From positions 1-36,899 of the forward strand of contig JAAYIH010000055.1 of the NCBI GenBank assembly GCA_012523545.1: a stretch of DNA of 36,899 nucleotides, read 5' to 3'. Source of the stretch: Bacillota bacterium (GTDB taxonomy: Bacteria; Bacillota; Proteinivoracia; UBA4975). Below the pieces are notes generated by a model. The model saw only the letters and a program-made list of their open reading frames with translations. It ran no database searches and was not told where the DNA came from. Of the stretch, positions 1 through 36,899 are shown one piece after another. The translations under genes were made by a program, and so were the position numbers. How positions within the stretch are numbered: position 1 is the stretch's first letter; each line of letters begins with the position of its first letter.

Positions 1-160
1 GCCCGTCGCGCTCCGCAATTCTCCAAACGCAAACTGCGCGGGCGCCTGCGGCCCATCCGGCGGGTCCGGCGGCGAAAGGCCGCCGTCACCAACACCAGAA
101 CCGGACCGGTGTTGCGAATCCAAATTTATGGTAATATGGTGTCAGAAAGGGGATGATTGA

Positions 161-481
161 ATGATTATTACAACAACACCCGGTGTGGAAGGCAAAACCA
201 TCAGGGAATATAAGGGGATTGTCTTTGGCGAAGTCATTTCCGGGGTAAACTTCCTCAAAGATTTTGCCGCAGGGTTGACCAATTTCTTTGGCGGGCGCTC
301 GGGCTCATACGAGGGCGAACTGATCCAGGCCCGGGAGGCGGCGCTGGCGGAAATGGAAAAGAGAGCCGCCGCCCTGGGGGCCAATGCCGTTGTGGGAGTG
401 GACATCGATTACGAAGTCCTCGGCCAGGGCGGAAATATGCTCATGGTAACCGCCTCGGGGACGGCAGTGGTGGTCGGATGA
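161..481 (+). CDS. YbjQ/UPF0145 family protein
   Basis: The 106-residue product has the size and pattern of the YbjQ/UPF0145 (DUF74, putative heavy-metal-binding) family. It shows an N-terminal strand ending in TTTPGVEG, a central [13 protein letters not shown] stretch, an [11 protein letters not shown] turn, a helix rich in Ala/Glu, then [13 protein letters not shown] and a hydrophobic C-terminal strand. It looks full length: the E. coli homologue is about 107 aa. ATG at 161 is chosen because a purine-rich GAAAGGGG lies about 8 bases upstream. Members form pentameric rings in structures; a biochemical role is not established, and the metal-binding label is only a family name. There is no signal peptide, so it is cytoplasmic. 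It stands 71 bp before an unrelated membrane protein, so operon membership is uncertain. Confidence 0.9.
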
Positions 482-552
482 TGCGGTAACGGGCGCCACC
501 GGCGCATGTACCCGGTTTCAGAAGCAATAATATTTGCCATGGGGGATGCGGT

Positions 553-1395
553 ATGGAAACAGTATACAGGTATCGGAAGCATTTGCGGGAGCCGCTGAAG
601 TACATCGGCCTGTTTTTTCTCCTGCTTTTCCTGTTTGTTGTGCTGTATTTGCTTCTGGCCATGCAGGGCCGGCAATTCGACGCAGGTGTGCTTGAGGCAG
701 TCGTTTTTGCCCTCATATTTTTCTTCGTAATCATTGGTGCAGAAATCTTGCTGTTATATTATCTGTTTCTCAGGAGGTTTGCGATAATCAGCGTCCGGCT
801 GACAGATGATGCCATTATATATGACAATATCAAGGGCAGGACTGTAGTTCCTTATGAAGAAATCGTCGCGCTGAAGTTCCCTTCAATAGAGTATGCCGGC
901 GGCTGGGTTCAGATTGTCCACAGCAAGGGAAGCATAAGGCTCACTGTTGTGCTGGAGTCCATAGGGGAGTTTGTTAAGCAGCTGAAAGAAAAGCTGGAGC
1001 AAAGGAACATGGCTCATAAGTACAAGGAATCCCAGCTGATAAGTTTCTACAAGACAGCAACATACTCCGACCAGAGCTGGGAAAGGATCTATGAAAACTC
1101 CAAGTTGCTTCTGGCATCCATGGTGGTCAGCGTCCTGATATTAATGGTCTTGCCATTTATAAAGGGCCAGGGCGGTTGGGGGTTGCCGCTGTCGCTGTTG
1201 GCGGTGATTTTGCTGGCAATTGGTTTTTCTGTTGGCGAGGTAGTAATCAACAGGAGGTTTGCCACGGGGACTGACGAGATGAGCCTCCAGGCCCCGGAGC
1301 GGGACAAGGGCTTTGAGAAAAAGGTCTATACATGGGTGTTTGGGGTTTATTGGGTAATATTTCTGGCGGCAATGATAATTATTGCCTTGATGTGA
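553..1395 (+). CDS. Membrane protein of unknown function, four predicted TM segments with a central PH-like region
   Basis: I do not recognise this 280-residue protein. Two hydrophobic helices (about residues 19-37 and 46-73) are followed by a soluble stretch of about 110 residues. That stretch is patterned like a bacterial PH-like beta domain: VRLTDDAIIYDN, then TVVPYEEIVAL, then WVQIVHSKGSIRL, then an amphipathic helix around residues 135-155. Two or three more hydrophobic segments follow (about 180-200, 206-225, 258-279). This helix pair, PH-like domain, helix pair plan recalls DUF-type membrane sensors, but I cannot name the family. Codon use is visibly less GC-rich (many ATA, AAG, TTT, TAT codons) than in the flanking genes, which could mean relaxed selection or later arrival. 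GGGGGATGCGGT precedes the ATG at 553. Confidence 0.75.
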   Translation: METVYRYRKHLREPLKYIGLFFLLLFLFVVLYLLLAMQGRQFDAGVLEAVVFALIFFFVIIGAEILLLYYLFLRRFAIISVRLTDDAIIYDNIKGRTVVPYEEIVALKFPSIEYAGGWVQIVHSKGSIRLTVVLESIGEFVKQLKEKLEQRNMAHKYKESQLISFYKTATYSDQSWERIYENSKLLLASMVVSVLILMVLPFIKGQGGWGLPLSLLAVILLAIGFSVGEVVINRRFATGTDEMSLQAPERDKGFEKKVYTWVFGVYWVIFLAAMIIIALM

Positions 1396-1447
1396 GAGGA
1401 TTAAGCCAAAAACAGGATTGAGACGTGCGGCAGATCGCCGGAGCCCG

Positions 1448-1516
1448 GTGTCGCAGTGTCGCAGCTGTTGCATATGCTGTAGGGATACGGAGGTGACAGC
1501 ATGGCAACTGCGACAC
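1448..1516 (+). promoter_or_regulatory. Inverted repeat enclosing the SD and start codon of the YheC/YheD-like gene
   Basis: The 9-base unit GTGTCGCAG occurs twice in tandem (1448-1456 and 1456-1464). Its exact reverse complement CTGCGACAC lies at 1508-1516, just inside the coding sequence. Either left copy could pair with the right arm. The stem would enclose the GGAGGTGA ribosome binding site and the ATG at 1501. This is seen directly; a role in translation control is inference. Confidence 0.4.
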
Positions 1517-2592
1517 GAGTGGGGGTGCTTGTCGGCCCCCGGCGACTGGAAGCCCTGGTCAAGGGCAACCCGGGGCCCCGCCTGGCGGCGTTGCTCCAGG
1601 CTGGCCGGGAGGCCGGCGTGCCGCTGTTTTTTTTCACCCTGGACGGGGTGGATATGGATGCCAGGACAATAAAGGGGATAACGCCGGCAGAAGGCTGGTG
1701 GCAGGAGGCGCGTTTGTCGTACCTGCCGGTACTGTATCGAATCTGTGCGGTGGCGGAAGAACAGAGGCCGTTATTTGCCGCTTTCCTCAGCCAGTTGCGG
1801 CGCAGGGGCACGGTATTTCTCAATTACCCGTGGTTCATGGACAAGTGGGAGACCTACCGGTGCCTGGTCAACACCGAACTGGCCCCGCACCTGCCCCGGA
1901 CGTGGCCCATCGCCGACCCCGCGGAAGTCCTGGCACTGCTGGAAGAACATCCCCAGCTGTACCTCAAGGCCTGCGTCGGCGGCCGCGGCAAACAGGTGCT
2001 GCGGGTGGAAAAGCTGGGTCGGGATGCCTATGGCTTCATCAGGTTCAGGGACGGACTGGCCCGGGGCAAGCTGCACAAATTCAGTTTGCTCCGGGAAATA
2101 CAGGGCTTTTTCGGCGCCAGGCCAATTATTGCCCAGGAAAGGATTGACCTCATCCAGGTCAACGGCCGCAACGTCGACCTGCGCGCCGAGGTGCAGCGCA
2201 CCGCACAGGGAACTATTCATGTCATTGCCATTGCCGCCCGCATTGCCCGCCGCCATTCGCCCATCACCACCCATTCCGTCAGCATGTCCCTGGAAAATTT
2301 CAGCCGCCTGTACCCGTCCCTGCTGGGCGATTACCGGGCGTTTGCCGCCAGGGCAGAGGAATTTTTGTGCCGCGTCTACGCCGCCCTGGAAAAATGCTTC
2401 GGTTGCTGCGGCGAACTGGGCATTGATTTCGGCCTTGACTGCAGCGGGGGCCTGTGGTTCATTGAAGCCAATTCCCAGTCGGCCAAAGTTTCCCTGTTCA
2501 ACAGCTGTCCCCTGTCCCTCATCATCCGGTCCTATGTCAACCTCCTGGAATACGCCTGCGCCCAGGCCGCCCAAAGGAAGGCGCTGGATTAA
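1501..2592 (+). CDS. YheC/YheD-family ATP-grasp protein (endospore coat-associated)
   Basis: The 363-residue protein fits the YheC/YheD family of spore-associated ATP-grasp proteins. Its N-terminal third begins with VGVLVGPRRL. A linker containing FLNYPWFMDKWETYRCL resembles the KW-type motif of the family. An ATP-grasp fold follows: a lysine strand (LYLKACVGGRGKQV, about residues 155-168), then DLRAEVQ near 221, and the metal-binding end GELGIDFGLD near 300 followed by WFIEANSQSAK near 320. Family members are deposited on or with the Bacillus spore; substrate and product are not known. ATG at 1501 is set by the GGAGGTGACAGC ribosome site. It precedes a CwlD-like amidase by about 50 bp, so the two may form a sporulation operon. 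The start lies inside an inverted repeat annotated separately. Confidence 0.85.
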   Translation: MATATRVGVLVGPRRLEALVKGNPGPRLAALLQAGREAGVPLFFFTLDGVDMDARTIKGITPAEGWWQEARLSYLPVLYRICAVAEEQRPLFAAFLSQLRRRGTVFLNYPWFMDKWETYRCLVNTELAPHLPRTWPIADPAEVLALLEEHPQLYLKACVGGRGKQVLRVEKLGRDAYGFIRFRDGLARGKLHKFSLLREIQGFFGARPIIAQERIDLIQVNGRNVDLRAEVQRTAQGTIHVIAIAARIARRHSPITTHSVSMSLENFSRLYPSLLGDYRAFAARAEEFLCRVYAALEKCFGCCGELGIDFGLDCSGGLWFIEANSQSAKVSLFNSCPLSLIIRSYVNLLEYACAQAAQRKALD

Positions 2593-2640
2593 GTCGTATC
2601 GCCCCCGCCCGGGACATATAGATTAGGGGGGGTGATTTTT

Positions 2641-3363
2641 TTGTCCAGGGCCGACAAACTCAAGCTGATAATAAAAGCAGCGGCGGCAATGGGGCTGGTC
2701 GTGGTTATTGTGCTGGCAATGTACCTGCGGGAGCCGGCGCAGCCCGCGGCGGGGACACCCGCCGTCCTTTCGGCGCCGGGGGTGGTCATCGATGCCGGTC
2801 ATGGCGGCTATGACGGCGGCGCCCAATGGGGCGGGGCGGTGGAAAAGGACGTCAACCTGGCCATTACTCTGCAGCTCCGGGAAATACTGCTGGCCACGGG
2901 GTACCGGGTGGCCCTGACCAGGTACGGTGACTACAGCCTCATCGAGGAAGAAGAGGCGTCCAATCCCAAAAAAAGGGAGGACATGGCCCGGCGCCTGGCG
3001 GTCATCGAAAAGCACCAGCCGGACATCGTCATCCTCATTCATTGCAATGCCATCCGCTCAACCCAGTGGTCGGGAGCGCAGACCTTTTACCAGGAGGGCT
3101 TCGACCAGGGCAAGCTGCTGGCCGAGGACATCCAGCACTACTTGCGGGAGTTTACGGCGACGACCCGGCAGGCCAGGCCCCTGGATTTATACCTGCTCCG
3201 GGAAAGCAGCATCGTCGGCAGCCTGGTGGAGGCCGGCTTTCTGTCCAATCCTGCAGAGCGGGACCTGCTCCTGCAAAGGGGATACCAGCGCATCCTGGCC
3301 ACGGCCACCTGGCTGGGGATCAGCAAGTACCTGCATGAATCCGGCCTTGCCCTGGAAGACTGA
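2641..3363 (+). CDS. cwlD: N-acetylmuramoyl-L-alanine amidase, CwlD-like (Amidase_3)
   Basis: The 240-residue product has a short cytoplasmic N terminus, one membrane anchor (about residues 8-27) and a single Amidase_3 domain. Zinc ligands are visible as His54 (in VIDAGHGGYDGG), Glu68 (GAVEKDVNLA) and His134 (LIHCNA); the catalytic Glu197 sits in VEAGFLSN. Amidase_3 enzymes cut the bond between muramic acid and L-alanine. The single-domain, N-terminally anchored form of about 240 residues matches CwlD, needed with PdaA to make muramic delta-lactam in spore cortex. A TTG start at 2641 is preferred over GTG at 2632, because the AGGGGGGG ribosome site (from 2624) overlaps the GTG but sits about 8 bases from the TTG. 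A vegetative amidase is possible, but the YheC/YheD-like neighbour favours a spore role. Confidence 0.85.
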   Translation: MSRADKLKLIIKAAAAMGLVVVIVLAMYLREPAQPAAGTPAVLSAPGVVIDAGHGGYDGGAQWGGAVEKDVNLAITLQLREILLATGYRVALTRYGDYSLIEEEEASNPKKREDMARRLAVIEKHQPDIVILIHCNAIRSTQWSGAQTFYQEGFDQGKLLAEDIQHYLREFTATTRQARPLDLYLLRESSIVGSLVEAGFLSNPAERDLLLQRGYQRILATATWLGISKYLHESGLALED

Positions 3364-3448
3364 GGGGAGGCAGCAGGGCCAAAAAGCTTCCCGGGTGCAG
3401 GAAATTTGGCAGTTGTGGCAAATTATACAGGTGAAAGGGGGAAGGGAT

Positions 3449-5089
3449 ATGGCCATGTCGACGCTGGCGCCGGGAATGCCGGCTGTACTGATTCTGGACC
3501 GGGAAGCAGTGGTGCGCCATGTCAGCGACAATGTGCGCCAGGTGCTGGGGGATGCCGCAATCCAGGCGGGGAAACCCCTGCCCGCCGCCCTCCGGGGGTG
3601 GAAAGGGGAAAACCCCTGGCAAACCGAGTACGCAGGCAGAGAGCTCAGTATCGTGGCCGAAGAGTGGAACGGCTATACCCTTCTGCTCATCTGCGACCGC
3701 TACAACGTTTATGCCGAAGCCGCCGCAATACTCAACGCCATCGACGAGGGCATCCATGTGGTCAACAAGCACGGGCGGACGGTGTTTTACAATCCTGCCA
3801 TGGCCAAACTGGAAGGCATGGACTACAACCAGGTGCTGCACAAAAAAGTGCTGGATATGTTTCCCTCCCTGACGCCGGAAACCAGCACCATCCTCCGGGT
3901 GCTGAAAACCCGGGAACCCATCTACGACCAGGTGCAGACTTATTTCAACCACAAAGGCCAGCGCATAACTTCGGTGAACAGCACCATTCCCCTGTGGAGC
4001 GGAGACAAATTCATCGGCGTGGTGGAACTGGCCAAGGATGTGACGCGCATGGAAGCCCTGGCGCAGAAAGTGGTGGACCTGCAACAGCGGCTGTACCGCC
4101 GCCAGCACGGCGCGGAACTGCCCTCCACCCAGTACACCTTCGCAGACATCGTGGGGGAGAGCCCCGCCCTGCGCCGCCCCCTGGAACTGGCCCGGCGCGC
4201 TGCCCGGACCAGTTCGCCCGTCCTCATCTACGGGGAGACGGGGACCGGTAAAGAGCTGGTGGCGCAAAGCATCCATAACTTCAGTCCCCGCCGCAACGGT
4301 CCCTTCATTGCCCAGAACTGCGCCGCCCTGCCCGGATCGCTGCTGGAAGGGATTTTGTTCGGCACCGTCAAGGGCAGCTTCACCGGCGCCGCCGACCGGC
4401 CCGGCCTGATTGAACAGGCCGATGGAGGCACTTTGCTGTTGGATGAAATCAACTCCATGGACATCGACCTCCAGGCCAAACTGTTGCGGGTGCTCCAGGA
4501 CAACCGGGTGCGCCGGGTGGGGGGACTCAAGGAAGTGCCGGTCAACGTGCGCTTTATCGCCACCACCAACACCCTGCCCCAAACCGCTATCGCGCAGGGC
4601 AGCCTGCGCCAGGACCTCTATTACCGCCTGGCGGTGGTCAACATCGCCCTGCCCGCCCTGCGCCAGCGCAGGGAAGATATACCCCTGCTCTGCCGCCACT
4701 TTGTGGACAAGTATAACCGCCGCTTTGGCCTTGCCGTCAAGGGCATTGCACCGGCGGTAATGAACCTGTTCCAGGCTTACTCCTGGCCCGGCAACGTGCG
4801 GGAGCTGGAGCACGTCATCGAGGGCGCCATGAATATAATGGCCTCCGACGAAGAATACATCGACCTCTGCCATCTGCCCGCCAGCCTGGCGCCTCAGGCC
4901 GCGCCGGCGCCGGCGGGACTGGAGGAATGCACGCTGCCCGAGGCGGTGGCCAGGGTGGAGCGCAGCATGATCGAAGCGGCCATGGCCAAAACCGGCGGCA
5001 ACATTACCCGGGCGGCCCGGCTGCTGGGCATAACCCGCCAGGCCCTGCAGTACAAGCTGGGCAAGTACGGCATCCTGGCGGAACAGTAA
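3449..5089 (+). CDS. Sigma-54-dependent transcriptional activator, PAS-AAA+-Fis (RocR/BkdR type)
   Basis: The 546-residue protein is an enhancer-binding activator of RNA polymerase carrying sigma-54. A divergent N-terminal sensor (1-90) is followed by a PAS domain (about 91-210, with AILNAIDEGIHVVN and FYNPAMAKLEGM). The AAA+ core has Walker A GETGTGKE at 262-269, the sigma-54-contacting loop as GSFTGA at 309-314 (the usual motif is GAFTGA), Walker B GGTLLLDEIN near 330, and WPGNVREL near the end of the core. A Fis-type helix-turn-helix ends the protein (NITRAARLLGITRQALQYKL). The longer open frame upstream is not coding; ATG 3449 follows AAAGGGGG with good spacing. The RocR/BkdR-like plan and the sigma-54-type promoter at 9269 make the ornithine operon its likely target; this is inference. 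A 6-bp inverted repeat (3403-3408/3419-3424) upstream could be an operator. Confidence 0.9.
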   Translation: MAMSTLAPGMPAVLILDREAVVRHVSDNVRQVLGDAAIQAGKPLPAALRGWKGENPWQTEYAGRELSIVAEEWNGYTLLLICDRYNVYAEAAAILNAIDEGIHVVNKHGRTVFYNPAMAKLEGMDYNQVLHKKVLDMFPSLTPETSTILRVLKTREPIYDQVQTYFNHKGQRITSVNSTIPLWSGDKFIGVVELAKDVTRMEALAQKVVDLQQRLYRRQHGAELPSTQYTFADIVGESPALRRPLELARRAARTSSPVLIYGETGTGKELVAQSIHNFSPRRNGPFIAQNCAALPGSLLEGILFGTVKGSFTGAADRPGLIEQADGGTLLLDEINSMDIDLQAKLLRVLQDNRVRRVGGLKEVPVNVRFIATTNTLPQTAIAQGSLRQDLYYRLAVVNIALPALRQRREDIPLLCRHFVDKYNRRFGLAVKGIAPAVMNLFQAYSWPGNVRELEHVIEGAMNIMASDEEYIDLCHLPASLAPQAAPAPAGLEECTLPEAVARVERSMIEAAMAKTGGNITRAARLLGITRQALQYKLGKYGILAEQ

Positions 5090-5099
5090 AGATAAGAAA

Positions 5100-5122
5100 A
5101 AGCCGGGCGTGAGGCCCGGCTT
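5100..5122. terminator. Bidirectional terminator between convergent genes
   Basis: AAGCCGGGC (5100-5108) pairs perfectly with GCCCGGCTT (5114-5122) around a 5-base loop. A T-rich stretch follows on the plus strand and a run of A precedes it (T on the minus strand). It can therefore serve both the sigma-54 activator gene and the oligoendopeptidase gene that converges on it. Confidence 0.8.
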
Positions 5123-5125
5123 GAT

Positions 5126-6931
5126 TTATTTTTCGAAGTAATTGACCACTTGGTCCACCAGCTGGCCGACATAGGCGACGGCGGTGCGGATGGCATCGGG
5201 TTTGGTCATATCCACCCCTGCCATTTTGGCCAGTTCCATGGGCGGCTTGGAACCGCCGGCTTTGAGCACCTCCAGCCAGCGCTCCACCGCCGGCTGTCCT
5301 TCTTCCCGGATGGCCTGGGCCACCGCTGTTGCGATGGTGAGGCCGGCGGAATAGCAGTACGGGTACAGGCCCATGTAGTAATGGGGCTGGCGCATCCAGG
5401 TCAGGCGCGCCCCTTCGTCAATTTCCACCTCGCCGCCCCAGAATTCATCCAGGATGTCGCCCTGTACTTTGCTGAGCAAAGCGGCGGTGACGGGCTGGCC
5501 CTGTTCGGCGAGAGTGTAGATGCGGCGCTGCAGTTCGCCTTCAATGAGGTGGCGGACAAAATTGTGGTGGTAAGTCATCAGCAGTTGCATGTTCAGCCAG
5601 CAATGCATGCGCGGGTCGCCGCCCTGGGCCTTGATGTAATCTGCCACCAGCAGTTCGTTAATGGTGGAGGGAGCTTCGACAAAGAAAGAGGAAGTCCTGG
5701 AGTTGCCCAGGGACTGGTAGCGCAGGGAAAGCACGCCGTGGCCGGCGTGACCCAGTTCGTGGGCCAGGGTCAGGGTGGTGCGCATGTTGTCGGTCCAGGT
5801 AATGAGGATGAAGGGGTGGACATCGGGGATGCTGGCGCAGAAGGCGCCGGTGGACTTGCCCACGTTGTCGGCCAGGTCAATCCAGCGGTTGGCCAGGCCC
5901 TGGCGAATTATCTCGGCATACTCGGGACCCAGCACCGACAGGCCCTGGAGAATGTATTCCGAAGTCTGCTCCCAGGTGGTGGCAGGCTGAAAATCCGGGT
6001 CCAGGGGGGCCTCGATGTCGCAGTAGAGCATTTTATCCAGACCCAGCACTTTCTTGCGCAACCGGGCATACCGGCGCATGTGGGGGGCCAGTTCCTTGAG
6101 GATGATGTCGTGCAGGGCATTATAGGCTTCCATGCTGACTTCCTGCCGGTGCAGGAACATGTCAATGGCAGATTTGTAGCCCCGCAGCCTGGCCAGCACC
6201 ACATTTTTCTGCACCTCGGTGCCCCAGGTGGCGCCGTAGGTATTTTGGTAGGCCTTGAGTCCCTGGGTGAAGGACTGGTATGCGTTGCGGCGCAGCACCG
6301 GATCGGGAGAAGTCTCGTAGTCTTCCTCATAAAGGGCAAAGGACATGGGATGGGTGTTGCCCTTGCTGTCCAGCACCGGCGCAAAGGTCATATCTGCCGC
6401 CTTGGAGCGGTTGTAGATCATGCCGGGCGCTTCCAGCACCTCGCGCAGGGAGGCCAGGGCCTCTTCCGTCTCCCGGGACAGGGTGTAGGGTTTTTCCGCC
6501 AGCATTTGCTGCAACATGCGGGCAAAGTCGGCGAAGCCGGCTTCTGTCTCCAGGTACTTTTCCACGACGCCCTCGGGCAGGCTGAGGAGCTCGGAGCGCA
6601 ACAGGGCCATGGCAGCCTGGTATTTGGCCGCCGCGGCGCCGGCCCGGCCCATGGCGGCCTGGGCGGCAGGGTTGGTCCCGTCGACGGACAAGTTGAGGTT
6701 GGCGTAGGCCATGACGCGGAAAAAGCGCTTGGAGAGGTTCTCCATTTTGCGCAGGACTGCCAGGACGGCATCAGGCCCCTGGCTCAGCCGGCCAAACTCC
6801 TGGCTGAAGGCGGGCAGTTCCGCCTCCACCGCTTTAAGCTCCTTTTCCCAGTCCGCTTCGGAGGCAAAGATATCCTCCAGTTTCCATGTCTGTTCAACAG
6901 GCACTTCCGAACGGGTCAGGCGTTTTTTCAT
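5126..6931 (-). CDS. pepF: Oligoendopeptidase F family, M3 metallopeptidase
   Basis: The 601-residue protein is an M3-family zinc oligopeptidase, cytosolic, cutting short peptides. The zinc motif HELGH is at residues 391-395, within TLAHELGHAGHG, and the third ligand Glu is expected in APSTINELL about 25 residues later. The N-terminal M3 helical half (residues 30-200) is present. Length agrees with PepF enzymes of about 600 aa. The start is ATG at 6931, 7 bases after GAGGAGGT; the upstream part of the open frame overlaps the flavoprotein gene and is not coding. The start overlaps the flavoprotein stop by 4 bases (ATGA), so the two are translationally coupled. It may feed peptide-derived amino acids to the nearby ornithine pathway, an inference from context. 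Confidence 0.92.
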   Translation of the reverse strand: MKKRLTRSEVPVEQTWKLEDIFASEADWEKELKAVEAELPAFSQEFGRLSQGPDAVLAVLRKMENLSKRFFRVMAYANLNLSVDGTNPAAQAAMGRAGAAAAKYQAAMALLRSELLSLPEGVVEKYLETEAGFADFARMLQQMLAEKPYTLSRETEEALASLREVLEAPGMIYNRSKAADMTFAPVLDSKGNTHPMSFALYEEDYETSPDPVLRRNAYQSFTQGLKAYQNTYGATWGTEVQKNVVLARLRGYKSAIDMFLHRQEVSMEAYNALHDIILKELAPHMRRYARLRKKVLGLDKMLYCDIEAPLDPDFQPATTWEQTSEYILQGLSVLGPEYAEIIRQGLANRWIDLADNVGKSTGAFCASIPDVHPFILITWTDNMRTTLTLAHELGHAGHGVLSLRYQSLGNSRTSSFFVEAPSTINELLVADYIKAQGGDPRMHCWLNMQLLMTYHHNFVRHLIEGELQRRIYTLAEQGQPVTAALLSKVQGDILDEFWGGEVEIDEGARLTWMRQPHYYMGLYPYCYSAGLTIATAVAQAIREEGQPAVERWLEVLKAGGSKPPMELAKMAGVDMTKPDAIRTAVAYVGQLVDQVVNYFEK

Positions 6932-8007
6932 GACATTACCTCCTCGAATTCTATTTGCAGACTGAACAGTCCTGATCCCATGGCAAGTTGGCGGGCCCAG
7001 GGCCAATACATGGCCGGTGATTTGCCCAGTTTGGCCAGGATGCTGGCAGACAAGCCGCGGCAACGGCGGCGATAGCGGGCAGCCGCCCCCTGGGTTCCCT
7101 TTTCCAGGGCGCGGGCCAGGGCCAGGGCGCTGCGAAAGGCATAACTGAGGCCTTCGGCGGAGCTGGGGCTGATCCATCCCGCCGCCTCGCCGATGAGGAC
7201 GACGTCCCGGCTGCCCAGGCATATTTGCCCCAGGCCAGCTGGCCGGAGCAGGTGAGTACCGTGGCGCCGCACCGGCTCATCCAGGACATAACCCCATTGG
7301 GCCAGCTTGTCTTTGAGCAGCTGAAAGCGCCCCAGGACATCGGCGCCGGCGGGAATGGCCGAGCCCACCACCAGCAGGTCGTCCTTGGGAATGGTCCAGG
7401 AATAAAAATCGGTGACTGCCGGGTCAAAGACGGCGGAATAATACGGATAGGCCTTGGGGACGGCAAACCATTCCTGGATTGCCACGTACACCTGCGGCTG
7501 CCGCCTCGGCGCCAGGGCGCGGCGCACCAAAGAGCGGGCGCCGTCGGCGCCCACCGCCAGCCGGCACGTTTCCCGGCGCTCTTTCCCGTTTACCGTAAAT
7601 GTTACCCGGACGCCCCGGTTGTCCCGCTCAAGGTAGCGAAACCTGGCGCCCCAGCAGGTTTCCACCTCCGGGGGCAGCAGGCTGACCAGCCAGCGGTCAA
7701 ACCGCTCCCGGTCGATGTTGATGTAATCCCGGGGATAGAAGCGCTGTTGCCTGGTCGCCATGTCGATGGTGCGCACCGTAAAAAGCTGCGGCCCCGCCAG
7801 GACCGAGCGGGGCAGGCCCAGGCCAAACCGGGCCAGCATTTTCTGCGCATCGGGGGCCAGCAGCCCCCCGCAGCACTTTTCAAATCCCCCGGCATAGGGC
7901 TTCCCCAGGTCGCGGCGGTCGAGGACAAGTACTTTCATGTCCCGACCGAGGAAGCGGGCCAGGGTGGCTCCTGCCGGACCGCCCCCGACGATGATGACAT
8001 CGTACAT
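6928..8007 (-). CDS. FAD-dependent oxidoreductase, geranylgeranyl reductase / FixC-like family
   Basis: The 359-residue protein opens with an FAD-binding Rossmann motif (DVIIVGGGPAGATLA, residues 3-17). It carries the second flavin motif VGADGARS, and GEAAGWISPSSAEG near 290 as the third. FYSWTIPKDD near 220 matches the YxWxxP signature of the geranylgeranyl reductase family. These enzymes reduce isoprenoid double bonds in lipids or quinones, or act as electron-transfer flavoproteins; the substrate here cannot be told. A CC pair (EKCCGGLLAP, near residue 45) is typical of the family. ATG at 8007 follows AAAGGGG. It overlaps pepF by 4 bases and is the upstream gene of that two-gene operon. The functional link between a reductase and a peptidase is not evident. 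Confidence 0.82.
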   Translation of the reverse strand: MYDVIIVGGGPAGATLARFLGRDMKVLVLDRRDLGKPYAGGFEKCCGGLLAPDAQKMLARFGLGLPRSVLAGPQLFTVRTIDMATRQQRFYPRDYINIDRERFDRWLVSLLPPEVETCWGARFRYLERDNRGVRVTFTVNGKERRETCRLAVGADGARSLVRRALAPRRQPQVYVAIQEWFAVPKAYPYYSAVFDPAVTDFYSWTIPKDDLLVVGSAIPAGADVLGRFQLLKDKLAQWGYVLDEPVRRHGTHLLRPAGLGQICLGSRDVVLIGEAAGWISPSSAEGLSYAFRSALALARALEKGTQGAAARYRRRCRGLSASILAKLGKSPAMYWPWARQLAMGSGLFSLQIEFEEVMS

Positions 8008-8145
8008 GCCGGCACCCCTTTCCTGCACAGGCGCAGTCGCTACAGAAGTATTCGGTTTGGACGGGGAAAATTCCTTTTCAAATACCCCTGTTTTGTCCTC
8101 GCCGGGCGAATATATAGGTAGAAAGATGCAAAGGAGGTTGAGAAG

Positions 8146-9180
8146 GTGAAGAAGTACCTGGCCCTGTTGCTGGCCCTGGCCATGATCCTGGCGGCGGTGC
8201 CGGCTGCTGCGGCTGCCCAGCAGGGAAGTTCCGAGGAAGAAACAGTGCAAGTGGTGGTTACTGTAGTAGAGGACGAGACGGAAAGCGACCAGGAAGAGGC
8301 CGCCGAAAACGAAACTGAAGAGCCGGCGGACGCTGAAGAAGAAGCCGCCGAAACTGAAGAGGAAGGCGAAGATGCAGGTCCCGGCGCAGAGGACGAGGAT
8401 GCCGATGAGGACCAGGACGCCGACGCTGATGAAGACGAAGACGAAGATGAAGACGAGGATGAAGATGAAGATGAGGCGGGCACCGACCCCGGCCTGCTTC
8501 CCGATTCACCCTTCTACTTTTTCAAGCGTCTGCTGGAGAACATAAAGGTCTGGCTCACCTTCAACCAAGAGCGCAAAACCGAACTGCTGGCCGAGCTGGT
8601 GGAGAAGAGGGCTGCAGAACTAAAGGCTCTGGAAGAAAAATATGCCGACAAAGAGCTGAGCAAAAGGCAGCAGCGCATTTTGCAGCGGGCCATTGCCAAT
8701 CTGGAAGAAACGGCCGAAGGCCTGTTTGACCGCATGCTGGAAGACGTGGAGCCGGAAGAACTGGAAGGGCTGGAGCTCACCGACGAGGCTGTGGCGCGTC
8801 TGGAATTGGCCCTGAAAAACATGGGCCGGGCCCTGGCCGGGGTGGAAAGATGTGCGGAATACCAACTCGAGGACTCTGAGGATGAAGACAGCCCTGTGCA
8901 CCACAAGCTGGATAAATACACCGAGCGCATCCGCCACCTGGAACAAATCCGCGACCGCAATCCCGAAGCGGCCCGGGATGGCCTCAACCGGGCCATAGAA
9001 AACGCCCGCCGCCAGCAGCGGCGCTGGGCCGTAAAACACGGTCTGTCCCTGGAGGACTTTGACGACGACGCCGAAGATGAGCCGGCAGATGAAGACGAAG
9101 GCAATCCCGGCAAGGGCAATAAAGGCAACACCGGCAAGGGCCAGCTCAAGGAGAAGAAAAACAAAGGCAAAGACAAGTAA
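8146..9180 (+). CDS. Secreted acidic protein with DUF5667-like domain
   Basis: The 344-residue product starts with a signal peptide (KK then a hydrophobic core, probable cleavage after AAAAA near residue 23). Residues about 28-110 are almost only Asp, Glu and Ala, including an uninterrupted E/D run near 95-110. Then comes a DUF5667-like helical region, recognised by DPGLLPDSPFYFFKRLLE and the helix after it (about 113-210), and a coiled, charged region. The C-terminal tail is Gly/Lys/Asn-rich and strongly basic. A polyacidic front and a polybasic end on one secreted protein suggest an extracytoplasmic, possibly metal- or wall-binding role; this is inference, as DUF5667 has no known function. 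GTG at 8146 is set by AAAGGAGG at 8130. A strong terminator follows. Confidence 0.8.
   Translation: MKKYLALLLALAMILAAVPAAAAAQQGSSEEETVQVVVTVVEDETESDQEEAAENETEEPADAEEEAAETEEEGEDAGPGAEDEDADEDQDADADEDEDEDEDEDEDEDEAGTDPGLLPDSPFYFFKRLLENIKVWLTFNQERKTELLAELVEKRAAELKALEEKYADKELSKRQQRILQRAIANLEETAEGLFDRMLEDVEPEELEGLELTDEAVARLELALKNMGRALAGVERCAEYQLEDSEDEDSPVHHKLDKYTERIRHLEQIRDRNPEAARDGLNRAIENARRQQRRWAVKHGLSLEDFDDDAEDEPADEDEGNPGKGNKGNTGKGQLKEKKNKGKDK
8424..8475 (+). repeat. GAX-codon (Asp/Glu) low-complexity tract
   Basis: Consecutive GAA, GAC, GAT and GAG codons form an imperfect 3- and 6-base repeat inside the acidic protein gene. It encodes an alternating Glu/Asp run. Such tracts can change length by slippage in frame without breaking the protein. 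Confidence 0.7.
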
Positions 9181-9181
9181 T

Positions 9182-9195
9182 GCAAAAGATTTTGC
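9182..9195. promoter_or_regulatory. Palindrome GCAAAA-GA-TTTTGC, candidate upstream activator site
   Basis: A perfect 6+6 inverted repeat with a 2-base centre begins two bases after the stop codon of the acidic protein gene. It lies about 75 bp upstream of the -24/-12 element in front of ord. Sigma-54 activators bind palindromes at such distances. Only one copy is visible, so assignment is weak. Confidence 0.3.
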
Positions 9196-9198
9196 GTA

Positions 9199-9233
9199 TC
9201 CTGGCGCCAAGTTTCTGGCGCCAGGATTTTTTT
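9199..9233 (+). terminator. Strong rho-independent terminator
   Basis: TCCTGGCGCCA (9199-9209) and TGGCGCCAGGA (9216-9226) form a perfect 11-bp stem with a 6-base loop, followed by seven T. It isolates the ornithine operon from the acidic-protein gene upstream. Confidence 0.92.
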
Positions 9234-9268
9234 ACGTCCCCGCGCCCTTGTCCGCGCCAATCTCAGCC

Positions 9269-9284
9269 GGGCATGATTTTTGCA
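9269..9284 (+). promoter_or_regulatory. Sigma-54 (-24/-12) promoter of the ornithine operon
   Basis: The sequence GGGCATGATTTTTGCA has GG at 9270-9271 and GC at 9282-9283, exactly ten bases apart. It agrees with the consensus TGGCACG-N4-TTGCA at all but two defined positions. Transcription would begin near 9295, about 40 bases before the ord start codon. An activator of the required class is encoded at 3449-5089. Confidence 0.72.
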
Positions 9285-9334
9285 ATAGAGCAAGGGGAAC
9301 CCTAAGTATAATACTGGCAAAAGGAGTGTTGGTT

Positions 9335-10384
9335 GTGACGGTACGCGTCATCCATTGGGGCCTCGGCGCCATGGGCGGCGGCATGGTCAAGCTGCTGGAC
9401 GCCAAAGCGGGCGCCGCAAGCGTCGCCGCCATCGATGCCGATCCCGGCAAGCAGGGCAAGACCCTGGCCGAACTCTTTGGCGTCAGAAGCCGGGCGCAGG
9501 TGACCGCCGATCCCGCCCAGGCCCTGGCTGCCGAGGCCGATGTGGTGCTCATCGCTACGGGGTCCTTTACCCGGGAGGTTTTTCCCCAAATCGTCCAGGC
9601 CGTGGAAGCCGGCAAAAACGTCATTTGCATCGCCGAAGAAATGGCCTTTCCCCACCAGCAACAGCCGGAGCTGGCCGCCCAAATCCACAAGCTGGCGGTG
9701 GAAAACAAGGTCACCGTCCTGGGCACCGGCATCAACCCCGGTTTTGTGCTGGACCTGCTCATCGTCGCCCTCACCGGCGTCTGTTATTCCGTCAGGGAAA
9801 TAAGGGCCTCCCGCATCAACGACCTTTCGCCCTTCGGGCCCACCGTCATGAAGACCCAGGGCGTCGGCACCACCCCCGAAGAGTTTGCCGCCGGAGTCGA
9901 GGCCGGCACCATCGTCGGCCACGTCGGTTTTCCCGAGTCCATTGCCATGATTGCCGCCGCCCTGGGCTGGGAGCTGGACGAAATCCGCCAGACCAAGGAA
10001 CCCATCATCGCCAAAAAATACAGGGAAACTCCCCATGTCCAGGTCCAGCCCGGCATGGTGGCGGGCTGCCGCCACATTGCATACGGCATCAAGGACGGCG
10101 AGACTGTCATCACCCTCATTCATCCCCAGCAGGTCCGTCCCGAGGTCGAGGGGGTGGAGACCGGAGACTTCATTGAAATTTACGGCGAGCCCGACATCAG
10201 GCTGGCCATTCGGCCAGAAATTCCCGGCGGCATCGGCACCATCGCCCTGGCGGTTAACTCAATTCCCAATGTCATCGCCAGCAGCCCCGGCCTCAAGAAC
10301 ATGACCCAGCTGCCGGTGCCATCCGCCCTCATGGCCGACATCCGTACGCTGATGGAGAAGAGGAGGGATTACTTTGGCCAATAA
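9335..10384 (+). CDS. ord: 2,4-diaminopentanoate dehydrogenase
   Basis: The 349-residue protein is Ord, which oxidatively deaminates (2R,4S)-2,4-diaminopentanoate to 2-amino-4-oxopentanoate with NAD(P). A DapB-like Rossmann motif GLGAMGGG lies at about residues 9-16. AAEADVVLIATGS follows, then GTGINPGFVLDLL near 130 and a DapB-type C-terminal fold. Size and neighbours (ortAB, oraSE, orr) fit the known anaerobic ornithine gene cluster. GTG at 9335 is chosen because AAAGGAG ends 8 bases upstream; the TTG and GTG just before are too close to it, and the long upstream frame runs through the terminator. It is the first gene of the operon, behind the -24/-12 promoter, and overlaps ortA by 11 bases. 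Confidence 0.93.
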   Translation: MTVRVIHWGLGAMGGGMVKLLDAKAGAASVAAIDADPGKQGKTLAELFGVRSRAQVTADPAQALAAEADVVLIATGSFTREVFPQIVQAVEAGKNVICIAEEMAFPHQQQPELAAQIHKLAVENKVTVLGTGINPGFVLDLLIVALTGVCYSVREIRASRINDLSPFGPTVMKTQGVGTTPEEFAAGVEAGTIVGHVGFPESIAMIAAALGWELDEIRQTKEPIIAKKYRETPHVQVQPGMVAGCRHIAYGIKDGETVITLIHPQQVRPEVEGVETGDFIEIYGEPDIRLAIRPEIPGGIGTIALAVNSIPNVIASSPGLKNMTQLPVPSALMADIRTLMEKRRDYFGQ

Positions 10385-10688
10385 TCCAGTGGCGCCGGGA
10401 ACCTGGGTGCAGATACGGATACAAATTCTGCCCCCCGGCCAACGCGCCCCTCAGGTGCCTCCCGACACCGCCCAAGTGCCCCTCATCATGCTGGCCAAGG
10501 GGTTCCTGGTCGGCGAGGCTGAAATAGGCGACACCGTCCGGATTAAAACCCTCAGCGGCCGCATCCTGGAAGGAGAACTGGTGCAGGTCCTGCCCCGGTA
10601 CAGCCACGACTTCGGCCAGGCCGTGCCCGAGCTCCTGAGCATCGGCCCCCGGGTGCGGGCCCTGCTGGAAGGAGGAAAAGAGCAGTGA
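10374..10688 (+). CDS. ortA: 2-amino-4-oxopentanoate thiolase, small subunit
   Basis: The 104-residue product matches OrtA, the small subunit of the PLP-dependent thiolase that splits 2-amino-4-oxopentanoate with CoA into alanine and acetyl-CoA. It has the expected small size, the pattern VQIRIQILPPGQRAPQVPPDT, then VPLIMLAKGFLVGEAEIGD and TLSGRILEGELVQV, and sits directly before ortB. The start is TTG at 10374, placed by AGGAGGGA at 10361-10368. The gene overlaps the end of ord by 11 bases and the start of ortB by 4 (GTGA), consistent with coupled translation of the two subunits. Confidence 0.92.
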   Translation: MANNPVAPGTWVQIRIQILPPGQRAPQVPPDTAQVPLIMLAKGFLVGEAEIGDTVRIKTLSGRILEGELVQVLPRYSHDFGQAVPELLSIGPRVRALLEGGKEQ

Positions 10689-12088
10689 AGGACAACAGCT
10701 ACCAGGCGGTAATGGCTCGCAGCAACGACATCATGAAGCAGGCGGTGGGCATCGACTACACCCGCTTTGTCCGCGGCCGCCTGGCCTTTGATTACCAGGC
10801 CATGATGACGGAGGCGGGCTACAGCCTGGACGAAGTGGCTGCCATCCAGCAGGAGACCGGCGTCGGCAACACGCCCCTCTACGAATTGCGCAACATAACC
10901 AGGCTGGTGCGCCTCACCGCCCCCAAGGGCAAGGGCGCCCGCATATTCCTCAAGGACGAAGCCGCCAACCCCTCCGGCAGCTTTAAAGCCCGCCGCGCCG
11001 CCCTTTCGGTTTACCACGCCGCCAAACACGGCTACAAAGGAGTAGTGGCCGCTACCAGCGGAAATTACGGCGCCGCCGTAGCCTCCCAGGCCGCCGCCCG
11101 CGGGCTCAAATGCATAGTCATCCAGGAGGCCTTTGACAGCCGCGGCGTCTACCAGCCTGAAATTGCCGAAAAGGGCCGGGCCTGCGAAGCTTACGGCGCC
11201 GAAGTTCTGCAGCTTTCGGTGGGCCCGGAACTTTTCTACGTCTTTCTGCGCACCCTGGAGGAGACGGGCTTCTTCAACGCTTCGCTGTACACTCCCTTCG
11301 CCATCGCCGGGGTGGAAACCCTGGGTTGGGAAATCGCCCGGCAAATGCGGGAAAAATACCAGGTCGAGCCCGACGTGGTGGTGGTCACCCATGCCGGCGG
11401 CGGTAACCTCACCGGCACAGCCCGGGGCCTGCGCAAGGCCGGATGCCGCGCCCGGGTGGTGGCAGCCAGCGTCGACCTCAGGGGACTGCACATGGCCAGC
11501 GATGCCGACTTCAACCGCAAGTCCTTTACCACCGGGCACACCGGCTTTGGCGTGCCCTTTGCCACCTGGCCCGACCGGGCCGACGTGCCCCGCAATGCCG
11601 CCCGTCCCCTGCGCTACATGGACCGCTACGTCACCGTCACCCAGGGAGAGGCCTTCTACGTCACCGAGCTCCTGGCTCAGCTGGAAGGCCTGGAACGGGG
11701 TCCGGCAGGCAACATCTCCCTGGCCGCCGCCATGGCCCTGGCCCGGGAGATGGACCGGGACCAGGTCGTGGTGGTGCAGGAAACCGAATACACCGGCGCC
11801 GGCAAGCATGTCACAGCCCAGCTCAGCTTTGCCCGGCAAAACGGCATTGAGGTCAGGGCCGGCGACCCCGCCGACAGCGTACCCGGCCGGTCCATAATCC
11901 TGCCCGAGCATCCCGGCCTGATCCGGGCAGTGGACATTGATCTCGACGGCCTGCGGCGTTCGTATATCAAAAACGCTCTGGCCCAGCTGGACGGGGCGGA
12001 GCTGACGGCGGCGGACATCAGCTTCCTGGCCGAAGACTGCCGTTGCACGCCCGAATTTGTCCAAGCAATTGCCCGCGAGGTGAAATAA
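10685..12088 (+). CDS. ortB: 2-amino-4-oxopentanoate thiolase, large PLP subunit
   Basis: The 467-residue protein has the fold-type II PLP-enzyme pattern of threonine synthase relatives. The PLP lysine is probably Lys101 in NPSGSFKARRAA. SGNYGAAVA follows as the substrate/PLP phosphate loop near 128, and a glycine-rich THAGGGNLTG near 240. It is the catalytic subunit of OrtAB, the thiolase that makes alanine and acetyl-CoA from 2-amino-4-oxopentanoate. Acetyl-CoA can then yield ATP through phosphotransacetylase and acetate kinase (not in this window). A GTG start overlaps the ortA stop; the TAATG end overlaps oraS by one base. Confidence 0.93.
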   Translation: MKDNSYQAVMARSNDIMKQAVGIDYTRFVRGRLAFDYQAMMTEAGYSLDEVAAIQQETGVGNTPLYELRNITRLVRLTAPKGKGARIFLKDEAANPSGSFKARRAALSVYHAAKHGYKGVVAATSGNYGAAVASQAAARGLKCIVIQEAFDSRGVYQPEIAEKGRACEAYGAEVLQLSVGPELFYVFLRTLEETGFFNASLYTPFAIAGVETLGWEIARQMREKYQVEPDVVVVTHAGGGNLTGTARGLRKAGCRARVVAASVDLRGLHMASDADFNRKSFTTGHTGFGVPFATWPDRADVPRNAARPLRYMDRYVTVTQGEAFYVTELLAQLEGLERGPAGNISLAAAMALAREMDRDQVVVVQETEYTGAGKHVTAQLSFARQNGIEVRAGDPADSVPGRSIILPEHPGLIRAVDIDLDGLRRSYIKNALAQLDGAELTAADISFLAEDCRCTPEFVQAIAREVK

Positions 12089-12456
12089 TGGAACGCAAAG
12101 ACGATTTTCAACAGCGGCGCCGGCATTTGGCCGGTCTCAGCGATGAAGAGTTGCACCAAAGGTTTTGGGAACTGCTGGACCAGGTGGTGGAACCCCTGGC
12201 CGAGCTGGCCCGCACCCACACATCCCCCGCCATCGAGCGTTCGGTGCTGTTGCGCATGGGCTTCAGCAGCCTGGAGGCCAAGGCCCTGGTGGAAAAATGC
12301 CAGGAACAGGGGCTGTTGGGTAAAGGGGCCGGGCACGTGGTACTCAAGGCTGCAGAAATTTCCGGCCGGCCCTATCGCGAAGCGGGCCTGGCCCTGATCA
12401 GGGGCGAGCTCTGGCCTCAGGTCACCGCAGAGTTCGCCAGGGGAGGTGGCAGGTAA
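12088..12456 (+). CDS. oraS: D-ornithine 4,5-aminomutase, small subunit
   Basis: The 122-residue product is the small subunit of adenosylcobalamin- and PLP-dependent D-ornithine 4,5-aminomutase. It has the family's length and pattern (DDFQQRRRHLAGLSDEEL at the start, RSVLLRMGFSSLEAKALV in the middle, GHVVLKAA towards the end). In the known enzyme OraS pairs with OraE to shift the amino group of D-ornithine from C5 to C4. Start and stop overlap by a single base with ortB and oraE (TAATG at both junctions), as expected for subunits made in fixed ratio. Confidence 0.92.
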   Translation: MERKDDFQQRRRHLAGLSDEELHQRFWELLDQVVEPLAELARTHTSPAIERSVLLRMGFSSLEAKALVEKCQEQGLLGKGAGHVVLKAAEISGRPYREAGLALIRGELWPQVTAEFARGGGR

Positions 12457-14642
12457 TGGCCCTGAAAATCCATGAGAAAATTGACATCGAGGAAATTCTG
12501 CGGGACCTGGAGCACTACCGGCCCCGCCGCAAGGGCTGGACCTGGCGCAAACCCCTGCCCCCGGGTACCCAAATCGGGCCCTTCCAGTACCGGCAGGCTT
12601 CGGAAAACCTCAAGAACAGCATCTCCCTGCCCGCTGCCAAGTACTTTGGCGGCATCGACCCCCAGCCCGAATGCGTCATCACCACCGAAATTGCTTCAGG
12701 CCGCTTTGAAGACGACATCCGCCGCATGCGCATGGCCGCCTGGCACGGCGCCGACCACATCATGGTCATCCGCACCGCCGGCCAGAGTCACTATGACGGG
12801 CTCATCGAAGGCACGCCCGAGGGCATCGGCGGCGTGCCCATTTCCCGCAAACAGATCCGGGCCACCCGCAAGGCCCTGGACCTCATTGAAGACGAAGTGG
12901 GCCGCCCCATCAATTTTCATTCCTACGTCAGCGGCGTCGCCGGCCCCGACATCGCGGTGCTCTTTGCCGAAGAGGGCGTCAACGGCGCCCACCAGGACCC
13001 CCAGTACAACGTGCTCTACCGCAATGTCAACATGGTGCGCTCCTTTGTCGACGCCGCCGAGGCCAAGAAGATCATGGCCAGCGTCGACATGCTGCAAATC
13101 GACGGCGCCCACAACGCCAACGCCACCGCCCGGGAAGCGTGGAAGGTCATGCCCGAGCTCATGGTGCAGCACGGCATCAACTGCGCCTTCTCGCTGAAAG
13201 CGGGCATGAAGCGTGAGCTCATCAGCCTGTCCACCGTGCCCCCCACCGCGGCGCCGGCGCCGGAGGTGTACATCGACCTCCCCTATGCTGTGGCCCTGCG
13301 GGAGCTCTTTGCCGGCTTCAGGATGCGGGCCCAGATGAACACCAAGTACATGGAGGCCGACCCCCGGGAGGTAACCGTCAACCACACCATGAACCTCCTC
13401 ATTTCCCGCCTGACCAGCGTCGACATTCAGAGCACCATCACCCCCGACGAGGGCCGCAATGTCCCCTGGCACTACAACAACATCGCCGCCGTAAATACTG
13501 CCAAGCAGATGCTCATCGGCCTGGACGGCATCAAGGACATGGTGGAACTGAAAAAGGACGGCATTCTGCGGGAGAAGGTGCGGGAACTCAAGGAACGGGC
13601 AGTGCTCTTCCTGGAAGAGATCATCGCCGTGGGCGGCTATTTCCGGGCCGTGGAGCAGGGCTTCTTCGTCGACTCGGGTTACTATCCCCAGCGCAACGGC
13701 GACGGCATTGTGCGCCGCGTCGACGGCGGCGTCGCCGCTGATACTGTGGTGCCCCGGGACGATGACTACCTGGCCCCGGTCTGCCATCACTACGGTTACA
13801 ACAACCTGCCCCCGGGCCTGGCTCAACCCTGCGCCCTCATCGACGGGTGCACGCTGTGCAATCCCGACAAAATCGCCTACATCGACGAGCTGGACGAAGA
13901 GGACAACGTCGGCAAGCGCCTGGAAGCTACAGCCGAGCACCGCCAAAAGGGCCTGCTCCGGCCCGAGGTGGAATGGTATGCCGACGGCATCGTCAGCATC
14001 AACCTGTTCTTTCCCGCCGACGCCCGGACGGCGGAATACGCCGCCCTGGCCCTGGCCGAGAAGATGGGCATCAAAGATGCCGAGGTCATCAACCGCCTGC
14101 CCCTGCATCCCGCTGAAGGCACCTTCCTGGAGCTCAAGGGCAGGGTAGAAATCGACATCGATCCTGCAACCCTGCACATTCCCGAAGAAAAGCCCTTGCT
14201 GTCGGAAGAGGAAATCCGCCGGGCCGTCAAAGAAAACCCCATGACCGTCGTGGCCGCCACGGTGGGCGAGGACGAGCATTCGGTGGGCATGCGGGAAATC
14301 ATCGACATCAAGCACGGCGGCATCGAAGGCTACGGCATCAAGTGCCACTACCTGGGCACCTCAGTCCCGGTGGAAAAGGTGGTGGACGCCGCCATTGAAA
14401 CCGCCGCCGACGCCATCCTCATCAGCACCATTATCACCCACGCCGACATCCACCGCATCAACATGCGCAAGCTCAACGACCTCTGCGTTGAAAAGGGCAT
14501 TCGCGACAAGATCCTGCTGGTGGCCGGGGGGACCCAGGTCACCAACGACATCGCCGTGGAAGAGGGCATGGACGCCGGCTTTGGCCGCGGCACCAAGGGC
14601 CACGCCGTGGCCAGCTTCCTGGTGGAAAACCGGCGGCGCTGA
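12456..14642 (+). CDS. oraE: D-ornithine 4,5-aminomutase, large B12/PLP subunit
   Basis: The 728-residue protein is OraE, the catalytic subunit of the mutase that turns D-ornithine into (2R,4S)-2,4-diaminopentanoate. The first 550 residues or so form the barrel part (from residue 28, with FGGIDPQPECVITTEIASG near 65). The C-terminal B12-binding domain carries the base-off motif DEHSVG at 606-611, so His608 is the expected cobalt ligand. Lys619, eleven residues on in EIIDIKHGGIEGYG, is the expected PLP lysine; as I recall, the C. sticklandii enzyme uses His618 and Lys629, the same spacing. The cobalamin fold ends with LLVAGGTQVTND and GFGRGTKG. All key residues are intact, so the enzyme should be active if the cell makes or imports cobalamin. 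Confidence 0.95.
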   Translation: MALKIHEKIDIEEILRDLEHYRPRRKGWTWRKPLPPGTQIGPFQYRQASENLKNSISLPAAKYFGGIDPQPECVITTEIASGRFEDDIRRMRMAAWHGADHIMVIRTAGQSHYDGLIEGTPEGIGGVPISRKQIRATRKALDLIEDEVGRPINFHSYVSGVAGPDIAVLFAEEGVNGAHQDPQYNVLYRNVNMVRSFVDAAEAKKIMASVDMLQIDGAHNANATAREAWKVMPELMVQHGINCAFSLKAGMKRELISLSTVPPTAAPAPEVYIDLPYAVALRELFAGFRMRAQMNTKYMEADPREVTVNHTMNLLISRLTSVDIQSTITPDEGRNVPWHYNNIAAVNTAKQMLIGLDGIKDMVELKKDGILREKVRELKERAVLFLEEIIAVGGYFRAVEQGFFVDSGYYPQRNGDGIVRRVDGGVAADTVVPRDDDYLAPVCHHYGYNNLPPGLAQPCALIDGCTLCNPDKIAYIDELDEEDNVGKRLEATAEHRQKGLLRPEVEWYADGIVSINLFFPADARTAEYAALALAEKMGIKDAEVINRLPLHPAEGTFLELKGRVEIDIDPATLHIPEEKPLLSEEEIRRAVKENPMTVVAATVGEDEHSVGMREIIDIKHGGIEGYGIKCHYLGTSVPVEKVVDAAIETAADAILISTIITHADIHRINMRKLNDLCVEKGIRDKILLVAGGTQVTNDIAVEEGMDAGFGRGTKGHAVASFLVENRRR

Positions 14643-14654
14643 GAGGTGGGGTCA

Positions 14655-16034
14655 GTGAAACTGGAGATAATAGTGGCGGAAATCGGCAGCACCACCACCG
14701 TGGTCAGCGGCTTTACCGGCCTGGACTCCTCACCCCGCCTGGCCGGCCAGGGCCAGGGTCCCACAACTGTGGAAGAAGGGGACGTGCGCCGGGGCCTCAA
14801 CCTGGCCCTGGCCGATCTCCGGGACAAACTGGGCGCCGCTGACCTGGACTGGGACCACATCTGCGCCTGCAGCAGCGCCGCCGGCGGCTTGAAAATGACG
14901 GTTCACGGCCTGGTTTACGACATGACGGTGCGGGCGGCCCGGGAAGCTGCCCTGGGGGCCGGGGCGGTGCTGCGCCATCTCACCGCCGGTCCCATTGCCG
15001 ATTCCGACCTGGAGAAAATCGCCGCCATCCGCCCCAACATCATCCTCCTGGCCGGGGGCGTGGACTACGGCGAGCGCGGCATCGTCCTGGAAAATGCCGA
15101 GAAACTGGCCAGCCTCGACCTGCCCGTCCCCCTGATTTACGCCGGCAATGTCGCCGTTCAGGAGGAAGTGCGGCGCATATTTCGGCCCACCCGCTACCGG
15201 CTCATCGTGGTGGAGAACGTCTATCCGCGCATCGACGAGCTCAACATCGAGCCCACCCGCCGCGCAATCCAGGCCGCCTTTGAAGAACACATCGTCGACG
15301 CCCCCGGCATGGGCAAGATCCGGGAGCTGGTGGACGGGCCCATCCAGCCGGTGCCCGGCGCGGTGCTCAACGCCGCCGTTGCCCTGTACCAGCGCCTGGG
15401 CGACCTCATGGTCTTCGACGTCGGCGGCGCCACCACCGACCTGCATTCCGTCACTCCCGGTTCCGACGAAGTCAATGCCATTTTGCTCAATCCCGAGCCC
15501 CTGGCCAAGCGCACGGTGGAAGGGGATTTGGGCGTTTACCGCAATGCCGGCAACCTCATCGCCCTCATCGGCCGGGAGGAACTGGCCGCCCGCCTGGGCA
15601 CGCCCGAACCGGAAAGGCACGTCGTCCCCATCCCCGCCGCTGAGCCGGAAATAGCCCTGGCCCGGGAACTGGCCCGGGCGGCGGTCAGGACCGCCCTGGA
15701 GCGCCATGCCGGCCGCATCAAACACGTGTACGGCCCCGGCGGCAGAATCAAAATGGCCCGGGGCAAGGACCTGACCCGGGTGCGCTGGATCATCGGCACC
15801 GGCGGCGCCCTGACCCGCCTGCCCCGGCCCGAAGAGATTCTGGTCGGGGTGCGGGGCCATCCCGATCCCGCATTTCTTGGGCCGCCGGCCGAGGCCAGGA
15901 TAGTCATCGACCGGCATTACATCATGGCCGCTGCAGGGGTTTTGGCCCACAGCCATCCCCGGGCGGCGGTAGAGCTGATGCTCAATTCCGCAGGAATACA
16001 GGGGGAGAGCCATGCAACCCAAACTCAGCATTGA
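14655..16034 (+). CDS. GlmL/MutL-like ATPase of the ornithine operon (putative mutase reactivase)
   Basis: The 459-residue protein resembles GlmL/MutL proteins, ASKHA-fold ATPases found beside B12-dependent mutases. The phosphate-1 loop is EIGSTTTVVSGF at the N terminus, ILLAGGVDYGE lies near 125, and the phosphate-2 loop VFDVGGATTDLHSV near 255. The usual proposal, from other B12 mutases, is a chaperone that exchanges damaged cobalamin; that role for ornithine mutase is not proved. GTG at 14655 is preferred to the GTG at 14646, because AGGTGG at 14644-14649 lies 5 bases before the former and overlaps the latter. It starts 12 bases after oraE and overlaps orr by 23 bases. Confidence 0.88.
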   Translation: MKLEIIVAEIGSTTTVVSGFTGLDSSPRLAGQGQGPTTVEEGDVRRGLNLALADLRDKLGAADLDWDHICACSSAAGGLKMTVHGLVYDMTVRAAREAALGAGAVLRHLTAGPIADSDLEKIAAIRPNIILLAGGVDYGERGIVLENAEKLASLDLPVPLIYAGNVAVQEEVRRIFRPTRYRLIVVENVYPRIDELNIEPTRRAIQAAFEEHIVDAPGMGKIRELVDGPIQPVPGAVLNAAVALYQRLGDLMVFDVGGATTDLHSVTPGSDEVNAILLNPEPLAKRTVEGDLGVYRNAGNLIALIGREELAARLGTPEPERHVVPIPAAEPEIALARELARAAVRTALERHAGRIKHVYGPGGRIKMARGKDLTRVRWIIGTGGALTRLPRPEEILVGVRGHPDPAFLGPPAEARIVIDRHYIMAAAGVLAHSHPRAAVELMLNSAGIQGESHATQTQH

Positions 16035-17079
16035 CCTGGATAAGATACGGGCCAACGCCGCCCTCCTGGCCCAATTGTGCCGGCAACGGGGGGTTGTGGT
16101 GGCGGGAGTGACCAAGGCCGCCTGCGGCGATCCCCTGGTGGCCCGGGCCATGCTGGCCGGCGGCCTGGAGCTGCTGGCCGAATCGCGGCTGGAAAACGCC
16201 CGCCGCCTGCGGGCGGCGGGGATCACCGCGCCCCTGATGCTGCTGCGCCTGCCCATGCCCGGCCAGGCCCGGGAAGTGGTGGAACTCTTTCAGTGCAGCC
16301 TCAACTCGGAGCTGGCTGCCATTAAGGCGTTAAATGAAGCCGCCGGCGCCGCCGGCCTGTGCCACGACATCATCCTCATGGTCGACCTGGGCGACCTCCG
16401 GGAAGGCATCTGGCCCGACGCCCTGGACGAATATGTTCGGGAAATTGCCCGGCTGGAGCACATCCGCCTGTTGGGCCTGGGCACCAACCTGACCTGCTAC
16501 GGCGGAGTCATTCCCAGCCCGGAAAACCTGGGCCGCCTGGTGCAATACCACAGGCGGGCGGAAGCAATTTACGGCCGCCCCCTGCCGGTCATCTCCGGCG
16601 GCAATTCCAGCAGCCTGCCCCTGGTGCTGGCCGGGACGCTGCCGCCCATTACCCAGCTGCGCCTGGGCGAAAGCATCCTCCTGGGCCGGGAGACGACGGC
16701 CAGGCAGCCCATTCCCGGCGCCCATCTGGACTGTTTCCGGCTGGAGGCCGAAATTATCGAACTGAAGGAAAAGCCGTCGCTGCCGGTGGGTGAAATCGGC
16801 CAGGACGCCTTTGGCGGCGCGCCCGTCTTTGTGGACAAAGGCATCCGCCGCCGGGCCATACTGGCCCTGGGCCGCCAGGACGTTGTGCCGGAAAGCCTCA
16901 CCCCGCCCCCGGGCGCCGAAATCCTGGGCGCCAGCAGCGACCACCTCATCGTCGACGTGACGGACTATCCCGAGCCCCTGGCGGTGGGCGACGTCCTCGC
17001 CTTTAACCTGGGTTATGGCGCGCTGCTGGCCGCCATGACTTCGCCGTACGTAGGCAAGGAATATTGCGGAGAGAGGTGA
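16012..17079 (+). CDS. orr: Ornithine racemase, fold-type III PLP enzyme
   Basis: The 355-residue protein has the alanine-racemase N-terminal barrel. Lys35 in VVAGVTKAACG is the PLP lysine. HDIILMVDLGDLREG near 118-133 and ISGGNSSSLPLVL near 197 are other conserved strands, and the C-terminal domain is short. In this gene cluster such enzymes convert L-ornithine to D-ornithine, the substrate of OraSE. The start is ATG 16012, inside the last 23 bases of the preceding gene, after AGGGGGAGAG. General amino-acid racemase annotation is the main alternative, but the position in the ornithine operon supports Orr. Only five bases separate its stop from the start of the next gene. Confidence 0.92.
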   Translation: MQPKLSIDLDKIRANAALLAQLCRQRGVVVAGVTKAACGDPLVARAMLAGGLELLAESRLENARRLRAAGITAPLMLLRLPMPGQAREVVELFQCSLNSELAAIKALNEAAGAAGLCHDIILMVDLGDLREGIWPDALDEYVREIARLEHIRLLGLGTNLTCYGGVIPSPENLGRLVQYHRRAEAIYGRPLPVISGGNSSSLPLVLAGTLPPITQLRLGESILLGRETTARQPIPGAHLDCFRLEAEIIELKEKPSLPVGEIGQDAFGGAPVFVDKGIRRRAILALGRQDVVPESLTPPPGAEILGASSDHLIVDVTDYPEPLAVGDVLAFNLGYGALLAAMTSPYVGKEYCGER

Positions 17080-17084
17080 AATTC

Positions 17085-18446
17085 ATGTCCTCGGTTGTCT
17101 TTGCCGGTTTCGTCCCCCACCCGCCGCTGCTGGTGGAGGGCATTGGCGACAAAGAAAAGGCTGCGGTCCGGGAAACCGATGCCGCCTACCGGGAATTTTC
17201 CCGCCGGCTGGCGGCGAAAAATCCCGATACCGTGGTGGTGGTCACCCCCCACGGGCCGGTCTTTTCCGACGCCTACACCATGGCGGACTGGGATCCCCTC
17301 CGGGGCGATTTCACGCCCTTTGGCGCCACGGTGGCCATGTCCTGGCCCTGCAACTGTGCTTACGTCCGCCGGGCGGAAGCCCTGGCCCGGGAGCGGGACC
17401 TGCCCCTGGTGGCCCTGAGCCCCCGGCAACTGGCAGCTCATCGCCACAGCGCCGTCCTCGACCACGGGACCATGGTGCCCCTGTGGTACCTGGAGCAGGC
17501 CGGCTGGCGGGGGCGGGTGGTGTGCGTGCGCATCGGCGGCCTGCCGCCGGCGCAATGCTATGCCGTTGGCCGGGTGCTGGCCCAGGCCGCCCAGGAGCCC
17601 ACCGCCATCGTCGCCAGCGGCGATTTGTCCCACTGCCTGACCGAAAATGCCCCTTCGCCGTATAATCCCGCTGGAGCGGAATTTGACGGAATGATCCGGA
17701 ACGCCCTGGCCCGGGGAGATTTCCAGGCCGTCGTTTCCATCCCCCCCGACCTGCGGCTGCGGGCGGCGGAGTGCGGTTGGCGCCCCCTGGTCACCCTGCT
17801 GGGCGCTTTGGCCGGCCGCAGTTGCACCACCGAGGTCCTCAGTTACCAGGGGCCCTTTGGCGTCGGTTACCTGGTGGCCACTCTTGAGCCAGGCCCCGGC
17901 AACGGCGCCGTGGTGGAGTTCGCGACAAAAGGTCTCGCCGCTGCCAGCCCCCACGTCCGGCTGGCCCGGGAGGCCATCCGCCATTATCTCACCAGCGGCC
18001 GGGTGCTGGACCCCGTCGCAGAGCCGCCGCTGGACCGCCGGGCGGCGGCCTTCGTCAGCCTCAAGCTGGACGACCAGCTGCGGGGATGCATTGGCACCGT
18101 GGAGCCCACGCAACCCCACCTGGCCGGGGAAATAGTGGCCAATGCCATCGCCGCCGCCACCCGGGATCCCCGCTTTGCGCCGGTAACCCTGGCCGAACTG
18201 GACCAGCTGAGCATCAGCGTCGATGTGCTGGGTGCGCCTGCCCCCGCCCGGTTTTCTCAGCTGGACCCCGCCCGGCTGGGCCTCATTGCCCGCTGGCGGG
18301 GCAGACAGGGCCTGCTGCTGCCCGATTTGCCCGGAGTCGACACCCCCGAAGAGCAGCTGCGCATAGTGTGCGCCAAGGCGGGCATCCCCCCGGACAAGGC
18401 CGGGGAAGCCGAGCTCTTCACCTTTACCGTCGAGAGGTACCATTAG
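17085..18446 (+). CDS. AmmeMemoRadiSam system: MEMO-like class III extradiol domain fused to AMMECR1
   Basis: The 453-residue protein joins two families that are usually separate. Residues 1 to about 265 form a MEMO/LigB-type extradiol-dioxygenase-like domain, with His12 (FVPHPPLL) and His56 (VVTPHGPV) where LigB enzymes have two iron ligands, and further conserved His127 (LDHGTMVPL) and His183 (SGDLSH). Residues about 275-453 form an AMMECR1 domain with the signature LRGCIGT at 332-338 and ATRDPRF near 365. The reaction is unknown; the family name reflects the repeated association of these two domains with a radical SAM enzyme, which follows here after one base. ATG 17085 is set by GAGAGGTGA. 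It begins 5 bases after orr, so it is probably co-transcribed with the ornithine genes. Confidence 0.88.
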   Translation: MSSVVFAGFVPHPPLLVEGIGDKEKAAVRETDAAYREFSRRLAAKNPDTVVVVTPHGPVFSDAYTMADWDPLRGDFTPFGATVAMSWPCNCAYVRRAEALARERDLPLVALSPRQLAAHRHSAVLDHGTMVPLWYLEQAGWRGRVVCVRIGGLPPAQCYAVGRVLAQAAQEPTAIVASGDLSHCLTENAPSPYNPAGAEFDGMIRNALARGDFQAVVSIPPDLRLRAAECGWRPLVTLLGALAGRSCTTEVLSYQGPFGVGYLVATLEPGPGNGAVVEFATKGLAAASPHVRLAREAIRHYLTSGRVLDPVAEPPLDRRAAAFVSLKLDDQLRGCIGTVEPTQPHLAGEIVANAIAAATRDPRFAPVTLAELDQLSISVDVLGAPAPARFSQLDPARLGLIARWRGRQGLLLPDLPGVDTPEEQLRIVCAKAGIPPDKAGEAELFTFTVERYH

Positions 18447-18447
18447 C

Positions 18448-19434
18448 ATGCACGAAGCCAGGTATTGGGACCCCGGGCAGGACGGCGTCGTGCACTGCCG
18501 CCTCTGTCCCCACGGTTGCCGGATAAGGCCTGGGGAAGCAGGGATCTGCCGGGTGCGCTGCAACCGCGGGGGCACGCTGTACGCCGCCAATTACGGCCAG
18601 GTCTCGGGCCTGGCCCTGGACCCCATCGAAAAGAAGCCCCTGTACCACTTTTACCCGGGCAGCCTCATCCTGTCGGCGGGTTCCTGGGGCTGCAACCTGT
18701 CCTGCGGCTTTTGCCAAAACTGGGCCAGCGTCACCCGCCAGTACCCTACCCGTACCCTCACTCCGGCCCAGCTGGCCGACCTGGCCCTGTCCCTCGTCGA
18801 CAGGGGCAACTGCGGCGTGGCCTTTACCTACACCGAACCCCTGATGTGGTATGAATTTGTCCGCGACGCCGCTCCCCTGGTGCGGGAGCGGGGCCTTAAG
18901 ACCGTCCTGGTCACCAACGGCTTTATCCGGGAACGGCCCTGGCTGGAATTGCTGGAACACATCGACGCCGTCAACATCGACCTCAAAGCCTTCCGCCCCG
19001 ATTTCTACCGCCGCTGGTGCGGCGGCAGCCTGGCCCCGGTGCGGCGGGCCATCGCCGCGGCGGCGGAGCGCTGCCACGTGGAGATTACCACGCTGCTCAT
19101 CGAAGGGCGCAACACCGGGGAGGAGGAAATTCGGGAACTGGCCGCCTTCATCGCTGCCATCGACCCCGGCATACCCCTGCACCTGTCCCGTTACCACCCC
19201 GCCCATAAGTGGACCCAGCCGCCCACTGACCCCGGCCTCATTCGCGCCCTGGCCGACTTGGCCCGGGAGCAGCTGGACCACGTCTATACCGGCAACCTGC
19301 CCGAGTCGTGGCAGCTGCCCACCCGCTGTCCCCGGTGCAAACACGTCCTGGTCCGGCGCGGCATTGCCGTAACCGCAGACGTCGAGGACGGGCGCTGTCC
19401 CCAGTGCCGACAGCCCGTAAACATCCGCTTCTGA
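18448..19434 (+). CDS. amrS: AmmeMemoRadiSam system radical SAM enzyme
   Basis: The 328-residue protein has an N-terminal cysteine-rich segment (Cys17, Cys20, Cys24, Cys34, Cys38) like that of pyruvate formate-lyase-activating-enzyme relatives. The radical SAM cluster motif follows as CNLSCGFC with Cys82, Cys86 and Cys89. FTYTEPLMWYEF near 130 and VNIDLKAF near 173 are conserved strands of the AmrS group. The C terminus adds a second zinc-ribbon-like CxxC pair (TRCPRCKH and GRCPQCRQ). It should form a 5'-deoxyadenosyl radical; target and product are unknown. A glycyl-radical-activating role has been the default annotation for relatives, but no glycyl radical enzyme is visible here. It begins one base after the MEMO-AMMECR1 stop and ends the long operon. 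Confidence 0.9.
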   Translation: MHEARYWDPGQDGVVHCRLCPHGCRIRPGEAGICRVRCNRGGTLYAANYGQVSGLALDPIEKKPLYHFYPGSLILSAGSWGCNLSCGFCQNWASVTRQYPTRTLTPAQLADLALSLVDRGNCGVAFTYTEPLMWYEFVRDAAPLVRERGLKTVLVTNGFIRERPWLELLEHIDAVNIDLKAFRPDFYRRWCGGSLAPVRRAIAAAAERCHVEITTLLIEGRNTGEEEIRELAAFIAAIDPGIPLHLSRYHPAHKWTQPPTDPGLIRALADLAREQLDHVYTGNLPESWQLPTRCPRCKHVLVRRGIAVTADVEDGRCPQCRQPVNIRF

Positions 19435-19439
19435 GGCGC

Positions 19440-19467
19440 AAAAAAACCCCCGGCTTGCCGCCGGGGG
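19440..19467 (-). terminator. Terminator of the RocB-like peptidase gene
   Basis: CCCCCGGC (19447-19454) pairs with GCCGGGGG (19460-19467) around TTGCC. The seven A at 19440-19446 give a T run after the stem on the minus strand. The plus-strand AmrS gene ends just before it (19434) but gets no T run from this hairpin. Confidence 0.8.
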
Positions 19468-19473
19468 CGCGGG

Positions 19474-21117
19474 TTACCGCAACAACTTCATTATGGTGTC
19501 GTAGACCAGTTTGGGGGCCACGACAAAGGAGTAGTTTTTCTCCACCCTTTCGGTAAACTTGTGGGCGTCCTTGCCGAAGGGTCCGATGTTGACCACCGGC
19601 AGGTTGAGCTCCTGCATGGCCTCCAGGGGCAGGTAGTACTTTTTGCCGAACCCGGGCATGTTGTTCCTGAGGGAATCCAGGGCGTCGACGTCCTGGGGCG
19701 CCGTGGCGTAGCTCAAATCGGAGATATAGGGGTAAAACTTCTTCAATTGGATGTCGTAAGGAACGTCGGTGTTGGCGATGACCTCCCGGACTGCATCCAG
19801 CAGCTTTTTCTCCAGCTCCGACTCGCCCCTGACGTAGACATGGGGGTAGTAGGGCGGCGAGAAGTAGGCCACCACCACCGGCCTCTGGTCGGACCACATG
19901 CTGTGCAGCGTCTCCACCATGCGCAGGGCGTAAATCCGCTCGTCGATGCTGTCGTCGGCCAGCAGCTTTTCTTCCAGCGCCGCCAGCACCCGGTCCACTT
20001 CCTCGCCCTTTTCGGCCTTGACGGCCTCGTACAGCTGGGCGTAGGAGATGACCCGGGCCTGCCAGGGCAACTTTTCATGGGGGAACCCGTTGGCCAGGCA
20101 GTACTTCTCGTACTCTGCATTGAGGCTGTCGATGACTTTCCGGAAAGCGGTTTCGGCGCCGGCCATGACCTTGGCCAGTACTTCGTCGGGCCCGCTGCTG
20201 TGGGTCCCGTAGTTAAAGTACAGGTAGCTGGCCTTGGCCGTTTGCACCGAATATTCCTGTTTCAGGTCCTGCTGCCGGATGGAAATGGGGGGGACGGTGA
20301 CTTCGCCTTCGGCCTCGTCGCAGTACCTGGTGTTGAAGTCGATTTCCAGCATGATGGCGGAGGACAGGTGGTTGGGGTCCAGCCCCTTGAAGGGGTCGCC
20401 GCCGTGGGCCTCGGAACCGACGACGTAGAAGCTGGGCATCAGCTTGCCCACCGTGCCCACGTAGATGTACCTGGTTTTGTCGCCCTCAAACCGGGGAGCG
20501 CTGTAATCGGTGTCCAGCAATGCTATATACTCAAAACCCTCTTGCTCCCTGAGGCGGAGCAATTCCGGCACCACCGATAGCATGCCGGCGGAATTGCCTT
20601 CCTCATCGCAGACCGCCGCAAAGACGAGATTGCCGTCAAAACTGGCGACGTCCTGAGCAATGGATTCCACAATGGTCATCAGAATGGCCACGCCGCATTT
20701 CATGTCGAAGACGCCCCGGCCAAAGAGGTAGTCCCCGGATTCCAAATCCCTGAGCACATCCTCGGGGAGCTCCACTTCCCGCAGTTTTTCCGCCAGTTCC
20801 AGGGGGCGGGTGGCGTATTCCTCCAGCATGCCGTAATCGGAGGTGCCCACGGTATCGATGTGGCCGATGAGAACCAGGGTCTTGTTGCTGTTCCCCCCTT
20901 CGCCCTTGACGGTGGCCAGCACGCTTTTGCGGCCCAGGGGATCGCCTGCGGCGGGGATGTACTGCAGGCGGTGGGGATGGCGGCGGAAATAGCTCATCTC
21001 CTTAAACTTGGTGTAGATTCGTTCCGCCACGTCGTTTTCGCCCCTGGTTCCGACTACGCTGCGGATACCCGCCAGTTCCAGAGTGAGCGCTTCGATTTTT
21101 TTGCTGATGTCCTTCAT
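19474..21117 (-). CDS. RocB-like M20 family zinc peptidase/amidohydrolase
   Basis: The 547-residue protein is an M20 (ArgE/DapE/carboxypeptidase G2-like) enzyme of the long RocB type. Metal and catalytic residues are visible: His86 and Asp88 in LIGHIDTV, Asp138 in FGRGVFDMKCG, and Glu172-Glu173 in VCDEEGNSAG. VGSEAHGGDPFKGLDPN near 235 corresponds to the dimerisation-domain His region. B. subtilis RocB is in the arginine/ornithine regulon, but its reaction is not defined. Here the gene converges on an ornithine-degradation operon, fitting a role in supplying arginine or ornithine from conjugates or peptides; this is inference. ATG 21117 follows AGGAGGT. It is divergent from the cPGS-type GTPase gene. 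Confidence 0.85.
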   Translation of the reverse strand: MKDISKKIEALTLELAGIRSVVGTRGENDVAERIYTKFKEMSYFRRHPHRLQYIPAAGDPLGRKSVLATVKGEGGNSNKTLVLIGHIDTVGTSDYGMLEEYATRPLELAEKLREVELPEDVLRDLESGDYLFGRGVFDMKCGVAILMTIVESIAQDVASFDGNLVFAAVCDEEGNSAGMLSVVPELLRLREQEGFEYIALLDTDYSAPRFEGDKTRYIYVGTVGKLMPSFYVVGSEAHGGDPFKGLDPNHLSSAIMLEIDFNTRYCDEAEGEVTVPPISIRQQDLKQEYSVQTAKASYLYFNYGTHSSGPDEVLAKVMAGAETAFRKVIDSLNAEYEKYCLANGFPHEKLPWQARVISYAQLYEAVKAEKGEEVDRVLAALEEKLLADDSIDERIYALRMVETLHSMWSDQRPVVVAYFSPPYYPHVYVRGESELEKKLLDAVREVIANTDVPYDIQLKKFYPYISDLSYATAPQDVDALDSLRNNMPGFGKKYYLPLEAMQELNLPVVNIGPFGKDAHKFTERVEKNYSFVVAPKLVYDTIMKLLR

Positions 21118-21231
21118 TCCGACCTCCTGTAAATAAAAGTTATTCTATCCAGGTCACAACCATCCTACCATATTTGTCCGCTCAATTGAAGTTTCCGGCT
21201 TTGCGCCGCATTACACTGCTAGTATTTCCTA

Positions 21232-21339
21232 AAAACCGCCGCTTGTGGTAAGATAAGAGGCGGAGAGTGCCCAGCCGAGGCTGTAACCCTGAGCGGCCTG
21301 CCCGCTCCAGGGAAAAATATAAAACAGAGGAGGATTTTC
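21232..21339 (+). promoter_or_regulatory. Structured 5' leader before the cPGS-type GTPase gene
   Basis: Three inverted repeats sit in tandem upstream of the TTG start: CCGCC...GGCGG (first arm near 21237), CAGCC-GAG-GCTG, and CCCTGAGCGG paired with CCGCTCCAGGG (about 21289-21313, 10 bp with one bulge), ending some 13 bases before the ribosome site. No known riboswitch class is recognised. No convincing sigma-A promoter was found in the 222-bp divergent spacer. Confidence 0.3.
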
Positions 21340-22650
21340 TTGGCAAGCAAAGTTATTATCATGGGTGCTGCTGGTCGGGATTTCCACAATTTTAATGTCC
21401 ATTTCCGGGACAACGACGCCTATGAAGTCGTAGCTTTTACCGCTACACAGATTCCGGACATTGAAGGCAGGGTGTACCCGCCAGTCCTTGCGGGAAAACT
21501 GTATCCCCAAGGGATTCCCATCCATGCTGAGGAGGAGCTCTCCGAACTGATAAAAAAACATAATGTAGAGCAAGTTATCTTTGCCTACAGCGATATTTCC
21601 CACGCCGAGCTGATGAACAAGGCTTCGCTGGTCCTGGCGGCGGGCGCCGATTTCCGCCTCATGGGCCCGTCCACCACCATGCTCAGGTCCAGCAAGCCGG
21701 TAGTGGCGGTAACCGCTACCAGAACCGGCGTCGGCAAAAGCCAGACCACCCGCAAGGTGTGCGACGTCCTCAAGGCCATGGGCAAGAAAGTGGTGGCCGT
21801 CCGCCATCCCATGCCCTACGGCGATCTGGCCAAGCAGGTTTGCCAGCGCTTTGAAACCTACGCCGACCTGGACCTGCACAAGTGCACCATTGAAGAGAGG
21901 GAAGAGTACGAACCCCACATTGACCGGGGCATCATCGTCTACGCCGGCGTGGATTACGCCAGGATACTGGCCGAAGCCGAGAAAGAAGCGGACATAATTG
22001 TCTGGGACGGCGGCAACAACGACTTTTCCTTCTACCAGGCCGATTTGTACATCACCCTGGTCGACCCCCATCGTCCCGGCCACGAAGTCAACTACCATCC
22101 CGGCGAAACCAACCTGCGCATGGCCGATGTCGTCGTCATCAACAAAATCGAGACGGCATCCCCCGAGGGCATCAGCACTGTGCGCGCCAGCATCGAGCGC
22201 TGCTGTCCCGACGCCGTCGTCATCGAGGCGGCCTCGCCCATCTTTGTTGAAGAAGGCCATAAGATCAGGGGCAAGCGCGTCCTGGTCATCGAGGACGGCC
22301 CCACCCTCACCCACGGTGAAATGGCTTACGGGGCCGGCATGGTGGCGGCCCGGAAGTACGGCGCCGGCGAGATTATCGATCCCCGGCCCTGGGCGGTGGG
22401 CAGCATCAAGGACACCTTTGCCAAATACCGCCACCTGCAAGACGTCCTGCCCGCCATGGGTTACGGCGACAGGCAAATCGCCGAGCTGGAGCAGACCATC
22501 AATGCCATCGACTGCGACCTGGTCATAGCGGCCACCCCCATCGACCTCACCCGGGTGCTGAAGATCAGCAAACCGGCGGTGCGGGTGCGCTATGAGCTCC
22601 AGGAAATCGGCAGTCCCACCCTGGAAGAAGTCCTGGCAAAATTTAAATAA
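21340..22650 (+). CDS. GTPase related to cyclic 2,3-diphosphoglycerate synthetase (COG2403-type)
   Basis: The 436-residue protein has an N-terminal Rossmann-like domain (SKVIIMGAAGRDFHNFN, residues 3-19). A P-loop domain follows with TATRTGVGKSQTTRK at about 125-138, DIIVWDGGNNDF near 225 as the Walker B region and VVVINKIETA near 265 as the NKxD-like nucleotide motif. This arrangement is annotated as a cyclic 2,3-diphosphoglycerate synthetase homologue; in non-methanogenic bacteria that reaction is doubtful and the substrate is unknown. TTG 21340 is set by AGAGGAGG. The gene is divergent from the RocB-like peptidase and follows the ornithine operon, hinting at amino-acid catabolism, which cannot be shown from sequence. 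A hairpin terminator follows at once. Confidence 0.82.
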   Translation: MASKVIIMGAAGRDFHNFNVHFRDNDAYEVVAFTATQIPDIEGRVYPPVLAGKLYPQGIPIHAEEELSELIKKHNVEQVIFAYSDISHAELMNKASLVLAAGADFRLMGPSTTMLRSSKPVVAVTATRTGVGKSQTTRKVCDVLKAMGKKVVAVRHPMPYGDLAKQVCQRFETYADLDLHKCTIEEREEYEPHIDRGIIVYAGVDYARILAEAEKEADIIVWDGGNNDFSFYQADLYITLVDPHRPGHEVNYHPGETNLRMADVVVINKIETASPEGISTVRASIERCCPDAVVIEAASPIFVEEGHKIRGKRVLVIEDGPTLTHGEMAYGAGMVAARKYGAGEIIDPRPWAVGSIKDTFAKYRHLQDVLPAMGYGDRQIAELEQTINAIDCDLVIAATPIDLTRVLKISKPAVRVRYELQEIGSPTLEEVLAKFK

Positions 22651-22654
22651 GGAC

Positions 22655-22678
22655 AAAGGAGCCTGCGGGCTCCTTTTT
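22655..22678 (+). terminator. Rho-independent terminator after the GTPase gene
   Basis: AAAGGAGCC (22655-22663) and GGCTCCTTT (22668-22676) form a perfect 9-bp stem with a TGCG loop, followed by two more T. It separates the GTPase gene from the TldD-like gene. Confidence 0.88.
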
Positions 22679-22757
22679 CAGGATTGCGGCAGGTTTTTTA
22701 TTTCCCGCCGGCGAAATTTTAAACGGAGAAAGCGCAAGGAAGGCAAAGGGGGTGGAG

Positions 22758-24143
22758 ATGCTGGAACAGATTGTCAAAATGGGGCTGGAGCTGAGCCTGG
22801 CCGGGGGCGCCCGGTATGCCGAGCTGGCCTGGGTGGAGCAGGAGGAAAAGGAACTGGCCATGGAAAACGGGCGCATCAGCTGCGCCGACACCCGGAGCAG
22901 CAAAGGGTTGTCGGCCCGGGTGCTGGCCGGCGACCGCTGGGGCTTTGCCGCCTGCCCGGCGGGGGGTAAGCAGGCCGTCCAGCGCCTGGTCAAAGCCGCC
23001 CTGGAAGCGACCCGGTTGGCTCCCCGGCCGGAAAGGCACGTGGAGCTCGGCCCGCCTGCCCCGGTGCAGGGGCAGTGGCACACCCCGTACCAAATCGACC
23101 CCTTCGCCGTAGGCGTTGCCCAAATAACGGAAGTGCTGCGGGCCGCCGATGCCGCCATGGACGAAGCCGGCATCACCTGGCGCCAAACCCGGCTTCGCTT
23201 TGTCCGGGAACGCAGGGTATATGTCAACAGTGAGGGAACGGAGCTGGAGCAGACGCTGCTTCTCAGCGGCGGCGGCGTGCAGGTCCTGGCCGCCGGCGCA
23301 GCGGATACCGTCCGGCGCAGCTGGCCGGGACCGGAAGGCAGTTATGCCGGCGCCGGGTACGAATACATCGCGGATCTGGACCTGCCCGGTAACGGCCGCC
23401 GCATCGCCCGGGAGGCCGTCGCCCTGCTCAAGGCGCCCCCCTGCCCGGCAGGCGTGGCCGACGTCATCGTCCACGGCTCGATGCTGGCTGCGCTGTTGCA
23501 CTACACGTGCGGGTACAGGGCGCGCCTGGGCCTGTTCGGCTCCATCCCTGTCGAGGAGCTGGGTGTCGCCCGCCTGGGTTCGCCCTTGCTGAACATAGTC
23601 GCCGACGCCGCGTACCCCGACGGCGCCGGCAGCTTCGGCTACGATTGCGAGGGAACGCCGGCCCGCTCCTTTGCCCTGGTCAAAAACGGTGTCTACACTG
23701 AATTCTTTTCGGGCCGGGAACAGGCTGCCGCTGTCGGCCGCGCCGGCACCGGAGCGCTGCGGGCTCCTTCCTGGTTCGACCCGCCCCTGCCCTGGCCCAC
23801 CAACCTGGTGTTGCAGCCGGGTTCAGGCTCCTTCAAGGACCTGGTGGCCGGCATCGAGCGGGGCATTGTCCTGGACACCTGCAGCGCCTTTGCGCCGGAC
23901 CCCAACCTCCAGGGCTTTGTGGCCGCTGCCGAAGCGGGGTGGCTCATCGAATACGGACAGGTGCGCCGCATGGTGCGGGCGCCCCTGTTTAAGGGCTATC
24001 CCGCAGCCTTCTGGAGCGGTTGCGACGCAGTGGCCGGCGAAGGGGAGCGGTTTCAGCTGGGCCTGCTGGCTGACGGAATTCCCGTGGGCTACAGCCTGGT
24101 TCCGGTGCGCATCCGCGGCGTGAAAGTGGGGGCTGAGCTGTGA
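22758..24143 (+). CDS. TldD-like protein lacking the HExxxH zinc motif
   Basis: The 461-residue protein follows the TldD/PmbA fold throughout (ENGRISCADTRSSKGLSARVL near residue 38, YDCEGTPARSFALVKNGVYTEFF near 290-315, LIENG-like LIEYGQ near 400). TldD proteases carry HEXXXH plus a late Cys as zinc site. Here the matching place reads HYTCGY at 248-253, so the glutamate and second histidine are Tyr. The C-terminal Cys-Gly-Lys segment is replaced by LLADGIPVGYSL. It should therefore not be a zinc protease of the usual kind. ATG 22758 is preferred to GTG 22752, which overlaps the AAAGGGGG ribosome site. It overlaps the PmbA-like gene by 4 bases, and that gene is followed by cdaA after 17 bp, so it heads a probable five-gene operon. 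Confidence 0.8.
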   Translation: MLEQIVKMGLELSLAGGARYAELAWVEQEEKELAMENGRISCADTRSSKGLSARVLAGDRWGFAACPAGGKQAVQRLVKAALEATRLAPRPERHVELGPPAPVQGQWHTPYQIDPFAVGVAQITEVLRAADAAMDEAGITWRQTRLRFVRERRVYVNSEGTELEQTLLLSGGGVQVLAAGAADTVRRSWPGPEGSYAGAGYEYIADLDLPGNGRRIAREAVALLKAPPCPAGVADVIVHGSMLAALLHYTCGYRARLGLFGSIPVEELGVARLGSPLLNIVADAAYPDGAGSFGYDCEGTPARSFALVKNGVYTEFFSGREQAAAVGRAGTGALRAPSWFDPPLPWPTNLVLQPGSGSFKDLVAGIERGIVLDTCSAFAPDPNLQGFVAAAEAGWLIEYGQVRRMVRAPLFKGYPAAFWSGCDAVAGEGERFQLGLLADGIPVGYSLVPVRIRGVKVGAEL

Positions 24144-25468
24144 AACACCAGGGTAAGCTGCTGGAAATATTGAAAAAGGTTTTGCCGCGGGATGTAAAGG
24201 CGGAGATTTCCGTCCTCGCCCGCTCGGTCGGGGAGACATGCGCGCAGGCCAACGCCCTGATCCAGGGCAGCCACCGGGATGAACTCCTGGTGGACGTGCG
24301 TGTGGAACAGGGAGGCTTTGTCGGGCGGCATACCGACAGCCGCCTCACCATTGAGGGGTTGCGCAAGGCCATCGCCAAAGCCAGGAGCAATGCCGCCCAG
24401 GGCATTCCCGGTCCCCTGCTCCTCACCGGCGACACCGGCTACCGGGAAATGAAGGTGTTTTTCCCGGCCACTGCCGGGCAGACTCCGGCGCAGAGGGCGG
24501 AAAGCCTGGCGCCCCTCATCGACATGGCCAGGCGGCTCGATGTCAGCATCGACGCTTCCTTGCGCAGCGAAACCGGCCAACTGACCATTGCCAATACTGC
24601 CGGCCTGGCCGCCACCGTCCCCGTCACCTTTGCCCGCTTTGCCGTCGCCGTTTCCGGCCGCGGCCAGGGCCGGGGTTACGGATATGCCTGCAGCCGCGAC
24701 GCCGGTCACTTGCGGCTGATGGACGTTTTCCTGGAGGCCGCCGCCAAGAGCCAGGCCTCAGCTTTTCCCCAGTCCATTGCTGCCGGCCAGTATATCGTGG
24801 TGCTGGAACCGGCGGCGGTGGCCGCATTGCTCGGCGTCCTGGCCAAAACCGCCTTCAGCGGCCGCGCTTTTCTGCGCCGTTGCTCGCCGGTGACGGAAAT
24901 TGGCGCCAAAATTTTTGGTGACAATATAAATATATGGGATGACGGATTGGATCCCAGGGGGCTCGCCGTTCCCTGCGATTTTCAGGGCGTGCCCAAACAA
25001 CGCCTGCACCTGGTCAGCAAAGGGGCCGTCGTCAATGTGGCCTGCAACAACGAGGTGGCTGCCGCCCTCAACCTTCCGGGCACCGGCCACGCATCGGGCC
25101 CGGGCACCGACGGATCCCAGCCCAGCCACATTTTCCTGGAGGCTGGCAACGCCATGCTGGACGACATGATTGCCAGCACGCGCCGGGGCATCCTCGTTTC
25201 CCGGCTGGACGGTCTTAAAATCCTCGATTCCCGCCGCTGCCTTGTCACAGGCGTGACGGCCGGCGGAACGCTGCTGATTGAAAACGGCAGGCTGACCGCC
25301 GCCCTGCCCGGCCTCCGCTTCATCCAGGATCTGGTGGCACTCTTCAACCAGGTGGAGATGATCGGCGATGAACCCAGGCTCTTTGGCGGGCTGTGGGGAG
25401 GCGTCAGCGCGCCTGCGCTCAAGGCCGACGGATTTACAGTGCTGAGCAGTCCTGCCGGACTTGGATAA
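24140..25468 (+). CDS. PmbA/TldE-like protein
   Basis: The 442-residue protein resembles the PmbA/TldE partner of TldD. Its N-terminal domain has LLVDVRVEQGGFVGRHTDSRLTIEGL-like strands (positions about 49-75). The C-terminal domain contains EIGAKIFGDNINIWDDGLDPRG near 253-275 and FQGVPKQRLHLVSKGAV near 280-297, typical of PmbA. TldE subunits have no zinc site and complete the cavity of TldD. Together with the metal-motif-less TldD-like protein this makes a heteromer with no visible catalytic zinc. GTG 24140 overlaps the previous stop (GTGA). The gene ends 17 bp before cdaA. Confidence 0.82.
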   Translation: MKHQGKLLEILKKVLPRDVKAEISVLARSVGETCAQANALIQGSHRDELLVDVRVEQGGFVGRHTDSRLTIEGLRKAIAKARSNAAQGIPGPLLLTGDTGYREMKVFFPATAGQTPAQRAESLAPLIDMARRLDVSIDASLRSETGQLTIANTAGLAATVPVTFARFAVAVSGRGQGRGYGYACSRDAGHLRLMDVFLEAAAKSQASAFPQSIAAGQYIVVLEPAAVAALLGVLAKTAFSGRAFLRRCSPVTEIGAKIFGDNINIWDDGLDPRGLAVPCDFQGVPKQRLHLVSKGAVVNVACNNEVAAALNLPGTGHASGPGTDGSQPSHIFLEAGNAMLDDMIASTRRGILVSRLDGLKILDSRRCLVTGVTAGGTLLIENGRLTAALPGLRFIQDLVALFNQVEMIGDEPRLFGGLWGGVSAPALKADGFTVLSSPAGLG

Positions 25469-25485
25469 AGACAGGGGGTATGGTG

Positions 25486-26307
25486 ATGCTGAAAGAACTG
25501 CGAAACGCTTTCGCCGGCGCGACCCCGGTGGTTGCGCTGGACATAGCCATCGTGCTGTTTATAGTCTACCGCCTGTACATGGCCATCCGGGGCACAAGGG
25601 CGGTGCAGTTGCTCAAAGGGTTGGCCGTCATCGTCCTGGGCGCCTTCGTCAGCCAGTTCGTCGGTTTGGCGTTGACCAACTGGCTTCTCAACCAGGTCCT
25701 GACGGTAGGCCTGGTGGCATTGCCCATCATCTTCTACCCCGAGCTGCGCCGGGCTTTGGAGCATATCGGCCGGGGCAGCCTGTTCTCCAAATCTTCGCTG
25801 CTGGGGCCCAGGGAACGCACCCACGCTATAGACGAAGTGGTGCGGGCCATCCTCAGCCTGTCGGAAAGGAGAATCGGGGCGCTGATAGTCTGGGAGCAGG
25901 AGACGGGGCTCAAGGACTGGTCTGAGTCCGGCATCAACGTCGATGCCGCCATCAGCGCCGAACTGCTCATCAACATCTTTGAACCCAACACGCCGCTGCA
26001 CGACGGAGCAGTCATCCTCCGGGGCGACCGCATCCGTGCCGCCAGTTGCTTCTTGCCCCTGTCGGAAAACCCGGAGCTCAACATCGACCTGGGCACCCGG
26101 CACCGGGCAGGGCTGGGCATCTCGGAGCAATCGGATGCCGTGGCCATCATTGTTTCCGAAGAGACGGGAGCGATATCCCTGGCCAACGAGGGAAAACTCA
26201 TTCGCTACCTGGACGAAAAGACGCTGAAAGAGTGGCTGGAAACCAACCTGCACAAGCGCCAGCTGGATCACTTCCTGCTGCGGCGCAATTTGAACTGGAA
26301 GGAGTGA
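25486..26307 (+). CDS. cdaA: Diadenylate cyclase CdaA (c-di-AMP synthase)
   Basis: The 273-residue protein has three N-terminal membrane helices (about residues 14-85) and a cytoplasmic DAC domain. The active-site motifs are intact: DGA at 173-175 (PLHDGAVIL) and RHR at 205-207 (GTRHRAGLG). It makes c-di-AMP from two ATP, a second messenger for potassium, osmotic and wall homeostasis. ATG 25486 is set by ACAGGGGG; ATG 25480 is too close to that site and the longer upstream frame is not coding. In most Firmicutes cdaA is followed by cdaR (ybbR), then glmM; here glmM starts five bases after cdaA and no YbbR-domain protein lies in the window. GlmM is known to bind and inhibit CdaA in Bacillus and lactococci, and that gene link is kept. 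Confidence 0.94.
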   Translation: MLKELRNAFAGATPVVALDIAIVLFIVYRLYMAIRGTRAVQLLKGLAVIVLGAFVSQFVGLALTNWLLNQVLTVGLVALPIIFYPELRRALEHIGRGSLFSKSSLLGPRERTHAIDEVVRAILSLSERRIGALIVWEQETGLKDWSESGINVDAAISAELLINIFEPNTPLHDGAVILRGDRIRAASCFLPLSENPELNIDLGTRHRAGLGISEQSDAVAIIVSEETGAISLANEGKLIRYLDEKTLKEWLETNLHKRQLDHFLLRRNLNWKE

Positions 26308-26312
26308 CGATT

Positions 26313-27653
26313 TTGCGCACGCTCTTTGGCACCGACGGCATCCGCGGTGAAGCCAACACCCAGCTGACGCCGGAACTGGCCCTGGCCGTGGGCAGGGCAG
26401 CTGCCTCGTACCTGGGCAGGGGCAATAAAGGCGCCATTGTCATCGGCCGGGATCCCCGCCTGTCGGGGGCCATGCTGGAAGCGGCCCTGGCCGCCGGCAT
26501 TGCTTCGACGGGTCTCGACGTATGCCTGGCTGGAATCATTACCACCCCGGGCCTGGCCTGGGCCGCCGGCCGCTATCCCGGCGCCGTGGCCGGGGCGATG
26601 ATCTCTGCATCCCACAACCCCATGCAGGACAACGGCATCAAGTTCGTCACCCCGCGGGGCATAAAACTGGAAGACGACCAGGAACTGGCCATTGAGGAAC
26701 TATACCGCCACGGCCTGGACACCCTGCCCCGTCCTGCCGGCGCCGGGGTGGGCAGGATTTTCCGGGACGAAACCCTGGCGGAAAAGTACTGCGACTACCT
26801 GGTGTCCACCCTGGATCGCTCCCTGGACGGGCTCAGGGTTGTACTGGACTGCGCCAACGGTGCCGCTTCGGGTCTGGGCCGGCAGGTGCTGGAACGCTGC
26901 GGGGCCCGGGTGGACGTCATCAACGCCGAACCCGACGGCATCAACATCAACCGGGATTGCGGCTCCACCCATCCCCAGGCCGTGGCCGCCGCCGTTAAAG
27001 CGGGACGGTACGACCTGGGTCTGGCCCTGGACGGCGATGCCGACCGCCTCATTGCCGTCGACGCCCGGGGCAACGTCGTCGACGGCGATCAGATCATGCT
27101 CATCTGCGCCCAGGACCTGTTGCGCCGGGGACAGCTGCGGGACAACACCCTGGTGGTTACGGTGATGAGCAATATGGGTCTGCACCTGGCCGCCCGCAAG
27201 CTGGGCATAAAAACAGTCACCACCAAGGTGGGCGACCGCTACGTCTCGGAAGCCATGCTCCGGGGCGATTACAGCCTGGGCGGCGAACAGTCGGGTCACA
27301 TCATCTTCCGCCGTTACGCCACCACCGGCGACGGCCTGCTCACCGCCCTGCAGCTCATGCAGGTCATGGCCGAGACAGGGCGCAGCCTTGAAGAGCTGGC
27401 GGCCATCATGGAGCGCCTGCCCCAGGTGCTGCACAACGTCCGGGTGGGCACAAAAGAAGGCTGGTCTGAAAACGCTGCTATTCAGGCGGCAATAGCCCAA
27501 GCCGAAGCCCGGCTGCAGGGCCGGGGTCGGGTGCTGGTGCGCCCGTCGGGCACCGAGCCCCTGATCCGGGTCATGCTGGAAGGCCCCGACGAAGCCGAAC
27601 TGGCGACCCTGGCCGGGGAAATCGCCCGGGTCATCGAGGAACAGCAAAGGTAG
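26313..27653 (+). CDS. glmM: Phosphoglucosamine mutase
   Basis: The 446-residue enzyme interconverts glucosamine-6-phosphate and glucosamine-1-phosphate on the way to UDP-GlcNAc. The catalytic serine is Ser100 in ISASHNP; the metal loop is DGDADR near 240; EQSGH near 324 binds sugar; RPSGTEPLIRVMLE near 405-418 is the phosphate loop. TTG 26313 is set by AAGGAG 8 bases upstream; a long frame from 26046 overlaps cdaA and is not coding. Length is usual for GlmM. It sits between cdaA and the glmS ribozyme, so flux into amino sugars and c-di-AMP synthesis are genetically tied. Confidence 0.95.
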   Translation: MRTLFGTDGIRGEANTQLTPELALAVGRAAASYLGRGNKGAIVIGRDPRLSGAMLEAALAAGIASTGLDVCLAGIITTPGLAWAAGRYPGAVAGAMISASHNPMQDNGIKFVTPRGIKLEDDQELAIEELYRHGLDTLPRPAGAGVGRIFRDETLAEKYCDYLVSTLDRSLDGLRVVLDCANGAASGLGRQVLERCGARVDVINAEPDGININRDCGSTHPQAVAAAVKAGRYDLGLALDGDADRLIAVDARGNVVDGDQIMLICAQDLLRRGQLRDNTLVVTVMSNMGLHLAARKLGIKTVTTKVGDRYVSEAMLRGDYSLGGEQSGHIIFRRYATTGDGLLTALQLMQVMAETGRSLEELAAIMERLPQVLHNVRVGTKEGWSENAAIQAAIAQAEARLQGRGRVLVRPSGTEPLIRVMLEGPDEAELATLAGEIARVIEEQQR

Positions 27654-27706
27654 CGACAGCTGCCAACAGCATGGGAAGGGGGGATGTCCACTGCCAATGG
27701 AAAAAA

Positions 27707-27855
27707 GCGCCTGGACTTGGCCGCGGCCAAGTTGACGCGGACGGGGGTTTAGCGAAAGATTCGGCGGATGACCCCCCGGCAACCTGGACTGCCGTTAACG
27801 GTTGGACAAATCCGGGAAGCGATTCCCGGGACAATACAACCCGGTTCAGGGCAAA
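27707..27855 (+). ncRNA. glmS ribozyme (self-cleaving, glucosamine-6-phosphate-activated)
   Basis: The leader between glmM and glmS contains the conserved core of the glmS ribozyme. AGCGCC is at 27706-27711, with cleavage expected between 27706 and 27707 after a run of A. A P2 hairpin follows, ACTTGG/CCAAGT around 27714-27731. Then come GTTGACGCGGA, GGGGGTTTAGCGAAA and TCGGCGGATGA, with the GGGGG/CCCCC stem near 27743 and 27772. A distal hairpin CCGGGAA-GCGA-TTCCCGG completes the P4-side domain. The order and sequence of these blocks agree closely with Thermoanaerobacter glmS RNA as I remember it. The 3' boundary is approximate. Glucosamine-6-phosphate would trigger cutting of the transcript and reduce glmS expression. 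Confidence 0.93.
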
Positions 27856-27882
27856 ACTGAATACGCGGAGGATGCAGATTAT

Positions 27883-29700
27883 ATGTGTGGCATTGTTGGC
27901 TATATCGGGGGCCGGGCCGCGGCCCCCATCCTGATAGAAGGTCTGAAACGTCTGGAATACAGGGGCTATGATTCCTCCGGCCTGGCCGTGTACCATAGCG
28001 GCATTCACATCGTCAAGACGGCGGGCCGGCTCAGCCGCCTGGAGGAGAAGGCGGCCCAACTGCCCCCGGGGACGGCGGGTATCGGTCACACCCGCTGGGC
28101 CACCCATGGCGAGCCCAGCGACGCCAACTCCCATCCCCATACCGACTGCACCGGGCAGTTTGCCGTAGTGCACAACGGCATCATCGAAAATTACCGGGAA
28201 CTCATTGCCGACCTCAAGACCAGGGGTCACCGCTTTGACTCGGAAACCGACTCCGAAGTCGTTCCCCACCTCCTGGAAGAGCTGTGGACGGGGGACCTGG
28301 CCGAAACGGTGCTGAAAGCCCTGCCCCGCCTCAAGGGCTCTTATGCCCTGGCCGTTATGGCCGGGGCCAGGCCCGACGAACTGGTGGCCGTGCGCCAGGA
28401 CAATCCCCTGGTCATCGGCCTGGGCGCAGGCGAGTACTTTATCGCCTCCGACATCCCTGCCCTGCTGGCCCACACCCGCAAGGTAATAATCCTCGAGGAC
28501 GGGCAGCTGGCCCGCCTGACCCGGGAGGGCGTTGCCGTTCTGGACCGGACGGGCAGGGCCGTGGACGCCAGGGTAACCGAAATCAGCTGGGATGCCGAAG
28601 CTGTGGAAAAGGGCGGTTACCCCCATTACATGCTCAAGGAAATCTTTGAACAGCCGGCAGCCCTGCGCAACACCCTGGGCAGGTACATGGACCGGGACGG
28701 GGGCATAAGCTTTCCCGACTGCCGCCTCAGCCCCGGGGACCTGGCCGGTATCGGCAAAATCTCCATCGTCGCCTGCGGCACCGCATACCATGCCGGGCTT
28801 CTGGGCAAACATCTCTTTGAATCGGTGCTGCGCATACCCACCGAAAACGACCTGGCCTCGGAATTCCGCTATCGCAACCCCATTCTGGGCCCCGACACCC
28901 TACTCATCGTCATCAGCCAGTCGGGGGAAACCGCCGACACCCTGGCCGCCATGCGGGAGGGCCTGCGCCGCGGCGCCAGGGTTCTGGCCGTCACCAACGT
29001 GGCGGGCAGCACCATGGCCCGGGAGGCCCCCAACGTCATCTACACGGCGGCGGGCCCGGAGATAGCCGTGGCCTCCACCAAGGCCTATACCACCCAACTG
29101 GCCGTCCTGGCGCTGCTGGCCTGCCATGTTGCCCAGGCGCTGGGGCGGGAACAGGAGTACTTTGACGAACTGCGCCGCGGCCTGCGGCAGGTGCCCCAGC
29201 TGGCCGAGGGGGTGCTGGCCGCCGTGGAGCCCCGGGTGCAGGAGCTGGGCCGGGCCAGCACGGAGTGGCGCAATGCCTTCTTCATCGGCCGCGGGCTGGA
29301 CTGGGCGGTGGCCCAGGAAGGAGCCCTGAAACTCAAAGAGATTTCCTACATCCATGCCGAAGCCTATTCCGCCGGGGAGCTGAAACACGGCGCCCTGGCC
29401 CTCATCGAAGAGGGAGTGCCGGTCATCGGCCTGGCCACCCAGCCCGAACTGCTGGAGAAGACCGTCAGCAATATCAGGGAGGCCAAGGCCAGGGGAGCTG
29501 TTGTCCATGCTATCACCCAGTTTCCCCTGCTGCTGGCCGACGCCGCCGATGCATGCATCGAGCTGCCCCAGCTGCCCGCTGCCCTGATGCCGCTGCTGGC
29601 CGTCATCCCCACCCAGCTGTTGGCCTATTATGCAGCGGCGGCCCGGGGCCTGGACGTCGACAAGCCCCGCAACCTGGCCAAGAGCGTGACGGTGGAATAA
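27883..29700 (+). CDS. glmS: Glutamine-fructose-6-phosphate aminotransferase (isomerizing)
   Basis: The 605-residue enzyme makes glucosamine-6-phosphate from fructose-6-phosphate and glutamine. MCGIVGY at the N terminus gives Cys2 as nucleophile of the glutaminase domain (1 to about 235, with GHTRWATHGEPS near 69-80 and HNGIIENY near 97). Two SIS domains follow (first with IVACGTAYHAG near 300, ISQSGETADTL near 345; second with IGRGLDWAVAQEGALKLKE near 468), and the end is DKPRNLAKSVTVE. The ATG is set by GGAGGA at 27867-27872. Expression should be controlled by the ribozyme immediately upstream. Confidence 0.96.
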   Translation: MCGIVGYIGGRAAAPILIEGLKRLEYRGYDSSGLAVYHSGIHIVKTAGRLSRLEEKAAQLPPGTAGIGHTRWATHGEPSDANSHPHTDCTGQFAVVHNGIIENYRELIADLKTRGHRFDSETDSEVVPHLLEELWTGDLAETVLKALPRLKGSYALAVMAGARPDELVAVRQDNPLVIGLGAGEYFIASDIPALLAHTRKVIILEDGQLARLTREGVAVLDRTGRAVDARVTEISWDAEAVEKGGYPHYMLKEIFEQPAALRNTLGRYMDRDGGISFPDCRLSPGDLAGIGKISIVACGTAYHAGLLGKHLFESVLRIPTENDLASEFRYRNPILGPDTLLIVISQSGETADTLAAMREGLRRGARVLAVTNVAGSTMAREAPNVIYTAAGPEIAVASTKAYTTQLAVLALLACHVAQALGREQEYFDELRRGLRQVPQLAEGVLAAVEPRVQELGRASTEWRNAFFIGRGLDWAVAQEGALKLKEISYIHAEAYSAGELKHGALALIEEGVPVIGLATQPELLEKTVSNIREAKARGAVVHAITQFPLLLADAADACIELPQLPAALMPLLAVIPTQLLAYYAAAARGLDVDKPRNLAKSVTVE

Positions 29701-29709
29701 AGCAAAAAG

Positions 29710-29738
29710 ATAAACCGGATCCCGAGGATCCGGTTTAT
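29710..29738. terminator. Bidirectional terminator between glmS and the ABC permease gene
   Basis: A perfect 13-bp stem joins ATAAACCGGATCC (29710-29722) to GGATCCGGTTTAT (29726-29738) with a CGA loop. The right arm includes the stop codon of the minus-strand permease. The minus strand continues into a T-rich stretch (the AAAAAG upstream); the plus strand has a weaker T tail. Confidence 0.75.
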
Positions 29739-30547
29739 TGTTGCCAGCGGGTAAAGAGTTTTTCCAGAAAGACCACGGCCTGGTACATCAGGGCGGCGGC
29801 AATGGCCAGGATGATGACGCTGGTCATGACCAGGTTGAGGCGGAAGACCTGACCGCCGTACACCGCCAGGTAGCCCAGCCCGGCTTTGGAGACCAGGAAC
29901 TCCCCCACGATGACTCCCACCCAGGACAGGCCGACGTTTATCTTGAGGGCGGAAACGACTGTGGGGATGCTGCCGGGCAATATAGCCTTGAGCAGGATCT
30001 GCCCCTTGCTGGCTCCAAAGGAGCGGAGAAGCTTGATGCGGTCGGGGTGCACCTGGGCAAAGCCCGAATACACGCCCAGGATGGTGACCACCACCGAGAC
30101 CAGCAGGGCCATGACGATGATGGCGGCAGAACCGCTGCCAATCCACACGATGATGATGGGCCCCAGGCTGATCTTGGGCAGGCTGTTTAGCACCACCAGG
30201 TAGGGCTCCAGGACTTTGGCCAGGCCTTCCCACCACCAGAGGACGACGGCGATGGCTGTGCCCAGCAGCGTGCCCAGGGTAAAGCCCACCACCGTCTCGT
30301 ACACCGTCACGCCGATGTGCCGGAACAGTTCGCCGTCCCTGTACAGGTTGGCTATGGTCCGGACTATACCCGAAGGCTGGCTGGTGATAAAAGGGTTGAC
30401 CCAGCCCAGGTTGGCCCCGACTTCCCACAGCAGCAACAAGGCGACCAGGAGCAGCACCCGGGCGGCGGCGATGTTTCTCCTTTTTCTGCGCAGCGACCGC
30501 AGATAAGCCCGATGTTCGGGGGACATGGCGGCGTCTTTAACCTGCAT
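29735..30547 (-). CDS. ABC transporter permease, SsuC/TauC type
   Basis: The 270-residue protein is a BPD-type inner-membrane permease with about six helices. The first is at about 28-46, and the family loop FGASKGQILLKAILPGSIP lies near 180-198, the EAA-type contact with the ATPase. It forms the channel of an importer with the two genes that precede it on this strand. The start at 30547 is reached after AAGGAG with a spacer of about 10 bases; Met8 is an alternative. It overlaps the ATPase gene by 11 bases. The substrate cannot be read from the permease. Confidence 0.9.
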   Translation of the reverse strand: MQVKDAAMSPEHRAYLRSLRRKRRNIAAARVLLLVALLLLWEVGANLGWVNPFITSQPSGIVRTIANLYRDGELFRHIGVTVYETVVGFTLGTLLGTAIAVVLWWWEGLAKVLEPYLVVLNSLPKISLGPIIIVWIGSGSAAIIVMALLVSVVVTILGVYSGFAQVHPDRIKLLRSFGASKGQILLKAILPGSIPTVVSALKINVGLSWVGVIVGEFLVSKAGLGYLAVYGGQVFRLNLVMTSVIILAIAAALMYQAVVFLEKLFTRWQQ

Positions 30548-31310
30548 GGATGTCCAGCTCCTTCCAGATGGCGTTGAAGTAGTCCCTGAATTCGGGCGCC
30601 TCCCGGCACTTGATGGGAGTGCGTTCGGCGCAGGTCAGGACGATATCGTGCACGGCCTTGATCCTGCCGGGCCGCCGGGTCAGGACCGCCACTTTGTCGG
30701 CCATGCTGATGGCCTCGGCGATGTCGTGGGTGACCAGGATGGCCGTCTTCCTTTCCTGGACGATGATGTCCTTGACCTCGTCGGACACCACCAGCCTGGT
30801 TTGGTAGTCCAGGGCCGAGAAGGCTTCGTCCAGGAGGAGAATCTGGGGATCGGTGGCCAGGGTGCGGATCAGGGCTGCCCGCTGGCGCATGCCGCCGGAC
30901 AGCTGCCTGGGGAAGGCGTTGCGGAATTCCCACAGCCCGTAACGGGCCAGCAGCGACTGGACAAATTCCTTTTTCTCGGCGGTGAGCTTGTTTTGCACTT
31001 CCAGGCCCAGGATGGCGTTTTTCCACACGGTGCGCCACTCGAAGAGCTGGTCGGTCTGGGGCATGTAGCCCACCAGGGAGCTGACCCCTTCCACCGGGCG
31101 CCCGTCGATGGTGACAACGCCCCGGGTCGGCCGCACGAGGCCGGCGATGATGTTGAGCAGGGTGGACTTGCCGCAGCCGCTGGGCCCCACCACGCTGATG
31201 AAATCTCCCTTATCCACGTCCAGGGTGACGCCGTCCAGGGCCAGGATCTCCCCCTCGGGACTGTGGTACTTCATGGCGATGTCCCGGACCTGTACCAATG
31301 GCACCCCCAT
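30537..31310 (-). CDS. ABC transporter ATPase, SsuB/TauB type
   Basis: The 257-residue ATPase has Walker A GPSGCGKST at 42-50, a Q-loop near YMPQTDQL (about 83-90), the ABC signature LSGGMRQR near 139-146, Walker B ILLLDEAFSALD near 160-171 and a switch histidine in LVTHDIAEA near 193-201. It powers import by the permease and lipoprotein encoded on either side. It belongs to the nitrate/sulfonate/taurine branch. It starts 21 bp after the lipoprotein gene and overlaps the permease by 11 bases. Confidence 0.92.
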   Translation of the reverse strand: MGVPLVQVRDIAMKYHSPEGEILALDGVTLDVDKGDFISVVGPSGCGKSTLLNIIAGLVRPTRGVVTIDGRPVEGVSSLVGYMPQTDQLFEWRTVWKNAILGLEVQNKLTAEKKEFVQSLLARYGLWEFRNAFPRQLSGGMRQRAALIRTLATDPQILLLDEAFSALDYQTRLVVSDEVKDIIVQERKTAILVTHDIAEAISMADKVAVLTRRPGRIKAVHDIVLTCAERTPIKCREAPEFRDYFNAIWKELDIHAG

Positions 31311-31331
31311 GGCACATTCCTCCTTGTTTTC

Positions 31332-32336
31332 CTATTCGTCGCCGGCCATGACCTTTTCGGCGAAGTAGTTGGTCACCAGTTTGTCGTAGGGTGCCCGTTT
31401 CTCCAGCTCGCCGGCCAGCTCGATGACATCCTGGAGGCGCTCAAAGGCTTCCCGGGGGAAGCGGGGATCAGGCCGCCAGGCGTCTATTTCCTTGTACCTG
31501 GCCGCCACCAGGGTGAGGGTTTCCAGGTCGGTGTCGGGGAAAGAGGGCTGGATGACTTCGGCAATTTCTGCGGGGCTGTGCTGCTGTACCCACACCTGGC
31601 CCCGGTAAATGGCGCGGGTAAAGGCTTCGATGAGCTCGGGGTTTTTCTCAATGTAGCTCTTGGCGGCGCAGAAGGCGGTATAGGGGATTTCGCCGCTTTC
31701 CGCCCCCACTGAGGCTACCACGTAACCTTTGCCCTCCTGTTCCAGCGCTGTGGCCACAGGCTCAAACAGGGTGACGAAGTCTCCCTCGCCGCCGGTGAAG
31801 GCGCCGGCCATCAGGGCAAACTGGATGTGGGTGAGGACCTCCACGTCCTCGCCGGGCATGAGGCCGTGTTTCTTAAGGACGTATTCCAGGGTCATCAGGG
31901 GGACGCCACCGGGCCGCCCGCCGATGATGGACTTGCCCCGCACGTCTTCCCAGGTAAAGTCGGGCATGGGCTCTCTGGCCACCAGGAAGGAGCCGTCCCG
32001 CTGGGTGAGCAGGGCAAAGTTGACGGCGTAATCTGCCTGGCCCTGGTTGTAGACGTAAATGGAGGCCTCGGGGCCCATAAACCCGATATCCGCCTGGCCC
32101 GACAGCAGGGCCGTCATGACGTGGTCCGCCCCCTGTCCGGTGGCGTACTCCAGGTCGATGCCCTCGGCTTCAAACAGGCCCAGGTTCATGGCCACATAGA
32201 GCGGGGCGTAAAAGACCGAGTGGGTCACTTCATTGAGGCGTACCCTGGTCAGGCCGTCCTGCCTTTGGCTGCACCCGCTCAGGGCCAAAGCCAGGACCAG
32301 CGCCAGGGCGCCGGCAAAAAGGAATTTCTTGCTCAT
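31332..32336 (-). CDS. ABC transporter substrate-binding lipoprotein, NMT1/THI5-like
   Basis: The 334-residue protein has a lipoprotein signal: hydrophobic residues 5-19 and lipobox LSGC with Cys22 as the lipidated residue. The mature part is an NMT1/SsuA-like periplasmic-binding fold (VFYAPLYVAMNLGLFEAEGI near 40-59, ALLSGQADIGFMGPEA near 76-91, SIIGGRPGGVPLMTLEYVLKK near 136-156). Family members bind aliphatic sulfonates, nitrate/cyanate, or pyrimidine precursors of thiamine. No TPP riboswitch-like leader is visible, so thiamine precursors are less favoured, but the ligand is not determined. ATG 32336 follows GGGAGG. It is the first gene of the minus-strand operon behind the promoter at 32369-32398. 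Confidence 0.88.
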   Translation of the reverse strand: MSKKFLFAGALALVLALALSGCSQRQDGLTRVRLNEVTHSVFYAPLYVAMNLGLFEAEGIDLEYATGQGADHVMTALLSGQADIGFMGPEASIYVYNQGQADYAVNFALLTQRDGSFLVAREPMPDFTWEDVRGKSIIGGRPGGVPLMTLEYVLKKHGLMPGEDVEVLTHIQFALMAGAFTGGEGDFVTLFEPVATALEQEGKGYVVASVGAESGEIPYTAFCAAKSYIEKNPELIEAFTRAIYRGQVWVQQHSPAEIAEVIQPSFPDTDLETLTLVAARYKEIDAWRPDPRFPREAFERLQDVIELAGELEKRAPYDKLVTNYFAEKVMAGDE

Positions 32337-32368
32337 GACAATGCCTCCCGGGAATCAATTTCATTACC

Positions 32369-32398
32369 ATAGTATTGAAGCGGAAAATATGTGTGCAA
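32369..32398 (-). promoter_or_regulatory. Sigma-A-type promoter of the ABC transporter operon
   Basis: On the minus strand TTGCAC (32398-32393) is followed after 18 bases by TACTAT (32374-32369), about 30 bases before the lipoprotein start codon. The region is AT-rich compared with its surroundings. Confidence 0.55.
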
Positions 32399-32454
32399 AT
32401 ACCTAAAAATTTACGATATAGGTTAAGAGTTTAATGATAAATATTAAATATTAC

Positions 32455-32488
32455 TTGACAAACGTTATTTCCTCCATTACAATGGGGG
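32455..32488 (+). promoter_or_regulatory. Sigma-A promoter of the DUF2975/HTH pair with overlapping palindrome
   Basis: TTGACA (32455-32460) and TACAAT (32478-32483) are separated by exactly 17 bases. A palindrome, CCTCCATT-AC-AATGGGGG (32471-32488, one mismatch), covers the -10 element. A repressor bound there would block polymerase; the small HTH protein encoded downstream is the natural candidate. Confidence 0.82.
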
Positions 32489-32516
32489 CAGGAATTACAA
32501 AAGGCAGGTGTATTTT

Positions 32517-33092
32517 GTGAAAAACTTTAAGCGTCTTGCCGGCACTTTGCATGCTTTGACCAAGTTCCTTTTCTGGCTGTCGGTGGTGTGCGGGGTGCTG
32601 TCCCTGCTCCTGTTGGCGGTGGTCCTTTTGGCTCCGGAGGGCGTCTGGCAGAGGGAGACCGGCACCTTCCTGTTTTCTGCGGGCGGTGTACTGCGCTACC
32701 GCCTGGAGCCTCCTCCGGGAACTGTGTTCAACCTCCGTCCGCTGCTGCTGGCCGCCTTTGGCGTCGCGCCCGTGCTCGGCGGGGGATTTGCCCTCATCCA
32801 ATGGCAGCTGATGGGGATCCTCGAGACCGTCCTCCAGGACAAACCCTTTGCCCCGGCCAACGCCGGGAGAATCAAGGTGCTTGGCATTATCCTGCTGGCA
32901 GGTTCGGTGCTGATCAGCGTAATCCAGGCGGTGATGGCATATGCCGGCATAAAAACCTTTGCCATTGCAAATATGGATGTGGCAGTTACGGTAGATCTGT
33001 CCATGCTCCTGATAGGGCTGCTGCTCCTGGTCCTGGCCGGCGTTTTCCGCTACGGCAACTACCTGCAGGATGAAGTAGATGCGACCCTTTAG
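32517..33092 (+). CDS. DUF2975 family membrane protein
   Basis: The 191-residue protein has four hydrophobic helices (about 16-40, 72-95, 117-140, 157-178) arranged as in DUF2975. The loop between helices one and two is extracytoplasmic, and the conserved segment DKPFAPANAGRIKVLG lies near 104-119. Function is unknown, but the family is regularly encoded just before a YozG-type HTH regulator, as here. GTG 32517 is chosen over GTG 32508 because the AAGGCAGGTG ribosome site overlaps the earlier codon. A consensus promoter lies about 30 bp upstream. The HTH gene follows after 11 bp. Confidence 0.85.
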   Translation: MKNFKRLAGTLHALTKFLFWLSVVCGVLSLLLLAVVLLAPEGVWQRETGTFLFSAGGVLRYRLEPPPGTVFNLRPLLLAAFGVAPVLGGGFALIQWQLMGILETVLQDKPFAPANAGRIKVLGIILLAGSVLISVIQAVMAYAGIKTFAIANMDVAVTVDLSMLLIGLLLLVLAGVFRYGNYLQDEVDATL

Positions 33093-33103
33093 GAGGGACT
33101 GAT

Positions 33104-33310
33104 GTGGCGATAATAACCAGGCTTGACCGTGTCCTCGCCGACCGGAAAATGTCTCTTACCGAACTGGCGGAAAGGGTGGGGATTTCCGTAGTCAACTTGT
33201 CCAATCTCAAAACCGGCAAGGTCAGGGCCATTCGTTTCTCAACCCTGGATGCCATCTGCCGGGTCCTGGCCTGCCAGCCCGGCGATCTGCTGGAATACAA
33301 GCCGGACTGA
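33104..33310 (+). CDS. Small Cro/C1-type HTH regulator (YozG-like)
   Basis: The 68-residue protein is little more than an HTH_3 domain: RLDRVLADRKMSLTELAERVGISVVNLSNLKTG covers helices 1-3 (about residues 6-38), followed by FSTLDAICRVLACQPGDLLEY, typical of the YozG group. It would bind DNA as a dimer. Co-transcription with the DUF2975 protein suggests that the membrane protein modulates it, as proposed for similar pairs. The palindrome over the shared promoter is a possible target. GTG 33104 follows AGGAGGGA at 33091-33098. Confidence 0.9.
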   Translation: MAIITRLDRVLADRKMSLTELAERVGISVVNLSNLKTGKVRAIRFSTLDAICRVLACQPGDLLEYKPD

Positions 33311-33317
33311 AAGATAC

Positions 33318-33353
33318 AAACGGGGATTCCGGAAAAGGGAGTCCCCGTTTTTT
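33318..33353 (+). terminator. Rho-independent terminator after the HTH gene
   Basis: AAACGGGGA (33318-33326) pairs with TCCCCGTTT (33342-33350), with a partly paired interior, and six T close the hairpin (33348-33353). Confidence 0.9.
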
Positions 33354-33380
33354 GTCCCGCTTCTTGCCGGAGCCCGTGGC

Positions 33381-33411
33381 GTATAGACCAGCCGGCCGGC
33401 GGGGCATACTT
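33381..33411 (+). promoter_or_regulatory. Forespore-type (sigma-F) promoter of the Dps-like gene
   Basis: GTATA (33381-33385), then 16 bases, then GGGCATACTT (33402-33411) agrees at every defined position with the B. subtilis sigma-F consensus GYWTA-N16-GGNNANANTW as I recall it. The same site approaches a sigma-G promoter (CATACTT for CATnnTA, spacer 19). The start codon is about 40 bases further on. Confidence 0.55.
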
Positions 33412-33449
33412 GAAGGAGAAGGCAAATCATTGGAAAGGAGCGGTGTTTC

Positions 33450-34106
33450 TTGCCCAAGAATCTGGATGTCAACCAGCCCAAAATGAACCAGCCGTATATG
33501 CAGCCCGGCCATCCCATGGTCAAGCGGCAAAACCCGCAAACCGTCAAGGGCTCAGGCATCAGCCTGGATCACAACGTCCGCCTGGAAATGGCCTACGAGC
33601 TGGACAAACACAATTGCGCTCTTCACGTAGCCCTGCACCAGTATAACAAGCACCACTGGCTCAGCGAGGGCGCCGAGGGCTTCATCTCCCTGCACCATCT
33701 CCTGGAGGAGCACATCGCAAAGACCATCGAGCACATTGACAAAATCGGCGAGCGCATTGCCCGCCTGGGCGGCATCCCCACCGCCCACCCGGTGGTGCAA
33801 CACGAGATGTCCTACATCAAGTGCGAGGCCGAAGGGCGTTACACCATGCGGGACTTTTTGCGCAACGACCTGGAGCACGAGATGAAACTGCAGCAGGAAC
33901 TGCGCAAGCAGATCAAGCGGGCCCATGAGCTCAACGACTTCGGCACCGTGGAAGTGCTGGAGGAAGTGCTGCTGGACCGCGAAGACCTGGCTTACCACCT
34001 GTACAGCGTGCTGGAAGACGACACCCTGGTCCGCGGCATAGAGCACGTCTTCAGCCAGCCCCCCGACAAAAACCGCAAGGCCACCGAAACCACGCCTCTG
34101 CAGTAA
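33450..34106 (+). CDS. Dps-like ferritin (DNA-protection / iron storage)
   Basis: The 218-residue protein contains a ferritin-like four-helix domain of the Dps group, from about 41 to 195. The ferroxidase pattern is recognisable: His69-Trp70 followed by Gly74 (KHHWLSEG), His82 (FISLHHLLEEH), then Asp97 and Glu101 (HIDKIGERIARLGG); spacing from His82 onward equals that of E. coli Dps. Dps proteins oxidise iron with peroxide and coat DNA. The N-terminal tail of about 36 residues is Pro/Gln/Asn-rich with several Lys/Arg and could contact DNA; the C terminus is also extended. TTG 33450 follows GGAAAGGAG with a 9-base spacer. The forespore-type promoter suggests a spore role. A relative outside true Dps remains possible. 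Confidence 0.82.
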   Translation: MPKNLDVNQPKMNQPYMQPGHPMVKRQNPQTVKGSGISLDHNVRLEMAYELDKHNCALHVALHQYNKHHWLSEGAEGFISLHHLLEEHIAKTIEHIDKIGERIARLGGIPTAHPVVQHEMSYIKCEAEGRYTMRDFLRNDLEHEMKLQQELRKQIKRAHELNDFGTVEVLEEVLLDREDLAYHLYSVLEDDTLVRGIEHVFSQPPDKNRKATETTPLQ

Positions 34107-34107
34107 G

Positions 34108-34131
34108 AAGGGAGCCTTTGGGCTCCCTTTT
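34108..34131 (+). terminator. Rho-independent terminator after the Dps-like gene
   Basis: AAGGGAGCC (34108-34116) and GGCTCCCTT (34121-34129) form a 9-bp stem with TTTG loop, directly after the stop codon; a T run of four overlaps the stem end. Confidence 0.88.
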
Positions 34132-34213
34132 GTCGTTTTGGCCGGCGCCGGGAGCAGGGTTTTTCAGACCTGGTGTTGAACTTCATTCTGACTATATAAT
34201 TGGGAGTGGTGCA

Positions 34214-36106
34214 ATGCTTAAACCCAATGGATTGCAGTTCAGCGACCGGGAGGGAAGGATGGTGTTGCTCAGGGGCGTCAACCTGGGCGGCAGCACCAAA
34301 AACCCGTTTACTCCGTATATGCCCAGCCACGTGCGTGAAGGCTTTTTTCAGCACCGGCAGGTGTCCTTTGTCGGCCGGCCCTTTCCTCTGGAGGAAGCCG
34401 ACGAGCATTACGCCCGCCTCAAAGCCTGGGGCTTTAACTGCCTGCGCTTTCTCATCACCTGGGAGGCCATAGAGCATGCCGGCCCGGGAATATACGACCA
34501 GGAGTACCTGGACTTCCTGTACGAAGTGGTGGCCAAAGCCGGCGAATACGGCTTTTACGTCTTCATCGATCCCCACCAGGATGTGTGGAGCCGGTTCAGC
34601 GGCGGCGACGGCGCGCCGGGCTGGACGCTGGAAGTTGCGGGCCTGGACATGGAGGGATTTCAGGCCACCGGGGCCGCCATCGTCCACAACACCCACGGCG
34701 ATCCTTTCCCCCGCATGATCTGGCCCACCAATTACGCCAAGCTGGCCGCCGCCACCATGTTCACCCTTTTCTTTGCCGGCAACACCTTTGCCCCCAAGAC
34801 CAGGGTGGAGGGGGTGCCCATCCAGGATTACCTCCAGACCCATTACTTCGAAGCCGTTAAAAAAGTGGCTGCCAAACTCAAGGGCCTTCCCCATGTCCTG
34901 GGCTACGACACCCTCAACGAGCCCTCGCCAGGCTGGATAGGCTGGCGGGACTTGCGCCAGCATCAGTCCCTGGCGCGCATGGGCGCGACGCCCACCCCCT
35001 GGCAGGCCATGCAGTTGGGCGAAGGGCTGCCCCAGGAGGTGGAGGTGTGGCACATCGGCCTCACCGGCATCCGCAGGCGGGGCAAGCAACTGGTGGACCC
35101 CAGGGGACGCAGGGCATGGCTGCCCGGGCATCAGTGTGTGTGGCGCAACCACGGCGTGTGGGAAATCACTGCCGACGGCCGGGCCGTCCTCCACCAGCCC
35201 CATTACTTTGCCCAGGTCGGGGGCAGGGCGGTGGACTTTGCCCGGGATTTCATGAAGCCCTTCATCGTGGAATTTGCCCGCCAGATCCGCACGGTTGATC
35301 CCGATGCCACCATCTTTATGGAGTTTGCTGACATGGACAAGCCGACGGTGTGGACCCGGGAGGACGGCGACAACATGGTCTACGCTCCCCATTGGTACGA
35401 GCCCGTCACCCTGGTGCTCAAGCGCTACATTCCCGGCGTTACCTTCGACCAGGAAAAGGAAAAAATCGTCCTGGGCCGGCGCCGGGTCCTCAGGCAGATG
35501 ATTAAAGAGCTGCACCGCTTCCAGCAACAGGCAAAACACGTTCTGGGCGGCATGCCGACCCTCATCGGCGAAACCGGCATCGCCATGGACATGCACAAGG
35601 GGCGCGCCTACAAGACCGGGGATTTTCGCATCCAGATTGCCGCCATGGACAGGCTGATGCGGGCTCTGGACGCCAATTTCCACAACTTCACCCTCTGGAA
35701 CTACACCGCCGACAACAGCAATGAGCGGGGCGACGGCTGGAACGGCGAGGACCTGTCCATCTTCAGCCGGGACCAGCAGACCGATCCCAACGACATCAAC
35801 TCCGGCGGCCGGGCCCTGGAAGCCGTGGTGCGGCCGTGGCCGCGGCGCATCGCCGGCCGGCCCCTGAGCATCCGCTTCAAGCTCAAGACCCGGGAATTTA
35901 CGTTCAGCTTCCAACCCGACCCCGCCATTGCCGCCCCGACGGAGATCTTTGTGCCGTCCTACCAGTACCCCGAAGGGTATGAAATCCGCATTTCCGCCGG
36001 CAGTTTCTCCATCGACTCGGCGCAACAACTGATCCTCTGGTACGGCGACGCCAGTTACAAAAAGAACACCATCAAAATTGCCCCCCGCACAAAGCGGACG
36101 CGTTAG
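34214..36106 (+). CDS. GH5-family glycosidase, glucosylceramidase/sterylglucosidase-like
   Basis: The 630-residue protein has a GH5 clan-A barrel. RGVNLGGSTKNPF opens the first strand (about residue 21). HYARLKAWGFNCLRFLITWEAIEH lies near 65-90, and FIDPHQDVWSRFSGGDGAPGW near 116-136. The acid/base is Glu236 in YDTLNEPSPGWIG, HWYEPV is near 394, and the nucleophile is Glu453 in LIGETGIAMD. A C-terminal beta domain follows (about 540-630). The fingerprints, in particular the VWSRFSGGDGAPGW and WRNHGVW stretches, recall the fungal EGCrP group (GH5_12) that cleaves glucosylceramide or steryl glucosides; the substrate here is inference. There is no signal peptide or membrane helix, so it would act inside the cell. 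ATG 34214 follows GGGAGTGG closely. Confidence 0.85.
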   Translation: MLKPNGLQFSDREGRMVLLRGVNLGGSTKNPFTPYMPSHVREGFFQHRQVSFVGRPFPLEEADEHYARLKAWGFNCLRFLITWEAIEHAGPGIYDQEYLDFLYEVVAKAGEYGFYVFIDPHQDVWSRFSGGDGAPGWTLEVAGLDMEGFQATGAAIVHNTHGDPFPRMIWPTNYAKLAAATMFTLFFAGNTFAPKTRVEGVPIQDYLQTHYFEAVKKVAAKLKGLPHVLGYDTLNEPSPGWIGWRDLRQHQSLARMGATPTPWQAMQLGEGLPQEVEVWHIGLTGIRRRGKQLVDPRGRRAWLPGHQCVWRNHGVWEITADGRAVLHQPHYFAQVGGRAVDFARDFMKPFIVEFARQIRTVDPDATIFMEFADMDKPTVWTREDGDNMVYAPHWYEPVTLVLKRYIPGVTFDQEKEKIVLGRRRVLRQMIKELHRFQQQAKHVLGGMPTLIGETGIAMDMHKGRAYKTGDFRIQIAAMDRLMRALDANFHNFTLWNYTADNSNERGDGWNGEDLSIFSRDQQTDPNDINSGGRALEAVVRPWPRRIAGRPLSIRFKLKTREFTFSFQPDPAIAAPTEIFVPSYQYPEGYEIRISAGSFSIDSAQQLILWYGDASYKKNTIKIAPRTKRTR

Positions 36107-36113
36107 ACCTTTT

Positions 36114-36136
36114 CCCCGCCGCGGCGGGGTTTTTTT
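36114..36136 (+). terminator. Rho-independent terminator after the GH5 gene
   Basis: The 16-base perfect palindrome CCCCGCCGCGGCGGGG (36114-36129) is followed by seven T (36130-36136), eight bases after the stop codon. Confidence 0.9.
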
Positions 36137-36230
36137 CTGCCCATGTTATATGCGGGGCGTGGCTTTCGCCTTGTTTCCGCCGTCCCGGCGCGGGAATAGG
36201 CTGTAGTAAACCAGTGAAGGAGGGAAATAC

Positions 36231-36503
36231 GTGTCTTACTACTATGGGAAGCAAGCGCCGGTCCAGTATCCGGAACCAACCCTCAAACACAGTGCCAAGC
36301 ACCCTTGTCCCTTCAAACCGGGGACTTTGCTGAGGATCTTCATCCCCGCCGGCACCAGCATCAATCTGGCCAACCTGCTGGAAGTATCCAGCCCTTCCGG
36401 CATTTGCCTGTTAATCCGCATCCCTGCCTTGAACAAGGATAACCTGGTCAACACCGTTGTGAATGCAGTAAAAGAAGCCGGCGGCAGCGTGGAGTTCCTC
36501 TAA
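36231..36503 (+). CDS. Small protein of unknown family, related to the next gene
   Basis: I do not recognise this 90-residue protein. The first 28 residues are Tyr/Pro/His-rich (three consecutive Tyr near the start). From about residue 29 it has a compact alpha/beta pattern: LLRIFIPAGTSINLANLLEV, then GICLLIRIPAL, then a helix DNLVNTVVNAVKEAGGSVEFL. The last 60 residues match the layout of the following gene, with the same AGG-x-VE end. There is no signal peptide. GTG 36231 is set by GAAGGAGGGA. It has its own terminator, so the pair is not simply one operon. Confidence 0.75.
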   Translation: MSYYYGKQAPVQYPEPTLKHSAKHPCPFKPGTLLRIFIPAGTSINLANLLEVSSPSGICLLIRIPALNKDNLVNTVVNAVKEAGGSVEFL

Positions 36504-36510
36504 AGGGTGA

Positions 36511-36541
36511 GGGACCCCGGGGCAGGGGGTCCCTTATCTTT
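36511..36541 (+). terminator. Rho-independent terminator between the two small-protein genes
   Basis: GGGACCCC (36511-36518) pairs with GGGGTCCC (36526-36533), followed by the T-rich TTATCTTT. It starts seven bases after the stop codon of the first small gene. Confidence 0.75.
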
Positions 36542-36561
36542 AACCCGAAAGGGGGATGAAA

Positions 36562-36756
36562 ATGACGGACGCCGAACGGGCCAAAAAGGTGCGGATAACT
36601 TTGCCTCCGGGGGCGGTGGTCAACTACTCCAAACTGGTTGAAGTGAACGCCCCCAAGGGACTGGAACTCATTGCCCGGGGCCTGCTGGCGGGCAAGGCGG
36701 CGGAAAGCATATTCGAGGCTGTCCGCCAGGCCGGCGGCACGGTGGAATACATTTAA
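36562..36756 (+). CDS. Small protein of unknown family, paralogue of the preceding one
   Basis: The 64-residue protein shares the second half of its neighbour: KVRITLPPGAVVNYSKLVEV against LLRIFIPAGTSINLANLLEV, and FEAVRQAGGTVEYI against VNAVKEAGGSVEFL. It lacks the Tyr-rich front of the other. ATG 36562 is preferred over ATG 36556 because AAAGGGGG (36548-36555) touches the earlier codon. No cysteines, no membrane helix. A beta-alpha-beta fold is likely; function is unknown. Confidence 0.72.
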   Translation: MTDAERAKKVRITLPPGAVVNYSKLVEVNAPKGLELIARGLLAGKAAESIFEAVRQAGGTVEYI

Positions 36757-36762
36757 AATCCT

Positions 36763-36839
36763 GCGGAACAGCTTGGCGACCTCAATAAAAAAAATAACAG
36801 CCGGCCGTGCACCCAGGGATTGAGGGCAGGCTGTTCCGC
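36763..36839. repeat. Candidate palindromic element with 10-bp terminal inverted repeats
   Basis: GCGGAACAGC (36763-36772) and GCTGTTCCGC (36830-36839) are exact inverted copies 57 bases apart. Inside, on the minus strand, AACAGCC ... GGCTGTT forms a hairpin stem followed by eight T, and a 30-codon ORF (36845 to 36753, minus) with an AGGAGGTGGGT ribosome site spans the element. It could be a dispersed repeat, a minus-strand terminator, or both; only one copy is seen in this window. Confidence 0.35.
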
Positions 36840-36864
36840 TCCCATACCCACCTCCTGTCCTGGA

Positions 36865-36889
36865 AAAGGGGCGCCGTGGCGGCGCCCCT
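36865..36889 (-). terminator. Minus-strand hairpin at the window edge
   Basis: Reading the minus strand from the edge, TAA (36899-36897) is followed by GGGGCGCCG-CCA-CGGCGCCCC and four T. This would fit the stop codon and terminator of a minus-strand gene lying just outside the window. Confidence 0.45.
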
Positions 36890-36899
36890 CAGCTGTTTA

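Follow-up and report, generated by a model that had tools for sequence, protein, structure and literature searches.

A predicted sigma-54 promoter and a linked OrdR-like activator at an ornithine fermentation operon of an uncultured Bacillota bacterium

The window analysed here is a stretch of 36,899 nucleotides from a Bacillota bacterium (contig JAAYIH010000055.1 of assembly GCA_012523545.1). Family models identify in it one run of ornithine degradation genes on the forward strand, from 9335 to 17079. The run begins with ord, encoding 2,4-diaminopentanoate dehydrogenase from a GTG start (9335-10384; NF040740, 496 bits against a cut-off of 400), and continues with ortA (10374-10688; NF040739) and ortB (10685-12088; NF040741) for subunits of 2-amino-4-oxopentanoate thiolase, oraS (12088-12456, with an inferred start; PF16552) and oraE (12456-14642; NF040743) for the small and large subunits of D-ornithine 4,5-aminomutase, and or-4 for a GlmL-related ornithine degradation protein (14646-16034; NF040744). 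The last gene, orr (16012-17079), is ornithine racemase-like, its NF040742 score of 428 bits falling just below the cut-off of 480. Directly after orr, with no gap, lie AmmeMemoRadiSam genes (a fused MEMO/AMMECR1 gene and a radical SAM enzyme gene, 17064-19434), which also follow orr in the three relatives with enough sequence. On the other side of the run, 8146-9180 encodes a 344-residue protein that is extremely acidic (D/E-rich) and looks secreted; it recurs in relatives at 52-58% identity and has no NCBIfam match, and its gene ends right at the palindrome described below.

A regulatory gene lies further upstream on the same strand (3449-5089), its end 4.2 kb from ord. Its product had been described in the original prediction as a PAS-AAA+-Fis activator, and Pfam bears out this domain plan, with PAS at residues 95-200, Sigma54_activat at 234-399, an AAA lid and HTH_8/Fis at 500-540. 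Residues 1-90 (3449-3715) form an extension ahead of PAS that is common to the activators of the order; matches from the rest of the class begin only at about residue 93. Genes for a peptidase, a reductase-like protein and the acidic protein stand between activator and ord, and the sister genus shows the same arrangement. Family f4 has the activator gene directly ahead of ord, about 1.5 kb from start to start.

The putative sigma-54 promoter of the operon, GGGCATGATTTTTGCA, occupies 9269-9284 on the forward strand. The sequence is as originally described: GG (9270-9271) and GC (9282-9283) of the -24/-12 element are separated by ten bases and flanked by consensus positions, and the ord GTG at 9335 stands 50 bp past the end of the string. 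The count of two departures from consensus was slightly overstated. The change of T to G at the first position holds, whereas at the sixth position clostridial sigma-54 promoters more commonly carry T (C. difficile SigL table, PMC7438776), which leaves one real departure. Judging from the position of the -12 element and sigma-54 promoter geometry, the transcription start would be expected at 9294-9296 on the forward strand. This position is surrounded by a block just past the -12 box (9290-9305, AAGGGGAAACCTAAAAT in relatives) that is kept in family f1 and partly in f3.

Taken alone, the string GGGCATGATTTTTGCA proves nothing, because a consensus search allowing two mismatches returned 124 matches in the 37-kb window against 125 expected from shuffles, with no enrichment; the window is GC-rich, and the bare -24/-12 string is as frequent there as in shuffled sequence. 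With a scoring matrix derived from the published table of SigL promoters of C. difficile (PMC7438776), chance alone would give about 1.5 sites of this quality in the window, counting both strands, and 0.003-0.006 in the ord leader. Across the genome, exact GGCAYN5TTGCW sites number 23, against 3 for the reversed control, and the only one in the window is that at 9270.

We accepted the promoter as real because it is conserved in relatives, which were gathered at family, order, class and phylum level and whose ord leaders were read. The element precedes ord in 13/13 class genomes (8 loci of the order and 5 further loci of the class) and stays while the leader around it diverges; its form is TGGYAYGNTTTTTGCAW in family f1 and of the TGGCAYN6TGC type in the rest of the class. 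A linked PAS-AAA+-Fis activator, upstream and on the same strand, was found in 12 of these 13 genomes, the contig of the thirteenth being too short. In most class genomes, and likewise in most of family f40, it is the copy near ord that matches the window's activator best. In a maximum-likelihood tree, the activators of the class group in a single clade linked to ord (support 97/96), and those of f40 and f48 form another fully ord-linked clade; more distant ord-linked activators are scattered among unlinked ones. A single origin of ord-linked activators throughout the phylum was rejected, since the ord-linked state has to change 6 times on the tree. One activator with 58% identity (L161, G362:C48:2537-3913) belongs to a genome without an ord match; either the assembly lacks ord, or this activator serves another target.

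The original prediction proposed asking whether promoter and linked activator co-occur across genomes, and the answer was positive. Among 62 ord loci, 27 have both, 9 the promoter only, 1 the linked activator only and 25 neither (Fisher p 1e-8, a nominal value because the loci are related by phylogeny). One of the nine promoter-only loci lacks a linked activator solely because its contig ends. The best sigma-54 score is bimodal over these loci, with 36 at 13 or above and the others at 9.5 or below, and a linked activator accompanies 27/36 of the high-scoring loci versus 1/26 of the others.

A palindrome, TGCAAAAGATTTTGCG (9181-9196), lies 87 bp upstream of the promoter string, and we propose it as the upstream activating sequence (UAS) of the activator. 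It opens the stretch 9181-9269 that had been put forward for activator binding. An intrinsic terminator of the upstream gene (9198-9227, forward strand) falls between it and the promoter. A first pattern, TGCARRAWNNYTKGCR, drew on the family alone and lacked specificity, since at one mismatch it matched the genome 74 times; a class-wide palindrome took its place. Side-by-side reading of the leaders shows that the window and families f4, f40 and f48 have a palindrome, RGCAAAANNTTTTGCR, at a distance of 56-97 bp ahead of the promoter. When a matrix was trained outside the window's order, 9181-9196 ranked top of all window positions, at 19.7 bits versus 14.9 for the runner-up. The 1.73-Mb genome matches the pattern DGCAAAANNTTTTGCV exactly at one place only, 9181-9196. 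In 399 genomes, a composite of palindrome, 44-74 bases and -24/-12 element was found at 7 sites, of which 5 immediately precede ord (G000, G056, G125, G158 and G232), with one match for the reversed control; these two tests are less independent than the matrix, because the window's site had been seen before the pattern was defined. The UAS of the sister genus (g2) is degenerate (TGCAAAAAACCTGGCGC), fused with a terminator stem and not significant individually by the outside-trained matrix.

A variant of the same palindrome, TGCAGGAAATTTGGCA, stands in the leader of the activator gene itself (3396-3411). Palindromes of the GTGCAGGAAATYTTGCAC type recur about 50-65 bp before the activator start in 5 loci of the order and are degenerate in a sixth, which suggests autoregulation. 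A -24/-12 element was sought near these leader palindromes in the order loci, and none was found. RocR is subject to negative autoregulation, and by analogy the simplest reading of the leader palindrome would be autorepression over a sigma-A promoter.

Three other explanations bear on these sites. The housekeeping sigma-A polymerase could transcribe ord through the perfect TATAAT at 9307-9312, 22 bp ahead of the start codon, in which case the -24/-12 string would be incidental. We consider this very improbable and rejected such a promoter: TATAAT has no -35 partner at 16-18 bp, a scan of 9100-9400 returned no sigma-70-type promoter, and the hexamer is absent from all the relatives, in which the -24/-12 element is kept. 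The palindrome at 9181-9196, for its part, might belong to the terminator region of the upstream gene and be no activator site, as it abuts the terminator and the corresponding bases of the sister genus lie within a terminator stem. In the window, however, it is outside the stem of the terminator; the same palindrome recurs 56-97 bp before the promoter in f4, f40 and f48 amid other surroundings; and a terminator leaves the variant copy before the activator gene unexplained. We therefore regard this explanation as unlikely.

It is also conceivable that the ord promoter is sigma-54-dependent and driven by a different activator, the product of 3449-5089 serving other targets. Activator and ord are 4-8 kb apart in several loci, some distant genomes have the ord promoter without a linked activator, and the genome of the window encodes three further full activators. 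Each of these, however, is immediately followed by a -24/-12 site and amino-acid fermentation genes of its own. Moreover, the only place in the genome that matches the UAS exactly is ahead of ord, the variant precedes the 3449-5089 gene, and the linkage between activator and ord is maintained across the class, so we give control by a different activator very little credence. A sigma-54-dependent promoter controlled by the linked activator remains the reading that we favour.

The sigma factor itself, whose absence would have spoken against the original prediction, is encoded: rpoN is present once in the genome (E 2.9e-61). It was found in 56/62 genomes with ord. Where the leader of a genome without rpoN was read, the promoter is absent in three cases (L124, L126 and L136) and present in two (L116 and L010, the latter from a genome 86% complete), a split that makes this test only mildly supportive. 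rpoN carries a near-perfect -24/-12 promoter of its own, TTGGCATCATTCTTGCAG, 65 bp ahead of its start (contig C6, L049:2331-2314, minus strand; L208). This string is kept in 6/6 tested genomes of families f1 and f2 while its flanks diverge, and the element is absent before rpoN in f3, of the same order, and in neighbouring f4. Positive autoregulation of sigma-54 is thus possible, and an active activator could then raise sigma-54 levels. The three other full activators each directly precede their own -24/-12 site (L050:3282, L051:3778 and L052:3896), and the routes concerned are kdd-kamA (lysine), an amino-acid dehydrogenase-buk-ptb cluster and methionine gamma-lyase. Together with that for ornithine, each of the four full activators therefore adjoins a strong -24/-12 promoter for one amino-acid route. 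Whether the main role of sigma-54 in this lineage is in amino-acid fermentation, under positive feedback, is, in our estimate, an even call.

We compared the locus with known systems. The idea that such a pair controls the OraSE route had been offered as a new prediction; it appears to be right, yet it is not new, because it has been published for other taxa. Control of ord-ortBA-oraSEF-orr-nhaC by sigma-54 and OrdR was predicted (Nie et al. 2019, PMC6615313) in five Clostridiales (C. difficile, Romboutsia, Geosporobacter, C. aceticum and C. scatologenes), and in C. difficile the -24/-12 promoter of ord was mapped and CD0441/OrdR assigned (Soutourina et al. 2020, PMC7438776). Dietary ornithine raises expression of the ord locus in C. 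difficile (PMC8803604). The window has the features of an OrdR-type regulon, namely the target operon ord-ort-ora-orr, a Fis-HTH sigma-54 activator near it and, as predicted from sequence, a UAS upstream of the sigma-54 promoter. It shares with the OrdR system the operon, a -24/-12 promoter before ord (TTGGCACGATTTATGCTTT in C. difficile), a Fis-type activator near ord and an activator motif that reportedly departs from the common TGT-N10-ACA; the likeness is at the level of operon, promoter and domains rather than of alignment with CD0441 or the published OrdR motif. The window differs in belonging to another class, in having its activator 4.2 kb off behind intervening genes, in the N-terminal extension and apparent self-site of that activator, and in that no nhaC was found in the operon.

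The activator had originally been likened to RocR of Bacillus subtilis, which acts on rocABC and rocDEF. Both are NtrC/NifA-type activators associated with sigma-54 and with ornithine/arginine catabolism, RocR responding to arginine, ornithine or citrulline with SigL (PMC9245794). The PAS-AAA+-Fis plan is indeed the same, but this is a likeness of architecture only, and OrdR is the better comparison: RocR steers the RocD (ornithine aminotransferase) route, whereas the target linked to the window's activator is ord-ora. The best NCBIfam match of the activator is PrdR, the proline reductase activator (NF041552), with which it has in common the domain plan and an association with Stickland amino-acid metabolism. 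The target operon of PrdR is other than ord, and an assignment as PrdR was rejected, the score of 384.9 bits being far under the 795-bit cut-off.

We thus propose, with a probability of nearly nine in ten, that the ord-ortAB-oraSE-or4-orr operon, which serves oxidative ornithine fermentation, is transcribed from a sigma-54-dependent promoter under activator control. The sigma-54 form of RNA polymerase would sit on 9269-9284 as a closed complex, and the product of 3449-5089 would bind the palindrome at 9181-9196, about 87 bp upstream. Its PAS domain would sense the substrate, probably ornithine; the activator would then loop over and open the complex by ATP hydrolysis, and transcription would begin near 9295. 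A second probable target is the variant palindrome in the leader of its own gene (3396-3411), through which the activator may limit its own synthesis. The promoter, UAS, linkage, co-occurrence and rpoN parts of this model are supported at the sequence level, and the original reading of a sigma-54 promoter with a linked activator is upheld by comparative evidence from conservation, linkage and co-occurrence. Against sigma-54 control of ord counts the entry for a C. difficile sigL mutant, in which no ord change is recorded (NR in the table; rich medium, no inducer; PMC7438776).

The window is therefore best seen as a real, well-supported new example of a known arrangement and not as a new system; new here are an explicit candidate UAS, which is open to testing by mutation, and an example in another class. 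This example would extend control of oxidative ornithine fermentation by sigma-54 and its activator to a different class of uncultured anaerobes. Within the phylum the sample is divided, with a strong -24/-12 site at 36 of 62 ord loci and the remainder apparently controlled otherwise. If the positive-feedback reading of the rpoN promoter is true, the activity of any of the activators could raise sigma-54 levels.
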